Source: Citrobacter gillenii
GTDB taxonomy: Bacteria > Pseudomonadota > Gammaproteobacteria > Enterobacterales > Enterobacteriaceae
Assembly (NCBI RefSeq): GCF_013337685.1
Contig: NZ_SUQN01000003.1
Location: 372,001-436,000, forward strand
DNA: 64,000 nt
Reading direction: 5' to 3'
This document shows, in pieces, positions 1 to 64,000 of the stretch; the stretch's first letter is position 1, and every line of letters begins with the position of its first letter. The notes under the pieces are model-generated. The model searched no databases. It saw nothing but the letters and a program-made list of their open reading frames with translations, and had not been told where the DNA came from. The position numbers and the translations under genes are program-made.

Positions 1-1497
1 CAGCATGTTGTCGTCCAGCGGAACAATTTCACCGTTGTGGCGCACCTGGGTACAGACGTTGAGGATCTCCTGCAGCGCGCCTTTGCACACTAACTGGTGA
101 ACATCGCCCACTTCTGCCACCACCACCGACATGCGGCGGCGTTCGAAATCAAACGGGATCTCATCGATTTTCTGCCAGCGGGTCGAGAGTTGACGCGCCG
201 ATTCTTCATCCACACCGTCCAGCACCGCCGTATCCAGCAGGTTCTTCAGCCCGGTCTGATAATGGCTGTTCAGCCACGCAGAATGCAGAACGTGCTCGCT
301 GGGTTTACCGGAGATATCGGTATGATTCTCCAGCACAATTTTATCCTGGGTCAGCGTACCGGTTTTATCGGTACACAGAATATCCATCGCACCAAAGTTC
401 TGGATGGCGTCGAGGTGCTTAACGATAACTTTTTGTTTTGACAGCTTCACCGCCCCGCGCGCCAGCGTTGAGGTGACGATCATCGGCAGCATTTCTGGCG
501 TTAAGCCTACTGCCACGGACAGGGCAAACAGCGCCGCTTCCCACCAGTCGCCTTTGGTGTAACCGTTGATAATCAGCACAATCGGCGCCATCACCAGCAT
601 AAAGCGGATCAGCAGCATGCTGACGCGGCTGATCCCTTTCTGGAATGCATTCTGCTCGCTATCCTGCTCGGTCACGCGACCCGCCAGCTGTCCAAACCAG
701 GTGTTCGCCCCGGTAGAAATGACGATCGCCTGCGCCGTACCGCTCACCACGTTGGTGCCCATAAAGCACAGGGTATCGCACTCCAGCGGGTTGCTTTGCT
801 GCGGGTCACGGCTGGTCGCCACCTTCTCGACCGGCAGTGACTCACCGGTCAGCGAGGCCTGCGCGACAAACAGATCGCGCGCCTGAACGATGCGTAAATC
901 CGCCGGGATCATATCCCCCGCCGCCAGCTTGATAATGTCACCGGGCACGAGCTGATCGATAGGCAGCTCAACCCAACCGTTTTCGCCGGTCTCATTAATC
1001 ACCCGCAGGACCGTGGCGGTGTTGCTGACCATCGCTTTTAGCGCATCCGCCGCTTTGGTGGAGCGCGCCTCCTGCACAAAGTTCAGCAGCGTCGAGATAA
1101 TCACCATCAGGGCAATCACGCCTGCGGCAAACAGATCCTCGGTGGCATAGGAAATCCCGCCCAGAATGGTGAGCAGAATATTAAACGGGTTGCGGTAACA
1201 GACCCACAGATGTACCCACCACGGCGACGGTTTCTGCGCCGGCAGCTGGTTTTCGCCATGCTGCTCACGGGCGCTTTCCACTTCCGCGGCGTTCAAGCCT
1301 TCAGGGTGGGTATTAAAGGTTTTCCACAGCGTCTCTTCGTTCATCAGCGCCATCTTCAGGCAATGTTCACTCAGAGAAGGCGGAATAGGCGTGCTGGCAA
1401 CGGTCTGGGCGTTCGGCAGCGGATCACGATGCACCAGACGATGCGGTAAATGGCGGTTCAGCCGGGCAAACAGCTGGCGGGTGATATTTTTAAACAT
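1..1497 (-). CDS. mgtA: MgtA, P-type Mg2+ import ATPase (5' part; 3' end lies outside the window)
   Basis: Reading the complement from the ATG at 1497 gives an open frame that runs off the left edge, about 499 N-terminal residues of a protein usually near 900. It starts MFKNITRQLFARLNRHLPHR, carries membrane segments and the TGES actuator motif, and has the phosphorylation motif CTDKTGTLT (DKTGTLT at 349-369), as in P3-type Mg2+ ATPases. MgtA brings Mg2+ into the cytoplasm through the inner membrane when Mg2+ is scarce. The upstream leader contains mgtL and a strong hairpin, so control by PhoP plus leader attenuation, as in E. coli and Salmonella, is expected. treR is divergent. The identification is firm from sequence and gene order. 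Confidence 0.96.
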   Translation of the reverse strand, partial: MFKNITRQLFARLNRHLPHRLVHRDPLPNAQTVASTPIPPSLSEHCLKMALMNEETLWKTFNTHPEGLNAAEVESAREQHGENQLPAQKPSPWWVHLWVCYRNPFNILLTILGGISYATEDLFAAGVIALMVIISTLLNFVQEARSTKAADALKAMVSNTATVLRVINETGENGWVELPIDQLVPGDIIKLAAGDMIPADLRIVQARDLFVAQASLTGESLPVEKVATSRDPQQSNPLECDTLCFMGTNVVSGTAQAIVISTGANTWFGQLAGRVTEQDSEQNAFQKGISRVSMLLIRFMLVMAPIVLIINGYTKGDWWEAALFALSVAVGLTPEMLPMIVTSTLARGAVKLSKQKVIVKHLDAIQNFGAMDILCTDKTGTLTQDKIVLENHTDISGKPSEHVLHSAWLNSHYQTGLKNLLDTAVLDGVDEESARQLSTRWQKIDEIPFDFERRRMSVVVAEVGDVHQLVCKGALQEILNVCTQVRHNGEIVPLDDNML

Positions 1498-1601
1498 AGG
1501 CAGTCCCTCTGCGCCGGTATCAACAGGCGCAGTAAATCCTTCAGGCGTGGCAAAGCCTTGCCTGATGGCAATCATAAAATCACAACAGGGACGTCAGAAC
1601 G

Positions 1602-1632
1602 TCACTGTCTTACGTTTCCGGTAAGACAGTGA
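1602..1632 (-). promoter_or_regulatory. mgtA leader hairpin
   Basis: A perfect 12-bp inverted repeat (TCACTGTCTTAC / GTAAGACAGTGA) with a 7-nt loop lies in the transcribed leader between mgtL and mgtA. It sits where the Mg2+-responsive stem-loops of the mgtA leader are known in E. coli and Salmonella. Which of the alternative stems it is cannot be told without folding the whole leader of about 225 nt. Confidence 0.7.
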
Positions 1633-1640
1633 ATGCAGGC

Positions 1641-1694
1641 TTACCGGAAAGGGGTTTTTCTCCGTTTCGGGAGAGGGGTGGGATCGGGATCCAT
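1641..1694 (-). CDS. mgtL: MgtL, proline-rich mgtA leader peptide (17 aa)
   Basis: A 17-codon frame from the ATG at 1694 encodes MDPDPTPLPKRRKTPFR. The first nine residues match the proline-rich MgtL of Salmonella as I recall it (ending ...RRRLKLFR), and the tail is different. In Salmonella, slow translation of the proline codons or low Mg2+ changes leader folding so that transcription continues into mgtA. Five of 17 codons are for proline, one more than in the form I remember (P15 is extra). It sits 143 bp upstream of mgtA. Too short for ordinary gene callers; recognised from its sequence and place. Confidence 0.85.
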   Translation of the reverse strand: MDPDPTPLPKRRKTPFR

Positions 1695-1728
1695 ACAGCC
1701 TCCGGTAAGTGAATGATTTGCCCCGCGC

Positions 1729-1734
1729 ATTATA
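1729..1734 (-). promoter_or_regulatory. Probable mgtA promoter -10 box
   Basis: A consensus TATAAT on the minus strand would start transcription near 1722 and give a leader of about 225 nt, close to the long leader known for mgtA. A single PhoP-like hexamer (GGTTTA) is visible about 60 bp further upstream near 1791-1796. I could not find the usual pair of direct repeats, so the PhoP site remains unplaced. Confidence 0.55.
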
Positions 1735-1884
1735 GGGATAAATCTATAAGGTTCGTGGCAATTATGGCGGTATGATAAAGCACAGAAACTAAACCAAACG
1801 TATACCAGACTTTGCCCATTGCGCTGAGCATGAGTAAAGTTATTCTCTTTTGGCATAACTTCACACGCGACACGGGAATACAGG

Positions 1885-2832
1885 ATGCAAAATCGGCTGA
1901 CCATTAAAGACATCGCCCGCTTAAGCGGTGTGGGAAAATCAACCGTTTCCCGCGTCCTCAACAATGAAAGCGGCGTCAGTGAGCGCACCCGTGAACGCGT
2001 TGAAGCGGTGATGAATCAGCACGGTTTTTCCCCTTCCCGCTCTGCCCGTGCCATGCGTGGGCAAAGTGACAAAGTGGTGGCGATTATCGTCACGCGACTG
2101 GATTCGCTTTCCGAGAATCTGGCCGTGCAGACCATGCTGCCCGCCTTCTATGAGCAGGGCTACGACCCGATTATGATGGAAAGCCAGTTCTCGCCCGACC
2201 TAGTGGAAGAACACCTGGGTATGCTCCGACGCCGCAACATTGACGGCGTGGTGCTGTTCGGTTTTACCGGTATTACCGAAGCGATGATCGCCTCCTGGCA
2301 GGACTCCCTGGTGCTGCTGGCAAGGGATGCTAACGGTTTTGCCTCGGTTTGTTATGACGATGAAGGCGCAATCCATACCCTGATGCAGCGTTTATACGAT
2401 CGCCAACACCGCCATATTAGTTTTCTTGGCGTTCCCCACAGCGACGTCACCACCGGTCAACGGCGTCATGCCGCCTACCTGGCCTTCTGTAAAAAACGTC
2501 AACTGCATCCTGTTGCGGCCCTGCCGGGTCTCGCCATGAAGCAGGGCTACGAACACGCTGCCGATGTCATTACCCCAGAGACCACCGCCTTAGTGTGCGC
2601 CACGGATACTCTGGCTCTTGGGGTCAGCAAATATTTGCAGGAGCAGCGCATTGAACATCTGCAGCTGGCGAGCGTGGGCAGCACACCGCTGATGAAATTC
2701 CTCCATCCGGAGATCGTCACCGTCGATCCCGGTTACGCCGAAGCCGGTCGACAGGCGGCGTTGCAGTTGATCGAGCAGATCAACGGCCGCAGCGAACCCC
2801 GACAGATCGTCATTCCCGCCACCCTTTCCTGA
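1885..2832 (+). CDS. treR: TreR, trehalose operon repressor (LacI family)
   Basis: The 315-aa protein has an N-terminal LacI-type helix-turn-helix (TIKDIARLSGVGKSTVSRVL, about residues 6-25) and a periplasmic-binding-protein-like effector domain. TreR represses treBC and is released by trehalose 6-phosphate. It lies directly upstream of treB in the same direction, with the operator GGGAACGTTCCC between them, and is divergent from mgtA, exactly as in E. coli. Length and start match the family. The call is firm. Confidence 0.97.
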   Translation: MQNRLTIKDIARLSGVGKSTVSRVLNNESGVSERTRERVEAVMNQHGFSPSRSARAMRGQSDKVVAIIVTRLDSLSENLAVQTMLPAFYEQGYDPIMMESQFSPDLVEEHLGMLRRRNIDGVVLFGFTGITEAMIASWQDSLVLLARDANGFASVCYDDEGAIHTLMQRLYDRQHRHISFLGVPHSDVTTGQRRHAAYLAFCKKRQLHPVAALPGLAMKQGYEHAADVITPETTALVCATDTLALGVSKYLQEQRIEHLQLASVGSTPLMKFLHPEIVTVDPGYAEAGRQAALQLIEQINGRSEPRQIVIPATLS

Positions 2833-2872
2833 TCGCTTTCTGAGCGCTAATTTGTGATCTTCGCTGTGTTTC

Positions 2873-2884
2873 GGGAACGTTCCC
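2873..2884 (+). promoter_or_regulatory. TreR operator upstream of treB
   Basis: GGGAACGTTCCC is a perfect 12-bp palindrome with the central CG typical of LacI-family operators. It sits 116 bp upstream of treB and about 22 bp before a TATACT -10 candidate (2907-2912). A TGTGA half-site near 2853-2857 could be part of a CRP site, but its other half is poor. Known treBC control in E. coli involves TreR and CRP. Confidence 0.85.
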
Positions 2885-2906
2885 ATTTTTAAATATCCAG
2901 CGAAGA

Positions 2907-2912
2907 TATACT
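2907..2912 (+). promoter_or_regulatory. Probable treB promoter -10 box
   Basis: TATACT lies 22 bp downstream of the TreR operator and 78 bp before the treB start. The -35 region would fall next to the operator, so TreR binding would block RNA polymerase. The -35 hexamer itself is poor, which fits a promoter that needs CRP. Confidence 0.5.
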
Positions 2913-2935
2913 CTGGCGCCAACAACAAGAACGTT

Positions 2936-2972
2936 GCCGGATGGCGACGCTAACGCCTCTTATCCGGCCTAC
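2936..2972. repeat. REP element in the treB leader
   Basis: The sequence starts GCCGGATGGCG and ends CTTATCCGGCCTAC, the two arms of a classical enterobacterial REP palindrome. It lies between the treB promoter and the treB start, so it would be transcribed as part of the treB 5' untranslated region. Confidence 0.85.
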
Positions 2973-2989
2973 GGGGAAGACACTTCATC

Positions 2990-4408
2990 ATGAGCAAAGT
3001 AAAACAAGCAGACATCGACCGGCTGGTAGAGCTGGTTGGCGGGCGCGACAATATCGCCACGGTGAGTCATTGCATCACGCGCCTGCGTTTTGTGCTGAAT
3101 CAGCCCGCGAATGCCAGACCGAAAGAGATCGAGCAGCTGCCGATGGTCAAAGGCTGCTTCACCAACGCCGGGCAGTTTCAGGTAGTGATTGGCACCGAGG
3201 TGGGCGACTACTACAAAGCGCTGCTGGCCACCACCGGACAGGCCAGTGCCGACAAAGAGCAGGCGAAAAAAGCCGCGCGACAGAACATGAAATGGCACGA
3301 GCAGTTGATCTCGCACTTCGCGGAGATCTTCTTCCCCCTGCTGCCCGCGCTGATCAGCGGCGGCCTGATCTTAGGTTTTCGCAATGTGATCGGCGATCTG
3401 CCGATGAGCAACGGTCAGACGCTGGCGCAGATGTACCCGTCGCTGAAAACCCTCTATGACTTCCTGTGGTTGATCGGGGAAGCGATCTTTTTCTATCTGC
3501 CGGTCGGCATCTGCTGGTCAGCGGTGAAGAAAATGGGTGGCACGCCGATCCTCGGCATCGTGCTAGGCGTCACGCTGGTTTCACCGCAGCTGATGAACGC
3601 CTATTTGCTGGGCCAGCAGGTGCCGGAAGTGTGGAACTTCGGCCTGTTTACGATCGAAAAAGTCGGCTACCAGGCGCAGGTTATTCCTGCTCTGTTGGCA
3701 GGTCTGGCGCTGGGATTGATTGAAACGCGCCTGAAACGCCTCGTCCCGGATTACCTGTATCTGGTGATCGTCCCGGTGTGCTCGCTGATCCTCGCGGTGT
3801 TCCTCGCCCACGCGTTTATTGGTCCGTTTGGTCGCTGGATTGGCGATGGCGTCGCCTTTGCCGTGCGTCATCTGATGACCGGCAGCTTTGCCCCGATTGG
3901 CGCAGCGCTGTTTGGCTTCCTGTACGCCCCGCTGGTGATCACCGGCGTGCATCAAACTACGCTGGCCATTGATATGCAGATGATCCAAAGCATGGGTGGC
4001 ACGCCGGTGTGGCCGCTGATTGCACTGTCAAATATCGCCCAGGGCTCGGCGGTAATAGGGATTATCATCGCCAGCCGCAAGCAAAACGAACGTGAAATCT
4101 CGGTACCTGCCGCTATCTCCGCCTGGCTCGGCGTGACCGAACCGGCAATGTACGGGATCAACCTGAAATACCGCTTCCCGATGCTGTGCGCAATGATCGG
4201 TTCCGGCCTCGCCGGTCTGCTGTGCGGCCTGAACGGCGTGATGGCGAACGGGATTGGCGTCGGCGGTATACCTGGCATCCTCTCCATCCAGCCGACTTAC
4301 TGGCAGGTATTTGGCCTGGCGATGGTCATCGCGATTGTTATCCCGATGGTACTGACCTCGTTCGTCTACCAGCGTAAATACCGTCAGGGCACGTTACAAA
4401 TTGTCTGA
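2990..4408 (+). CDS. treB: TreB, trehalose-specific PTS enzyme IIBC
   Basis: The 472-aa protein has an N-terminal IIB domain with the phosphorylated cysteine in SHCITRLRF (C28) and a C-terminal membrane IIC domain with many hydrophobic helices and the GVTEPAMYG signature. It imports trehalose and phosphorylates it to trehalose 6-phosphate in the inner membrane; no IIA domain is present, so it uses the IIA of the glucose system, as in E. coli. treC follows 49 bp downstream and forms one operon with it. The family assignment and start are clear. Confidence 0.97.
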   Translation: MSKVKQADIDRLVELVGGRDNIATVSHCITRLRFVLNQPANARPKEIEQLPMVKGCFTNAGQFQVVIGTEVGDYYKALLATTGQASADKEQAKKAARQNMKWHEQLISHFAEIFFPLLPALISGGLILGFRNVIGDLPMSNGQTLAQMYPSLKTLYDFLWLIGEAIFFYLPVGICWSAVKKMGGTPILGIVLGVTLVSPQLMNAYLLGQQVPEVWNFGLFTIEKVGYQAQVIPALLAGLALGLIETRLKRLVPDYLYLVIVPVCSLILAVFLAHAFIGPFGRWIGDGVAFAVRHLMTGSFAPIGAALFGFLYAPLVITGVHQTTLAIDMQMIQSMGGTPVWPLIALSNIAQGSAVIGIIIASRKQNEREISVPAAISAWLGVTEPAMYGINLKYRFPMLCAMIGSGLAGLLCGLNGVMANGIGVGGIPGILSIQPTYWQVFGLAMVIAIVIPMVLTSFVYQRKYRQGTLQIV

Positions 4409-4417
4409 CTCTTTTTT

Positions 4418-4435
4418 GGGGTGCCATTGCACCCC
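4418..4435 (+). promoter_or_regulatory. Hairpin between treB and treC
   Basis: GGGGTGC and GCACCCC form a perfect 7-bp stem around a 4-nt loop, 9 bp after the treB stop. There is no T-run after it (a T-run precedes it), so it is more likely an intercistronic stabilising or partial-attenuation hairpin than a full terminator. Confidence 0.5.
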
Positions 4436-4457
4436 TCCGCATTTGCAGGAAACCACA

Positions 4458-6110
4458 ATGACTATTCCACACTGGTGGCAACACGGCGTTATCTATCAGA
4501 TTTACCCCAAGAGTTTTCAGGACACCACCGGCAGCGGCACCGGCGATTTGCGCGGCGTTACGCAGCGTCTCGACTATCTGCAAACGCTGGGCGTTGATGC
4601 GATATGGTTGACGCCGTTCTACATTTCGCCACAGGTTGATAACGGCTACGACGTTGCAGATTATATCTCCGTTGACCCGGCCTACGGCACGCTGGATGAC
4701 TTCGACGAACTGGTGGCGCAGGCGAAAGCGCGCGGCATACGCATTATTCTTGATATGGTGTTTAACCATACATCGACGCAGCACGCCTGGTTTCGTGAAG
4801 CGCTGGATAAAGACAGTCCGTATCGTCAGTTCTATATCTGGCGTGACGGTACGCCAGAGGCCTGCCCGAACAACTGGCGCTCCAAATTTGGCGGCAACGC
4901 CTGGGACTGGCACGCCGCAAGCGAACAGTATTATCTACACCTCTTTGCCCCGGAACAGGCCGACCTGAACTGGGAAAATCCGGCGGTTCGCGCCGAGCTG
5001 AAAAAAGTGTGTGAGTTCTGGGCCGATCGCGGCGTAGACGGACTGCGCCTCGACGTGGTGAATCTGATCTCCAAGGATCAGGACTTCCCGAGCGATCCTG
5101 ACGGTGATGGCCGCCGTTTTTACACCGATGGTCCGCGCGTGCATGAATTCTTACGCGAGATGAACCGCGATGTCTTCACCCCACGCAGCCTGATGACAGT
5201 GGGTGAAATGTCCTCCACCACACTCGAACATTGCCAGCAATACGCCGCACTGGACGGCAGCGAATTGTCGATGACCTTTAACTTCCACCACCTGAAAGTC
5301 GATTACCCGAATGGTGAAAAGTGGTCGTTAGCCAAACCGGATTACGTGGCGCTGAAAACCCTGTTCCGCCACTGGCAGCAGGGGATGCACAACGTCGCGT
5401 GGAACGCGCTGTTCTGGTGTAATCACGATCAGCCGCGCATCGTTTCACGTTTTGGCGATGAAGGACAATATCGCGTGCCGGCCGCCAAAATGCTGGCGAT
5501 GGTGCTGCACGGGATGCAGGGCACGCCTTATATCTATCAGGGCGAAGAAATTGGCATGACCAACCCACATTTTCGCCAGATTACCGATTATCGCGACGTC
5601 GAAAGCCATAACATGTTTGCCGAGCTGAATGCTAGCGGGCGTGATGCCGACGAGCTGTTGGCGATCCTCGCCAGTAAATCCCGCGATAACAGCCGCACGC
5701 CGATGCAGTGGGACGGAAGCAAGCACGCGGGCTTTACCCAGGGGGAGCCGTGGATCAACCTGTGCGACAACGCGGCGGAGATCAACGTTGCTGCAGCGCT
5801 AAGGGATTCCGATTCGGTGTTTTACACCTATCAGAAGCTGATTGCCTTACGCAAAACAGAACCGATTCTCACCTGGGGCGATTATCAGGATCTGTTGCCG
5901 GACAGTCCGCATGTCTGGTGCTATCAGCGCGAATGGCAGGGACAACGGCTGCTGGTCGTTGCTAATCTGAGCAACGCCTTCCAGCCCTGGCAACCGGCGC
6001 ACACTCGCGACAACTGGCAGGTGTTGATGCACAACTATGACGAGGTCGCCCGCCAGCCCGGCGCGATGACGCTACGTCCTTTTGAAGCTATCTGGTGGCT
6101 GCAAAAATAG
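4458..6110 (+). CDS. treC: TreC, trehalose-6-phosphate hydrolase (GH13)
   Basis: Taking the ATG at 4458 (MTIPHWWQHG, with CAGGAAACC just before it) gives 550 aa, matching TreC. The open frame extends further upstream but without family similarity. GH13 features are visible: GLRLDVVNL with the nucleophile Asp, VGEMSS with the acid/base Glu, and NHDQPR with the third acidic residue. The enzyme splits trehalose 6-phosphate into glucose and glucose 6-phosphate in the cytoplasm, completing the pathway begun by TreB. Confidence 0.97.
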   Translation: MTIPHWWQHGVIYQIYPKSFQDTTGSGTGDLRGVTQRLDYLQTLGVDAIWLTPFYISPQVDNGYDVADYISVDPAYGTLDDFDELVAQAKARGIRIILDMVFNHTSTQHAWFREALDKDSPYRQFYIWRDGTPEACPNNWRSKFGGNAWDWHAASEQYYLHLFAPEQADLNWENPAVRAELKKVCEFWADRGVDGLRLDVVNLISKDQDFPSDPDGDGRRFYTDGPRVHEFLREMNRDVFTPRSLMTVGEMSSTTLEHCQQYAALDGSELSMTFNFHHLKVDYPNGEKWSLAKPDYVALKTLFRHWQQGMHNVAWNALFWCNHDQPRIVSRFGDEGQYRVPAAKMLAMVLHGMQGTPYIYQGEEIGMTNPHFRQITDYRDVESHNMFAELNASGRDADELLAILASKSRDNSRTPMQWDGSKHAGFTQGEPWINLCDNAAEINVAAALRDSDSVFYTYQKLIALRKTEPILTWGDYQDLLPDSPHVWCYQREWQGQRLLVVANLSNAFQPWQPAHTRDNWQVLMHNYDEVARQPGAMTLRPFEAIWWLQK

Positions 6111-6125
6111 CTTGCAATTGGCATC

Positions 6126-6155
6126 AAGCCCGGCGCGTATAGCGCTGCCGGGCTT
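6126..6155 (+). terminator. Hairpin after treC, possible terminator
   Basis: AAGCCCGGC and GCCGGGCTT form a perfect 9-bp stem 15 bp after the treC stop. No T-run follows, so it may be a weak terminator or a REP-like structure protecting the treBC message. The rest of the 418-bp gap to nrdD holds the nrdD control region. Confidence 0.45.
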
Positions 6156-6268
6156 CACGGCATACGCTCAACTTACCCGTCTGTTTTTGCTGAATAATTA
6201 ATCAGAATTTTCTACGGGCAATTTACAATCGCTGTACTGCCCGTCATCTGTACGCTCTGGTTTTTACT

Positions 6269-6282
6269 TTGAGCTACATCAA
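6269..6282 (+). promoter_or_regulatory. FNR-like site 1 upstream of nrdD
   Basis: TTGAGCTACATCAA matches the FNR consensus TTGAT-N4-ATCAA at nine of ten fixed positions. nrdDG of E. coli is known to be induced by FNR without oxygen from two sites; this is the upstream one of two seen here. Confidence 0.75.
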
Positions 6283-6299
6283 TAAAATCGCAAACATCC

Positions 6300-6313
6300 T
6301 TGATGCAAATCAC
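6300..6313 (+). promoter_or_regulatory. FNR-like site 2 upstream of nrdD
   Basis: TTGATGCAAATCAC matches the FNR consensus at nine of ten fixed positions. It lies 31 bp downstream of site 1 and overlaps the start of the first NrdR-like box, so FNR activation and NrdR repression could compete here. Confidence 0.75.
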
Positions 6314-6356
6314 TACATATAGAACTTAAAATGCACGCCGACCCAATATGTTGTAT
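6310..6356 (+). promoter_or_regulatory. Tandem NrdR boxes upstream of nrdD
   Basis: Two cores, CTACATATAG (6313-6322) and CAATATGTTG (6344-6353), each match nine of ten positions of the recalled NrdR core CwAtATaTwG. They are 31 bp apart, about three helical turns, which is the usual spacing of paired NrdR boxes. NrdR represses ribonucleotide reductase genes when dATP is plentiful. Confidence 0.7.
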
Positions 6357-6528
6357 TAATCGACTACAATTGCTACAACGCCATTTCCCTCGGTAGCGGT
6401 GGAAATGTGGATAAATGGGGTCTGAATTACGGGAAGTCATTGACCAGAGAGATGAATAAACCAGTGAGTGCTTCCCACCCTCTGTGGATAACCTGTTCTT
6501 ATAATGTTCTTATAAATATGGAGTGATC

Positions 6529-8667
6529 ATGACACCGCATGTGATGAAGCGTGATGGCTGTAAAGTGCCGTTTAAATCAGAGCGCATCAAAGAAGCCATT
6601 CTGCGTGCAGCTAAAGCAGCGGGAGTCGATGACGCAGATTACTGTGCCACCGTCGCAGAAGTCGTTAGCAGCCAGATGAATGAGCGCAACCAGGTCGATA
6701 TCAACGAGATCCAGACAGCGGTGGAAAACCAGCTGATGTCTGGCCCGTACAAACAACTCGCCCGTGCGTACATCGAATATCGCCACGACCGTGATATCCA
6801 GCGTGAAAAACGTGGTCGCCTGAACCAGGAAATTCGGGGTCTGGTTGAGCAAACCAACTCCGCGCTGCTGAACGAAAACGCCAACAAAGACAGTAAAGTG
6901 ATCCCAACCCAGCGCGACCTGCTGGCCGGTATCGTCGCCAAACACTATGCGCGCCAGCACCTGTTGCCGCGTGATGTAGTTCAGGCACACGAGCGCGGTG
7001 ATATTCACTACCACGATCTCGATTACTCGCCGTTCTTCCCGATGTTTAACTGTATGCTTATCGACCTGAAAGGCATGCTGACGCAGGGCTTTAAGATGGG
7101 TAACGCGGAGATTGAGCCGCCAAAATCCATCTCCACGGCGACCGCGGTCACCGCACAGATTATCGCCCAGGTTGCCAGCCACATTTACGGCGGCACCACC
7201 ATTAACCGTATCGATGAAGTTCTCGCGCCGTTCGTCACCGAGAGCTTTAACAAGCACCGTAAAACCGCAGAAGAGTGGCAGATCCCGGATGCCGACGGCT
7301 ATGCGCATTCCCGTACCGAGAAAGAGTGCTACGACGCATTCCAGTCCCTCGAGTATGAAGTGAACACGCTGCATACCGCCAACGGCCAGACTCCATTCGT
7401 TACCTTTGGCTTTGGCCTGGGAACCAGCTGGGAATCACGATTGATTCAGCAGTCTATTCTGCGCAACCGCATTGCCGGTTTGGGTAAAAATCGTAAAACC
7501 GCCGTGTTCCCAAAACTGGTGTTCGCGATTCGTGACGGTCTGAACCACAAGTTTGGCGATCCGAACTACGACATCAAACAGCTGGCACTGGAATGCGCAA
7601 GCAAGCGTATGTATCCGGACATCCTGAACTACGATCAGGTCGTAAAAGTGACCGGTTCGTTCAAAACCCCGATGGGCTGTCGCAGTTTCCTCGGCGTATG
7701 GGAAAACGAGAACGGCGAACAGGTTCACGACGGGCGTAACAACCTTGGCGTGATTAGCCTCAACCTGCCGCGTATTGCGCTGGAAGCACACGGTGATGAA
7801 GCCACTTTCTGGAAACTGCTCGACGATCGCCTGGTGCTGGCGCGTAAAGCGCTGATGACCCGCATCGCGCGTCTGGAAGGCGTAAAAGCGCGCGTGGCGC
7901 CAATCCTGTATATGGAAGGTGCCTGCGGCGTGCGTCTGAAAGCCGACGATGATGTGTCTGAAATCTTTAAAAACGGCCGGGCGTCGATCTCTCTGGGCTA
8001 CATCGGTATTCACGAGACCATCAACGCGCTGTTTGGCGAAAAGCATATGTACGACAGCGAGCAGCTTCGCGCCAAAGGCATCGCCATTGTTGAACGCCTG
8101 CGTCAGGCCGTCGATAAATGGAAAGACGAAACCGGCTATGGCTTCAGCCTGTACAGCACGCCAAGTGAAAACCTGTGCGACCGCTTCTGCCGTCTGGATA
8201 CCGCCGAGTTTGGCGTAGTGCCGGGCGTGACCGACAAGGGCTACTACACCAACAGCTTCCACCTCGACGTGGAGAAAAAGGTTAACCCGTACGACAAAAT
8301 CGATTTCGAAGCACCGTATCCGCCGCTGGCGAACGGCGGCTTCATTTGCTACGGCGAGTACCCGAACATTCAGCACAACCTGAAAGCGCTGGAAGACGTC
8401 TGGGATTACAGCTATCAGCACGTGCCGTATTACGGAACCAACACGCCGATCGATGAGTGCTACGAGTGCGGCTTTACCGGTGAATTCGAATGCACCAGCA
8501 AAGGCTTCACCTGCCCGAAATGCGGTAACCACGACGCTGCGCGCGTGTCGGTCACCCGTCGCGTCTGCGGTTATTTAGGCAGCCCGGACGCACGTCCGTT
8601 TAACGCCGGTAAGCAGGAAGAAGTGAAGCGCCGCGTGAAGCACTTAGGTAACGGGCAGCTCGGTTAA
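6529..8667 (+). CDS. nrdD: NrdD, anaerobic class III ribonucleoside-triphosphate reductase
   Basis: From the ATG at 6529 (MTPHVMKRDGCKVPF, after GGAG) the product is 712 aa, the E. coli length. It has an N-terminal ATP-cone region, the large catalytic domain, a four-cysteine zinc site (CYECG ... CPKCG) and the glycyl-radical loop RVCGYLG close to the C terminus. It reduces ribonucleoside triphosphates to deoxy forms without oxygen, using formate as reductant in the family. The activase gene nrdG follows after a BIME. A GTG two codons earlier is open but the ATG fits the spacing and the family. Confidence 0.98.
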   Translation: MTPHVMKRDGCKVPFKSERIKEAILRAAKAAGVDDADYCATVAEVVSSQMNERNQVDINEIQTAVENQLMSGPYKQLARAYIEYRHDRDIQREKRGRLNQEIRGLVEQTNSALLNENANKDSKVIPTQRDLLAGIVAKHYARQHLLPRDVVQAHERGDIHYHDLDYSPFFPMFNCMLIDLKGMLTQGFKMGNAEIEPPKSISTATAVTAQIIAQVASHIYGGTTINRIDEVLAPFVTESFNKHRKTAEEWQIPDADGYAHSRTEKECYDAFQSLEYEVNTLHTANGQTPFVTFGFGLGTSWESRLIQQSILRNRIAGLGKNRKTAVFPKLVFAIRDGLNHKFGDPNYDIKQLALECASKRMYPDILNYDQVVKVTGSFKTPMGCRSFLGVWENENGEQVHDGRNNLGVISLNLPRIALEAHGDEATFWKLLDDRLVLARKALMTRIARLEGVKARVAPILYMEGACGVRLKADDDVSEIFKNGRASISLGYIGIHETINALFGEKHMYDSEQLRAKGIAIVERLRQAVDKWKDETGYGFSLYSTPSENLCDRFCRLDTAEFGVVPGVTDKGYYTNSFHLDVEKKVNPYDKIDFEAPYPPLANGGFICYGEYPNIQHNLKALEDVWDYSYQHVPYYGTNTPIDECYECGFTGEFECTSKGFTCPKCGNHDAARVSVTRRVCGYLGSPDARPFNAGKQEEVKRRVKHLGNGQLG

Positions 8668-8686
8668 TTTCCGTTTGCAAAGACCG

Positions 8687-8768
8687 TAGTCCTGATAAGG
8701 CGCAATCGCGTCGCCATCAGGCATCACAATGTTGCCGGATGGCGGTGCAAGCACCTTATCCGGCCTAC
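8687..8768. repeat. BIME (two inverted REPs) between nrdD and nrdG
   Basis: One REP reads from GTAGTCCTGATAAGG to GCCATCAGGC, and a second in opposite orientation from GCCGGATGGCGG to CTTATCCGGCCTAC. They fill most of the 121-bp nrdD-nrdG gap and would form a stable hairpin in the nrdDG message, possibly setting different mRNA stability for the two genes. Confidence 0.85.
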
Positions 8769-8788
8769 ATTCTTTCTGGACATCCTCT

Positions 8789-9253
8789 ATGCGATATCAT
8801 CAATACTACCCCGTCGACATCGTCAACGGCCCCGGTACGCGCTGCACCCTGTTTGTGTCTGGATGCGTGCATGAATGCCCAGGCTGCTATAACAAAAGCA
8901 CCTGGCGTCTGAACTCCGGCGAGCCGTTTACCAAAGAGATGGAAGATAAGATCATTGCCGATCTCAACGATACGCGGATCCCTCGCCAGGGGATCTCACT
9001 GTCCGGCGGCGATCCGCTACATCCGCAAAACGTGCCGGATATCCTGAAACTGGTGCAACGCATTCACGCTGAGTGTCCGGGGAAAGACATCTGGGTATGG
9101 ACCGGCTACAAGCTTGATGAACTCAACGCCGCGCAAATGCAGGTGGTGGATCTCATCAACGTGCTGGTCGATGGCAAATTTGTGCAGGATCTGAAAGACC
9201 CGGCGCTGATCTGGCGCGGCAGCAGCAACCAGGTGGTACATCATTTGCGTTAA
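8789..9253 (+). CDS. nrdG: NrdG, anaerobic ribonucleotide reductase activating enzyme (radical SAM)
   Basis: The ATG at 8789 gives 154 aa beginning MRYHQYYPVDIVNGPG, the E. coli length; the longer frame upstream is REP sequence. The radical-SAM cluster motif CVHECPGC (C26, C30, C33) binds the 4Fe-4S centre that cleaves S-adenosylmethionine to make the glycyl radical on NrdD. It is in one operon with nrdD. This is the last core gene before the accessory block. Confidence 0.97.
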   Translation: MRYHQYYPVDIVNGPGTRCTLFVSGCVHECPGCYNKSTWRLNSGEPFTKEMEDKIIADLNDTRIPRQGISLSGGDPLHPQNVPDILKLVQRIHAECPGKDIWVWTGYKLDELNAAQMQVVDLINVLVDGKFVQDLKDPALIWRGSSNQVVHHLR

Positions 9254-9262
9254 CACGCGCTC

Positions 9263-9287
9263 TGGAGAAGCTTTTTCACAGCTTCTC
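9263..9287. terminator. Hairpin between convergent nrdG and the T6SS operon
   Basis: GGAGAAGCT and AGCTTCTCC form a perfect 9-bp stem with a 7-nt loop. The stem overlaps the last codons and stop of the MORN-type gene on the minus strand and lies 9 bp after the nrdG stop. It can serve both convergent transcripts, although no clear T-run follows on either strand. Confidence 0.5.
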
Positions 9288-9797
9288 CGTCCATTTGCTC
9301 ATTCGCGACTGCGCTTTACCCGTGGCATCGATGGCGCGCCCATCCGGTAGCCAGCGTTCCGCTTCTCCCTTGATCATTCCCTTTTCATAAGATACCCGTT
9401 GGGCAAGCGAGCCGTCAGGGTAATACTGTTCGCTGAAAGAGTGACGCAACCCTTGCTGCCACTGTTCACACAGTTGCAGTTGCCCGGATGGGTAAAAGCT
9501 GCGGCATTCGCCGTGCAGTTGACCGTTAAGCCACTGCTCTTCACGTATCAGCACGCCGTCCTCCGAGAAGTAGCGGGCCGCGCCGTCCGGCCTGCCGTCG
9601 CCATATTCCTGCTGCATGGCAAGCTGGCCGTTAGGGTGCCAGCGCTCCATCATCCCGTTCAGCGCACCCTGCTGGTAACGCAGAACCGCCAGCAGCCGCC
9701 CGTTTTCTTCAATCCGCGTTTCGCCGTTTAGCTGATCGTTTGCGAAATTTGCCCGTAGCAGGGTGCCATCCTGTTGATACTCCAGCGTATCGCCCAT
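9276..9797 (-). CDS. MORN-type repeat protein, last gene of the T6SS operon
   Basis: The 173-aa protein is built from repeats of about 22-24 residues of the form YxxDGxLxxxxxYxxGxxxGxxxxWxPNGQ, seen for example as WHPNGQLAMQQEYGDGRPDG and FYPSGQLQLCEQWQQG. This is the MORN-variant or YwqK-like pattern. There is no signal peptide or membrane helix. Its start overlaps the vgrG stop by one base (TGATG), so the two are translationally coupled. Proteins of this type are found next to vgrG and toxin genes and have been annotated as possible antitoxins or immunity or adaptor proteins; the role here is unknown. Confidence 0.75.
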   Translation of the reverse strand: MGDTLEYQQDGTLLRANFANDQLNGETRIEENGRLLAVLRYQQGALNGMMERWHPNGQLAMQQEYGDGRPDGAARYFSEDGVLIREEQWLNGQLHGECRSFYPSGQLQLCEQWQQGLRHSFSEQYYPDGSLAQRVSYEKGMIKGEAERWLPDGRAIDATGKAQSRMSKWTEKL

Positions 9798-11758
9798 CAG
9801 TTAATTTTCACCATCCCGCCTTTAATCACCAGCATCCCGCCGCCATCCACGGTCTGAGTGGCGCTGGCTTTGCTGGTGAGCGTGGCTTTCGCTTCGTGGC
9901 TGATGGTGGCGGCTTTTTGCGTCAGTGAGGCTTTGGCTTCACTGGCGATGTTGGTGGCATCCAGCTTCATACTTGTCGCCGCGCTGGCGTTAAGGCCCGC
10001 CCCGCTCTTGATATCCAACGTTTTGCCGCTCTCCAGGGTTAGCGTACCGCTGACCTTAATCGTCAGGTTGCCGTCGACGTTCAGCGTGTAGTTGCCCTTT
10101 ACCTTATGCGTCTCGTTGCCGTCGATGGCGTGTTCCTGATCGCCTTTCACCGTCACGCTGCGTTTATCTTTCACCTCCAGCGTGTCGCTGCCCTTTTCGA
10201 TTTTCACCGAACGATTGCCCTTTTTCAGGGTGACGGTTTCGTTGCCCTCTTCAACGGTGCACGTACGATCGTTTTTGACGCTGTGAATGTCGTCATGGCT
10301 GATAGTCGTTTTGCTGTCGTTCAGCACGGTGAGCTGGAAGTCTTTCTGCGCCTGCATCGCCAGCAGTTCGGCGTCTTTTTTATCGTCGAAGCGCAGTTCG
10401 TTAAAACCTTTTTCGCTGTGGGTTTTTATCCCGGATTGGGTCTGATTCGCTGGCAGCGCATACGGCAACGCATTCGCGCCGTTGTACACACAGCCGGTAA
10501 TGAGCGGTTTATCCGGGTCGCCGTCGATAAAGCTCACCACCACTTCCTGACCAATGCGCGGGATAAACTGCGCGCCAAAGCCGTTGCCGCTCCAGGCGGT
10601 GGCGACCCGCAGCCAGCAGGAGCTGGTTTCGTCGTTTTTACCCTCTCTGTCCCACGGGAACTGCACCTTCACCCGACCAAGCTTATCGGTCCAGATCTCT
10701 TCTCCCGACTTGCCAACCACCGTCGCCGTCTGGGTATGCATAAACGGTACTGGCGTGCTGCTCTGCGGGCGGTATAGCGTGGCTTTTGGAATAGCGGTAA
10801 AGCGGTTGCGGTAGTGTTCGCCGTCGTACTCGTGGCTGACGGCGGTGATGAGCCAGTCGATGTTGAGCGCCTTGTCGTCGTGATCGGTTAAGGTGAACCA
10901 ATGTCCGGCCATCAGCGCCGCGCAGTCGCTTTCACCGACCAGCTGTTTCGCCTGCGCCTTCAGGGCGTTAACCTTCCACGCCGCCAGCGCGTCGCCTTCG
11001 GCTTTAACGCTAAACCTGCCCGGATGCTGATACTGCATGCCGCCCTTCTTCTCCCCGGCCTGCGCAAACAGCGTAGCTTTCGGCTGTTCATAGTTATAGT
11101 CGCTGCTCTGGAAGCCCTGCGCGGTGGCCTGCAAACGCAGCTGCGCCGAACGAATCGCCCCGGTTTCCCGTGCGCCGCTTGCTTCGGCCTGATACTTGAC
11201 CTTTTTATCGCCAGTAATCGGCGGGAAGGCGCTGTTATCATCCGCCAGCACCAGCGTGTGCTTGCCTGCTGCGTGTGTGAAGAACCAGAAGATCCCCTCC
11301 TGCTCCAGCAGCCGCGAGACAAAATTAAAGTCGCTCTCGTTATATTGCAGGCAGTATTCGCGTTTTGTCGGTTTGGTTTTGAGCTGGAATTTGTAGTCGG
11401 TAAAACCGCCGTCTTTAAACACCTGCTCGACGATCTCCTGCGCGCTGAGGTTCTGAAACACGCGGTTATTGCTGGAGAGCGTCAGCCACCACAGCCACGG
11501 GCGCAGCACAAACTGGTAGCGATCGGCATTGCTGGTCGCCGGAAGCTGGTGCGCCTCGGCAATCAGCCCGTCGTAGTCGGCATTGTTGATAGTGGCAGTC
11601 AGATGGGTTGCCAGGGCGCTGTCTAAGGTTAGCGGCGCGGAGGTGGTGGCGGCGATGGTGGAGGTGGTCAGGGCGTTAAGTTGCGATTCGGTTTGCGCAG
11701 CTATAGCATTGAGAACTATTCGATCTGAAACAGTGAAATTGATGCTGATATCAGTCAT
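9797..11758 (-). CDS. tssI: VgrG/TssI, T6SS spike protein
   Basis: The 653-aa protein has the gp27/gp5-like VgrG core: RPWLWWLTLSSNNRVFQNLSA, then a domain with YNESDFNFVSRLLEQEGIFW, the OB-fold stretch (WLRVATAWSGNGFGAQFIPR, then GQEVVVSF), and a C-terminal beta-helix of repeating K/T-rich strands ending at KGGMVKIN. No extra effector domain follows the spike. The N terminus before RPWLWWL looks shorter and more divergent than in most VgrGs. AAAGGATCC before the ATG is a good ribosome-binding site. VgrG trimers cap the Hcp tube and carry effectors out of the cell. Confidence 0.95.
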   Translation of the reverse strand: MTDISINFTVSDRIVLNAIAAQTESQLNALTTSTIAATTSAPLTLDSALATHLTATINNADYDGLIAEAHQLPATSNADRYQFVLRPWLWWLTLSSNNRVFQNLSAQEIVEQVFKDGGFTDYKFQLKTKPTKREYCLQYNESDFNFVSRLLEQEGIFWFFTHAAGKHTLVLADDNSAFPPITGDKKVKYQAEASGARETGAIRSAQLRLQATAQGFQSSDYNYEQPKATLFAQAGEKKGGMQYQHPGRFSVKAEGDALAAWKVNALKAQAKQLVGESDCAALMAGHWFTLTDHDDKALNIDWLITAVSHEYDGEHYRNRFTAIPKATLYRPQSSTPVPFMHTQTATVVGKSGEEIWTDKLGRVKVQFPWDREGKNDETSSCWLRVATAWSGNGFGAQFIPRIGQEVVVSFIDGDPDKPLITGCVYNGANALPYALPANQTQSGIKTHSEKGFNELRFDDKKDAELLAMQAQKDFQLTVLNDSKTTISHDDIHSVKNDRTCTVEEGNETVTLKKGNRSVKIEKGSDTLEVKDKRSVTVKGDQEHAIDGNETHKVKGNYTLNVDGNLTIKVSGTLTLESGKTLDIKSGAGLNASAATSMKLDATNIASEAKASLTQKAATISHEAKATLTSKASATQTVDGGGMLVIKGGMVKIN

Positions 11759-11869
11759 AGAGGATCCTTTTTTATTCGTAGCAGTACTTATTGCCGAGTA
11801 GCAATAGCTGTAAATAATTAAGTGTATTTTTTGATTTGATATACTCAGCTTAATCTACAAATGCAGGTG

Positions 11870-12385
11870 TTATTTTGGAAAGAACCAGTCCCACCTCTTA
11901 CCTGTCCATCCCCAATATGCGTGACAACCAGCTCTTTCTAACCATATCTGACAATTCCTGCAAGGGGGGACGGGTACACCTTCTTTATTAATACTTATGA
12001 ACACTAGGTCATTAATTTTTTCATCATAGGAAAGTGCAATTGTAAGTGCGCAAGCCTCAGCGCAATTATAAAAAGTACGATCAAATTTAGGGGTTTCCCC
12101 TACTAACGAGGAGCCAACTACCGAATGAAAGCGATCTATCCTTCTATCTTTTTGATATTTATCTGCTGAAAAACACGATGGATCTTTCATTCCGCCAGCA
12201 GTTCCACTATACCCAACATAAAATTCTTCACTAGTAATAGAATAGGCATAGCAAAGCATAGCTAACGGCCTGTATCCTGGATCTGGCACATCTTTTCGTG
12301 GCGTCGTTGATATAATTTTATCATTTTCCCTTCTATCCTTTGCCCTACTAATTATTTTTTTATATAAATCATCCCAAAATGACAT
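11870..12385 (-). CDS. Deaminase-superfamily-like protein in the T6SS cluster, candidate effector
   Basis: I chose the ATG at 12385 (MSFWDDLYKK, GGAG five bases upstream) over an upstream ATG at 12412 with no ribosome-binding site; this gives 171 aa. Residues 106-113 read FYNCAEAC and 138-148 read PVPPCRNCQIW. C108-A109-E110 with P141-C142-x-x-C145 is the zinc-binding signature of the cytidine-deaminase-like fold (C/H-A-E ... PCxxC). There is no signal peptide or membrane segment. The gene lies between tssH and vgrG and is visibly more AT-rich than its neighbours, suggesting separate acquisition. A T6SS-delivered deaminase toxin is a good hypothesis; a free nucleoside or base deaminase cannot be excluded. 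Confidence 0.7.
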   Translation of the reverse strand: MSFWDDLYKKIISRAKDRRENDKIISTTPRKDVPDPGYRPLAMLCYAYSITSEEFYVGYSGTAGGMKDPSCFSADKYQKDRRIDRFHSVVGSSLVGETPKFDRTFYNCAEACALTIALSYDEKINDLVFISINKEGVPVPPCRNCQIWLERAGCHAYWGWTGKRWDWFFPK

Positions 12386-12446
12386 ATTTTCTCCGAATGA
12401 TGTTCGATTCATTTAATTAACGTTTAATAAAGAGGGAGTGAAAAAT

Positions 12447-14957
12447 TCACATGTACCCCCCCATCACTTCCCCAACCACCAGGTTCTCAACATCTCTGGC
12501 CCCAGCTCCCTTACATTTCTCCATTACCCTTTCCACCAACCCATCTTCCATATTCAACTTCTCCCCCGTCGCCACGAAATACCGTTGTGATAATTTCTCT
12601 AATTTAGCCCGCACAATTCCCTTCAATATTTCTTCATCCAACGCCCGATAGGCCACCGTGGTCATCCTTGCCAAAAAAGCTGGGCGGAAATGAGTTAATA
12701 ATTCCTCGCGCAGCGCCTCGTTAAAGCGTTCGCTATTTAATTCAGCCGCAGGCGTGTCGAGAATTAATTCCGCGCCGACGTTGCTGGTCGCCAGCATCAC
12801 CGTGTTTTTGAAATCGACAATCAGCCCGGTGCCATCTTCCATTAACCCTTTATCGAAGACGTTATAAAACGTCTCCAGCACGTCCGGGTGCGCCTTTTCG
12901 ATTTCGTCGAGCAGCACTACCGAATAGGGGCGACGGCGCACGGCTTCGGTTAACGCTCCGCCGCTGCCGTAGCCGACGTAGCCCGGCGGCGCGCCTTTGA
13001 GCTGGCTGACGGTATGCGCCTCCTGGTATTCGGAAAGATTGATCGTAATCAGGTTGCGTTCACCGCCGTACAGGGCGTCGGCCAGCGCGTACGCTGTTTC
13101 GGTTTTGCCCACGCCGGTTGGCCCCACCAGCAGGAACACGCCGACCGGTTTTTGCGGGTCGGTCAGACCGCTGCGATAGGCGCGCAGCCGCTGGGCGATG
13201 GTCTCCAGCGCGGCCTGTTGCCCCATCACCCGCTCGCTCATCCGTGCGACCAGCGTGCGCAGAGCGTGGGCTTCGTCAGTGAGCATCTGCCCGAGCGGAA
13301 TGCCGGTCCAGCCGCCGATCACCGCCGCCACAGTGGCAGGATCCACGCAGTCCGGCACCAGTGGTACCTCATCGCGCAATTGCGCGGCGGCGGTTTCCAG
13401 CTTGCCAATCAGCGCTGCGCACTCCACCAGCTCCTGTTCCAGCTCGTCGTCATCGTCCAGTTGTGCGCTGAGATCCAGCATCCGCTGACGGGTCGCCAGT
13501 AGTTCGCCGACCCGCTGACGCTCATCCTGCCAGCGACCTTCTACTTCCCGCGCCTGCAGACGCAATTTCTCTGCCATCACTTCCAGTTCACACAGTCGGT
13601 CGTGATGATCGACGCCCACCAGCAGCTCGCGGTTGAGGCGTTCACTCTCTTCTTCGATGGCCGCCTGCTGCTGACGGATCTCCTCAAGCTGTGGCGGCAC
13701 ATCATGCTGCGCCAGCGCCACTCTTGCGCAGGCAGTGTCGAGCACGCTGATGGCTTTATCCGGCAGTTGGCGCCCGGAGATGTAGCGCTGCGACAGACGC
13801 ACCGCCTCGCGGATCGCGGTATCGAGAATTTGCACGCCGTGGTGCGCTTCCAGCTTATCGGCCACCGCCCGCAGCATTACCACCGCGCGGTTCTCATCCG
13901 GCTCTTCAATCTGGATGCGCTGAAAACGCCGGTCCAGCGCCGGATCTTTCTCGAAGTATTTTTTGTACTCCTGCCAGGTGGTGGCGGCGATGGTACGCAG
14001 TTCCCCACGTGCCAGCGCCGGTTTCAGCAGGTTGGCGGCATCACTGCCGCCCTCGGCGCCGCCTGCGCCAATTAGCGTATGGGCTTCGTCGATAAATAAA
14101 ACGATCGGCTGCGGGGATTTCTTAACAGCATCAATGACACCTTTAAGCCGCTGTTCAAATTCCCCTTTCACCCCTGCGCCAGCCTGTAATAACCCCAGAT
14201 CCAGCGACAACAGCGCGACATCGCGCAGCGGCGGCGGCACGCTGCCTTCGGCAATACGTCGCGCCAGCCCCTCAGCGACGGCGGTTTTCCCCACGCCTGG
14301 CGCACCGACCAGAATCGGGTTGTTTTGTCTGCGGCGCAGCAGGATGTCGATACACTGGCGGATCTCCGCGTCGCGCCCGATGATCGGATCGATCAGCCCT
14401 TCCCGCGCATCACGGGTCAAATCGTGGGTGTATTGATCCAGCACGCCGCCTTCACGCTCCGGGTTTTCTCCCGTATGCGTGTCGCTTAATTCTTCAACGG
14501 AGCCACGACACCAGCTCTGCCACTGGCTTTCCATCACCCCCGCCGGAAGCTGCAACAGCAGCGGCATTCCCTGCGCCAGCTGGGCGCGCAGACGTTCTCG
14601 GGTGAGTAAGGCCTGCAGCAACAGCGCTGAACGGACCTTCAACAGGCGCTGGAAAGCCGCCAACAAAACCGCCCCTTCCAGCAATTCCACCAGTTGCACG
14701 GAAAACACCGGCATCCGCGTGCAGCCGGATTTAAACTGCGCCTGGGCGCTGTGGATCTCTTCGCGCAGCGTGTCGACGGAAATCGCCGCGCCGCTCAGGC
14801 AATAAGCGAGATCACAGTGTTCATCATCGAGTAATGCCAACAGCAGATGCTCCGGCTCAACAAACCAGTGTCCCTGCGCCCGGCTGCGTTCGGCGGCCTG
14901 CTCCAGCGCACGAAAGCAAACCGGATTCAGTCGTTGTACCAGCGCTTTTAAGTCCAT
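12447..14957 (-). CDS. tssH: TssH/ClpV, T6SS sheath-recycling AAA+ ATPase
   Basis: The 836-aa protein has a Clp N-terminal repeat domain, a first AAA+ module with Walker A GAPGVGKT at residues 218-225, a middle coiled-coil region, and a second module with GPTGVGKTE. The ClpV family unfolds contracted TssB/TssC sheath so that its parts can be reused. The start overlaps the end of tssG by 10 bp, with GGAG upstream, so it is cotranslated with the baseplate genes. Length is slightly short for ClpV but all main motifs are present. Confidence 0.95.
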   Translation of the reverse strand: MDLKALVQRLNPVCFRALEQAAERSRAQGHWFVEPEHLLLALLDDEHCDLAYCLSGAAISVDTLREEIHSAQAQFKSGCTRMPVFSVQLVELLEGAVLLAAFQRLLKVRSALLLQALLTRERLRAQLAQGMPLLLQLPAGVMESQWQSWCRGSVEELSDTHTGENPEREGGVLDQYTHDLTRDAREGLIDPIIGRDAEIRQCIDILLRRRQNNPILVGAPGVGKTAVAEGLARRIAEGSVPPPLRDVALLSLDLGLLQAGAGVKGEFEQRLKGVIDAVKKSPQPIVLFIDEAHTLIGAGGAEGGSDAANLLKPALARGELRTIAATTWQEYKKYFEKDPALDRRFQRIQIEEPDENRAVVMLRAVADKLEAHHGVQILDTAIREAVRLSQRYISGRQLPDKAISVLDTACARVALAQHDVPPQLEEIRQQQAAIEEESERLNRELLVGVDHHDRLCELEVMAEKLRLQAREVEGRWQDERQRVGELLATRQRMLDLSAQLDDDDELEQELVECAALIGKLETAAAQLRDEVPLVPDCVDPATVAAVIGGWTGIPLGQMLTDEAHALRTLVARMSERVMGQQAALETIAQRLRAYRSGLTDPQKPVGVFLLVGPTGVGKTETAYALADALYGGERNLITINLSEYQEAHTVSQLKGAPPGYVGYGSGGALTEAVRRRPYSVVLLDEIEKAHPDVLETFYNVFDKGLMEDGTGLIVDFKNTVMLATSNVGAELILDTPAAELNSERFNEALREELLTHFRPAFLARMTTVAYRALDEEILKGIVRAKLEKLSQRYFVATGEKLNMEDGLVERVMEKCKGAGARDVENLVVGEVMGGYM

Positions 14958-15859
14958 GCGTTGTTCTCCTCAAGTTGCTGTTGGCAATGAAACGCGGCGG
15001 GTTTACGCCCTGCCAGTTGAGCGGTATAGCCCAAGCGCGGCGGGGTATCCCGGCTCAGGCAGTGATCAAGATTTAGCGTCCCACGCATCATCAGTTGCAG
15101 CGTTATCCCTGGACCAAACCACAGTTGCCCCAGTTGGCTGAGCTGAATAAAGGCTTGCCCATCGGATAAAAACGCCCGCCACTGGGCGGCGCTTTCAGCA
15201 TGCAGATGCACCCGCAGCGCCGCATGCTGATTCCAAATCCGTCGCCCGGCAACGCTGTTGCGCCCCAGCCGACATCCCGTCCGGCTTACGGATGCCTGCG
15301 GCAAAGGCTGCCAGCGGCCGATAAACTCTTCGACATGCACGGTGACGTTCAGTGCGGCCTCCACCAGCGCCACAAATCCAGCCGTAGAACGCCTGCGATT
15401 CGTCAGGCTGCCGCATTGCATCAGCAGGCTCTGCACCTGTGCAGACTCATGCTTTTCCATGGCATCAAGCCTGAAACCACACAGCGTCCGCATCACCGAC
15501 AGCCCCGGCGCATTCTCGCGGCGCGCATAGGGCGTAGCCAGCCGATACAGGCTCAGGCTGCGGTAGTGATGCTGAATAAAACGCTGTTGAAACATAAAGA
15601 TAAAATCCTGCGGTGCGCTGTTTTTATCCTGTGTCGCCTGCTGCAGCCATTCCAGCCAGCCGTAGGGCAGTACGCCATCCGCGCCTCCCGGTCCGAGGCT
15701 ACGAATCTGGAGAACGCCTTCACTCAGCGCACCGATTTCTGCAGGCGCAAACGCCAGCCCCAGCTCGCCCCACAGCTCTGGCGTTTCGCCGCTTGCCTGT
15801 AAAATCCGGAGGCATTGCTCCAGCGAAAAACGCCACGGCTCGCCCTTAAGTTGCGCCAT
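14948..15859 (-). CDS. tssG: TssG, T6SS baseplate protein
   Basis: The ATG at 15859 overlaps the tssF stop (TAATG), giving 303 aa that start MAQLKGEPWRFSLEQCLRIL, the usual TssG opening with a Phe-rich first helix. A start 12 codons upstream is open but would lie well inside tssF. TssG forms the baseplate wedge with TssF, TssE and TssK. Overlaps on both sides (tssF before, tssH after) show tight coupling. Confidence 0.92.
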   Translation of the reverse strand: MAQLKGEPWRFSLEQCLRILQASGETPELWGELGLAFAPAEIGALSEGVLQIRSLGPGGADGVLPYGWLEWLQQATQDKNSAPQDFIFMFQQRFIQHHYRSLSLYRLATPYARRENAPGLSVMRTLCGFRLDAMEKHESAQVQSLLMQCGSLTNRRRSTAGFVALVEAALNVTVHVEEFIGRWQPLPQASVSRTGCRLGRNSVAGRRIWNQHAALRVHLHAESAAQWRAFLSDGQAFIQLSQLGQLWFGPGITLQLMMRGTLNLDHCLSRDTPPRLGYTAQLAGRKPAAFHCQQQLEENNAWT

Positions 15860-17580
15860 TACGCTATCAGCGCAGTCTGTTCGACGTCTGTCCATAGCGA
15901 CAGCTCCTCCCCCTCATCCAGCAATACCGTATGAACAAAGCAGTTGGCGGTAGCGTTACGCGCCAGAAAACGGGCGACGATCCCCGCAAATAACAGCCGA
16001 CTGTTGCCCGTAAATGCCAGTGGGTCGAGGGTTAACGTTACCCGGATGCCGTTATGCCAGCCGCGCCAGGCATCGCCTCCGCGGTGCTCACTAACCCGCC
16101 GGCAATGCATCTCGCGGATACCATTTATCTGTTGCCAGACAGCGGGTGATGCAGAGAAAGGGGCATACAGCGCCAGTAGCTCTTTCAGCGAGTCCAGTGC
16201 CCTCTCACCTTCGGTCAATGAAAGGTGATTGAGCGCCAGAGAAGAAAGCAGTTTCCAGCGAGCATCTCGCTGTAAGGCAGGCGCGGAAGGTGTGGTCGGC
16301 GTTCCCAATAAATGCACCTGCGCAACCGGACCAGGCACTTCAAAGGTCAACGGCGTTCCCGCACAAAGCTGTGCGGCCTTCTCACCGTTGCCGCACCAGA
16401 GCGTCGCCGTCAGGCTCGCCTCGTCAACCGGGGCAAACGGATCGAAACAGCTGTCCACCAGGGTTAACCACAACGCACTGCTCTGCTGGGGGTTGCGCCG
16501 CGCATGCCAGAACCAGCGGGACTCGCTATGCCCGTGGGCCGAGTAATATGCAGGCACGCGCCAGGCCTCCTCACGGCGACTCATCCACATCGTCTGTACA
16601 CGGTAGATCTGTACATGTTGATCATGGTGATCGGCCACCAGCCGGTACTCGCTGCGCGTATGCTCAGCAATCAGCGGCTCAGAGGTTCGGGTGAAAAGGT
16701 TAACTATTGGCACACAGCCCAGACGAATATCACCCAACTGAATATGCTGCGCCCCCGGCGGCGCGCGATCGAAAGGAATGCACAAGGTCATGCCATCGCC
16801 ATCCTTCGTCGTTGGCAGCGGCAAATCAAAATACATTAGCGCCTGCGGGCTGTTCATCCAGGCACTGAGCGCCAGCACGCTGGACTCTACGCCCGGTTCG
16901 CAGGGCAAGATCTTTTCGGCATTCAGCAAACCAATGGGATGTGGGCGCAGCGGCCCAATGACATGGGCGTACAGCAAATCAAACAACGTGGCGTTGATTT
17001 GCGGCGAACCGCTGAGATGAATGCGCAACGGTGTTATCGCCAACGTCGAAAACTGATATGGCGGCAGACAACGTAGCTGAATACGCAACGCGCCACGCGC
17101 CTGCACCAACCCGCTCAACTGCTGGGCCTGCGCGGCATCACACCAGGCGACATCCTCAATCACCAGGGGCCATAGCGTTTGCGCCAGCGCCGTACGCCAC
17201 CAGATTGTTTCTCCGCTTTCCGTTAGCGCATAAAGCGGCGTTCCGGCAGGAAGCGTATAGCCATGACTCAGCTCGCCCGCCAGCGGATCTGGGGTAAAAC
17301 AGGCGGTAGCGCAGGAGGGAAAAGGTCGTATTGCATGGGGAGAAAGCTGCTCCAGTAGCGATTCGCACAGTTCACCAAAGCCGTCGTCAAGGCGCTGATG
17401 CAGTCTGGCGCTTTGCAGAGCGAAGCCTTCTAAAAGCCGTTCAACGTGGGGATCCGGGCAATCAAATTCGCTCAGCCGCAGACGAGAGGCTACGTGCGGG
17501 TGCCGATGGGCGAACTCCCCGCTGGCTTTTCGCAACCATCGCAATTCCTGCAGATAATTTTCCAGCAATCGATCGTCCAT
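15859..17580 (-). CDS. tssF: TssF, T6SS baseplate protein
   Basis: The ATG at 17580 (MDDRLLENYLQELRWLRKAS) has a strong GGAGGAG upstream and gives 573 aa. The opening with LxxYxxELxxLRxxxxEFAxxHP and ASRLRL and the later QSARLHQRLDDGF are characteristic of TssF/ImpG/VasA. Longer upstream codons overlap tssE and are not part of the family. TssF is the large wedge protein of the baseplate and pairs with TssG, encoded next. Confidence 0.94.
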   Translation of the reverse strand: MDDRLLENYLQELRWLRKASGEFAHRHPHVASRLRLSEFDCPDPHVERLLEGFALQSARLHQRLDDGFGELCESLLEQLSPHAIRPFPSCATACFTPDPLAGELSHGYTLPAGTPLYALTESGETIWWRTALAQTLWPLVIEDVAWCDAAQAQQLSGLVQARGALRIQLRCLPPYQFSTLAITPLRIHLSGSPQINATLFDLLYAHVIGPLRPHPIGLLNAEKILPCEPGVESSVLALSAWMNSPQALMYFDLPLPTTKDGDGMTLCIPFDRAPPGAQHIQLGDIRLGCVPIVNLFTRTSEPLIAEHTRSEYRLVADHHDQHVQIYRVQTMWMSRREEAWRVPAYYSAHGHSESRWFWHARRNPQQSSALWLTLVDSCFDPFAPVDEASLTATLWCGNGEKAAQLCAGTPLTFEVPGPVAQVHLLGTPTTPSAPALQRDARWKLLSSLALNHLSLTEGERALDSLKELLALYAPFSASPAVWQQINGIREMHCRRVSEHRGGDAWRGWHNGIRVTLTLDPLAFTGNSRLLFAGIVARFLARNATANCFVHTVLLDEGEELSLWTDVEQTALIA

Positions 17581-17599
17581 TGATCTCCTCCTGCGATGG

Positions 17600-17971
17600 T
17601 CATCGCCAGTTGCCGTGCAAATACATGAGATCCAGCTCCAGCAGCTCGTCATCGTTCCACAACATCGCCTCAAGACGCAGCGCCAGCGTCTGATGATGCG
17701 CATCTTTCACGCTGACAGTGAGTGCTTGAATCCGCGGCTCGTTGCGTAAAATGGCTGCGCGAAGCCGGCGACAATACCAGCTAAGCACTCGTTCATCGCC
17801 CGCGTTCAGCCCATGCCATTCCGGGACACCCCAGGCAAGCAGCAGCGGTAACGCGTCATCATCCGCAGGAGCACGGGAGTTGAACAGTCTTCTCAACTCC
17901 CGGCACACCGATTCGCGCGGCGTAACGTCCTCATCCATCAGTCTGTCGAGCAGCGCGACGGGCAGTGACAT
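17600..17971 (-). CDS. tssE: TssE, T6SS baseplate protein (gp25-like)
   Basis: The ATG at 17971 lies seven bases after an AGGT ribosome-binding site and gives 123 aa beginning MSLPVALLDRLMDE; a GTG at 17980 and ATG at 17977 are open but too close to that site. The sequence SVCRELRRLFNSR followed by GVPEW fits the gp25-like lysozyme-fold family of sheath initiators. It lies between hcp and tssF in the operon, the expected place. Acts in the cytoplasmic baseplate where the sheath is nucleated. Confidence 0.9.
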   Translation of the reverse strand: MSLPVALLDRLMDEDVTPRESVCRELRRLFNSRAPADDDALPLLLAWGVPEWHGLNAGDERVLSWYCRRLRAAILRNEPRIQALTVSVKDAHHQTLALRLEAMLWNDDELLELDLMYLHGNWR

Positions 17972-17986
17972 GGGCATCACCTCAGG

Positions 17987-18469
17987 TTACGGTTTTTTGT
18001 TCATCGCCATATCCCAGACGGAAGAAACGTTGCCCTCTTTCTGGCCTCCCAGTTTCTGAGCGGTGATTTCCCATTTAATCTTGGTGAAATTCAGCGACAT
18101 TGTTTCCACCGGCTTACCACCGGAACCGCCGCTGACGCTCAGATGCGAGATAATCACGTTATCCAGGGTATAGACGATAAATGGCAGCATTTTTCCGTCA
18201 TCATTACGGCACAACGTCAGCACGGCTTCTTTAACCATCTTCCCGCTGCAGCAGTACTCGTTAAGCTTCGGCGTGGAAAGGTCGACAAACTTGGTCAGCG
18301 ACATTTCCCCAACGTGCGCTCGTCCAGAGGTGCGTTCCGTGTTACTGACGTCGTTGGTGACCTGCATCGCCACGTTGTGGCTGAAGGACATGATCTCTAT
18401 CTGGTCTTTGAATCCTTCAGCCTGACTTTCACCTTTGATATCGTCGAGCTTTAAAAAAATCGCATCCAT
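17987..18469 (-). CDS. tssD: Hcp/TssD, T6SS tube protein
   Basis: The 160-aa product begins MDAIFLKLDDIKGES and contains IEIMSFSHNV, the conserved core of Hcp. Hexamers stack into the inner tube that is driven into target cells. A strong AAGGAGATAAACC precedes the ATG. It lies between tssC and tssE. No C-terminal effector extension is present; the length is that of a plain structural Hcp. Confidence 0.95.
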   Translation of the reverse strand: MDAIFLKLDDIKGESQAEGFKDQIEIMSFSHNVAMQVTNDVSNTERTSGRAHVGEMSLTKFVDLSTPKLNEYCCSGKMVKEAVLTLCRNDDGKMLPFIVYTLDNVIISHLSVSGGSGGKPVETMSLNFTKIKWEITAQKLGGQKEGNVSSVWDMAMNKKP

Positions 18470-18487
18470 GGTTTATCTCCTTATTAA

Positions 18488-19969
18488 TCAGGCTGCAGCC
18501 GGCGGCGGCAGTTCAGCGACCAGGCGAATAGAGGTGGTCAACTCTTCTAACTGGAAATGCGGTCGCAGGAACACGACGGCACGATAGGCTCCCGGTTTGC
18601 CTGGCACTTCACTCACGTCCACCCGCGCTTCGCGCAGCGGATAACGCGCTTTGATCTCCTGCGGGGCGCTGTCGGTCAGCAGCACATAATCAGCAATCCA
18701 GTTGTTGAGGTAGCTTTCGACATCATCACGGCTCATAAAGCTGCCAATTTTGTCGCGCATAATGACCTTCAGGTAATGCGCAAAGCGGGAGGCGGCAAGG
18801 ACGTATGGCAGCATTGCCGAGATCCGCGCGTTGGCGTTGGCTTCCGGGGTGTTATAAATTTTGGCCTGATTAGTGGTTTGTCCGCCAAAGAACGCGGCAG
18901 TATTGGTGTTCTTTTTATGGCACAGGGCGATAAACCCAAGATCGTTCAGCTCTTTTTCGCGCCGATCGGTGATGGCAATCTCCGTCGGGCAACGTAAACT
19001 GATATCACCGGATGGCGTGGAGAAAGTATGCGCCGGGAGATCTTCCACTAGTCCGCCACCTTCCGCGCCACGAATCGCGGCGCACCAGCCATATAAGGCA
19101 AACGCCTCGGTAATGCGATTGGCCAGCACCCATGCGGCATTCCCCCACAGGTATTTGCTGGCATCCAGGCCATTGACGTCCTCGATAAAGTTCACCCCGT
19201 CTACCGGCACCGTCTCCGGTCCGTAAGGCAGACGCTGTAATACGTGCGGCAGCGCCAGCGAGACATAGCGCGAGTCGTCGCTGTCGCGGAATGCTCGCCA
19301 TTTGATCATTTCGGTGCTTTCGAAGATCTTCGCCAGATCGCGTGGCACGCTCAGCTCAGCGAACGATCCCATATCAAACAAGCGCGGACTGGCAGCCGCA
19401 ATAAACGGCGCATGAGCGGCCGCCGCAACCTGAGATATTTTCTCCAGCAGCGCCACGTCCTGCGGATGACGGCCAAACTCAAAATCCCCCACCAGCACAC
19501 TGTAAGGGTTACCGCCAAAGGTGCCATATTCATCTTCGTACAACTTTTTGAACAGCGTGCTCTGGTCAAACTCAACCGCTTTTTCCAGATCGTCCTGCAG
19601 CTCTTTGCGCGAGACGTTCAGCAGCCGTAATTTCAGTCGCGTACTGGTTTCAGTATTCATTACAAACTGATGCAACCCGCGCCAGGATGCTTCCAGTTTT
19701 TGCATATCAGGATGGTGTAACACTTCATTCAACTGGCCGCTGATAAGTTGATCGATCTGCGCAATACGGTGGTTGATCATTGCCACCGTGTCACCTTCTA
19801 TCGCCATCCCTTCGTCGAGGATTTGCGTTGCCAGCTCTTCCAGCATGTCACGCGCATAGGTCTGTTGCAGCTCATCACGCGCCATCCGGCCTTCCTGAAT
19901 AATACGATCCAATACGCTCAGCGTGACCGTCTGTGCACCGCTTTCCGCTTGTTCCTGAACATTCTCCAT
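18488..19969 (-). CDS. tssC: TssC, T6SS sheath large subunit
   Basis: The 493-aa protein contains ASWRGLHQFV, VLVGDFEFGRHPQDVALLEKI and the C-terminal block around HYLKVIMRDKIGSFMSR, characteristic of TssC/VipB. Together with TssB it forms the contractile sheath. It follows tssB by 18 bp and has a GGAG site. Length and conserved blocks fit the family closely. Confidence 0.96.
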   Translation of the reverse strand: MENVQEQAESGAQTVTLSVLDRIIQEGRMARDELQQTYARDMLEELATQILDEGMAIEGDTVAMINHRIAQIDQLISGQLNEVLHHPDMQKLEASWRGLHQFVMNTETSTRLKLRLLNVSRKELQDDLEKAVEFDQSTLFKKLYEDEYGTFGGNPYSVLVGDFEFGRHPQDVALLEKISQVAAAAHAPFIAAASPRLFDMGSFAELSVPRDLAKIFESTEMIKWRAFRDSDDSRYVSLALPHVLQRLPYGPETVPVDGVNFIEDVNGLDASKYLWGNAAWVLANRITEAFALYGWCAAIRGAEGGGLVEDLPAHTFSTPSGDISLRCPTEIAITDRREKELNDLGFIALCHKKNTNTAAFFGGQTTNQAKIYNTPEANANARISAMLPYVLAASRFAHYLKVIMRDKIGSFMSRDDVESYLNNWIADYVLLTDSAPQEIKARYPLREARVDVSEVPGKPGAYRAVVFLRPHFQLEELTTSIRLVAELPPPAAA

Positions 19970-19987
19970 TGCTCTTCTCCTTCTCAG

Positions 19988-20500
19988 TTACGCATCTTCA
20001 GTCGGTTTTTCTTCAGCAGAAGGTCTTAATGCCTGAAGCTCGGTGTTATCGTTTACCACCTGCTGTAACAGAGCATCCAGTGAGTCGTTACCATCCAATT
20101 TGGTCAGGAGATCGCGCAAGCGTTGGCGGGCAAGGAAAAGACGCTGGAGGGGTTTAACCTGATTGATAATATTGAGCGGCGAAAAGTCGTCGAACTCGTT
20201 AAAGCGCAGCTCAACGTTCAATTTGCTGCCATCATTAGCCAGACGATTTTCTACCTGAACCGCCAGACGAGGTGAGATGGAGGAAAGCACATCATCGAAA
20301 TTATCACGATCGATTTCGACGAATCGACGCTCACGTAATTTAGCGGGTGGGGATGCGGGATGTCCGGATAAATCAGCCAGAATACCCACGACTAACGGAA
20401 GTTCTTTCTTCTCAATCGCGCCCCCCGTTTCTACGTCATAGGTTATTTGAACGCGCGGTGGTCTAATGCGGTTGAGTTTATGCTGAATGCTCTCGGCCAT
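19988..20500 (-). CDS. tssB: TssB, T6SS sheath small subunit
   Basis: The ATG at 20500, six bases after AAAGGA, gives 170 aa starting MAESIQHKLNRIRPPRVQIT; a TTG two codons upstream is possible but unlikely. The RVQITYDVETGG and LPLVVGILADLSG blocks are typical of TssB/VipA. First gene of the minus-strand T6SS operon, facing the AT-rich promoter region shared with tssJ. Forms the contractile sheath with TssC. Confidence 0.95.
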   Translation of the reverse strand: MAESIQHKLNRIRPPRVQITYDVETGGAIEKKELPLVVGILADLSGHPASPPAKLRERRFVEIDRDNFDDVLSSISPRLAVQVENRLANDGSKLNVELRFNEFDDFSPLNIINQVKPLQRLFLARQRLRDLLTKLDGNDSLDALLQQVVNDNTELQALRPSAEEKPTEDA

Positions 20501-20876
20501 ATTCAATCCTTTTTATTGCAATAGTATCCCTGGTACGATATTTGCCGCACCATTATTTATTCTAAGAACAATATTCACGAATAATCACATGCAATATAAA
20601 AAACACAACGCAAAATAAATATCAACTTAATTCTTTATTTTTACACAAAAATACAACATTTGATTAAAATCAATAAACCAAAAAATAACACATAAAAATC
20701 AACAAGTTAAATATAGAATTAGTTTTTATAAATACTTTTCACTGAAGTCATTCATTTAATGAATATTTTATATGTTAACGAATTTATTACACCAGATGAA
20801 CCCAATAATGATTTAAGTCAAAAAACAAAACGTCACCATTAATTACCTTCTTAATAACGATATAAAGGGATTTTAT
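20501..20876. promoter_or_regulatory. AT-rich divergent promoter region of the T6SS
   Basis: About 375 bp with no gene lie between divergent tssB and tssJ. The stretch is strikingly AT-rich against both flanks, with many A/T tracts, the usual look of an H-NS-bound region holding promoters of horizontally acquired operons. I see many TATAAT-like strings and cannot choose a promoter with confidence. No clear operator or sigma-54 site was found by eye. Confidence 0.5.
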
Positions 20877-21335
20877 ATGACAAACGGCCTACGCCATTCA
20901 GCCAACATAATATTATTCGGTGTTTTAATTTTATTGAGTAGCAGCTGTTCATTGTGGCAAAACCGCGTAGCATTTAATGACGTGGTCATTGAAACGGTTC
21001 CAGATGCCAATGATAACACGCCAGTTGCAGTAGATATTGTCGCCGTTGCCGATAGCGCACTGCTGCCAACTGTACAAACGCTTAGTGCAGCACAATGGTT
21101 TAACGCCAAATCACAGCTCCTGCGCGATAGCCCTGACGGGCTGCACATCTGGTCCCTGGAGCTGGTGCCAGGCTCGCGCTTTGTGACAAAAAATTCTCCC
21201 CTGCACGGCGTTAAAGCAGAAACAACCCTGGTGTTTTCCCACTATATCAGTGCAGGGGAACACCGCTTAAGGCTGGATAAAGCAGATTCGCTGCATCTGT
21301 TGCTGATGACCGATGAGGCAATCCTCGCCCCCTGA
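20877..21335 (+). CDS. tssJ: TssJ, T6SS outer-membrane lipoprotein
   Basis: The 152-aa protein begins with a lipoprotein signal ending in LLSSSC (lipidated C24; serine at +2 predicts the outer membrane). The rest looks like the beta-sandwich of TssJ, which anchors the TssLM membrane complex in the outer membrane. First gene of the plus-strand operon, followed by tssK after 14 bp. Sequence similarity in this family is low, so order in the operon and the lipobox carry much of the evidence. Confidence 0.88.
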   Translation: MTNGLRHSANIILFGVLILLSSSCSLWQNRVAFNDVVIETVPDANDNTPVAVDIVAVADSALLPTVQTLSAAQWFNAKSQLLRDSPDGLHIWSLELVPGSRFVTKNSPLHGVKAETTLVFSHYISAGEHRLRLDKADSLHLLLMTDEAILAP

Positions 21336-21349
21336 ACAAGGAAGATACG

Positions 21350-22687
21350 ATGAGCACAATTCCGGCAATGGTTTGCTGGTATGAAGGGATGGCAATGCTG
21401 CCGCAACATTTTCAGTTGCAAGCATTGCGCAATGAAACGCTTTCCGCCGCGCTCACAAGATGCGCTAATCCCTGGTTCTGGGGCGTCAGTCAGCTACAGA
21501 TTGACGAAGCGGCATTATGTGCAGGAACGCTACGCATATTGCGCCTGGAGGCTATTATGCCAGACGGGACGCCGGTGGATTACGACATTGGCCGCGAACC
21601 GCTGCTGGAGTTTGACTGTACTCGTTTACTGCCTGCCGCACCGGACAGTGAGCATATCCTCTGGCTGGCGCTGCCGCCGCTAAACCGTGCCGGACAGTGG
21701 CAATTAATGAATAGCCGCTATCGCTCAGTTAACAGCCCCCCGCTGCCTGACCTGAGTAGCGGTGAATTTCCCGACAGCATTTCACAATGGCAGCCCGTAC
21801 CGCGTCTGGTTCGCCAGCATGACCTTGCTGATTTCATCTGTCTGCCGCTGGTTCAGGTGGTGTATACCGAAGGTGGATTTCGTCTGAGCGAATGGTTTCC
21901 ACCGACTCCCGCCGTCGGCGAAGAGAGCTATCTTGTACGCCGCACCCGTCAACTCTGCCTGCAAGCGAGAGAGAAAAACCTGTTCCTGAGCCGGGAAATG
22001 CAGTTGGCGCAGCAAGGTCAACGCCTGAATGACTGGCTGTGGTTAGCGTTATCGCTACACAGTATTCAGGGCGCACTGCCGCTGCTGGAAAGCCTTATCA
22101 ATAGCGGAAAACCACATCCCCAGGACCTTTACCGCGCACTGTGTCTGTTTATCGGACAAACGGCAATACTGACTCAGGATAAGACACTGCCCCTGCTGCC
22201 AGCCTTTAATTATCAGAATATGCTGCCCGCATTTTCTTCCCTTTTCACCGTGTTAAAAAACCAGTTGGCACATATTCATCGCCGCTATCAGCGGCTCAAC
22301 TTCAACAAACTGGATAACTCTTTTTCGCTGCAACTCCCTGCGGATATCCATGCCGGAGAGCCGGTGGTAATTGGCCTGCTGATGCCTGCTGGCAACACAT
22401 CCAGAGCAGAAAACTGGTTACAACATAGTCTCATCGCCAGCCAGCCTTTCCTGCCGATTCTGCGCCGTCAACGCATGCACGGAATGACGCTTACACCGCT
22501 GGCAGCAGAGCAGCGCAGTGACTGGGAAATAGACAACAGCGTAGCCTTATTCACGCTAACCCTTACCACCCAGTGGTTTGAAAAAGAAACGCCGCTGGTC
22601 ATCGCCTCATTGCACGAAACAGAGGATATGCCGCAGCGGATCATGCTTTACCGGCAGGAGGATTATCATGACGCCCGTGGATCCTGA
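21350..22687 (+). CDS. tssK: TssK, T6SS baseplate-membrane connector
   Basis: The 445-aa protein starts MSTIPAMVCWYEGMAMLPQHFQLQ; the W.EGM.L.PQHFQ motif is the hallmark of TssK/ImpJ/VasE. TssK trimers link the baseplate (TssF/G) to the TssLM membrane complex. A ribosome-binding site AAGGAAG precedes the ATG. It overlaps the start of tssL by 20 bp. Confidence 0.95.
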   Translation: MSTIPAMVCWYEGMAMLPQHFQLQALRNETLSAALTRCANPWFWGVSQLQIDEAALCAGTLRILRLEAIMPDGTPVDYDIGREPLLEFDCTRLLPAAPDSEHILWLALPPLNRAGQWQLMNSRYRSVNSPPLPDLSSGEFPDSISQWQPVPRLVRQHDLADFICLPLVQVVYTEGGFRLSEWFPPTPAVGEESYLVRRTRQLCLQAREKNLFLSREMQLAQQGQRLNDWLWLALSLHSIQGALPLLESLINSGKPHPQDLYRALCLFIGQTAILTQDKTLPLLPAFNYQNMLPAFSSLFTVLKNQLAHIHRRYQRLNFNKLDNSFSLQLPADIHAGEPVVIGLLMPAGNTSRAENWLQHSLIASQPFLPILRRQRMHGMTLTPLAAEQRSDWEIDNSVALFTLTLTTQWFEKETPLVIASLHETEDMPQRIMLYRQEDYHDARGS

Positions 22688-23417
22688 TATGCCAGCTTGC
22701 CGCCTGTTTGATGAGATTTATTCCCGCTGGTTGGCGCAGTTCGAACGTTGGAAAAGTACCATGTTGCCACCGAATGAACTGCATAATCAGGCCGTTGAAT
22801 ACGCCAGCCAGACGGTGGCGGAATATAACCGACGCCTGAGCCGCGAACTGGGTACGCCGTTTCAGCAGCAGATTGACGCCGCCGTTTATGCCCTGGTCGC
22901 GCTGATTGATGAGTCCGTACTCTACGGTGACTGGCCCGCACTCTCCCTGTGGCAGTCCTGCCCGCTGGAGTATCATCTGTGGCAAACCCACAGCGCAGGG
23001 GACCAGATCCCCCGCAAGATCACCGCCCTGCTCAATGAACGCAACCCAGGTCAGCGCGATTTAGCCGCCCTGTATTTGCGCTGTCTGACGCTGGGTTTTG
23101 GCTCCCGGCGAGATGATTTTTCCCCGCAGGTACACCAGGAAACCTGCCGCCTCCTGTGGCATTTTGCCTTTCAGCATGATGCTCAATTCAACGATATTGC
23201 CCAACGCATGGCTTCCGCTGCGCTGGGTTCACCATTACAGCTTCCGGCGCATCGTCGTCTACCGGATAACTCACGCCTGCACCTGATTGCTGTCATCATA
23301 CTTCTGGCGCTACTGTTATTGAGTCAGCGCTTGTGGCTGAGTATTGAAGACGCCATCGGCGTGACTGCACTACCTGACTTCCCAGTGACTCAGTCCTGCC
23401 CGGGAGATGCCAAGTGA
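22668..23417 (+). CDS. tssL: TssL, T6SS inner-membrane protein (short form without peptidoglycan-binding domain)
   Basis: The ATG at 22668 follows AGGAGG and gives 249 aa (MTPVDPDMPACRLFDEIYSRW). It has the cytoplasmic helical hook domain with ALVALIDESVLYGDW and a single C-terminal membrane helix at about residues 203-225 (LHLIAVIILLALLLLSQRLW). No OmpA-like domain follows, as is normal for the short DotU-type TssL. It binds TssM to form the membrane channel. The open frame upstream lies inside tssK and is not used. Confidence 0.93.
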   Translation: MTPVDPDMPACRLFDEIYSRWLAQFERWKSTMLPPNELHNQAVEYASQTVAEYNRRLSRELGTPFQQQIDAAVYALVALIDESVLYGDWPALSLWQSCPLEYHLWQTHSAGDQIPRKITALLNERNPGQRDLAALYLRCLTLGFGSRRDDFSPQVHQETCRLLWHFAFQHDAQFNDIAQRMASAALGSPLQLPAHRRLPDNSRLHLIAVIILLALLLLSQRLWLSIEDAIGVTALPDFPVTQSCPGDAK

Positions 23418-26400
23418 CGCAGCCCTGGTTTACGCTACTGATTATTATGTTGATGCTGTTGGCGATTACCCTCTGGTGCGTCTGGTGGCAGTGGGAATAC
23501 CGCAACAATACGTTTACCCGCGCGCAAAAGGAGATCCAGCGCGCCTGCGGCGGTCAAGATCCCTACGACAGTATGCGTATCCTGATGCTGGGTAACGAAG
23601 AAGATAACCGCCTGCTCTGCCGTAGTTGGTCACTGACCGACGGTCAGGAACACTGGTTCGGGCAGTGGTGGTTTAACTCCCAGTGCAGCATTCTGTGCTT
23701 GCCGCAAACACTGCAAACCGCAGGGAGGAAGCGGCTTATTCGCCAGAACGACTGGCAAAAAATACTGGCTGCGCTAGTGAAAAGCCGCCCGCAGCGTCCG
23801 CTGGACGCGCTAATCATCACCCTGCCACTGGACGCGCTGAACGGTGATGATGTCACCCGCGCTAGCCTGCTGAACAACTGCCAACAAATTCAACAGGTGT
23901 GCGGGCTGAGTCTGCCCGTCTACCTGCTGATAAGTGGCATGGAATCTCTGGAAGGAACCGCCGCTCTGCTGGCGATACTGCCGGAGGATGCCCGCCGCAG
24001 CCCCATTGGCAGCGCAATACCTACTGCCAGAGAAGCTATCTGGAAACCACAGTGGATTGACGACGTGTTGGACAATGCCCGGATGTCGCTGCGACGACTC
24101 ATCACCGAACTCGGTGCTCTGCAAGGGAGCACGCCGGAAACACTGTTCCAGTTACCAGAAAACCTCCCGCAACTTGCCACGCCGCTACATGATTATTTCG
24201 ATACCTTGTTCAACAGCAATGCTCGCGATGAACCGCCGCTGCTGAGAGGGATCTGGTTTGTTGCGCGAACGATGGCAGAGGGCAAACCGCAGATGCAGTT
24301 TTGCCAGACGCTGCTGAGCGGGAAAATTGCCGCTGAACGCGGCCTTGCATTGCCCGTGCGTCGCCTGCTGCGCCTGAACCTGCGCCGCCATTTCATTACC
24401 CTTGCCTGCTATAGCTGTCTTTGTGTTCTGTGGCTGGCGGCAATGACCTGGAGCTGGCGATACCAGCACACCAACGCCGTACTATTGCACGATCGTCTGC
24501 AGGTTCTCGCCACAGGCGTCCGAGCCGATATTACTGGTGAGCGTTCTACCACGCTGTACTGGCGGGTACTCAACGGTATTCCACAGTGGCAGTTTCGTTC
24601 CGTCGTCTGGCCAGGCTCGCTGTTCAGCCACACCGATAAAAAATTGCGGGAGACGTTTAACAACGTCACCCTGATCAGCCTGTTGGTTCCCGCCACCAAC
24701 AGTATCTGCCTGCAAAATCAAGATGAAAGGGGTTCGGAGCAGGACGATCTGCTACCCGAAGAGCGTTACCAGCAGATTCAGCACTTGCTCGCTCAGGCAA
24801 AACAAATGGAGTCGCGCTATTTGCCGTTGCTACAATTGATGCAGATGAAGCAACCCACCGTGCAGACGTTGGCAAACGTCAGCGCCAGCATTTGGGACGT
24901 GACAGTTGACACCGACTCTTTGCCCTCGCAGGAGAAGCTCAACGAGATGTTTGCCACACTCAATCTCTCACGTCTGAAATTACCCGACGCCAGTGAACTG
25001 ACTCAGCGCAACAGCGTACAATTTTCTCACGAAACTATGCGCTGGCTGGAGCAAAACTATGGCAACACCAGCCTGGATAGCAACGAAGAGCAGCTCGAAC
25101 AACTGCTGGCGCTATTCGGCAATGGCTCCGGGGTTACCCCATTATTCGTCCGCTCACTGGTCCGGCAGGTTAGTCGCTTACAGGCAACGCTGACGACCAT
25201 CAATAACTTGAGCCGCGATGCAACGAACTCGCCAATCAGACTGCCACTGGATGAACTGCTCACTCAGGCACGAACCCTCAGGCTTATCGACAACAGCGTG
25301 GTTCAGGAACTGCTTCGCCACGAAACCCTACTACGCCAACGCTTTCTGGCGCAGGTTGATGGTTCCAGGCTGCACTTCTCCTCGTTAACTGAGCAATCCC
25401 CGGAAGGACAATTCAGCGTATCGACGGATATTCTGGCACTACAAAAAAGCTTGCGTGATTTACTTAATCAGCCCTTCTGGCAACAGGGAGCAAGTCAGCC
25501 TACCGAGACCTCCGTCGGTTATCCCGGTAATCTGCAACTTCAGCAAGCTCTGGCGCTGTATGGCGGATATGAGCGCTTTATACAGCAGCTTTCGGACAGC
25601 ATCTGGCGGCCTAAACTCACTATGCTGGCGCAACAGGCGGCGGAAAACGCCATGCGTCAGGCACTCTACGCAGGCGCACCTGAGGCGCCGGATCGCAGTA
25701 ATATCAGTACCGCCAGCGCGGATCGGGTCATTGACGCCTTTAGCCAGCTTAACCGCCCTCAGTTTGCCATTGTATTACGCCAGCAAACTGCCGCCCAGGT
25801 GATTAGCCGGGTACGTCAGGACGGTGGCGCGTTACTTCCGCCGATTAACCCTCCGGCGGTCAATTACGCTACGACAGAACAAGCTCAGGCTAGCGGGCAG
25901 AAAATTGTCGGGTGGGCTAGCGCACAAGCAGAGCAAATCTCCGGCGTACTGGTCCGCTATCAGCAGGATATTGACTGGCTCGACAAGCAGCGCCCATGGC
26001 TAACGGCAACGGATAACCAGATTATCGTTCGCTGGAGCAGTTCACTGGCGGCCATGCAACGACTTCAACAACAGGATCCTGGCAGTCCGCCGATGCAGAT
26101 GGCGACCCTTGCCGCCGTGCTACCGACGCTCTCCGCACAGAACTGCCAGAGTGAATTGGCGCAGTTTCGCAGCGATGGCAGTAACGATTTTTACGGTCAA
26201 TCGCTAAACGCTTTGGTAAACGCATCATTGCAAAAATGTCAGCAGTTACGCCAACAGGCCAGCATCGGCGCGGTACAGAAGATCTTCAATCTGTACAACA
26301 TCTGGCTTGCGGGGCGCTTTCCCTTTACCGCTGTGCCAAACGCGCCGGATGCTGATGTCGATCGGGTGCGCGAACTGACTCTTTTGCTGGCGCAACTCCC

Positions 26401-26953
26401 CGCTGAAACGCTATCCGAACAACCGCCACTGATTCAACAACTGGCAGCAGCACAACCGTTACTTTCGGCGTTGGTCAGCCCTGAAGGCGTGACGTTACGG
26501 GTCATCTGGCGAACCTCACGCAACCATGAGGCTGGCGCGGATCAGATTGCCGACTGGCGGCTTGTCGGCAATCAACAATCGATCAGCTACCCCGGCGGCT
26601 CGACGGACCTGCACTGGCGCAGCGGCGATAGTCTGAGCTTTAGTCTGCGCTGGGCAGCCAATTCCACCTGGCGTCCAATGCCAGGCCTGTCACAGACAGG
26701 CGTAACGGTAAGCGGTGATACTGGTCGTTGGCGCTGGCTGGGGGCATGGTCGCTGCTCAGGATGATTGAACAACAGCGCGTCGATGGCGCGCTGACGCAA
26801 CCGCTGCCGCTACGCTTTTCGCTCCCCGTAAGCGATGGTCAGAAGCCATTGCAGTCGACGGTATTTTGGCAGGTCACGTTGTTAGGTGCCCAAAGCAAAG
26901 CGCCGCTACCATGGATACCGCTTACCGAGCAGGGATTATCAAGAGGAAAATGA
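23414..26953 (+). CDS. tssM: TssM, T6SS inner-membrane channel protein (IcmF-like) with degenerate P-loop
   Basis: A GTG start overlapping the tssL stop (GTGA) gives 1179 aa. One membrane helix lies at residues 6-26 and another at about 325-345, with a cytoplasmic domain between; the long periplasmic part follows with TssM-like C-terminal blocks (WPMPG-like beta region, SWSLLRMI-type sequence). Where other TssM proteins have Walker A GxxxxGK[ST], this one reads LMLGNEEDNRLL (residues 57-68), so ATP binding looks lost. Only one N-terminal helix is clear where many TssMs have a hairpin. It spans the envelope between TssL and TssJ. Confidence 0.94.
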   Translation: MTQPWFTLLIIMLMLLAITLWCVWWQWEYRNNTFTRAQKEIQRACGGQDPYDSMRILMLGNEEDNRLLCRSWSLTDGQEHWFGQWWFNSQCSILCLPQTLQTAGRKRLIRQNDWQKILAALVKSRPQRPLDALIITLPLDALNGDDVTRASLLNNCQQIQQVCGLSLPVYLLISGMESLEGTAALLAILPEDARRSPIGSAIPTAREAIWKPQWIDDVLDNARMSLRRLITELGALQGSTPETLFQLPENLPQLATPLHDYFDTLFNSNARDEPPLLRGIWFVARTMAEGKPQMQFCQTLLSGKIAAERGLALPVRRLLRLNLRRHFITLACYSCLCVLWLAAMTWSWRYQHTNAVLLHDRLQVLATGVRADITGERSTTLYWRVLNGIPQWQFRSVVWPGSLFSHTDKKLRETFNNVTLISLLVPATNSICLQNQDERGSEQDDLLPEERYQQIQHLLAQAKQMESRYLPLLQLMQMKQPTVQTLANVSASIWDVTVDTDSLPSQEKLNEMFATLNLSRLKLPDASELTQRNSVQFSHETMRWLEQNYGNTSLDSNEEQLEQLLALFGNGSGVTPLFVRSLVRQVSRLQATLTTINNLSRDATNSPIRLPLDELLTQARTLRLIDNSVVQELLRHETLLRQRFLAQVDGSRLHFSSLTEQSPEGQFSVSTDILALQKSLRDLLNQPFWQQGASQPTETSVGYPGNLQLQQALALYGGYERFIQQLSDSIWRPKLTMLAQQAAENAMRQALYAGAPEAPDRSNISTASADRVIDAFSQLNRPQFAIVLRQQTAAQVISRVRQDGGALLPPINPPAVNYATTEQAQASGQKIVGWASAQAEQISGVLVRYQQDIDWLDKQRPWLTATDNQIIVRWSSSLAAMQRLQQQDPGSPPMQMATLAAVLPTLSAQNCQSELAQFRSDGSNDFYGQSLNALVNASLQKCQQLRQQASIGAVQKIFNLYNIWLAGRFPFTAVPNAPDADVDRVRELTLLLAQLPAETLSEQPPLIQQLAAAQPLLSALVSPEGVTLRVIWRTSRNHEAGADQIADWRLVGNQQSISYPGGSTDLHWRSGDSLSFSLRWAANSTWRPMPGLSQTGVTVSGDTGRWRWLGAWSLLRMIEQQRVDGALTQPLPLRFSLPVSDGQKPLQSTVFWQVTLLGAQSKAPLPWIPLTEQGLSRGK

Positions 26954-27876
26954 TGGAACATATTCAGGCATTACTGGCCCCCATTCAGGCGGATAATCCG
27001 TGCGGGGACTCTATCCGTTATTCACCCGAGTTCGACAGGCTGGTCGCCGCTCGCCAGCAGGATGACGAAACGCTGCCCACCGGCGTCTGGCAGAGTACGC
27101 CACGCCGTGCCGACTGGGACGAAGTTGCCAACATTGCCACTCTGCTGACGAAAACGCTCAGTAAGGATCTGGTGATTATGGGCTGGCTGGGGGAAGCGTG
27201 GATTAGGATTCGCGGCTTAGCTGCCCTACCCGATGCATTGGCATTAGTGACTCTGGCGCTTGAACATTACCCGGAGGAATTGCATCCCCAAATTAAAGAA
27301 GGTGACTATGACTATCGCGCCGCGCCACTGTGTTGGATAGCGCAACATTACGCCACGCTGGTCGCTGAAGCCTCGCTGTTTATCGCCCATGGGGAAACCG
27401 TCTCACTGACGCAGTGGCAGCAGGGAAAATTTTCTGACATTCCGCTACCCGGCGCAGACGAAGCGCCCCTTCAGCCTCTGGCATCCAGCATCGAGTGGCT
27501 CAAACGTCTCAATGCCGTCTGTCAGAGTTGGCCCGAAGCTTCAGCCCCCTCCTTCAGCTTGCTTGAACAAAAAATCAAAACTTGCCTGCAGGCGTTAGGA
27601 GGCAGCGCATTGCCAGTGCAACCGCAATCTGTCAGCGAGGAAAGCGCCCCAACATTCAGCAATAACGCCACATTTACCCATCGGGAGGAGGCATATCTGA
27701 TGATTAAACAGGTCGCAGACTACCTGGCGCGCACCGAACCACATAGCCCGGTACCCTATTTGCTGTACCGCGCCTTTGCCTGGGGGCACACACCGCTGCC
27801 GGAACTGCTCTCAGAACTGATTAATAGCGATGAATCCGCTCGCCGACTGTGGCGGCAACTGGGGGTGTTACCATGA
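26953..27876 (+). CDS. tssA: TssA, T6SS assembly cap protein (ImpA N-terminal domain)
   Basis: From the ATG at 26953 (six bases after AGAGGA) the product is 307 aa; an ATG one codon earlier overlaps the tssM stop and is also possible. The N-terminal block ADNPCGDSIRYSPEFDRL and the following YPEELHPQ region are the ImpA_N domain. The C-terminal part SPVPYLLYRAFAWG ... LPELLSEL is that of the short TssA class. TssA primes baseplate binding and caps sheath growth. It ends in an ATGA overlap with the next gene. Confidence 0.9.
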   Translation: MEHIQALLAPIQADNPCGDSIRYSPEFDRLVAARQQDDETLPTGVWQSTPRRADWDEVANIATLLTKTLSKDLVIMGWLGEAWIRIRGLAALPDALALVTLALEHYPEELHPQIKEGDYDYRAAPLCWIAQHYATLVAEASLFIAHGETVSLTQWQQGKFSDIPLPGADEAPLQPLASSIEWLKRLNAVCQSWPEASAPSFSLLEQKIKTCLQALGGSALPVQPQSVSEESAPTFSNNATFTHREEAYLMIKQVADYLARTEPHSPVPYLLYRAFAWGHTPLPELLSELINSDESARRLWRQLGVLP

Positions 27877-28265
27877 GTTGTCCAGGAGTCTGTACCGGCG
27901 CACTGCTACAATGTTCCTTTGGCATCGCGCCTGGTACGCTGAACGTACTGCCCACCAGTCGAACCATCGTCAGTAACATGCCAATGGCGAATATTATGGA
28001 CAACAAACCATTTGTGAATATTCTACCGTTCGCGATGTGCAACAGCATCGCCAACCCGACCGTTGCTGCCGCGACCGCCGCAGCGCTGGGCGTGCTGACG
28101 CCAATGCCGTGCATTCCCGCCACACCGGCACCCTGGGCGCCGGGATCACCCACGGTATTAGTGGGAAATATGCCCGCCCTTACCGCCCAGTCAACATTGA
28201 TCTGCATGTGGGGCGGCGTGATCCAGATTAGTTTTCCTGGGCAGATGACGACTGTTGTGGCGTAA
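27873..28265 (+). CDS. DUF4280 PAAR-like tip protein
   Basis: The ATG at 27873 overlaps the tssA stop (ATGA) and gives 130 aa. The pattern SCPGVCTGALLQCSFG, MCNSIANP, MPCIPATPAPWAPGSPTVLVG and CMWGGVIQI is that of DUF4280 proteins, which are PAAR-like: a small, glycine and cysteine-rich cone that sharpens VgrG and can attach effectors. No toxin domain follows. It is the last gene of the plus-strand operon. The vgrG gene it should cap is at the far end of the other operon. Confidence 0.88.
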   Translation: MSCPGVCTGALLQCSFGIAPGTLNVLPTSRTIVSNMPMANIMDNKPFVNILPFAMCNSIANPTVAAATAAALGVLTPMPCIPATPAPWAPGSPTVLVGNMPALTAQSTLICMWGGVIQISFPGQMTTVVA

Positions 28266-28331
28266 TGTTATGCCCTTGAAATTAAGGGTAACGATTGCAG
28301 GAGACTACGCTGCAAGGTAATTGCGGCGTCT

Positions 28332-30245
28332 TTAAAAACGACTGACGCACTCCATGGCAACCGTTTTGAACTCGGTAAAATTCTGACACGCACAGAGCCG
28401 CGTCATAGCGCGTTCACGCAGGAAGGTGACGAAAATATCGTAGATGGCCATCGCTTCTTCATACTCGCTTTTACTAATGGCCAGCAAGAAGATCACATGT
28501 GCGGTTTCGTCTCCCCAGGCGATGCCCTGCGGGGCGAGCACCGTATAGACCACCGTTTTTTTAGCCAGCAAACCGAGGGAGTGCGGCAGGGCAATGCTAT
28601 CACCCAGCAGGGTGCTGACGATGGCCTCGCGCTCAACGACGGAGTCGAGAAACTCCGCATCGACAAAGCCTTCATCGTGCAGCTGGCCGCATAACGTGTT
28701 GAACAGCGTCTGTTGATCCATCGGTTCGTCAATAATGCGAAAATGGGCGGCGTCGAAGAACTTGTTCAGCATCCACGGGCGGGTGCGATCCACCAGCACC
28801 AGCTTACCAATTTGCTCCAGCTGATAATCAGTGGGGAACGGGGCGATCATCACCACAGGCTTATCTTTTTCATTTATTCGTGCGGTAGAAATCACGAAGT
28901 CTTCGCTGATGGCGTCCCGTTGTTCGTAGTCGCGCAGCGTCACGGTGCCGACAATCTCAATCTGCGGATATTTACGCGCCAGCACCGCTTCAATCATTCG
29001 CGCCATGGCGTTTCCTGCGTCACAAACCAACAGCACACGAGGCTGTCGCTGGTAACCGATGTTGTAACTACGTTCCAGTCCAACGCCAATGTGCAGCACG
29101 AGGAAGCCAATCTCATTTTCGCTAATGGTATACGGGGTGTATTTCCCCCAGCCTGACACGGCGGCCAGCGTCATATCCCATGCCATCGGATAGTGCTGTT
29201 TAATATTTTCCAGCAGCGGATTGGGGATCATGATCTGGTAGCGTACCCGGGTGATCATGGTCTTAATATGAGTCAGTAGATCGGCATGCAGTTGCCGATC
29301 GTTCATCAGGTTGTAATTGTACTGCGTGTTGATAAAACGCAGGATGTAATTGACCAGCGCTTCGTCATCATCGGCGTTAATCGCGCTGGGGGCGATATCC
29401 TGTACCTGACGGGCGGCGATATGTACCTTCAGCCAGTTCTCCTCAAACACGGAGAGTGGTTTGTCTGCCAGTTGGTGCAGGACCGAAGCAATTTCCCGCG
29501 TCGCCAGGCACACCTCATGTTCCACCTCTTCTGCGGTAAATTCCGGCAGCGGATAGCCCTCGCTAATCCGGCGTACCGCCACCGCACAATATAAGCGCAG
29601 AAAGAGCTCTCCTTCGTCGGTCAGGCGAATATGAAAGCGGGTGAAAATATCCTGTAAAACCGGCTGCAGCTGTTGCGGGACGCCCGCATTGAGCGCCTCT
29701 TCCATCACCAGCGGATGGGCCGGATCCTGCTGCGCCAGCATCCACAGAAGATCGGTCAGACAGGCGCGGATCGCCATCTCACTGCCAAACAGCTTCATCC
29801 CATGTCGGGGGCGCGTTTCCAGCGTCAGTCGATAGCGTTGCAGGTGCTCACGCACGTCTGCCATGTCGTTTTGCAGCGTCGCCCGGCTGATGAACCATTC
29901 ATCAGCTAAATCTTCCAGCTTCAGCGAAAAAGCCGATGTCAGAAAACGAACCACCAGCCAGTGTACCCGCTCCTGGCTGGTACGCGGAATGCGCAGCAAC
30001 CGCTCGGGCTGCTGCGTTTGTAACGTCTGGTAGCGTGCCGGATCGTCAATTTTCAACTGATAACCGTTGCCCCGGCTAAGGACAAACTGCGCGCCATACG
30101 GGGTGAGAAGCGCGTTCAGCGCGGTAATATCCGCCCTGACCGTGCGTGTGGAAACCGACAACCGCTGCGCCAGCTCATCCTGCGGCAGCGCCTCGCTTTG
30201 CAGCATGCCAAACAGCTGCGCTAAACGTTGGTTGGGGAATCGCAC
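28332..30245 (-). CDS. BglG/MtlR-type PRD regulator with PTS IIB and IIA domains
   Basis: A GTG at 30245, after GAGGAAAC, starts a 637-aa protein. Order of domains: two helix-turn-helix segments (about 1-150), PRD1 and PRD2 (about 170-395; conserved His in FLVLHIGVG, H385), a IIB-like domain with the cysteine motif LVCDAGNAMA (C408), and a IIA domain with SIALPHS (H555). Regulators of this build sense PTS phosphorylation and usually activate transcription by binding DNA. It is the last gene of the operon, 21 bp after the DgaF-like gene, and most likely controls it. It differs from Salmonella DgaR, a sigma-54 activator. Confidence 0.9.
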   Translation of the reverse strand: MRFPNQRLAQLFGMLQSEALPQDELAQRLSVSTRTVRADITALNALLTPYGAQFVLSRGNGYQLKIDDPARYQTLQTQQPERLLRIPRTSQERVHWLVVRFLTSAFSLKLEDLADEWFISRATLQNDMADVREHLQRYRLTLETRPRHGMKLFGSEMAIRACLTDLLWMLAQQDPAHPLVMEEALNAGVPQQLQPVLQDIFTRFHIRLTDEGELFLRLYCAVAVRRISEGYPLPEFTAEEVEHEVCLATREIASVLHQLADKPLSVFEENWLKVHIAARQVQDIAPSAINADDDEALVNYILRFINTQYNYNLMNDRQLHADLLTHIKTMITRVRYQIMIPNPLLENIKQHYPMAWDMTLAAVSGWGKYTPYTISENEIGFLVLHIGVGLERSYNIGYQRQPRVLLVCDAGNAMARMIEAVLARKYPQIEIVGTVTLRDYEQRDAISEDFVISTARINEKDKPVVMIAPFPTDYQLEQIGKLVLVDRTRPWMLNKFFDAAHFRIIDEPMDQQTLFNTLCGQLHDEGFVDAEFLDSVVEREAIVSTLLGDSIALPHSLGLLAKKTVVYTVLAPQGIAWGDETAHVIFLLAISKSEYEEAMAIYDIFVTFLRERAMTRLCACQNFTEFKTVAMECVSRF

Positions 30246-30266
30246 GTCAGTTTCCTCACTAATCAG

Positions 30267-31007
30267 TTAACCTACGCAGGCCCGGGTCATTGCCAACAGC
30301 TGGCGCACATCGTCAGGCCGGGTGTTGCCGCTCACCTTATCAATAATAGAACTATAAATGTGAGGAATGATTTTGCTCACGCCGGCATCAAGGGCAATCT
30401 GCAGAATCTCAGTAAAGTTGTCCAGGTCGATACCGCCCGTAGGCTCCAGCCAGAAGTCATGCCGGGCGCAGGCTTCAGCCACCGCCTGATATTCGTCGCG
30501 GCATTGCAGACCGCCCATCGGAAAGTATTTAATCGAGCTGCCGCCCATGTCTTTCAGCAGTGCAATGGCGGTTGCCACCGGTACCACACCATCTGCTGAC
30601 TGGCTGCTGAGCGGGCCGGTGGAGATCTTCACCCAGCCCGGCGTACCGGTTGGCGAAACCAGACCGTTGACCACCGTTTGAGATTGCCCCAGCAGCGCCC
30701 GACTGGTCGCCACGCCGGTAAACACCTGATTGACGTGCTGCGGCTGCACCTGACGGGAAATTTCACTAACCATCGCCGACTGGTTCGGATCGCCCGCCCC
30801 GAGACCAACGGACAGCGCATTGTCGATAAGCGCCGCGTATTCACGCATATCCGCCACCGCGCTTTCAACGCTCGGGTAATTTTTGGACAGCACACCGACC
30901 AGCACATGGCCTTCGGCCGCCGCGTAAATATCACTGGCGTTCTCTTTTGACCCCGCCAGCACGTTCAGGCAGACGCGATCGCGATAAAAGTTAGGCGTCA
31001 GTTTCAT
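30267..31007 (-). CDS. DgaF-like aldolase (2-dehydro-3-deoxy-phosphogluconate aldolase family)
   Basis: The 246-aa TIM-barrel protein belongs to the EF_0839-type family that includes Salmonella DgaF. The likely Schiff-base lysine is K160 in SSIKYFPMGG, resembling the K-x-FP motif of KDPG aldolases. DgaF splits KDPG into pyruvate and glyceraldehyde 3-phosphate. The start overlaps the DgaE-like gene by four bases (ATGA), so the two enzymes are made together. The exact substrate here is inferred from the pairing, not shown. Confidence 0.85.
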   Translation of the reverse strand: MKLTPNFYRDRVCLNVLAGSKENASDIYAAAEGHVLVGVLSKNYPSVESAVADMREYAALIDNALSVGLGAGDPNQSAMVSEISRQVQPQHVNQVFTGVATSRALLGQSQTVVNGLVSPTGTPGWVKISTGPLSSQSADGVVPVATAIALLKDMGGSSIKYFPMGGLQCRDEYQAVAEACARHDFWLEPTGGIDLDNFTEILQIALDAGVSKIIPHIYSSIIDKVSGNTRPDDVRQLLAMTRACVG

Positions 31008-32122
31008 ACTTTTTTCTCCTGCCCGGTCACGTCCGCAATACGACGCGCCACTATCTCCAGCTGCGCGCGGTCTACACTGCGCACGTCCGCTTCAATAATG
31101 CCTTCGTTGGCTTTGTAGCCGCGGAAGTAGATCGCATACTCGCCCTGCTTAAGCGCCTCAACCAGCTCGCCGGTGGCGATCCCGGTTACCGCTTCGTCAA
31201 ACTTAATTTCGGTACGCGCAATGTCGCGCCCTGCGCTGTCCCACACCACCCGCGCACTGACGCCATTGAAGGTATTCAGCGTATTAATAAACGGCGTCAT
31301 TTTTTCGACCATCTCCGCGCCGCTCTCTTTCTGCGCGCTGAGGTACAGTTCAATGGCGCAGGTCAGCCCGAGAATGCCCTCTTTGCCGACCTTCATCGCC
31401 CGGCCAATACCTGCCGTCTGGCGTTTCACCCACTCCACATATTGTGTTTTACCAATCACCAGGCCGCTGGTTGGCCCTTCGATCGCCTTGGCGCCGCTGT
31501 AAATCACCAGGTCCGCACCGACACGGTAGTAGCACTGCAAATCTTCTTCCGCCGCTGCATCCACAATCAGCGGCAGATTATGCGTACGTGCGACCACGGC
31601 GGCCTGCTCTACGCTGAGCATGCTTTTTTGTACGCAGTGGTGCGATTTGATATACAGAATGGCCGCCGTGCGCGGCGAGATGGCGGCTGTCAGCTGCGCC
31701 GCCGAGCATTCATTGGCGTAGCCGGCCTCGACTAACTTGCCACCGCCAAGCGCCACCATGCTGCCAACCGGTGCGCCAAAGTTGACGTTATGGCCGCGAG
31801 GCAGCACGATTTCGTTGTTGTCGATTGGTGTGGCGTGCAGGTTTTCCAGCAGCCAGTCGCTGTCTTTTACCAGCACAGCCGCCACTGACAGGGCAATCCC
31901 CGCCGAGGCACAGGACACCACCGTGGCGCCTTCCACCTCGAGCAACTTCGCGATGTAGTCTCCGGTTTTATTGACCAGATCTTTCATTTCGAAGTACTGA
32001 TTCATCCCCGCCATCGCGGCCTGTACCACTTCGGGTCGCGGCGTAGAGACCCCAAGCGCAGTCATGCGCCCAGAGGTATTAATAACCTGTTTTAAATGGT
32101 ATTTCTCAAAAATCGAAGGCAT
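31004..32122 (-). CDS. DgaE-like PLP enzyme (SelA-related, D-glucosaminate-6-phosphate ammonia-lyase family)
   Basis: The 372-aa protein has the fold-type I PLP pattern: VDAAAEED (D188 for the pyridine nitrogen) and IYSGAKAIEGPTSG (K212 as the PLP lysine). It belongs to the SelA-like group that includes Salmonella DgaE, which removes ammonia from D-glucosaminate 6-phosphate to give KDPG. It overlaps the amidohydrolase gene upstream by 17 bp and the aldolase downstream by 4 bp. Activity on an amino-sugar acid phosphate is likely; the identity of the acid is open. Confidence 0.85.
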   Translation of the reverse strand: MPSIFEKYHLKQVINTSGRMTALGVSTPRPEVVQAAMAGMNQYFEMKDLVNKTGDYIAKLLEVEGATVVSCASAGIALSVAAVLVKDSDWLLENLHATPIDNNEIVLPRGHNVNFGAPVGSMVALGGGKLVEAGYANECSAAQLTAAISPRTAAILYIKSHHCVQKSMLSVEQAAVVARTHNLPLIVDAAAEEDLQCYYRVGADLVIYSGAKAIEGPTSGLVIGKTQYVEWVKRQTAGIGRAMKVGKEGILGLTCAIELYLSAQKESGAEMVEKMTPFINTLNTFNGVSARVVWDSAGRDIARTEIKFDEAVTGIATGELVEALKQGEYAIYFRGYKANEGIIEADVRSVDRAQLEIVARRIADVTGQEKKV

Positions 32123-33239
32123 GTTCCACGCTCCCTTGTTCGGTCATATAGCCCTTGCCTGCACGTATTGCAGCAAGCGGTACCAGCAGTTGTTCAGCCT
32201 GCAGGCTGTCGTTTTCGGCATCGACCAGCACGGCGGGCTGGCGCTTCAGCGTAAAGAGGGTGAGATCGGCATCCAGACCGACCTGAAGTCGGCCTTTATT
32301 TTTCAGGCGCAGGCCGTCGGCGGCACTGGCGGTCACGCACTCAATGACCTGCGGGAGCGACATACCGATGGCGAGAAATTTCGACATTACGTTGGCCAAT
32401 GAATGCACCGGGCCACTGATGCGGTTGCGGCAGTAAATATCTGAGCTGATGGTGTGCGGCAAAATGCCTAAGCTGATGGCGCGTTTCGCCACCGCAAAGC
32501 TCAGACTGGCGGTACCGTGTCCAACATCGAGGCGTACGCCGCGCGAAATCGCCCGCGTTACCGAGGCCCGTAACTCGCCTTCTGGCGTCAGAATACGGTT
32601 CGGTTTGCCGTTATAGCAGTGGGTAATAATGTCGCCCGCCGTCAGGCGTTCGGCGACCTCATCCAGATCCGGCGGGTTGTTACCGATGTGCACCATTAGC
32701 GGCAGGTCACCATTCTGCGCTTGCATCGCTTTGGCGTGGTCCAGCGGGATAATGCCATTTTCACCGACCACGCTGCTGCTCATCCGCGCCTTCAGGCCGA
32801 CAATAAAATCCGGGTGACGTTGCACCGCCTGCTTCACCGCGTCAGCGTCGATATTAGCCATATTGGCCAGCTCGTTTTGCGCAATCAGCCCCACGCGGGA
32901 AATATTCAGCAAGGCATAAACATCGGTGGTCGCTTCACGGGTTAAGGTATAGAAATCATCAATATCATCAGCGCCGGTGCTACCGGCATCCACCACCGTG
33001 GTGACGCCGGTGGCAATCCCGATGCTGTCAGGCTGGTCATGATAAATCGGGGATTTCGGGTAGCAGTGGACGTGAGAATCAATCCACCCGGCGCTGACGT
33101 AGCACTCACCGCGTAAATTGACGGTTTTCACCGCCGGATCGGTTATCTCGCCCAGCGCCGCAATTTTGCCGTCCTTGACCGCAATATCGCTCACCGTATC
33201 GTCTACCAGACGCGCATGGCGCAGGAGTAAATCAAACAT
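32106..33239 (-). CDS. Amidohydrolase-family metalloenzyme (EF_0837/AHA_3915 type)
   Basis: The ATG at 33239, five bases after AGGAGA, gives 377 aa. The metal motif DSHVH (H56 and H58), a lysine in FIVGLKARMSSS likely to be carboxylated, further histidines and an aspartate in HTISSDIY fit the dihydroorotase/deacetylase-like amidohydrolase superfamily. Members of this subgroup are found beside DgaE/DgaF-like genes. It could deacylate the imported compound or open a lactam or cyclic amide before the lyase step; this is inference from context. Confidence 0.85.
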   Translation of the reverse strand: MFDLLLRHARLVDDTVSDIAVKDGKIAALGEITDPAVKTVNLRGECYVSAGWIDSHVHCYPKSPIYHDQPDSIGIATGVTTVVDAGSTGADDIDDFYTLTREATTDVYALLNISRVGLIAQNELANMANIDADAVKQAVQRHPDFIVGLKARMSSSVVGENGIIPLDHAKAMQAQNGDLPLMVHIGNNPPDLDEVAERLTAGDIITHCYNGKPNRILTPEGELRASVTRAISRGVRLDVGHGTASLSFAVAKRAISLGILPHTISSDIYCRNRISGPVHSLANVMSKFLAIGMSLPQVIECVTASAADGLRLKNKGRLQVGLDADLTLFTLKRQPAVLVDAENDSLQAEQLLVPLAAIRAGKGYMTEQGSVEHAFDF

Positions 33240-33270
33240 CACACTCTCCTGTAGAAAGAGGAAATCGGTT

Positions 33271-33350
33271 GCCGGATGGCGACATAAATGTCTTATCCGG
33301 CCTACAACGAGTACGATGCTGTAGGCCTGATAAGCGCAGCGCCATCAGGC
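33271..33350. repeat. BIME inside the DUF4310/amidohydrolase operon
   Basis: Two REPs in opposite orientation (GCCGGATGGCGA ... TTATCCGGCCTAC and GTAGGCCTGATAAGC ... GCCATCAGGC) fill the 113-bp gap between the membrane-protein genes and the enzyme genes. All other gaps in this operon are under about 25 bp or are overlaps, so the element divides the message into a transport half and an enzyme half. Confidence 0.85.
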
Positions 33351-33352
33351 AA

Positions 33353-33997
33353 TTAGCTAATCGCAATCGGGAAGATGGAACCGAGGATCATGGCCCCAAG
33401 GATCGCACCGCCGGTGATCGGTTTCTGCCACAGGTAAAACAGCAGCGCCCCGGCCAGAGAACCGACGCCGATAGGGATGGAAGCCGTCATCGCGCTGAGG
33501 ATGATCAGCGGTCCAAGGAAGCGACCTGAGGCGTTACCGGCTCCCATCATCACGTCCGCCCCGTAGGTCGAATCGCTCTGATTGATGGTGAACTTACGCG
33601 CCAGAATGATGATGTAGCCAATTGCCAGGCCAATCACCAAACCGGTGACCAGCGAGGCAGCAAAGTTAGCGACCGGGAAAATAATGCCAGCCCCCAGCAG
33701 CAGTGCCGGCACGCCCAAACCAACGCCGGTCTGGATGGCCCCGCCGATGTCCAGGATACCCACCAGCGAACCTTCAATAATGCGGGCAAACAGGAAGCTC
33801 GCACCAAACGCCGCTACCGCCCCGTAAGAACCGGTGTCCATTCCCGCTTTCAGCATTGCCACAAAGGCCACTTCGTTAAACGCACCGATGCCATACAGGT
33901 AGTACATGTGCGTGCCGGCAAAGACGCCGGAGGAGAGCAGTCCCACGAAGATCGGGAACGACCAGTCGGCGAACCAAAAACCTTTATTCTGTTCCAT
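33353..33997 (-). CDS. DUF4310 family inner-membrane protein
   Basis: The 214-aa, very hydrophobic protein has about six or seven membrane helices with Gly-rich stretches (LGVPALLLGAGIIFPVANF, MMGAGNASGRFLGPL). GGAGG precedes the ATG. It matches the DUF4310 (EF_0833/AHA_3914-type) family as I recall it. It lies directly after the DUF4311 gene (11 bp); the pair probably form one membrane complex, the transport part of the operon. The transported compound and the energy source are unknown. Confidence 0.85.
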   Translation of the reverse strand: MEQNKGFWFADWSFPIFVGLLSSGVFAGTHMYYLYGIGAFNEVAFVAMLKAGMDTGSYGAVAAFGASFLFARIIEGSLVGILDIGGAIQTGVGLGVPALLLGAGIIFPVANFAASLVTGLVIGLAIGYIIILARKFTINQSDSTYGADVMMGAGNASGRFLGPLIILSAMTASIPIGVGSLAGALLFYLWQKPITGGAILGAMILGSIFPIAIS

Positions 33998-34008
33998 TGT
34001 GGCCTCCG

Positions 34009-34785
34009 TTATTTGCCGCTGAGTGAGTTGTGGATCAGTTCCAGCCAGTTAGGCACGGTCAGATGGAAGGATTCGATCATCTTCATATCGAAGCCGCGGA
34101 AGAAACCACTCAGCACGAACAGCGCCACGATCGCCACCATCATCACTTTAGTGACGTGGTTCCAGCCGCTCTCTTCGACGCCTTTACCAATCAAAATACC
34201 GAGCACCAGACCCGGTACGGCGTTGCCCATTATCAGCTGCGCCGCGCCGCCAAAGACGGTCGCCCAGAAACCCGATTTCTTCCCGGCATCGATTGCCGCC
34301 AGCCAGAAGATCACCGGCATCACGGTGTTGACCAGCAGGTTTGCCGCCGGTACCAGCACCTTCACGGCAGTAACCTGCAGCGCCGCCGGTACGGATGACG
34401 CGGTCAGGTTCAGGAAGGTCACGACAATCATGCCAATCACGCCACAGGCAATCGCCATGCGTCTGGGGTCATGCAGCGTCTCACCGACATTACGGTTTTT
34501 GAGCATCAATGCCGCCGCACCCCAGTTAGGGATGATGCGGTGGTCAACGTCCTGCGTGAACGCCCCCGCCGCAACGGATGAAGCCCAGGCGTTAAAGAAG
34601 AAGCCCAGGCCGAATGAGAAGTGAGAAGCAGGATCCCCTTCACAGGAATTCAGCTCCCCCAGAGTACGAAACGCGCCCATCCCCTGAGAGGTAGGCGCAT
34701 GAAACATGCGTGCAGCCCCAGCGCCGACACCTACGCCAACCAGCGCGCCGATGATGAGCGATTTTATTAATATTATCAGGAACAT
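34009..34785 (-). CDS. DUF4311 family inner-membrane protein
   Basis: The ATG at 34785 (MFLIILIKSLIIGALVGVGV) gives 258 aa; the longer frame overlaps the DUF4312 gene. It has an N-terminal membrane helix, a loop with CEGDPASHFSFGLGFFFNAWASS, and further helices. This is the DUF4311 (EF_0832/AHA_3913-type) family. It sits between the DUF4312 and DUF4310 genes. With DUF4310 it is the likely permease; no known transporter signature is visible. Confidence 0.85.
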   Translation of the reverse strand: MFLIILIKSLIIGALVGVGVGAGAARMFHAPTSQGMGAFRTLGELNSCEGDPASHFSFGLGFFFNAWASSVAAGAFTQDVDHRIIPNWGAAALMLKNRNVGETLHDPRRMAIACGVIGMIVVTFLNLTASSVPAALQVTAVKVLVPAANLLVNTVMPVIFWLAAIDAGKKSGFWATVFGGAAQLIMGNAVPGLVLGILIGKGVEESGWNHVTKVMMVAIVALFVLSGFFRGFDMKMIESFHLTVPNWLELIHNSLSGK

Positions 34786-34807
34786 AATTATGCCTTTTAA
34801 TAGTGAA

Positions 34808-35107
34808 TCAGCGTTGCGTGACGAAATCCACCTTCTCAAGATTGATGGCAGTCACGTTGACGGTCACATCCAGCTCCACGCTGAAAGTGCGTCTTTCGCG
34901 GCGCAAAAAGAGGAATAAAAACGCCTCTTTACGCACCGTTTCACGCGCTTGAACAACCTGCACATCCTGTGGCTCAATACGCAGTAAGATATGCGGTGAC
35001 CCTTTCATCACCGCGGCCTGAACGTGGTTCAGGGCATCGGCAAAGGCGCGCGCTTTGGCGTCACCCTTACCCGTGACTCTCACCGTTGTGGTGAATTGCT
35101 CTTTCAT
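34808..35107 (-). CDS. DUF4312 family small protein
   Basis: The ATG at 35107 gives 99 aa (MKEQFTTTVRVTGKGDAKARAF), an alpha/beta-looking soluble protein with no membrane helix and a C-terminal stretch of beta strands (FSVELDVTVNVTAINLEKV). It matches DUF4312 (EF_0831/AHA_3912 type). The start is 2 bp after the SFCGS stop, and the ATG has no strong site of its own, suggesting coupling. It is probably a cytoplasmic accessory of the membrane pair. Confidence 0.83.
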   Translation of the reverse strand: MKEQFTTTVRVTGKGDAKARAFADALNHVQAAVMKGSPHILLRIEPQDVQVVQARETVRKEAFLFLFLRRERRTFSVELDVTVNVTAINLEKVDFVTQR

Positions 35108-35109
35108 AC

Positions 35110-35472
35110 TTAAGCGCCGTATTTCTTTTGCCACGCCTGCACCAGGCGCTCGCCGAGCTCTTCTTTGTCCATAAAGCCGAATCCCAGCACGTTACAACCT
35201 TCGTTGATGGCGGTGACGCCCTCTTCAACCGAGCGCATACCGTATTTGGCTTTGTAACCATATTTGGTCTGCGCGGTGATAGCCCCCGCGCCGCCGCTGC
35301 CGCAAAACGAAATGCCAAAGGTGGCGTTTTCCGCTTTCATCATGTCACCCAGCTTCATATCTGCCGCCACGCCCGGTACCACGACCGCACGTCCGCCTGC
35401 TTTCTCAACGCCTGCCGCCACTTTCTGGCCTTTACCCAGACGATCGCCAATCACCACAGTAATCTGTTCCAT
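35110..35472 (-). CDS. Glycine-rich SFCGS family protein
   Basis: The ATG at 35472 after AAGGAG gives 120 aa (MEQITVVIGDRLGKGQKV). The family's name motif lies at residues 55-59 (SFCGS, C57), followed by a Gly/Ala-rich loop GSGGAGAI. It is small, soluble and single-domain, somewhat like DUF2620 protein YhfU of E. coli. The conserved cysteine after a beta strand resembles a PTS IIB site in position only; phosphorylation is a hypothesis. The open frame upstream runs into the PRD gene. Confidence 0.85.
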   Translation of the reverse strand: MEQITVVIGDRLGKGQKVAAGVEKAGGRAVVVPGVAADMKLGDMMKAENATFGISFCGSGGAGAITAQTKYGYKAKYGMRSVEEGVTAINEGCNVLGFGFMDKEELGERLVQAWQKKYGA

Positions 35473-35482
35473 CTTGTGCTCC

Positions 35483-35803
35483 TTAAAGGTTCTCTTTTGC
35501 GACTTCGAAATGTACCGACAGCAGCCAGGCCTCTTCTTCAGGAAGGTTGCCAAACTCCGCCACGATGTCGCGGGCAAGTGCCATTGATTCGGCAGATATT
35601 TCATCAAATAAGCTGGCATCGACTTCAGGTAGCGGTTCACCCGTCACCGAGCGGTGCGCCATGGCGCGAACATGCGATGTCAGCATTTGTTCCTGTACGG
35701 CATTGGGAATGATGTGGCGTGCGCGCAACAGGGCATACACCTGCGCCAGCATGCGTTCGGCCAGTTCACCAGACGGTGTCACCGATTCCCCCCTGTCATT
35801 CAT
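35483..35803 (-). CDS. Single-PRD-domain protein (EF_0829/AHA_3910 type), first gene of the operon
   Basis: The ATG at 35803, five bases after GGAG, gives 106 aa; an ATG six codons upstream has no such site. The whole protein is one PTS-regulation domain, with histidines at H44 (LTSHVRAMAH) and H98 (LLSVHFEVAK) in the positions where PRDs are phosphorylated. No DNA-binding domain is present. A lone PRD beside a small cysteine protein and membrane proteins is also the arrangement of the yhf operon of E. coli (YhfY, YhfU, YhfT). It may couple the transporter to PTS phosphorylation. Confidence 0.83.
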   Translation of the reverse strand: MNDRGESVTPSGELAERMLAQVYALLRARHIIPNAVQEQMLTSHVRAMAHRSVTGEPLPEVDASLFDEISAESMALARDIVAEFGNLPEEEAWLLSVHFEVAKENL

Positions 35804-35889
35804 TACCGCTCCGTTATTCACTCGTCATACCCCACTAATGGCTCTAAGCGTAAACTAACGGTGGAGGTTAAAAGTTTGTAGCGAGTTGT

Positions 35890-35909
35890 TTTCCACTTCG
35901 AAGTGGAAA
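35890..35909. promoter_or_regulatory. 20-bp perfect palindrome upstream of the PRD/SFCGS operon
   Basis: TTTCCACTTCGAAGTGGAAA is a perfect palindrome 87 bp upstream of the first gene of the operon. It is the only strong dyad in the 343-bp gap before cybC and is a good candidate binding site for the BglG/MtlR-type regulator at the end of the operon. The gap otherwise holds one REP and no gene I can support. Confidence 0.55.
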
Positions 35910-36083
35910 GGTGAGCAACGATAGTGATCTGTGCCGCAAAAAGGGCGGGATTGGCTATTTATCGCCTGGATAACGTGATGGGGATCGCACGAGATAGCAG
36001 GGAAACCGCAAGCGGCAGGAAAAACGGGTTGGCGTTAAAAGTTAAAAAATGTGATGGGTATAGCGTTTACTTATGGGGGCGGT

Positions 36084-36120
36084 GCCGGATGGATACGCTG
36101 TCGCGTCTTATCCGGCCTAC
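36084..36120. repeat. REP element downstream of cybC
   Basis: GCCGGATGGATA at one end and CTTATCCGGCCTAC at the other form a REP 26 bp from the cybC stop, with a partial second arm (GGCCGGATA) right after it. As in many REPs it follows the end of a gene and may protect the cybC transcript. Confidence 0.8.
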
Positions 36121-36146
36121 GACGTCGCGCAGGCCGGATACATAAA

Positions 36147-36533
36147 TTAACGGTACTTCTTATGGTAAGCGTTACGGGTGGTTTTTAGCTCCTCCGCTGC
36201 CGCTTTCGCCTCTTTGACTTTACCTTCGTTCGCCAGTTTTAACGCGCCGTCGATCTGGCCGATCAGCGTGTCAAAGCCGTGACGGAAATCTTTCATCTCC
36301 GGGCTGTCCGGGGATTTAGTTTCCAGCTTCGGTGGCGTTCCTTTTTGTGCATCCTGCGCGGCTGCACGCATTTTGGTTAACGCGTCTTTCAGTTCAGTTG
36401 CGTTATCCGTTTTTTCCACGATTTTCAGGTTGTCGTTGAGGATCCCCATATCGTCTTCGAGATCGGCTGCAAACGCAGATGAACCTAAAACCAGCGTTGA
36501 AGCCGCGACGATCGCTAACAGGTGTTTACGCAT
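36147..36533 (-). CDS. cybC: Cytochrome b562, periplasmic
   Basis: The 128-aa precursor has a signal peptide ending AFA, giving a mature protein beginning ADLEDDM. The haem ligands are Met7 of the mature form (LEDDM) and the histidine of RNAYHKKYR near the C terminus. It is a four-helix-bundle haem carrier in the periplasm; its physiological role is still not well defined. The gene appears intact here, whereas in E. coli K-12 it is truncated. Confidence 0.96.
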
Positions 36534-36613
36534 TGCTCACTTCCTTTTTTATTATTAAGAATAACGCCAGATACCCGTAATAATTCACGCCGCAGCTCGA
36601 AGTATGACGGGTA

Positions 36614-37966
36614 TTACTGCCCGGCGATTTTCATCTCCGGCAGTAGCACAGAACCACACTGTATATTACTGCGCGTTTCAATATCGTTACCGACGGTGAC
36701 AATATTGCGCCACATGTCTTTCAAGTTACCGGCGATGGTGATTTCACTCACCGGGTACTGAATTTCACCGTTTTCGACCCAGAAACCCGCCGCGCCGCGC
36801 GAATAATCGCCGGTGATACCACTCACGCCCTGCCCCATCAGCTCGGTTACTACCAGACCCGTGCCCATCTCTTTGAGCAACTGCTCGAAGCTTAGACCTT
36901 GTCCGGGAATACGCCAGTTATGAATACCACCGGCATGACCGGTGCTTTTCAGTCCCAGCTTGCGGGCAGAATAGTTGGTCAGCAGCCACTGAGTCAGGAC
37001 GCCGTCTTTGATAATATCGCGACGTTCCGTACGCACGCCTTCGCTGTCGAACGGCGAAGAGGCCAGCCCTTTCAGCAGATGCGGGTGTTCTTCAATGGTC
37101 AACCATTCCGGCAGAATTTGTTGGCCCAGCGAGTCCAGCAGGAAGGTAGATTTACGATACACCGAGCCACCGGCAATGGCCCCGACCAGGTGTCCGAACA
37201 GGCCGGTCGCCACTTCATTGGCGAAAATAACCGGTGCTTTCATTGTGGACAGTTTACGCGGTGACAGACGGGATAAGGTGCGGCGCGCACAGTCGGCCCC
37301 CACCCATTCCGGCGTTTGCAGATCGCCGATTGCGCGGCCAATGGTGTAGGCGTAGTCGCGTTCCATATCGCCATTTTCTTCGGCGATCACGCAGCTGGAG
37401 AGAGAATGACGCGTGGAGCAGTAGCCCTGCAGCATACCGTGGCTGTTACCAAACACTTTGATACCGTAGTGGCTGTTAAAGCTGCCACCTTCGGTGTTAG
37501 TAATGCGCTTATCGGCCTGCAACGCCGCTTGTTCAGCACGTGCCGCCAGTTCGATGGCTTCGTCAGGCGAGACTTCCGCCGGGTGGAACAAGTCTAAATC
37601 TGGCGCATCAAAGGCCAGCAGTTCTTTATCCGCCACGCCTGCGCACGGGTCCGGCGAGGTGTAACGAGCAATATCCAGCGCAGCCTGCACGGTACGCGCA
37701 ATCGCCTGTGGACTTAAATCGGTGGACGACGCACTACCTTTACGGTTCTGGTGATACACCGTAATGCCCAGCGCCCCGTCGCTGTTGAATTCTACGTTCT
37801 CCACTTCACCATAACGGGTGCTGACGCTAATACCCGTCGTCTTGCTTACGGCGACTTCTGCACCGTCCGACTGAGCTGATGCTAATTCCAGTGCTGTCGA
37901 GACTGCTTCTTCCAGAATCTTACGCTGCGCTTCAACTTGTGAGATTACTTTCATCGCAAATGCCAT
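36614..37966 (-). CDS. pmbA: PmbA/TldE, metalloprotease partner subunit
   Basis: From the ATG at 37966 ([14 protein letters not shown]) the product is 450 aa, matching E. coli PmbA; the frame is open further upstream but unlike the family. TldE forms a heterodimer with TldD, which carries the zinc site; together they process microcin B17 precursor and degrade CcdA. The gene is divergent from darP with 95 bp between them, as in E. coli. Confidence 0.96.
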
Positions 37967-38061
37967 AATGTAGAGAGAGTTTCTCTGAAGTCTAACAGAG
38001 AACCGTTTTTCAGTGCGCATCTTAACTGGTAACATTAGCCTCTTTTTTTAAGGAGCCTGAC

Positions 38062-38613
38062 ATGACTAAGCAGCCCGAAGACTGGCTCGACGACGTTCCC
38101 GGTGATGACATCGAAGACGAAGACGATGAAATTATCTGGGTCAGTAAAAGTGAAATAAAACGTGACGCCGAGGAGTTAAAGCACCTGGGCGTGGAACTGG
38201 TAAAACTGGGGAAAAACGCGCTGGATAAAATCCCGCTCGATGCGGATTTACGTGCCGCCATTGAGCTGGCTCAGCGTATTAAGATGGAAGGCCGTCGCCG
38301 CCAGCTGCAGCTGATTGGCAAGATGCTGCGTCAGCGCGATGTCGATCCTATCCGTCAGGCGCTGGATAAGCTGAAGAACCGTCACAACCAACAGGTTGTA
38401 ATGTTTCATAAGCTGGAGCAGCTGCGCGATCGTTTGATCGTTGAAGGTGATGATGCGGTAGCGGAAGTCCTCAGACTGTGGCCGCACGCCGATCGCCAAC
38501 AGCTTCGTTCTCTGGTTCGCAATGCGAAGAAAGAGCAGGAAGGCAATAAGCCGCCGAAATCAGCACGTCAGATTTTTCAGTATTTGCGTGAGTTGGCAGA
38601 AAACGAAGTCTAA
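38062..38613 (+). CDS. darP: DarP (YjgA), ribosome biogenesis factor for the 50S subunit
   Basis: The 183-aa protein starts with a very acidic segment ([17 protein letters not shown]) followed by a basic helical body with [17 protein letters not shown], the DUF615 family. DarP binds late 50S intermediates and helps maturation near the peptidyl-transferase centre. AAGGAG precedes the ATG. The gene order with pmbA and mpl is that of E. coli. Confidence 0.96.
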
Positions 38614-38633
38614 TTTCTTCGTATGCTGAAAGT

Positions 38634-38716
38634 GCCGGATGGCGGCGTAAACGCCTTATCCGGCCTACAGTCGATCGTAGGCCCGGTAAGCATTGCGCCA
38701 CCGGGCATTTTTTTAC
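38634..38716. repeat. BIME between convergent darP and mpl, with a terminator-like end
   Basis: Two inverted REPs are present: GCCGGATGGCGGCG ... TTATCCGGCCTAC and GTAGGCCCGGTAAGC ... CACCGGGCA. The second forms GCCCGGT/ACCGGGC followed by a run of seven T residues, so it should also act as an intrinsic terminator for darP. Its end overlaps the region of the mpl stop at 38713. Confidence 0.8.
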
Positions 38717-40092
38717 TCTTCGGCTTGTGCCTGTGCTTTCTTCGCCAGGCCGTCCAGCAGTTTTTGATGAATACCGCCAAACCCGCCGTTGCTCATCACC
38801 AGAATGTGATCGCCAGGCTGCGCGGTTTTCACCACCATGTCCGCCAGCGCGTCAACATCACCGCTCCAGTGAGCAGGCTGCACGCAGGCTTCCGCGACTT
38901 CCGATACCAGCCACGGAATGTGCGGCGGTTGCAGCAGGAACACTTCATCTGCACGACCTAACGACGGCGCCAGATCGTCTTTGCACAGTCCCATTTTCAT
39001 GGTGTTAGAACGTGGTTCCAGCACGGCAATAATGCGCGCCGTGCCACCGACTTTTCCGCGCAGCGCGGCGAGCGTTGCCAGAATCGCCGTCGGGTGATGG
39101 GCGAAATCGTCATACACCGTCACGCCATGGGCTTCGCCGCGCAGTTCAAGACGTCGACGTGCGTTAATGAACGAACCCAGCGCATTGGCGGCATCCGCAG
39201 GCTGAACACCAACGTGGCGAGCGGCAGCAATGGCCATCAGGCCGTTGTGCATGTTGTGTTCGCCGACCAGGCCCCACTTCACTTCGCCCACTTTTTCACC
39301 GTCTAACAACACTTCCCATTCGGAGGCATCGGTCGTCAGTTTCTTCGCCTGCCAGTGACCTTGCTCACCAACCAGTTCCTGTTCGCTCCAGCAGCCCATC
39401 GCCATCGTCTGTTTCAGATTGATGTCGTTTTCCGGGTAGATGATGCGTCCCTGACCCGGCACGATACGTACCAGATGGTGGAACTGTTTCTGAATGGCTT
39501 TCAGATCGTCAAAGATATCCGCGTGATCGAACTCAAGGTTGTTGAGGATCAGCGTACGCGGGCAGTAATGTACGAATTTGGAACGCTTATCGAAGAATGC
39601 GCAGTCGTACTCGTCCGCTTCAATAACGAAAAAGTCGCTTTCACCCAAACGCGCAGAAACCTCGAAGTTCCCCGGCACACCGCCGATGACAAAGCCTGGC
39701 TTATAGCCGCAGACTTCGAGGATCCAGGTCGCCATTCCAGCCGTGGTGGTTTTGCCGTGAGTTCCCGCCACTGCCAGCACCCAGCGATCGCGCAGCACAA
39801 AGTCATGCAGCCACTGCGGGCCAGACATGTACGGAATGTTCTTCTCCAGCACCGCTTCCACGCACGGATTACCGCGTGTCATGGCATTGCCGATGATCAC
39901 CAGGTCCGGTTGCGGGTCGAGCTGGCTGGCATCGTAACCCTGAATCAGTGAGATGCCCTGCTTCTCAAGTAAGGTGCTCATCGGCGGATACACATTGGCG
40001 TCCGAACCCGTTACTTCATGACCGAGCGAGCGAGCCAGCATCGCCAGACCGCCCATGAAGGTGCCACAAATTCCCAAAATATGAATGCGCAT
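38713..40092 (-). CDS. mpl: Mpl, UDP-MurNAc:L-Ala-gamma-D-Glu-meso-Dap ligase
   Basis: The 459-aa protein begins [20 protein letters not shown] (Rossmann-like UDP-binding start of Mur ligases) and has the ATP-binding motif [14 protein letters not shown]. Mpl attaches recycled tripeptide to UDP-MurNAc in the cytoplasm, feeding murein synthesis. The length and synteny match E. coli Mpl. It is divergent from fbp. Confidence 0.97.
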
Positions 40093-40267
40093 ACGTCACT
40101 ATCCTTTTTTAATCTGGGGGTCATTTTACGCACATGTCAGGCAACTGAGAAACGCATTTCAGGATAATCCGCAGTTTGCTGGCGCGATTCACCTAAGCGC
40201 GAGGGCTGAAATATTTGTTAAGATTATGGCGGTCGCTTTACTCCATACAATTTGCAGGGAAAGTGTT

Positions 40268-41266
40268 ATGAAAACGTTAGGTGAATTTATTGTCGAAAAG
40301 CAGCACGAGTTCTCTCATGCTACCGGTGAGCTGACTGCTTTGTTATCGGCAATAAAGCTGGGCGCCAAGATCATCCACCGCGATATCAACAAGGCCGGTC
40401 TGGTCGATATCCTGGGTGCCAGCGGTGCTGAGAACGTGCAGGGAGAGGTTCAGCAGAAGCTCGATCTGTTCGCGAACGAAAAACTGAAAGCTGCACTGAA
40501 GGCACGCGATATTGTGGCGGGCATTGCCTCTGAAGAAGAAGATGAAATCGTCGTCTTCGAAGGCTGTGAACACGCAAAATACGTTGTACTCATGGATCCA
40601 CTGGATGGTTCATCGAACATCGATGTTAACGTCTCTGTCGGCACGATCTTCTCGATTTATCGTCGTGTCACCCCTGTCGGTACGCCGGTAACGGAAGAGG
40701 ATTTCCTGCAACCGGGCAACAAGCAGGTGGCGGCGGGCTACGTCGTTTACGGTTCATCCACCATGCTGGTGTATACCACCGGTTGTGGCGTACATGCGTT
40801 CACCTACGATCCTTCTCTGGGCGTATTTTGCCTCAGCCAGGAGCGCATGCGTTTCCCGGCCAAAGGCAGCACCTACTCCATTAACGAAGGCAACTACATC
40901 AAATTCCCGAATGGCGTGAAGAAGTACATTAAGTTCTGCCAGGAAGAAGATAAAGCCACCCAGCGCCCGTATACCTCGCGCTACATTGGCTCTTTGGTGG
41001 CGGATTTCCACCGCAATCTGCTGAAAGGCGGGATCTATCTGTACCCGAGCACCGCCAGCCATCCGGATGGAAAACTGCGCCTGCTGTACGAATGCAACCC
41101 AATGGCCCTTCTGGCCGAGCAAGCGGGCGGCAAAGCAAGTGACGGTAAAAACCGTATTCTGGATATCATCCCGGAGAGCCTGCACCAGCGTCGTTCATTC
41201 TTCGTCGGTAACGACCATATGGTTGAAGACGTTGAACGTTTAATCCGTGAGTTCCCGGACGCGTAA
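40268..41266 (+). CDS. fbp: Fructose-1,6-bisphosphatase class I
   Basis: The ATG at 40268 ([20 protein letters not shown]), with CAGGGAAAG upstream, gives 332 aa, the E. coli length. The metal-binding signature [12 protein letters not shown] and the substrate-site region [10 protein letters not shown] ... [16 protein letters not shown] are present. It makes fructose 6-phosphate in gluconeogenesis. Frames open further upstream overlap mpl and have no family similarity. Confidence 0.98.
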
Positions 41267-41272
41267 GACTCA

Positions 41273-41298
41273 GACGCCGGAGCAATCCGGCGTCCTTT
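41273..41298 (+). terminator. Terminator after fbp
   Basis: GACGCCGG and CCGGCGTC form a perfect 8-bp GC-rich stem with a 6-nt loop, 6 bp after the fbp stop, followed by CTTTAC. It also lies 6 bp from the end of the convergent DUF2569-type gene. Confidence 0.65.
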
Positions 41299-41304
41299 AC
41301 GTGC

Positions 41305-41817
41305 TTAGTTGACGAAGGTCAGTTTGACCCGTTTTGATACGCGGAAATACGGTATCCAGATAAGGATCTGGGCCGCGCAGGAGACAAACGCTTTTATATC
41401 GTCAGTGCTCAGCCCCACGCCATAGAACATGGCACCCAACCAGCTGTCCATCGCGTAGTAAAGCGTGGTGCCTAAAATGAAGGCAGTATAAAACTTGGGT
41501 AGCTGACGTTTCTTTTTGAAAAACAAAAACGTCGTGTAAACCAGCAGCATTAAGAGAACGGCCATACAGACGAGTTCAAAAATAACCAGCGCACTCACGT
41601 CCGTTTCAGTGTGCAAAACAAACATCGCCACACCGAAAAAGCCAATGACCCCAGAAATGACGGACATCACCAGCGTCACCGCCGGTAAATAAAGCCAGCC
41701 GCCAATTCCCGTATATTTTTTATTCTCACAACGCGTGCAGTGGGTATCCGGAGGCAGTACGTTCTCCCCACAGCTGGCGCATGCTGTCGGTAGCCCTTCG
41801 CCTTCGATTCCTTTCAT
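41305..41817 (-). CDS. DUF2569-type membrane protein with N-terminal zinc ribbon
   Basis: The 170-aa protein starts with two CxxC pairs (ACASCGEN and HCTRCEN), a probable small zinc ribbon, then YTGIGGWLYLPAVTL, typical of DUF2569, and four hydrophobic helices. It is an inner-membrane protein of unknown function. It lies downstream of yjfF in the same direction (78 bp) and convergent with fbp; E. coli K-12 has no gene here. No good ribosome-binding site precedes the ATG, so the start is less sure. Confidence 0.75.
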   Translation of the reverse strand: MKGIEGEGLPTACASCGENVLPPDTHCTRCENKKYTGIGGWLYLPAVTLVMSVISGVIGFFGVAMFVLHTETDVSALVIFELVCMAVLLMLLVYTTFLFFKKKRQLPKFYTAFILGTTLYYAMDSWLGAMFYGVGLSTDDIKAFVSCAAQILIWIPYFRVSKRVKLTFVN

Positions 41818-41895
41818 GCTTTTGATTCCATTAAGTAAGTGTAGCCTCCTAGTGTATACGCATTACCCGCTATACGCGAAAAACAGCCCACGACA

Positions 41896-42897
41896 TCATT
41901 TTGACGCGCTCGTGGTATTCACCCGTGTGACCGGTGAACTTTGGCGGTTTTCCCATAGCACCGTCAGACCGCGCTGTAAGGCGATAAAAACAAACAGCAG
42001 AATACCGATGGCGATCTTCGTCCACCATGAGCTTAATGTGCCGTCAAAGTTAATGTAGGTCTGAATCAATCCCTGGATTGCCACGCCAAACAGGGTGCCC
42101 AGCACCGTGCCCACGCCACCGCTCAGCAACGTACCGCCGATCACCACCGAGGCAATGGCATCCAGTTCAACGCCGACGCCTGCCAGCGCATAACCGGCTT
42201 GGGTATAAATGGAGAAGACAATCCCGGCCAGCGTCGCCAGCCCAGTAGAAAGCATATAGATGCGGATTGTCGTGCTGCGGGTCGAGATCCCCATCAGGTT
42301 AGCTGACGTCGCGCTACCGCCAATGGCGTACACCTGATTGCCAAAGCGTGTACGGTGCGCAAGGAAGATACCGATCACCACGACGCCCAGCATAAACAGT
42401 CCCATGGCGCTCAGACGACCACCGCCGGGGATCTTCCAGGCAAGGCTGGAGAGCGTGTCATAAATCGGGTGGTTGATCGGGATAGACTCTTCGGAGACCA
42501 GATAGCTGACGCCACGCAGAAAGAACATTCCCGCCAGCGTAATAATAAACGCCGGGATCTTCAGGGCATCAATCAGTAACCCCATAAAGGCGCCAAACGC
42601 GCAGCCCATCGCCAGAACCAACGGGAACGCCAGCAGCGGGGAAATCCCCCAGTAACCAATGGCTTTTGCCAGAAATACGCCGGTAAAGGCAATCACCGAA
42701 CCGACGGAAAGATCGATGCCGCCGGAGAGGATCACGAAGGTCATACCCACGGCGATAATGCCTAAAAAGGCGTTGTCGGTCAGGATATTGCAGATCACGC
42801 GCGTCGAGGCAAAGGCCGGGAACTGCGTCAGGCAGTAGAGGTAGCCCAGCACAAAGACGCCAAGGGTGATCATCAGCGGTAAGTTACGTTTTATCAT
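41896..42897 (-). CDS. yjfF: YjfF, galactofuranose ABC transporter permease
   Basis: The ATG at 42897 (MIKRNLPLMITLGVFVLGYLY), nine bases after GGAG, gives 333 aa; a GTG two codons earlier is too close to that site. Repeated membrane helices and ILSGGIDLSVGSVIAF match the RbsC-like permease family. With YtfT it forms the membrane channel of the YtfQRT-YjfF importer. It overlaps ytfT by 14 bp. Confidence 0.96.
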   Translation of the reverse strand: MIKRNLPLMITLGVFVLGYLYCLTQFPAFASTRVICNILTDNAFLGIIAVGMTFVILSGGIDLSVGSVIAFTGVFLAKAIGYWGISPLLAFPLVLAMGCAFGAFMGLLIDALKIPAFIITLAGMFFLRGVSYLVSEESIPINHPIYDTLSSLAWKIPGGGRLSAMGLFMLGVVVIGIFLAHRTRFGNQVYAIGGSATSANLMGISTRSTTIRIYMLSTGLATLAGIVFSIYTQAGYALAGVGVELDAIASVVIGGTLLSGGVGTVLGTLFGVAIQGLIQTYINFDGTLSSWWTKIAIGILLFVFIALQRGLTVLWENRQSSPVTRVNTTSASK

Positions 42898-43906
42898 GAC
42901 CACGCACTCCTTTTATCAGGCTGATAAAGCGTTGCGACTGGACGACCAGCACGCACAGCACCACGATGGCTTTAACCACCTGGTTGAGCTCCGGCTGGAA
43001 GCCGGACAGTAAAATCCCGGTGTTCATGCCCTGAATAATCAACGCCCCCACCACCGACAGCAGCAGGTTAAATCGCCCGCCCATCAGCGAACCGCCGCCG
43101 ATCACTACCGCCAGAATGGCATCTAATTCCAGCCATAACCCGGCGTTGTTGGCATCGGCTCCGCGAATATCCGCCGTGACGATAATCCCGGCAATGGCCG
43201 CGCACAGACCGCTCAGCACATAGGTGAGCATCACAATAACGCGGGTATTCACCCCGGCATTTTTCGCCGCCCGAATGTTGATGCCGACCGCCTCAATAAA
43301 CATACCCAGCGCCGTTTTACGCGTCAGCAGCCAAAAAGCGACCAGCGTTAGCAGCGCGATGATCACCGGCGTCGGGAACAGCAACAGCGATCCGCTACCG
43401 AACCATGACAGATCGGGCGAGTTAAACGTGACGATCTGCCCGGAGGTGATCAACTGCGCTACCCCGCGCCCGGCCACCATCAGAATCAGCGTGGCAACAA
43501 ACGGTTGGATCTTAAGGATGGCCACCAGAATCCCGTTCCACAATCCCGCCAGGATACCGGAGCCTAACGCCGCAAGCAGGACCACCGGGAGGCTGTGCCC
43601 GGCAACCGTCATCGCGGCGGTGGTTGCCCCCGCAATGGCCATCACCGCGCCAACGGAAAGATCGATACCACCGGTGGCAATCACCAGCGTCATGCCAATC
43701 GCCAGCAGCGCCACGGGTGCGGCGCGGTTGAGAATATCAATCGGGCTGCCGAACAGACGGCCATCCTGCAAAATCACCTGATAAAAGTGCGGGGCGACCA
43801 GGCTGTCAACCAGCAGCACCAGCAGCAGCGCCACCAGTTGCGGCATGCCCTTCGGCCAGCGAAATCGTCGTTTCGTGGTGTTGGATTGAGGGAGAGATTG
43901 AGGCAT
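42884..43906 (-). CDS. ytfT: YtfT, galactofuranose ABC transporter permease
   Basis: The ATG at 43906 (MPQSLPQSNTTKRRFRWPKG) gives 340 aa, close to the E. coli protein; the frame is open eight codons upstream but that overlaps the ribosome-binding site region. ATGGIDLSVGAVMAI is the conserved permease motif. Forms the inner-membrane pore with YjfF, driven by YtfR. Confidence 0.96.
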   Translation of the reverse strand: MPQSLPQSNTTKRRFRWPKGMPQLVALLLVLLVDSLVAPHFYQVILQDGRLFGSPIDILNRAAPVALLAIGMTLVIATGGIDLSVGAVMAIAGATTAAMTVAGHSLPVVLLAALGSGILAGLWNGILVAILKIQPFVATLILMVAGRGVAQLITSGQIVTFNSPDLSWFGSGSLLLFPTPVIIALLTLVAFWLLTRKTALGMFIEAVGINIRAAKNAGVNTRVIVMLTYVLSGLCAAIAGIIVTADIRGADANNAGLWLELDAILAVVIGGGSLMGGRFNLLLSVVGALIIQGMNTGILLSGFQPELNQVVKAIVVLCVLVVQSQRFISLIKGVRGHDKT

Positions 43907-43919
43907 CACAACAGTCTCC

Positions 43920-45422
43920 TTAGGCCGCAATGGCGTTCATGATTGCCGGTACGGACAGTTCAGCCAGCGGGATCTCGGCCACCTGTTTGCGATCGCGCAT
44001 GATAATGACCCGATCGGCGTAACCCACCAGTTCTTCCAGTTCAGAAGAGATCACCAGCAGCGCCAGACCGTCGGCGCACAGTGTCTCGATCAGGCGAATG
44101 ATCTCGGCGTGTGCCCCAACGTCGATCCCACGCGTGGGTTCATCAAGGATCAAAAACTGCGGTTTGGTCAGCAGCCAGCGCGACAGCAGTACTTTTTGCT
44201 GATTACCGCCGGAGAGAAACTCGATCGGCTGTTCGGCATTGGGGGTGCGGATACCCAACTGGCGGATAAAACGCTCGGCAATGTCATTTTGCTCTTTGCG
44301 CGGAATCGGCCGCAGCCAGCCGCGCTGTGCCTGCAGGGCCAGGATGATATTTTCTCGCACCGAGGCGGCAGCAATAATGCCGTCCGTTTTCCTGTCTTCC
44401 GGGCAGAAGCCGATCCCCAGACACGAGGCCTGATGCGGCGATCGCAGGGTCTGCGGTTTGCCTTTGATCAGCGCACTGCCGCTGTCGGCAGGTTTAATGC
44501 CAAAGATCACTTCTGCGGTTTCTGTACGTCCCGATCCCAGCAACCCCGCCAGGCCGACGATCTCGCCGGGACGGACCTGCAGATCGAACGGTGCGATCGT
44601 GCCTTTTTTGCCAAAACCACTGAAGGCAGCCACCGGTTTGTCACTCAGCAACGTGCGGCCCGCACGCTGCAACGCGTGGGTATCCAGTTCCCGACCGAGC
44701 ATCATCTTCACCAGTTCGATCTGCGGCAGTTCGCGGGTTTCGCGACAGCCGACAAAGCCGCCGTTACGCAGAACGGTGATCCGATCGCTGACTTGATAGA
44801 CCTGATCGAGAAAATGGGTAACGAAGATCAGGCTGACGCCGCGATCGCGCAGATGCCGCATCAGACCGAACAGCATCTCGACTTCCTGGGTATCCAGGCT
44901 GGCGGTGGGTTCGTCGAGGATCAATACTTTCGCCGACAGATCGATAGCCCGGCAAATGGCGACAATCTGCTGCATCGCCACCGAAAAACGGTTTAACGGC
45001 TCGCGCACATCAAGGGAAAAACCGTAGGACGCCATCAGCTCCGTAGCACGCTTTTCCATTTGCTTGCGCTGCAGCAGGCCAAAGCGTCGCGGCTCGCGGC
45101 CAATAAACAGGTTATCTGCCACCGACATATTGGGCAGCAGGTTCACTTCCTGATACACGGTGCCTATCCCCAGCTGCTGGGCATGGGCGGTATTCTTGGG
45201 TGAGATAGCCTGGCCTTCAAGCCAGATGGTGCCGCGATCGGCGTGGTAAACGCCGGTCAGCGCTTTGATCAGCGTCGATTTACCGGCTCCGTTTTCACCG
45301 AGCAACGCCATAATCTCGCCACGCCGCAGGCTGAAATCCACGTTATCCAGCGCTTTGACGCCAGGAAAAAATTTACTTAACCCTTCGGTGCGAAGGATTT
45401 CCTGATGTTGGTCGGTGGTCAT
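43920..45422 (-). CDS. ytfR: YtfR, galactofuranose ABC transporter ATPase (two nucleotide-binding domains)
   Basis: The 500-aa protein has two fused ABC domains. The first has Walker A LLGENGAGKSTL near the N terminus and ILDEPTASLD; the second has the degenerate LLGSGRTE and SGGNQQKVLLSR with ILDEPTRGIDVG. This RbsA-like pattern, with one weak P-loop, is normal for sugar importers. It energises YtfT and YjfF. Confidence 0.97.
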   Translation of the reverse strand: MTTDQHQEILRTEGLSKFFPGVKALDNVDFSLRRGEIMALLGENGAGKSTLIKALTGVYHADRGTIWLEGQAISPKNTAHAQQLGIGTVYQEVNLLPNMSVADNLFIGREPRRFGLLQRKQMEKRATELMASYGFSLDVREPLNRFSVAMQQIVAICRAIDLSAKVLILDEPTASLDTQEVEMLFGLMRHLRDRGVSLIFVTHFLDQVYQVSDRITVLRNGGFVGCRETRELPQIELVKMMLGRELDTHALQRAGRTLLSDKPVAAFSGFGKKGTIAPFDLQVRPGEIVGLAGLLGSGRTETAEVIFGIKPADSGSALIKGKPQTLRSPHQASCLGIGFCPEDRKTDGIIAAASVRENIILALQAQRGWLRPIPRKEQNDIAERFIRQLGIRTPNAEQPIEFLSGGNQQKVLLSRWLLTKPQFLILDEPTRGIDVGAHAEIIRLIETLCADGLALLVISSELEELVGYADRVIIMRDRKQVAEIPLAELSVPAIMNAIAA

Positions 45423-45439
45423 GGCTCCCCCTGCATTAC

Positions 45440-45512
45440 GCCGGATGGCGCTACGCTTATCCGGCCTACAAAAGCGCTTAATGTAGGCCGGGCAAGCGCA
45501 GCGCCCCCGGCA
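45440..45512. repeat. BIME between ytfQ and ytfR
   Basis: Two inverted REPs, GCCGGATGGCGCTACGCTTA ... CCGGCCTAC and GTAGGCCGGGCAAGCGC ... CCCCGGCA, lie in the 103-bp gap after ytfQ. Such elements after a binding-protein gene commonly raise the amount of that message over the permease genes. Confidence 0.85.
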
Positions 45513-45525
45513 TTTTCATGAAGGC

Positions 45526-46482
45526 TTAGTAGCCCATGTTTTTCTTCTTCTCTAACTCTTCTTTCGCGGTATCCGGCAGATAGAGGATAGATTTGGTAAT
45601 GGTCAGCTTCTCAGGCATGGTGCCGTCTTTTTTGAATTTCTCCAGCGCGTCAAAGGCTGGACCGGCCATGTTCGGCGTCAACTCGACGCTGGCGTTGGCT
45701 TCCCCGTCAATCATCGCTTTATAGATATCCGGCACGCCGTCGATAGAGCCGGTCAGAATATCTTTGCCCGGTTTCAGACCCGCTTCTTTGATTGCCTGAA
45801 TCGCCCCGATCACCATGTCATCGTTGTGGGCGTAAACCATACAGATGTTCTTGCCGTTGTTTTCCGCTTTGATAAAGCTCTCCATGACTTCTTTGCCTTT
45901 ACTGCGGGTAAAGTCGCCGGACTGAGAGCGGATAATTTTGATGTTTGGTGCCTTTGCAATGGCTTCAGCAAAGCCTTTTTTACGGTCAATCGCCACGCTG
46001 GCACCGACGGTTCCTTGTAGCTCCACAACGTTACACGGCTTGCCGTTCACTTCTTTAATCAGCCAGTCGCCAATCAATTTGCCTTCCAGCACGTTGTCGG
46101 CCGTCACGGTGGTCATATAGAGAGATTTGTCTTTAACATCGATGGAACGATCGAGCAAAAAGACCGGGATCTCGGCATCTTTTGCTTCTTTTAATACCGG
46201 CTCCCAGCCTGTTGCTACCACTGGCGCAATGAAAATAGCATCCACGCCCTGCGCCACGAATGAACGTACCGCTTTAATCTGGTTTTCCTGTTTTTGCTGG
46301 CCGTCGGCAATTTTCAGCGTAATGCCGCGCTTCTCGGCCTCGCTTTTCGCTACGTTGGTTTCTGCTGCACGCCAGCCGGATTCAGACCCGACCTGCGAAA
46401 ATCCTACGGTTAAAGGGGCGGCCATCGCCATAGATGACATGGCTGCCGAAACTGCTGTGACTAAAAGTAAGCGCTTCCACAT
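45526..46482 (-). CDS. ytfQ: YtfQ, periplasmic galactofuranose-binding protein
   Basis: The 318-aa precursor has a clear signal peptide (MWKRLLLVTAVSAAMSSMAM, cleaved after AMA) and the two-domain fold of sugar-binding proteins (VGFSQVGSESGWR, IFIAPVVATGWEP). In E. coli YtfQ binds galactofuranose and feeds YtfR/YtfT/YjfF. It is the first gene of the operon, divergent from ppa. A GalR-type operator candidate lies about 130 bp upstream. Confidence 0.97.
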   Translation of the reverse strand: MWKRLLLVTAVSAAMSSMAMAAPLTVGFSQVGSESGWRAAETNVAKSEAEKRGITLKIADGQQKQENQIKAVRSFVAQGVDAIFIAPVVATGWEPVLKEAKDAEIPVFLLDRSIDVKDKSLYMTTVTADNVLEGKLIGDWLIKEVNGKPCNVVELQGTVGASVAIDRKKGFAEAIAKAPNIKIIRSQSGDFTRSKGKEVMESFIKAENNGKNICMVYAHNDDMVIGAIQAIKEAGLKPGKDILTGSIDGVPDIYKAMIDGEANASVELTPNMAGPAFDALEKFKKDGTMPEKLTITKSILYLPDTAKEELEKKKNMGY

Positions 46483-46610
46483 AAGTGCGTCCTCGTAGGG
46501 TGATTATTGTTGATTAATAAACCGTCGCGAAAAAACTATAGACAATCGAGCATGTAACGGATTGCGTTACATCACACTTCAAAAAAGTAAATAAAACGTT
46601 AATCACAAGT

Positions 46611-46626
46611 TTGTAATCGCTTTCAT
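46611..46626 (-). promoter_or_regulatory. GalR/GalS-like operator candidate upstream of ytfQ
   Basis: TTGTAATCGCTTTCAT matches 11 of 13 fixed positions of the GalR consensus GTGTAANCGNTTNCAC, including the central CG. A TCACA half-site (46572-46576) next to it could belong to a CRP site. The 309-bp gap between ytfQ and ppa holds this site and the ppa promoter and no gene. Confidence 0.5.
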
Positions 46627-46743
46627 TACCCTATGAAAAATGCAGCTGAAGTTATGGATTTTTCTGTCATCAAGACAGGGAGAAAAAGCGAAAATCCGAG
46701 GTGGCAAATCGAAAACAAGCGGAGACATTCAGCGCGAGTTGGC

Positions 46744-46749
46744 TATAAT
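46744..46749 (+). promoter_or_regulatory. Probable ppa promoter -10 box
   Basis: A consensus TATAAT lies 42 bp before the ppa start. No good -35 hexamer is seen 17 bp upstream, so other factors or a weak -35 would be involved. Confidence 0.5.
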
Positions 46750-46791
46750 ACCCGCCACTTGTTTGCCATAGCATATTTAAAGGAAACAGAC

Positions 46792-47319
46792 ATGAGCTTA
46801 CTCAACGTCCCTGCCGGTAAAGATCTGCCGGAAGATATCTACGTTGTTATCGAGATCCCTGCGAACGCAGATCCGATCAAATACGAAGTTGACAAAGAGA
46901 GCGGCGCCCTGTTCGTTGACCGCTTCATGTCCACTGCGATGTTCTATCCGTGCAACTACGGTTATATCAACCACACCCTGTCTCTGGATGGCGACCCGGT
47001 CGACGTTCTGGTCCCGACACCGTACCCGCTGGAGCCAGGTTCAGTGATCCGCTGCCGTCCGGTTGGCGTACTGAAAATGACCGACGAATCCGGTGAAGAT
47101 GCGAAACTGGTTGCGGTACCGCACACCAAGCTGAGCAAAGAATACGATCACATCAAAGATGTGAACGACCTGCCGGACCTGCTGAAAGCGCAGATCACTC
47201 ACTTCTTCGAGCATTACAAAGATCTCGAAGCAGGCAAATGGGTGAAAGTTGACGGTTGGGACAACGCTGAAGCCGCTAAAGCTGAAATCGTTGCATCCTT
47301 CGAGCGTGCGAAGAAATAA
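46792..47319 (+). CDS. ppa: Inorganic pyrophosphatase, family I
   Basis: The ATG at 46792 ([20 protein letters not shown]), with AAGGAAAC upstream, gives 175 aa. The signature DGDPVDVLV with its metal-binding aspartates is present, as is [11 protein letters not shown]. It hydrolyses pyrophosphate to phosphate in the cytoplasm and is essential in relatives. The frame extends 53 codons upstream without similarity. Confidence 0.98.
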
Positions 47320-47333
47320 GTTCGCCTGAGCTC

Positions 47334-47373
47334 AAAACCCTGAACGCCAGCGTCTGGTTAGTAAGGGTTTTTT
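47334..47373 (+). terminator. Terminator after ppa
   Basis: AAAACCCT and AGGGTTTT pair around an inner CCAG/CTGG stem, and the downstream arm runs into six T residues. It begins 14 bp after the ppa stop, so it is a typical intrinsic terminator. Confidence 0.85.
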
Positions 47374-47463
47374 ACTTCTCATTTTCCCTCTCTTCGTTTT
47401 TCCTTTCTCCGCTGTTTTCTTTTTGACCTACCAGATTGGGTAGTCACATTTTGCTCATCTTAT

Positions 47464-47498
47464 TTGCGAATGAGACTAGATCTCATTATCATTCGCAA
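47464..47498 (+). promoter_or_regulatory. Fur-box-like nested inverted repeats upstream of the YncE-like gene
   Basis: The 19 bases at 47472-47490 (GAGACTAGATCTCATTATC) match the Fur consensus at 12 of 19 positions. They sit inside two nested inverted repeats: TTGCGAATGA with TCATTCGCAA (15-nt spacer) and AATGAGA with TCTCATT (5-nt spacer). The site is about 28 bp before the start of a YncE-like gene and a TonB receptor gene, as expected for iron control. Confidence 0.65.
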
Positions 47499-47525
47499 CA
47501 CGTAAATAAATGTGAATAAACGTCA

Positions 47526-48596
47526 ATGAACCTCCACACTGTGAAGTCCCTGAAACACTATTCCGCCGTGGCCCTCGCCACAACATTGTTATTTACCAGC
47601 CTGCCCAGCGTGGCAGAGACGCTGTCTGAGAAAGATTTCCTGACCCGCGACGTCGGTAACGGGGTGTATGAGTTGGCGGTTGATGGCCAGCAGAAGGCGC
47701 TTTTTGCCGCCTCTTCACCGTCGTTTGATAAAGACAAAACCCGCGGGGTTATCTACAAACTCGATCTGGAGAAACTCACCACCACCGAAGTCATCGAAAC
47801 CAGCCGCCGGGCGTTTGCTACCGCGCTGGATGAAGAAAATCAGGTGCTGTATGTCGGTAATACGCTGGAAGGTTCGGTGACGATTATCGATACCCGCAGC
47901 GGTAAAGAACGGGCGATACTGCAACTGAGCGATACCAGCAACCCGAAGGAAATCATCCATACGCGTGAAATGGTGCTGGATAAGCAACATCACCGCCTGT
48001 ACGTTTCCGGCGTGGCTGAAAAAGGCGTTATCTGGGTGGTGGATACGCAAAAGCGTGAAAAAATAGCCACCCTTGAAAATATGGGCGAATACCCGACCGG
48101 CATGGCGATTGATGCTACAAACGATCGTCTGTACGTGGTGAACGGCAGAAACGAGCTGATTACGCTGGATACCACCCGCCACAAAATAATTAACCGTTTT
48201 TCCGTTGAACCCGCTAAAAAGCATTTCTTCCTGAATATCGCCCTTGATAGCAAAAATAATCGCGCATTCCTGACCGATCCTGATTTAGCCGATGTTCTGG
48301 TTGTCGATATTCATACCGGAAAAGTCATTGCCCCAATCAAAGTCATTAATTCACTGGCCGTTCTCTATAACGAGACGCGTCAGGAAGTTTATATTACACA
48401 CCGCAATGCCAAGCAGGTCAGCATTGTCGATAGCAACACCTATCAGGTAAAACACAGCATTGAAACCAATGCGTTACCTAACAGCCTGGCGCTTTCACCG
48501 GACGCTAACACCTTGTATGTCAGCGTAAAACAGCCGGAAAAAATGATTGGCGTCAAGCCCGACTACGTGCTGAAAATCGATTTATCTCAATACTAA
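47526..48596 (+). CDS. YncE-like periplasmic beta-propeller protein
   Basis: The 356-aa protein has a signal peptide (to about SLPSVAE) and repeated blades such as LYVGNTLEGSVTIIDTRSG, LYVSGVAEKGVIWVVDT and NSLALSPDANTLYVSVKQP. It clearly resembles E. coli YncE, a periplasmic, Fur-controlled seven-bladed propeller found near the TonB receptor yncD. Here it lies 85 bp upstream of another TonB receptor gene and shares its promoter. Role is unknown; metal or ligand handling for the receptor is possible. Confidence 0.88.
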   Translation: MNLHTVKSLKHYSAVALATTLLFTSLPSVAETLSEKDFLTRDVGNGVYELAVDGQQKALFAASSPSFDKDKTRGVIYKLDLEKLTTTEVIETSRRAFATALDEENQVLYVGNTLEGSVTIIDTRSGKERAILQLSDTSNPKEIIHTREMVLDKQHHRLYVSGVAEKGVIWVVDTQKREKIATLENMGEYPTGMAIDATNDRLYVVNGRNELITLDTTRHKIINRFSVEPAKKHFFLNIALDSKNNRAFLTDPDLADVLVVDIHTGKVIAPIKVINSLAVLYNETRQEVYITHRNAKQVSIVDSNTYQVKHSIETNALPNSLALSPDANTLYVSVKQPEKMIGVKPDYVLKIDLSQY

Positions 48597-48681
48597 TAAT
48601 CAAAAACTATTTTGCACCTTGTCGCCATGTTGCGCGGCAAGGTGGCGCTTTTATTTTTTTACTTTTCAGGTGTCTTATATT

Positions 48682-50691
48682 ATGAAAACGCGTCAACTTA
48701 TTACGCTGACAGGGATCGTTGCATTCTCAGGCGGGGTTATTTTTCCCGCGCAGGCCGAAGAATTAACGGAAACCTCACGCAATAGCGAAGATGAAATGGT
48801 GATTACGGCGTCCGGTTTCTCGCAGCAAAAGCGTGAAGCCCCGGCGACTATTTCAGTTATCGACCGTAAAACGCTGGATATTCAGCCGGACCGCAACGTG
48901 GGGGAAGCCATTAAAAATATTCCCGGCGTCTCGGTGTCGAACAGCAGCGGCATGAATGCTGGCAGCATTATGATCCGCGGCATGGACCCGTCCTATACCG
49001 CCTTCATGGTGAACAGCGTCAAACAAAATACCGGCCAGTCACGCCCCTATGGGCACGACATCGGCACCGAAGCCAACTTCTTACCGCCAATGGAAGCCAT
49101 TGAGCGCATCGAGGTTATTCGTGGGCCGATGTCATCATTGTACGGTTCCGATGCCATCGGCGGCGTGGTTAACGTCATCACCAAAAAGCCGTATGGGGCG
49201 AAAGACTGGACGACGGCAATTGCCGCGAATACCTGGCTTCAGGAACACCAGTATCTCGGCAATACCAGTCAGATGAATCTGTTCACCATGGGGCCAATTA
49301 TTCCCGATGTTCTCGGCTTAAGCGTGGCTGCCGACTGGCTCGACCGTCGCGACGACGATCGGAATAATTACTTCGGCAAACATAACCGCAAATCCGTGGA
49401 TATGACGCTGGGTCTGGCCGCCAGCGAAAATAACCTCTTCGATCTCAACGTTGTCACCGGCGAGCAGGAGAAAAACCGCACCCAGAAACGCGGTGCGCCG
49501 TGGTCATGGTTATATGATCGTAACGCCGCCACCCTGACCCATACCGGCTGGTATGCCGACGATACGATCGCGACAACTAACTACCTTAACTACGAAAAAG
49601 GCCGCTCCAAATACGTTTATGACGGGCAGTCACCGCAGTATGTGCAGATGGAAAACTACGTCGCCAATTCACAAACCACCTTCACGCTCGACACCCATAA
49701 GCTGACCGTTGGGGCGAACTTCACCCGCGAAGAGTTAAACGACCGGTTTGATGTCGCCAACAAAACGCTGCCAGGCTCGGAGCCTGTTACCAAAATCAGC
49801 CGCAACGGTTGGGCGTTGTTCGTGGAAGACGGCTGGAGCATCAACGATTTCATCCTGACGACCTCCGCGCGTATGGATCAGGACGATAACTTTGGTACGC
49901 ACATTACGCCGAAAATGTACGGCAACTGGGCATTCAACGATGCCTGGGCGCTGAAAGGCGGCGTCTCCGCCGGGTATAAAAAGCCGGAACTGCGAGCCAC
50001 CTCCAGTAACTTCGTCACCCCTTACGGTTCAACCGTGCCCTATCCCTTCCTGACGGTCGGCAATGACGACTTAAAACCGGAGAAAAGCGTTAACTCTGAG
50101 CTGGGTCTGTACTGGACGGGCGATGTGTTGTCGCTCGATGGCACCGTGTTCTATACGCAATTCAAAGACAAGATTGCGGAACAAACCATTTGTGAAACCA
50201 CGGCGACCAACCAGTGCTCAGTCAATGGCTACAACGCCGACTCGGTGAGTAAATACTTTAACGTCAGCGAAGCCGATGTGTACGGCGTCGAGCTCAACGC
50301 CGACTGGCAAATTAGCACCGACGTCAAAGCCAATGCCAACTACACCTACAACCACAGCGAGCAGAAAAGCGGCGTCAACAAAGGCTACGCGCTGAACGAT
50401 TACCCACGCCATATGGCGAACTTGTCGCTGAACTGGGCGGCGACGCAAAGCCTCGACGTGTGGAGTACGGTGAACTACCGCAGCAGCAACCGCAACAGCG
50501 GTAATAACAACAAGTACGATGATTACACGATGGTGGATGTGGGCGTACGCTACCAGTTGAATAAGCACACACAGCTGATGGCGGGGGTCTACAACGTGCT
50601 GGATGAGGATCCGAAACTCACGACCGCATGGAGTGAGTCCGCTCAGGTGGAAGGACGCCGCTATAACCTTGGCGCGCGCGTGGAGTTCTAA
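48682..50691 (+). CDS. TonB-dependent outer-membrane receptor
   Basis: The ATG at 48682 (MKTRQLITLTGIVAFSGGVI) gives 669 aa with a signal peptide ending PAQA. The TonB box is near DEMVITAS, the plug contains IRGMDPSYTAFMVN and RIEVIRGPMSSLYGSDAIGG, and the barrel ends with YNLGARVEF, with terminal aromatic. The size and plug sequence are those of the CirA/FepA/IroN-type siderophore receptors. The ligand cannot be assigned. With the YncE-like gene and Fur-like site it is probably an iron-starvation gene. Confidence 0.92.
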   Translation: MKTRQLITLTGIVAFSGGVIFPAQAEELTETSRNSEDEMVITASGFSQQKREAPATISVIDRKTLDIQPDRNVGEAIKNIPGVSVSNSSGMNAGSIMIRGMDPSYTAFMVNSVKQNTGQSRPYGHDIGTEANFLPPMEAIERIEVIRGPMSSLYGSDAIGGVVNVITKKPYGAKDWTTAIAANTWLQEHQYLGNTSQMNLFTMGPIIPDVLGLSVAADWLDRRDDDRNNYFGKHNRKSVDMTLGLAASENNLFDLNVVTGEQEKNRTQKRGAPWSWLYDRNAATLTHTGWYADDTIATTNYLNYEKGRSKYVYDGQSPQYVQMENYVANSQTTFTLDTHKLTVGANFTREELNDRFDVANKTLPGSEPVTKISRNGWALFVEDGWSINDFILTTSARMDQDDNFGTHITPKMYGNWAFNDAWALKGGVSAGYKKPELRATSSNFVTPYGSTVPYPFLTVGNDDLKPEKSVNSELGLYWTGDVLSLDGTVFYTQFKDKIAEQTICETTATNQCSVNGYNADSVSKYFNVSEADVYGVELNADWQISTDVKANANYTYNHSEQKSGVNKGYALNDYPRHMANLSLNWAATQSLDVWSTVNYRSSNRNSGNNNKYDDYTMVDVGVRYQLNKHTQLMAGVYNVLDEDPKLTTAWSESAQVEGRRYNLGARVEF

Positions 50692-50704
50692 ATCCTAAAA
50701 AACA

Positions 50705-50724
50705 ACGCCACCCGAGGGTGGCGT
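50705..50724. terminator. Terminator between the TonB receptor and ytfP
   Basis: ACGCCACCC and GGGTGGCGT form a 9-bp stem 13 bp after the receptor stop. On the minus strand it is followed by TGTTTTTT, so it is a good terminator for transcription coming from tamA-tamB-ytfP; on the plus strand it lacks a T-run. Confidence 0.7.
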
Positions 50725-50726
50725 GT

Positions 50727-50853
50727 TATACCTGTCGTCTTTCAAACTGCCTCTGCGTTGGCTTTCCTCGCTTACCCCAGTCACGTACTGATGTACGTGA
50801 CTGGGGATTCTCTGCGTCGCCGCCTTGATGCAACTCGAAATCCATCAGGTATA
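50727..50853. repeat. ERIC element, 127 bp
   Basis: The element starts TATACCTGTCGTCTTTCAA and ends near ATCAGGTATA, and is 127 bp long, the standard ERIC length. Its centre is a perfect 14-bp stem, CCCCAGTCACGTAC / GTACGTGACTGGGG, with a 4-nt loop. It fills the gap between the receptor terminator and the end of ytfP. A second copy lies near 63358. Confidence 0.9.
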
Positions 50854-50855
50854 TG

Positions 50856-51200
50856 TTAGTACTTGTCGCGGTCTAACCAGTTACCGCTTTCTATCAGCGT
50901 TAACCCATCTACCGGACGTTGATATACATACATCCATGCACTTCCGTAAGGCGTCTGAATTAACTGGCGTGCGTACTCTCCGCCGCGCGAGCGCAGCGCA
51001 TCAAGCTCTGCCAGCGTGGCGTTATCAATACGATAAACTTCCCCGTGTACCGTTCCGTTTCCCGGAACCGCGCCTGGATAGTGGCCCAGACTGTACAACT
51101 GGTAGTTATCGATGCTGAAATTACCCAGCAACTGGGCGTTGGTCATCCAGTGGCTGTTACCTTGCTTGGTACGTAAACTACCATAAACAAATATTCGCAT
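50856..51200 (-). CDS. ytfP: YtfP, gamma-glutamylcyclotransferase-fold protein
   Basis: The 114-aa protein begins MRIFVYGSLRTKQGNSHWM; the YGSLR motif and the fold are those of the AIG2/GGCT family. Function is not established for the bacterial protein. The start lies 2 bp after the tamB stop, so it is coupled to tamB. In E. coli it also follows ytfN (tamB). Confidence 0.94.
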   Translation of the reverse strand: MRIFVYGSLRTKQGNSHWMTNAQLLGNFSIDNYQLYSLGHYPGAVPGNGTVHGEVYRIDNATLAELDALRSRGGEYARQLIQTPYGSAWMYVYQRPVDGLTLIESGNWLDRDKY

Positions 51201-51202
51201 TG

Positions 51203-56781
<5,579 letters not shown>

Positions 56782-56921
56782 TCAACAATAAGAGTTGAAA
56801 AACAGACGGCAACCCAAATATTTCTTATGTTTAACTCTAGACGTATTCACGCCAGTTATTGTGGGCAAAGACGCGTCTTGTTACAACCTTAACCCAAATG
56901 ACTGATTTCGGGAGAACGGCC

Positions 56922-57560
56922 ATGAGTTTATTTGATAAAAAGCATCTTGTTTCTCAAGCAGATGCTCTACCTGGACGCAACACCCCGATGCCCGTGGCAA
57001 CGCTGCATGCGGTGAACCAACATTCGATGACCCACGTACCCGAAGGGATGGAAATCGCCCTGTTCGCGATGGGCTGTTTCTGGGGCGTGGAGCGTTTGTT
57101 CTGGTCTTTACCCGGCGTTTACAGCACGGCTGCCGGGTATACCGGCGGCTACACGCCTAACCCAACCTATCGGGAAGTCTGTTCTGGCGAAACGGGCCAT
57201 GCCGAAGCGGTGCGTATCGTTTATGACCCGCATGTTATCAGCTACGAGCAACTGCTGCAGGTGTTCTGGGAGAATCACGACCCGGCGCAGGGCATGCGTC
57301 AGGGCAATGACCAGGGCACGCAGTATCGTTCGGCCATTTATCCGCTCACGCCGGAGCAAAAGAGTGCAGCAGATGCCAGCCTCGCGCGTTTTCAGGCGGC
57401 GATGACCGCTGCGGGCGATGACCGCCACATCACGACAGAGATTAATACCGCCACGCCGTTCTATTATGCCGAGGACGATCACCAACAATATCTGCATAAA
57501 AACCCTTATGGATATTGTGGTATTGGCGGCATTGGCGTGTGCCTGCCGCCGCAGAACTAA
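56922..57560 (+). CDS. msrA: MsrA, peptide-methionine (S)-S-oxide reductase
   Basis: The ATG at 56922, after GGGAG, gives 212 aa, the E. coli length. The catalytic cysteine is C52 in [13 protein letters not shown], with the resolving cysteines near the C terminus ([12 protein letters not shown]). The enzyme repairs oxidised methionine in proteins. It is the last core gene before the second accessory locus. Confidence 0.97.
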
Positions 57561-57569
57561 TCTGCTGCT

Positions 57570-57595
57570 GCCCGATGGCGCTACGCTTATCGGGC
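57570..57595. repeat. REP-like element between msrA and the LacI-type gene
   Basis: GCCCGATGGCG and CTTATCGGGCC form the two arms of a short REP variant in the 47-bp gap between convergent msrA and the regulator gene. It may also help to stop transcription from both sides. Confidence 0.65.
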
Positions 57596-57607
57596 CAGTC
57601 GGGTCAA

Positions 57608-58660
57608 CTATTGTTCCCGCGCCAGCGCGGCATGGCGTGTGGCATTGGCGACGGTTCCCCTTTCCGTCACTTTGCCCTTGAGCAGCAGATTAAACACCGG
57701 CGCAGCCGGGCGATTGAGGCGGTTTTGCAGCAAATGCACCGCTTCTACGCCTAATGCCCGACAGGGAATGGTAATGCTGGTGACCGCAGAAACCACATGG
57801 CCATCCAGTTCTTTGACGTCCGTGGTCATCAGCGAGATATCATCGGGAATGCGTACCCCCAACGCTTCCAGCACGCGACGAACGCCGCTGGACATTGACG
57901 CCCCGGCACAGAAAATCACTTCCGGCCATTCGCTCTGCGGCAGTTCACGTAGCCGGTCGCTAATCGCCTGTATCGCCTCTGGTTCAGAAAATCCTTCCGT
58001 CACCAACAGATCGCGCCGGGCATCAAACGGCACCTGATACTGCCGATAAATCTCCTTTATGCCTTCCAGACGCCAGTACAGGGTTTCACGTCGTAGGCTG
58101 GTGACGTGGAGAATGCGCCGATGCCCCTGCTCAAAAAGATACTGCACCGCCTGGTTGCCAATCGATCGGTGATCGGGCGAGACCGCGTCCAATACCCCTT
58201 CTTTATCCTGTGAGTTGATCAGCACGCAGGGTTTTCCCAGCGACTGCGCCAGCTTATGCACGGTGGGGTCATCAATGCCGATGAGAATAATGGCGTTGAT
58301 ATTCTTGCTGTTGGCCTTTTGCAGAAAGAGCTTGATGTCGGCTCGCTGCTCATCTAACCCGCAGTAGCTCAGATAGACATCATGCGGCGCAATAGCTTCA
58401 GCAATGCCGCGCGTCACTTCGAGGTAAAACACATCGCCCTGCGCAATGAATGTGCGCTGTGGAGCGAAGACCGCAATCCCGTTGATCAGCAGCCGCCCGC
58501 AGGCCAGCGTATCAAGCACCCCTAGCTGGCGCGCGCATTTCACGATGGCTTCCCGAGCTTTATCGCTGGTACAAGACTTCCCGCTCAGTACCCTCGACAC
58601 GGTACTCACGGAGAACCCGGTTAAGGCAGCGATTTCATCCATTTTTAGCTTGCCTGACAT
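57608..58660 (-). CDS. LacI-family transcriptional regulator
   Basis: The ATG at 58660 (MSGKLKMDEIAALTGFSVST) gives 350 aa; the frame is open 33 codons further but the DNA-binding helix-turn-helix begins right here. The N-terminal MDEIAALTGFSVSTVSRVLSG is a LacI headpiece, followed by a sugar-binding-like core. It is divergent from the Gfo/Idh/MocA gene array, with 189 bp between, and most likely controls that array. It is not one of the named LacI regulators I can recognise. Confidence 0.9.
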   Translation of the reverse strand: MSGKLKMDEIAALTGFSVSTVSRVLSGKSCTSDKAREAIVKCARQLGVLDTLACGRLLINGIAVFAPQRTFIAQGDVFYLEVTRGIAEAIAPHDVYLSYCGLDEQRADIKLFLQKANSKNINAIILIGIDDPTVHKLAQSLGKPCVLINSQDKEGVLDAVSPDHRSIGNQAVQYLFEQGHRRILHVTSLRRETLYWRLEGIKEIYRQYQVPFDARRDLLVTEGFSEPEAIQAISDRLRELPQSEWPEVIFCAGASMSSGVRRVLEALGVRIPDDISLMTTDVKELDGHVVSAVTSITIPCRALGVEAVHLLQNRLNRPAAPVFNLLLKGKVTERGTVANATRHAALAREQ

Positions 58661-58685
58661 TCTGTGACCTCGCTCGCAATCTATC

Positions 58686-58703
58686 TTTGCAAGTTTTTGC
58701 AAA
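58686..58703. promoter_or_regulatory. Candidate operator between the LacI-type gene and the dehydrogenase array
   Basis: TTTGCAA and TTGCAAA form a perfect inverted repeat with a 4-nt spacer, 26 bp upstream of the regulator gene and 147 bp upstream of the first dehydrogenase gene. A dyad of this size in a divergent LacI-family promoter region is a plausible operator. It lacks the central CG of the classical type. Confidence 0.5.
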
Positions 58704-58849
58704 CCTAGTTCATTGACTCTAAAACACTTTTTCAATATCTGTGCGAACTTCTTCCTCATCCTGCAACCGCTCTCACAAAATCACATTGTCGATATTCCAG
58801 GCGTTTCTTATGGTCCGCTTATCCCTTATTTCTGATGAAAAGGCCTGAC

Positions 58850-60010
58850 ATGAAAAAATTACGCTTTGGCATTATTGGCGTGGGAAATATTGGCACCGTC
58901 CACGCCCGCTATCTGCTGGCTGGGACCGTAAAGGACGCCTGCCTGACGGCGGTCTGCGATAATAACGCCGACAAGCATGCCGCTATTCGCCAGTTAGTAA
59001 GCGATGCGGTTGCACTGTTTATCAGCGCTGAGGAGATGCTGAACAGTGGGCTTGTCGACGCGGTTATCGTCGCTACGCCGCACTATGCGCATCCGGGTTT
59101 ATCGATGATGGCGATGCGTCTTGGCATTCATACGTTGTGCGAAAAACCTGCCGGGGTCTGTACCGCGCAGGTCCACGAGATGAACACCTGCGCCCGTGAA
59201 TGCGATGTGGTGTTCGGCATGATGTACAACCAGCGCCCGAACCCGCTGTATCAGAAAGTAAAAGATCTGATCGACAGCGGCGAGCTGGGCGAATTGCGCC
59301 GCTCCAACTGGATAATCACCAACTGGTATCGCTCACAGAGTTACTACAACTCCGGCGGCTGGCGCGCGACATGGAAAGGCGAAGGCGGCGGCGTGCTGCT
59401 CAATCAGGACCCGCACCAGCTTGATTTGTGGCAATGGCTGGTCGGTATGCCCATACGCTTGCGCGCGTTTTGCCAGTTTGGCAAACACCGCCAGATTGAA
59501 GTAGAAGATGAGGTCACCGCCTACGCGGAATACGCCAACGGTGCAACCGGCGTGTTCATCACCACCGTCGCCGAAACCCCCGGCACCAACCGCCTCGAGA
59601 TCGTCGGCGATCGCGGAAAAGTGGTGGTGGAAGAAGGCCGCCTGCGCTTCTGGCGACTGCGTGAATCCGAAACCGACTTCAACGCCCGCTGGCAAAACGG
59701 CTTTGGCGAGCCGGAGTGCTGGGAAGTGACTATCCCTACCGCACCAGAATGCAGTGAGCATCATGTCATCACCGCCAATTTCACCGCCGCGGTCCTGCAC
59801 GGCGAACCGCTCATCGCCCCTGGTCTGGAAGGCATTCGCGGCCTGACGCTGTCCAACGCCATGCACCTCTCCACCTGGACCGATGACTGGGTTGAGCTGC
59901 CAATTGACGAGCAGCGCTACGCCCGGTTGTTGCAGGCGCGTATCGACTCATCGGTCGAGAAAACCACCGCCAGCCGCACGCTGGACGCCTCCGCAAGCTG
60001 GCAGCGTTAA
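58850..60010 (+). CDS. Gfo/Idh/MocA-family oxidoreductase 1
   Basis: The ATG at 58850, seven bases after AAAAGG, gives 386 aa. The N-terminal Rossmann fold has GIIGVGNIGTVHARYL, the catalytic lysine motif is TLCEKPAG, and the C-terminal domain has GGGVLLNQDPHQLDLWQW with the active-site histidine. Such NAD(P)-dependent enzymes oxidise or reduce sugars and sugar derivatives. First gene of a four-gene array of the same family, 10 bp before the next. Substrate unknown. Confidence 0.9.
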   Translation: MKKLRFGIIGVGNIGTVHARYLLAGTVKDACLTAVCDNNADKHAAIRQLVSDAVALFISAEEMLNSGLVDAVIVATPHYAHPGLSMMAMRLGIHTLCEKPAGVCTAQVHEMNTCARECDVVFGMMYNQRPNPLYQKVKDLIDSGELGELRRSNWIITNWYRSQSYYNSGGWRATWKGEGGGVLLNQDPHQLDLWQWLVGMPIRLRAFCQFGKHRQIEVEDEVTAYAEYANGATGVFITTVAETPGTNRLEIVGDRGKVVVEEGRLRFWRLRESETDFNARWQNGFGEPECWEVTIPTAPECSEHHVITANFTAAVLHGEPLIAPGLEGIRGLTLSNAMHLSTWTDDWVELPIDEQRYARLLQARIDSSVEKTTASRTLDASASWQR

Positions 60011-60020
60011 GGGGATGACC

Positions 60021-61202
60021 ATGCTGAATATTGCCATTGTCGGCACCGGAAACATCTCCCATAACCACATTCAAAGCTATTTACAGTTTGCGGATCGCTG
60101 CCGGATCGTCGCGCTGGTCGACATCTGGCCGGAAAAAGCCGAAGAGAAGAAAACGCGCTACGGCCTAAGCGAAGCACGGGTCTACAACAGCCATCAGGCC
60201 ATGCTGGACGCGGGTATTAATGTGGACGTTGTCGACGTCTGTACTCCGCCGTACGTCCACGCCGACATCAGCATTGATGCTCTGCACGCGGGCAAACACG
60301 TGCTGTGCGAAAAACCGATGGCCGCCTCGCTCGCAGAGTGTGATGCGATGATTGCCGCGCAGAAAGCCAGCGGAAAAATGTTATCGGTCATCGCACAAAA
60401 CCGCTTTACCGATGCCTTCTGGCGCTTAAAAGCCGCCGTTGATTCCGGCCTTGCGGGCAAAATTTGCCACGCACAGGTGGACTCGTTCTGGTGGCGCGGG
60501 CATTGCTATTACGATCTGTGGTGGCGCGGCACCTGGCAGAAAGAAGGCGGCGGCTGCACGCTGAATCATGCGGTACACCACATCGATGCAATTCAGTGGA
60601 TGCTCGGCTTCCCGAGCGAAGTGGTAGCGATGATGAGCAATGTCGCCCATGACAACGCGGAAGTGGAAGATCTCAGTGCGGCCATTTTCAAATATTCAGA
60701 CGGGGCGCTGGCTCAGCTCACCGCATCCGTTGTGCATCATGGTGAAGATCAGAAAATCGTTATTCAGGGCGAAAAGGCGCGGATCTCCGCCCCGTGGAAG
60801 GTGTATGCCAGCCAGTCGGCGGATAACGGCTTTCCACAAGCGGACAATCATCGCGAACTGGAAGAGCAACTGGACGCGCTGTTTCATGCCACGCCTGCGC
60901 TTCAATGGACGCTGCATAGCGGACAAATCGACAACCTGCTCAGCGCCATCGAACAACAGACGCCCCCACTGGTCGACGGGGAACAGGGTAAACGTTCGCT
61001 GGAGCTGATTACCGCTATCTACAAATCCGCCATTACCCGCACGGTGGTAACGCTGCCCATCCCCAGCCACGACGATTTTTATCGTACCGGCGGCCTGATG
61101 GCAAAAGCCCCGCATTTTTATGAGAAATCCACCTCCGTGAGCAATTTCACGGAAGTCGGTGCTATCCCTCTGGGTAAAGACTTAGATTCAGGAGCAGAGT
61201 AA
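60021..61202 (+). CDS. Gfo/Idh/MocA-family oxidoreductase 2
   Basis: The ATG at 60021, six bases after AAGGGG, gives 393 aa; an ATG two codons earlier touches the ribosome-binding site. NAD-binding sequence IAIVGTGNISHNHIQSYL, lysine motif LCEKPMAASL and the block GGGCTLNHAVHHIDAIQWML are intact. A long C-terminal extension (IPSHDDFYRTGGLM to the end) sets it apart from its neighbours. Ends in a TAATG overlap with the next gene. Confidence 0.9.
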   Translation: MLNIAIVGTGNISHNHIQSYLQFADRCRIVALVDIWPEKAEEKKTRYGLSEARVYNSHQAMLDAGINVDVVDVCTPPYVHADISIDALHAGKHVLCEKPMAASLAECDAMIAAQKASGKMLSVIAQNRFTDAFWRLKAAVDSGLAGKICHAQVDSFWWRGHCYYDLWWRGTWQKEGGGCTLNHAVHHIDAIQWMLGFPSEVVAMMSNVAHDNAEVEDLSAAIFKYSDGALAQLTASVVHHGEDQKIVIQGEKARISAPWKVYASQSADNGFPQADNHRELEEQLDALFHATPALQWTLHSGQIDNLLSAIEQQTPPLVDGEQGKRSLELITAIYKSAITRTVVTLPIPSHDDFYRTGGLMAKAPHFYEKSTSVSNFTEVGAIPLGKDLDSGAE

Positions 61203-62269
61203 TGAACAAGACAGATGGAATGAACTACGCCCCGACCGGCAAACCGCAGCCGGTGGTAAAACCTGGTGAGTTTGTGATTGCCGCTGCCACGCTCGACCAC
61301 GGTCATATCTACGGGATGTGCAACGGGCTGATCGAAGCCGGAGCCACCCTGAAGTGGGTGTACGACCCGGACCCGGCGAAAGTGGAGAAATTCCTGCAAC
61401 AGTACCCGCAGGCGCAGGTGGCTGACTCACTGGAGACTATTCTCAACGACCGCGATGTCAGACTGGTCGCCGGGGCGGCAATCCCCTCTGAACGCTGCCC
61501 GCTGGGACTAAAGGTGATGGCGGCGGGTAAAGATTATTTCACCGACAAAGCACCGCTGACTACTCTCGAACAGCTGGAAGACGCCAAAGCCATGGTGGCC
61601 AGGACCGGGCGCAAGTACGCGGTTTACTACAGCGAGCGCCTGCACGTTGAAAGCGCAGTTTTTGCGGGCGATCTGGTCAAGCGGGGGGCAATAGGCCGGG
61701 TGATCCAGACCCTGGGCACCGGCCCGCATCGTGAAGGCAGCGGACGTCCGGACTGGTTCTACGATCGACGCTATTTCGGCGGCATTCTGTGTGATATCGG
61801 CAGCCATCAGATTGAGCAGTTCCTGTTTTACACCGACAACCTCGAGGCGCGTGTGGTCGCAAGCCAGGTGCGCAACGTCAATCATCCGCAGTATCCACAG
61901 TTTGAAGACTTTGGCGATGCGATGCTGGCGGGCGAGAACGGCGCAACGGGCTATTTCCGCTGCGACTGGTTCACGCCGGACGGCCTCAGCACCTGGGGGG
62001 ACGGACGCCTGACGCTGCTGGGCACCGAGGGCTATATCGAGATCCGCAAGTATGTCGATATTACCCAAGGTGAACAGGATGTGGTGTATCTGGTTAATAA
62101 AGAGGGGGAATTCCGCTATCCGGTCGCCGGTAAGGTAGGGTTCCCGTTCTTCGGCGAGTTTATTCTCGACTGCCTGAACCGTACCGAAAACGCCATGACC
62201 CAGGCCCATGCGTTTAAAGCCGCCGAGCTGTGCGTGAAGGCGCAAATGCTCGCCAATGCGCATGCATAA
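61202..62269 (+). CDS. Gfo/Idh/MocA-like protein 3, with altered nucleotide-binding and lysine motifs
   Basis: The start overlaps the previous stop by one base; product 355 aa. Where the relatives have GxGxxG, this protein reads AAATLDHGHIYGM, and instead of EKP it has FTDKAPLTTL, keeping the lysine but not the Glu. The later GGILCDIGSHQIEQFLFY block still has the histidine. It is a diverged paralogue; it may use a different cofactor binding mode or act as a lyase, epimerase or partner subunit rather than a simple dehydrogenase. No frameshift is seen. Confidence 0.85.
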   Translation: MNKTDGMNYAPTGKPQPVVKPGEFVIAAATLDHGHIYGMCNGLIEAGATLKWVYDPDPAKVEKFLQQYPQAQVADSLETILNDRDVRLVAGAAIPSERCPLGLKVMAAGKDYFTDKAPLTTLEQLEDAKAMVARTGRKYAVYYSERLHVESAVFAGDLVKRGAIGRVIQTLGTGPHREGSGRPDWFYDRRYFGGILCDIGSHQIEQFLFYTDNLEARVVASQVRNVNHPQYPQFEDFGDAMLAGENGATGYFRCDWFTPDGLSTWGDGRLTLLGTEGYIEIRKYVDITQGEQDVVYLVNKEGEFRYPVAGKVGFPFFGEFILDCLNRTENAMTQAHAFKAAELCVKAQMLANAHA

Positions 62270-62279
62270 TGGGGGCAGC

Positions 62280-63302
62280 ATGAAAATGTTAAATGCCGCC
62301 ATTATTGGTGCCGGTGCCATCCACCGTAGTCACGTCAACGCCCTACGGCTCTTGCCGGGGGTGACGCTACGCGCGCTGGTCGACACCGACAGCGTCAACG
62401 GGCTACAGCAGGCGATGGCCTACAACTGCCGCTTTTATCCCAATTACCGGGAAATGCTGCTGGATAACGACATTGACGTCGTGCATATCTGTACGCCGCA
62501 TTTTGAGCATAAAAATATGATTCTCGCCGCCCTTGCTGCCGGGAAGCATGTGTTTTGCGAAAAACCGGTAGGCATGAATGGAGGGGAAGTTGCCGACATC
62601 GCTGACGCCGCAGCCTCGGCGCCGGGACTGCTGGGCGTGTGTTACCAAAACCGACTGAATCCCACCAGCCTACGCATACGCGATGAACTGGCGAAAAATA
62701 CGCTTGGCAAAATGCTCAGCATGAAAGCCGTGCTGACCTGGTCACGCTCCGGGGCGTACTACAGCGACAGTCCGTGGCGCGGGCGTTTTGCCCGCGAAGG
62801 CGGCAGTTTGCTGATTAATCAGGCCATTCATACTCTCGATCTGATGCAGTGGTTCGCCGGGGGCGTCACACGCTTAAAAGGCGTGGTGGATAGCAGCGAA
62901 CTGGCAGCGGTGACGGAAGCAGAAGACAGCGCGATGGCAACGCTGCATTTTGCCAACGGTGCACGTGGCCTGTTTTACGCCAGCAACTGCAATACGCTCG
63001 ATTCGCCGCTGCTGCTGGAGATCCACTGTGAAAACGGCATGCTTCAGCTAACTGACAACGCGCTATGGCGCGTCACAAAGGACCAGCGCCTGAAGCTGGA
63101 AAGCGATGGTTCACCAGACGGCAGCGCCAAAAGCTACTGGGGTCTTGGTCACCAACTGGCCATTCGCCAGTTCTATCATGCTATTACCCATCGCGGTCAG
63201 ACAGAATATATCGATATCCATCAAGCCCAAAAATCGCTGTTGATGGTGGACGCTATTTATCGTTCATCTCTGACGCGACAATGGATAAATATTAATAATT
63301 AA
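62280..63302 (+). CDS. Gfo/Idh/MocA-family oxidoreductase 4
   Basis: The ATG at 62280, three bases after GGGGG, gives 340 aa; the longer frame overlaps gene 3. Motifs AAIIGAGAIHRSHVNAL, FCEKPVGMNG and GGSLLINQAIHTLDLMQWF are all present, so it looks catalytically intact. Last enzyme gene of the array, followed after an ERIC by a sugar symporter gene. Substrate unknown. Confidence 0.9.
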   Translation: MKMLNAAIIGAGAIHRSHVNALRLLPGVTLRALVDTDSVNGLQQAMAYNCRFYPNYREMLLDNDIDVVHICTPHFEHKNMILAALAAGKHVFCEKPVGMNGGEVADIADAAASAPGLLGVCYQNRLNPTSLRIRDELAKNTLGKMLSMKAVLTWSRSGAYYSDSPWRGRFAREGGSLLINQAIHTLDLMQWFAGGVTRLKGVVDSSELAAVTEAEDSAMATLHFANGARGLFYASNCNTLDSPLLLEIHCENGMLQLTDNALWRVTKDQRLKLESDGSPDGSAKSYWGLGHQLAIRQFYHAITHRGQTEYIDIHQAQKSLLMVDAIYRSSLTRQWININN

Positions 63303-63357
63303 AATTCATTAAGCATTCCATAAGTAAATAAATAAGCCGGGTAATACCGGCATACAG

Positions 63358-63487
63358 ATACCCTATACACAAAATCATTCAAGATGCATCAAGGCAGCAA
63401 GTCTGGTAACGCCCAGGCGCTTACATAAGTAAGTGACTGGGGTGAGCAGGCGTAGCCAACAAAGAGGCTGCTTGAAGGATGACGTAT
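63358..63487. repeat. ERIC element, second copy
   Basis: The sequence contains AAGTAAGTGACTGGGGTGAG, the conserved ERIC core, and reads in the opposite orientation from the copy at 50727. Ends are near TACCCTATACAC and GATGACGTATATA. It lies between the last dehydrogenase gene and the symporter gene and would be part of their shared transcript. Confidence 0.85.
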
Positions 63488-63508
63488 ATATACACTGGAA
63501 AAATAATT

Positions 63509-64000
63509 ATGGTTAAACCAACTGAACGCAGAGTCGGTTATGGCGTGGCAATTGGCTACGGCATCACTGATTTATTTGGCGGCGGGGCTTTCGCTATTAT
63601 CGGCACCTGGCTGTTATTTTTTTACACTACCTATTGCGGTTTAAGCGTCCTGGAGGCAGGTTCCATATTTGCTATTGCCCGCGTGATTGATGCTTTACTC
63701 AGCCCGATTATGGGCTACGTCACCGATAATTTTGGCAATACCTGGCTTGGGCGGAAATTTGGCCGTCGCCGCTTCTTTTTATTACTCAGTTCGCCGCTCA
63801 TGTTTCTCTATGCCCTGCTGTGGCTGACCGATATGGGTTACTGGTATTACCTGGGAACCTATTTGTCGATTGAATTGCTGTCGGCCATGGTACTGGTACC
63901 GTGGGAAACCCTGGCAGCAGAGATGACTAACCGTTACGAAGAGCGCAGCCGCCTTTCCGGCGTGCGCATGATCTGCTCGCAGCTCGGCGGCTTTCTGGCC
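63509..64000 (+). CDS. GPH-family sugar:cation symporter (5' part; runs off the window)
   Basis: From the ATG at 63509 (GGAAAA upstream) 164 codons are open to the window end. The product begins MVKPTERRVGYGVAIGYGIT and has DLFGGGAFAIIGTWLLFFYT, then IFAIARVIDALLSPIMGYV and LGRKFGRRRFFLLLSSPLM, the membrane helix and loop pattern of MelB/GPH-type glycoside-pentoside-hexuronide symporters. It follows the dehydrogenase array in the same direction and is the likely importer for its substrate. Confidence 0.9.
   Translation, partial: MVKPTERRVGYGVAIGYGITDLFGGGAFAIIGTWLLFFYTTYCGLSVLEAGSIFAIARVIDALLSPIMGYVTDNFGNTWLGRKFGRRRFFLLLSSPLMFLYALLWLTDMGYWYYLGTYLSIELLSAMVLVPWETLAAEMTNRYEERSRLSGVRMICSQLGGFLA

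Follow-up and report, generated by a model that had tools for sequence, protein, structure and literature searches.

In Salmonella, D-glucosaminate is used by way of the dga operon (Miller et al. 2013, as cited in an excerpt of PMC7396535), and the excerpted text of PMC9537276 describes a proven pathway for GlcNAc1A in Pseudoalteromonas prydzensis, ong, which involves a deacetylase, a PLP deaminase and KDG-6-P. A further gene set, of the EF_0829-EF_0839 / AHA_3910-3917 type, is already catalogued by model name (TIGR03577-TIGR03583, NCBIfam class hypoth_equivalog), whereas its function is not; EF0838/EF0839 appear in PMC7701990, the excerpt of which suggests amino-sugar use. Here we analyzed a relative of this set in a 64,000-nucleotide stretch of Citrobacter gillenii DNA (the window). 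The initial annotation had called the system likely undescribed, which holds for its function but not for the gene set.

The operon occupies positions 28332-35803 of the window and consists of nine adjacent open genes, all on the minus strand, forming one compact unit with the coordinates and frames first annotated. The gene identities were likewise confirmed: eight of the nine proteins passed the curated NCBIfam cut-offs of the EF_0829-EF_0839 type (the lyase via TIGR01437), and the remaining one, the regulator, was without an NCBIfam model over cut-off and matched Pfam HTH_11, Mga, two PRD stretches and EIIA_2. Among 99 sampled loci, 97 had a DUF4310 match and 95 of these 97 shared an identical gene order. 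This is far beyond chance, indicating that the operon is one strongly conserved unit. When one genome per species was scanned, 468 stretches proved to encode a DUF4310 relative. The interest of the operon lies in this spread: relatives of it occur in hundreds of bacterial genomes, while no paper testing its importer was found in the literature searched. DUF4310, DUF4311 and DUF4312 were not named in any paper found, and the occurrences of "sfcgs" appear unrelated to the SFCGS protein. Sequence identity to E. faecalis is highest for SFCGS (73%), DUF4310 (70%) and DUF4311 (66%), against 52% for the lyase and 45% for the amidohydrolase, which makes these three the best-conserved members of the operon; despite this, four of its proteins lack an assigned function.

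None of 22 pattern matches in viral contigs was a relative, megablast with 4.8 kb of the operon gave no match in complete E. coli genomes, and PHROGs gave nothing below an E value of 0.05. DUF4310 was not found among 397 genomes of the order of G043, a genome of another class, in a search that gave no positive anywhere. The sole Rfam match was an Mg riboswitch far from the operon; the sigma-70 promoter scan scored the real sequence no better than shuffles, and terminator-like sites numbered 13 against 8.6 expected.

We consider it highly probable that the operon serves the catabolism of an amino-sugar acid. The first enzyme, a metal-dependent amidohydrolase of the EF_0837 type (32106-33239, ATG at 33239; TIGR03583), is a predicted N-deacylase. 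Residues H57, H59, K151, H185, H208 and D268 (numbered from the GTG at 33242), which we take to be ligands of a binuclear metal center, are present in at least 97 of 98 sequences, although this and the other residue counts given here are not independent, because many of the aligned sequences are closely related. The metal site is thus intact, in support of the amidohydrolase named in the initial annotation. Relatives of known structure are 8wzy, 2ics and 2ogj, and the similarity to PpOngB is weak (E = 8e-5). Enzymes of cog3964 (Atu3266) are reportedly active on acetyl-(R)-mandelate and N-acetyl-D-serine.

The next two enzymes had been annotated as DgaE- and DgaF-like. The aldolase (30267-31007; TIGR03581 and NF047796), with 3m0z, 3lm7 and 3nzr as relatives of known structure, scored 390 bits against the DgaF equivalog NF047796, above both the cut-off of 300 and the 349 bits of the genome's own DgaF, which argues for the same product, KDG-6-phosphate. 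The PLP ammonia-lyase of the DgaE family (31004-32122; TIGR01437) reached 371 bits against the DgaE equivalog NF047797, below its cut-off of 600. His163 and the PLP lysine of the SGAK motif, together with Arg301, Arg332 and Arg346, were found in 98/98 cassette lyases (at least 350 aa), and the proposed chemistry is accordingly upheld for these residues. Elsewhere in the same genome lies an apparently complete dga operon for D-glucosaminate, with DagR over its cut-off and mannose-family-like IIB, IIC and IID proteins below theirs; its lyase and aldolase are 43% and 50% identical to those of the cassette. The cassette could therefore be the same machine acting on another substrate, that is, a different 2-amino-2-deoxy aldonic acid in acylated form, or one whose N-acyl group is not acetyl (carbamoyl and lactam included). 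This reading, a genuine though minority possibility, is favored by the apparently complete dga operon, by 42 fixed positions at which the lyase differs from 11 true DgaE sequences and by the missing LPMO association described below, whereas the aldolase score speaks against it.

It is probable that the phosphate is already present before the lyase acts. Manual docking in the excerpted PMC9529869 places Arg301, Arg332 and Arg346 near the 6-phosphate in DgaE; its His and these arginines agree with our numbering, whereas its Lys-217 does not (the SGAK lysine is 213). That this triad holds the 6-phosphate is thus a proposal from docking. In a locus from another class of the same phylum (L192), the lyase relative carries Cys at position 346; this contrast with the cassette lyases favors the 6-phosphate reading, whereas the other two arginines, kept there beside an ABC system, run against it.

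Alternatively, DUF4310/4311/4312/SFCGS could be an ordinary secondary transporter, the free acid being deacylated and deaminated, KDG being phosphorylated by KdgK and the PTS acting on the regulator only. Since 17 of 20 cassette genomes encode a KdgK that scores over its cut-off, the phosphate could come later, as in the ong pathway, which provides a precedent. In E. faecalis, a KDG-kinase-like PfkB gene adjoins the operon, but no relative of this kinase occurs in the remaining 96 DUF4310 loci. G698 and G738, two cassette genomes rated as 100% complete, lack a KdgK above the cut-off, though other PfkB proteins could substitute, and the arginine triad is invariant in the cassette lyases. Import without phosphorylation thus seems to us unlikely, but not markedly so.

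The two membrane proteins encoded upstream, DUF4311 (34009-34785, 258 aa; TIGR03580) and DUF4310 (33353-33997, 214 aa; TIGR03579), are both hydrophobic, as first annotated, and profile comparison detected no similarity between them. At most one exception was seen at 142 of the 258 positions of DUF4311 (99 sequences) and at 135 of the 214 positions of DUF4310 (98 sequences). The structure model of DUF4311 had a pLDDT of 73.1, and no PDB fold match was found for it. The DUF4312 protein (34808-35107, 99 aa; TIGR03578) showed no hydrophobic segment in its hydropathy profile and has no invariant His or Cys; the importer set is therefore without an obvious IIA. Neither a PTS match in Pfam or NCBIfam nor a known EIIA, EIIB, EIIC or EIID was found for DUF4310, DUF4311, DUF4312 or SFCGS.

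Nevertheless, we infer that the DUF set is very probably an importer, as the initial annotation had suggested. In L192, the place of the DUF set is taken by an ABC importer of the peptide type, encoded in one operon with a DgaE-like enzyme and a relative of the amidohydrolase. This gives the suggestion outside support, though the DgaE-like partner was present in only 1 of the 17 loci examined. The presence of a PRD and the strongly conserved polar motifs of DUF4311 would also suit a membrane sensor, in which the DUF4310-4312/SFCGS/PRD block would control the regulator and import would proceed via a general transporter elsewhere. However, two large, extremely conserved membrane proteins keep company with three catabolic enzymes in a fixed order in 95/97 loci, and the ABC importer of L192 adjoins related enzymes, making a mere sensor very improbable.

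The initial annotation had also tied the operon to PTS phosphorylation, and two findings agree with this. The lone PRD protein (35483-35803, 106 aa), in which no further domains were found, has His44 and His98 in 98/98 aligned sequences. It owes its identity to TIGR03582, matched over the cut-off; against Pfam, the 106-aa form gave nothing at an E value of 0.001, and a longer frame gave 0.016. We infer that it acts as a phospho-carrier. Second, on a Bartonella plasmid (L009), a gene for a fused HPr-Enzyme I starts 64 nt past the operon. A second, near-identical Bartonella plasmid carries the same annotation, so that the two amount to one event, and this HPr-Enzyme I may act solely on the regulator, as import without phosphorylation would have it.

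The SFCGS protein (35110-35472, 120 aa; TIGR03577) is predicted by its structure model to adopt the RpiB/LacAB fold, with an invariant cysteine loop, and in a profile alignment its Cys57 falls on the RpiB cysteine. We take this cysteine and the histidine of the HNDAN stretch to be the catalytic residues of RpiB. SFCGS might hence be an active RpiB-type aldose-ketose isomerase making a pathway intermediate, rather than a transport subunit. While it resembles the RpiB/LacAB isomerases in its modeled fold and cysteine-glycine loop, SFCGS is shorter, scores 15.4 bits against Pfam RpiB (PF02502; gathering cut-off, 24.7) and stops short of the C-terminal GGRH segment, itself present in 4/9 RpiB/LacAB-type sequences. 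The column of the HNDAN histidine holds Asn (94), Lys (3) or Ala (1) in 98 SFCGS sequences, an argument weakened by the finding that only 5/9 RpiB/LacAB-type sequences have His there. Furthermore, the route from an amino-sugar acid to KDG-6-P requires no isomerase step. We regard an isomerase as improbable.

The regulator gene (28332-30245, GTG start) encodes HTH_11, Mga, two PRDs, an IIB-like domain and IIA. His326 and His385 were found in 98/98 sequences, the IIA His555 in 97/98 and Cys408, spotted in the sequence as the IIB-like cysteine, in 95/98. Upstream of the operon lies the palindrome TTTCCACTTCGAAGTGGAAA (35890-35909, no strand assigned), a unique site in the 4.9-Mb genome at up to 2 mismatches. 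TTTCC-N10-GGAAA recurred 400 to 479 nt before the PRD stop in 95/97 loci with a PRD gene, compared to 11 of 2300 random 700-bp stretches. On the strength of the single genomic site and this recurrence, the palindrome is predicted to serve as the operator of the operon.

Tentatively, and with slightly less than even confidence, we propose that a PTS-linked importer supplies an N-acyl amino-sugar acid, which is then deacylated, deaminated and split by an aldolase. For the substrate itself, N-acetyl-D-glucosaminate is the most likely candidate, held with the same reserve. Where present, a lactonase (PF10282; 54/97 loci) would open the lactone outside the inner membrane; by eye, 13 of 14 printed lactonase N termini look like signal peptides. 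DUF4310/4311 would then bring the acid in, within a carrier, likely of a novel type, built from DUF4310, DUF4311, DUF4312 and SFCGS, and the acid would be phosphorylated at O6 from PEP via Enzyme I and HPr. The last phosphate carriers would likely be the lone PRD (His44, His98) and SFCGS (Cys57), although that these two pass the phosphate on is a rather doubtful part of the scheme. The amidohydrolase would strip the acyl group, the DgaE-type enzyme would remove ammonia to give 2-keto-3-deoxygluconate-6-phosphate, and the DgaF-type aldolase would cleave the latter, so that acetate, ammonia, pyruvate and glyceraldehyde-3-phosphate would be the end products. The PRD/IIA regulator would sense PTS phosphorylation and work at the palindrome. 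The intact active sites, the arginine triad, the aldolase score, the high conservation of SFCGS and the membrane pair, the ABC importer of L192, the Bartonella HPr-Enzyme I, the lactonase and the ong precedent favor this proposal; the sub-threshold DgaE score, the frequent KdgK, the lack of PTS models on the importer proteins and of an obvious IIA, the missing fold match for DUF4311, the lack of detectable homology to YhfT and the absence of an LPMO association do not. A chitin-LPMO link was rejected as a predictor: LPMO_10 occurred in 5/15 cassette-positive (four of family f256 plus G672; G683, among the 15, carries only a decayed cassette) versus 32/133 cassette-negative genomes, and LPMO genes thus do not track the cassette.

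If correct, the proposal would give amino-sugar acids an additional family of importers and one and the same cell a second route, likewise PTS-linked, to KDG-6-phosphate. Its boldest form makes a new, non-homologous PTS permease out of DUF4310/DUF4311, SFCGS, DUF4312 and the lone PRD. HPr would phosphorylate the stand-alone PRD, from which the phosphate would move to a cysteine of the RpiB-fold subunit, replacing Enzyme IIB, before it reached the sugar acid within a membrane pair that resembles no known Enzyme IIC; YhfY/YhfU/YhfT of E. coli would represent another branch. We hold this to be unlikely; were it true, the PTS would gain an Enzyme II type unrelated to those known, assembled out of a regulatory domain and the fold of an isomerase. 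The E. coli yhfS-yhfZ operon (L170) indeed combines YhfY, a lone PRD, with the small protein YhfU, which has a CNTGAGA loop (weak similarity to RpiB, 24.9%), and YhfT, a putative membrane protein, but YhfT has no detectable profile similarity to the membrane proteins of the cassette. With shallow profiles (Neff < 2), hhalign probabilities were 0.2% and 0.4% for DUF4311 and DUF4310 against YhfT and 0.6% for SFCGS against YhfU, and the wider family suggested by the initial annotation thus found no backing in detectable homology, although profiles this shallow may miss a distant kinship. The literature on yhfY and stand-alone PRDs held nothing on point among the matches listed.

Compared to the described systems, the conserved order, the palindrome, the modeled SFCGS fold, the arginine triad, the Bartonella HPr-Enzyme I, the lactonase and the co-occurrence with dga are new here. 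The E. faecalis EF_0829-EF_0839 operon has the same block order from PRD to DUF4310, but there a regulator comes first (20% identical to that of the window), and the surroundings include the KDG-kinase-like gene as well as genes for a MupG-fold protein and a lactose/cellobiose-family IIC. According to the excerpt of PMC9537276, the ong pathway shares amidohydrolase-type deacetylation, PLP deamination and KDG-6-P with the proposed route; it differs in using an SSS symporter, a D-aminoacylase-like OngB, OngC, KdgK and a MurR/RpiR regulator, and no SSS importer, MurR/RpiR regulator or KdgK is found among the nine cassette genes. The last two steps are the same in the Salmonella dga operon, where import is by a mannose-family PTS under DagR. 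As first annotated, neither mannose-family PTS subunits nor the sigma-54 activator are found among the nine genes, although the dga-like operon elsewhere limits this absence to the operon; in their place, the cassette has the DUF set, the amidohydrolase and the PRD/IIA regulator.

The nine-gene operon occupies positions 35803 to 28332 on the minus strand of the window. From its upstream end, it encodes a lone PRD protein, SFCGS, DUF4312, DUF4311, DUF4310, an amidohydrolase, a DgaE-type lyase, a DgaF-type aldolase and, last, a regulator whose domains are HTH, Mga, two PRD, IIB-like and IIA. We ran the NCBIfam comparison suggested in the initial annotation, and eight of the nine proteins exceeded curated cut-offs, the lyase that of TIGR01437 and the others those of EF_0829-EF_0839 models. 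All nine genes were located as had been described. The same annotation regarded the system as likely undescribed; the gene set is in fact already catalogued by the EF_0829-EF_0839 models, though by name only. The operon is real and common to many genomes. While the lyase passed the broad DgaE family model TIGR01437 (603 bits; cut-off, 385), it failed the true DgaE equivalog (371 bits; cut-off, 600), and the aldolase passed the DgaF equivalog (390 bits; cut-off, 300).

By eye, REP-like repeats were seen upstream of the operon, at about 36040-36140, and within it at 33242-33353, where they separate the DUF4310 gene from that of the amidohydrolase. A Magnesium-II riboswitch (RF01056, 115.7 bits) lies at 1596-1709 on the minus strand. 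The genes at 23414-28265, which look like type VI secretion parts, stop about 67 bases from the last gene of the operon; tssA and tssM are also annotated near the cassette in Bartonella plasmids.

When each species was represented by a single genome, DUF4310 relatives were found encoded in 468 stretches, of which we kept the best 80, all closely similar to the query. Among these best 80, the DUF4310 of the window had a 100% match in eight Citrobacter genomes, which places its host near Citrobacter; DUF4310 was not found in the E. coli control genome. Gene order was compared in 99 loci (the 80 stretches, 15 further genome stretches and four plasmid-collection records), 97 of which contained a DUF4310 match. 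The order PRD-SFCGS-DUF4312-DUF4311-DUF4310-amidohydrolase-lyase-aldolase-(lactonase)-regulator was identical in 95 of these 97 loci, which are not independent since they are mostly from Enterobacteriaceae. One exception (L113) is interrupted by contig ends. The other is the E. faecalis locus (L008), where the first gene is the regulator, only 20% identical to that of the window, where a lactose/cellobiose-family IIC, a small protein and a MupG-fold protein separate DUF4310 from the amidohydrolase, and where a KDG-kinase-like gene follows the aldolase. In this plasmid record, the DgaF-type aldolase (L008:15717-16472) spans two reading frames and is missing from the gene table. In one locus (L112, genome G683), the whole cassette has decayed together: the lyase is the sole full-length gene, and SFCGS, DUF4310, the amidohydrolase, the aldolase and the regulator are all fragmentary. 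An Aeromonas caviae locus (L012) has the PRD gene and the upstream palindrome but a DUF4310 match of only 36 residues, and in L118 the aldolase and the regulator stand about 3 kb apart, with two unassigned ORFs in the intervening unrelated stretch.

The palindrome TTTCCACTTCGAAGTGGAAA at 35890-35909 is a predicted operator, to which we infer that the regulator binds. Allowing up to two mismatches, it is a single site genome-wide. Of 97 loci with a PRD gene, 95 have the pattern TTTCC-N10-GGAAA 400 to 479 nt ahead of the stop codon of that gene, 66 of them with the exact window sequence. The pattern was present in 11 of 2300 random 700-bp stretches, a count that excluded stretches containing CCACTT. 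Its arms covary in part (A/T in most loci, G/C in Bartonella, T/A in L109), with no covariation elsewhere (A/C in several loci). The pattern is lacking in E. faecalis and in L073, which matches 17 of 20 positions. Upstream of the E. faecalis regulator, a perfect inverted repeat, GTTGCACTTTTATAAGTGCAAC, is followed by a T run; its core, CACTT/AAGTG, resembles the enterobacterial palindrome, or it may alternatively be a terminator.

The lone PRD protein has two histidines in 98/98 sequences, and the regulator histidines are present in 98/98 and 98/98 (PRD) and 97/98 (IIA). On a Bartonella plasmid (L009) that carries the same operon, a fused HPr-Enzyme I gene comes next, 64 nt past the regulator; a second, near-identical plasmid has the same annotation. 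This amounts to a single event, and the phosphate may serve the regulator only. No PTS domain was found by Pfam or NCBIfam in DUF4310, DUF4311, DUF4312 or SFCGS, and no invariant His or Cys occurs in the aligned cassette DUF4312 sequences. That the operon encodes a new type of Enzyme II seems unlikely.

DUF4310 and DUF4311, both hydrophobic, are conserved more strongly toward E. faecalis (70% and 66% identity), as is SFCGS (73%), than are the amidohydrolase (45%) and the lyase (52%, measured from L013). The predicted model of DUF4311 gave no fold match. SFCGS could instead be an RpiB-type isomerase rather than a transport subunit, which we consider improbable. In a genome from another class of the same phylum (L192:2500-11669), genes for a DgaE-like enzyme and an EF_0837-like amidohydrolase are clustered with those of a peptide-type ABC importer: an ATPase, two permeases and a binding protein of family 5. 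From this gene context, we read the ABC importer as occupying the place of the DUF set, and the cluster is possibly a pathway for the free, unphosphorylated acid. Among the 17 of 23 loci with sub-cut-off amidohydrolases that were examined, one had a DgaE-like partner; some others had peptide-type ABC genes within the stretch and no DgaE-like gene.

Amidohydrolase residues H57, H59, K151, H185, H208 and D268, presumably the binuclear metal ligands, are kept in at least 97 of 98 sequences. Arg301, Arg332 and Arg346 lay close to the 6-phosphate when it was docked manually into DgaE (PMC9529869, whose His and Arg numbers agree with ours and whose Lys-217 does not, being lysine 213 here). All three arginines were present in each of the 98 cassette lyases with a length of 350 aa or more, E. 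faecalis and Bartonella included, as were His163 and the SGAK lysine, whereas the ABC-linked relative in L192 has a cysteine at 346. This argues, at the level of sequence, that the cassette lyase would act on a phosphorylated acid. Of the 97 loci, 54 have a PF10282 lactonase gene inserted after that of the aldolase and ahead of the regulator, and 13 of the 14 N-termini inspected out of these 54 looked signal-peptide-like by eye. Its predicted secretion is in keeping with a substrate that is an aldonic acid or the corresponding lactone.

The genome of the window also holds what looks like a complete canonical dga operon, with DagR (1545 bits), DgaE (705 bits) and DgaF (349 bits) above cut-off, three proteins that match mannose-family IIB, IIC and IID models best, though all under the curated cut-offs, and one small protein with no match at the E-value used. 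Within the genus, 13 of 13 genomes had a cassette-type lyase score and 10 had a true DgaE as well. Because of this co-occurrence, D-glucosaminate use is not the role of the cassette, whose additional amidohydrolase suggests that the substrate is N-acylated. In our reading, the operon would provide a PTS-linked importer and a three-enzyme route for an N-acyl amino-sugar acid; we infer the transport and phosphate steps. Twenty genomes with the cassette were searched for KdgK: 17 had it above cut-off, the exceptions being G698, G738 and G672 (75% complete).

We tentatively propose, at slightly short of an even chance, that this substrate is N-acetyl-D-glucosaminate. LPMO genes do not track the cassette (5/15 positive versus 32/133 negative genomes), which counts against this proposal. 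It is made because there is a precedent of the same logic: in the Pseudoalteromonas ong pathway (PMC9537276, PMC12017989), N-acetyl-D-glucosaminate (GlcNAc1A) is deacetylated, deaminated and converted to KDG-6-P. The chemical logic of the two is alike, but their proteins are different.
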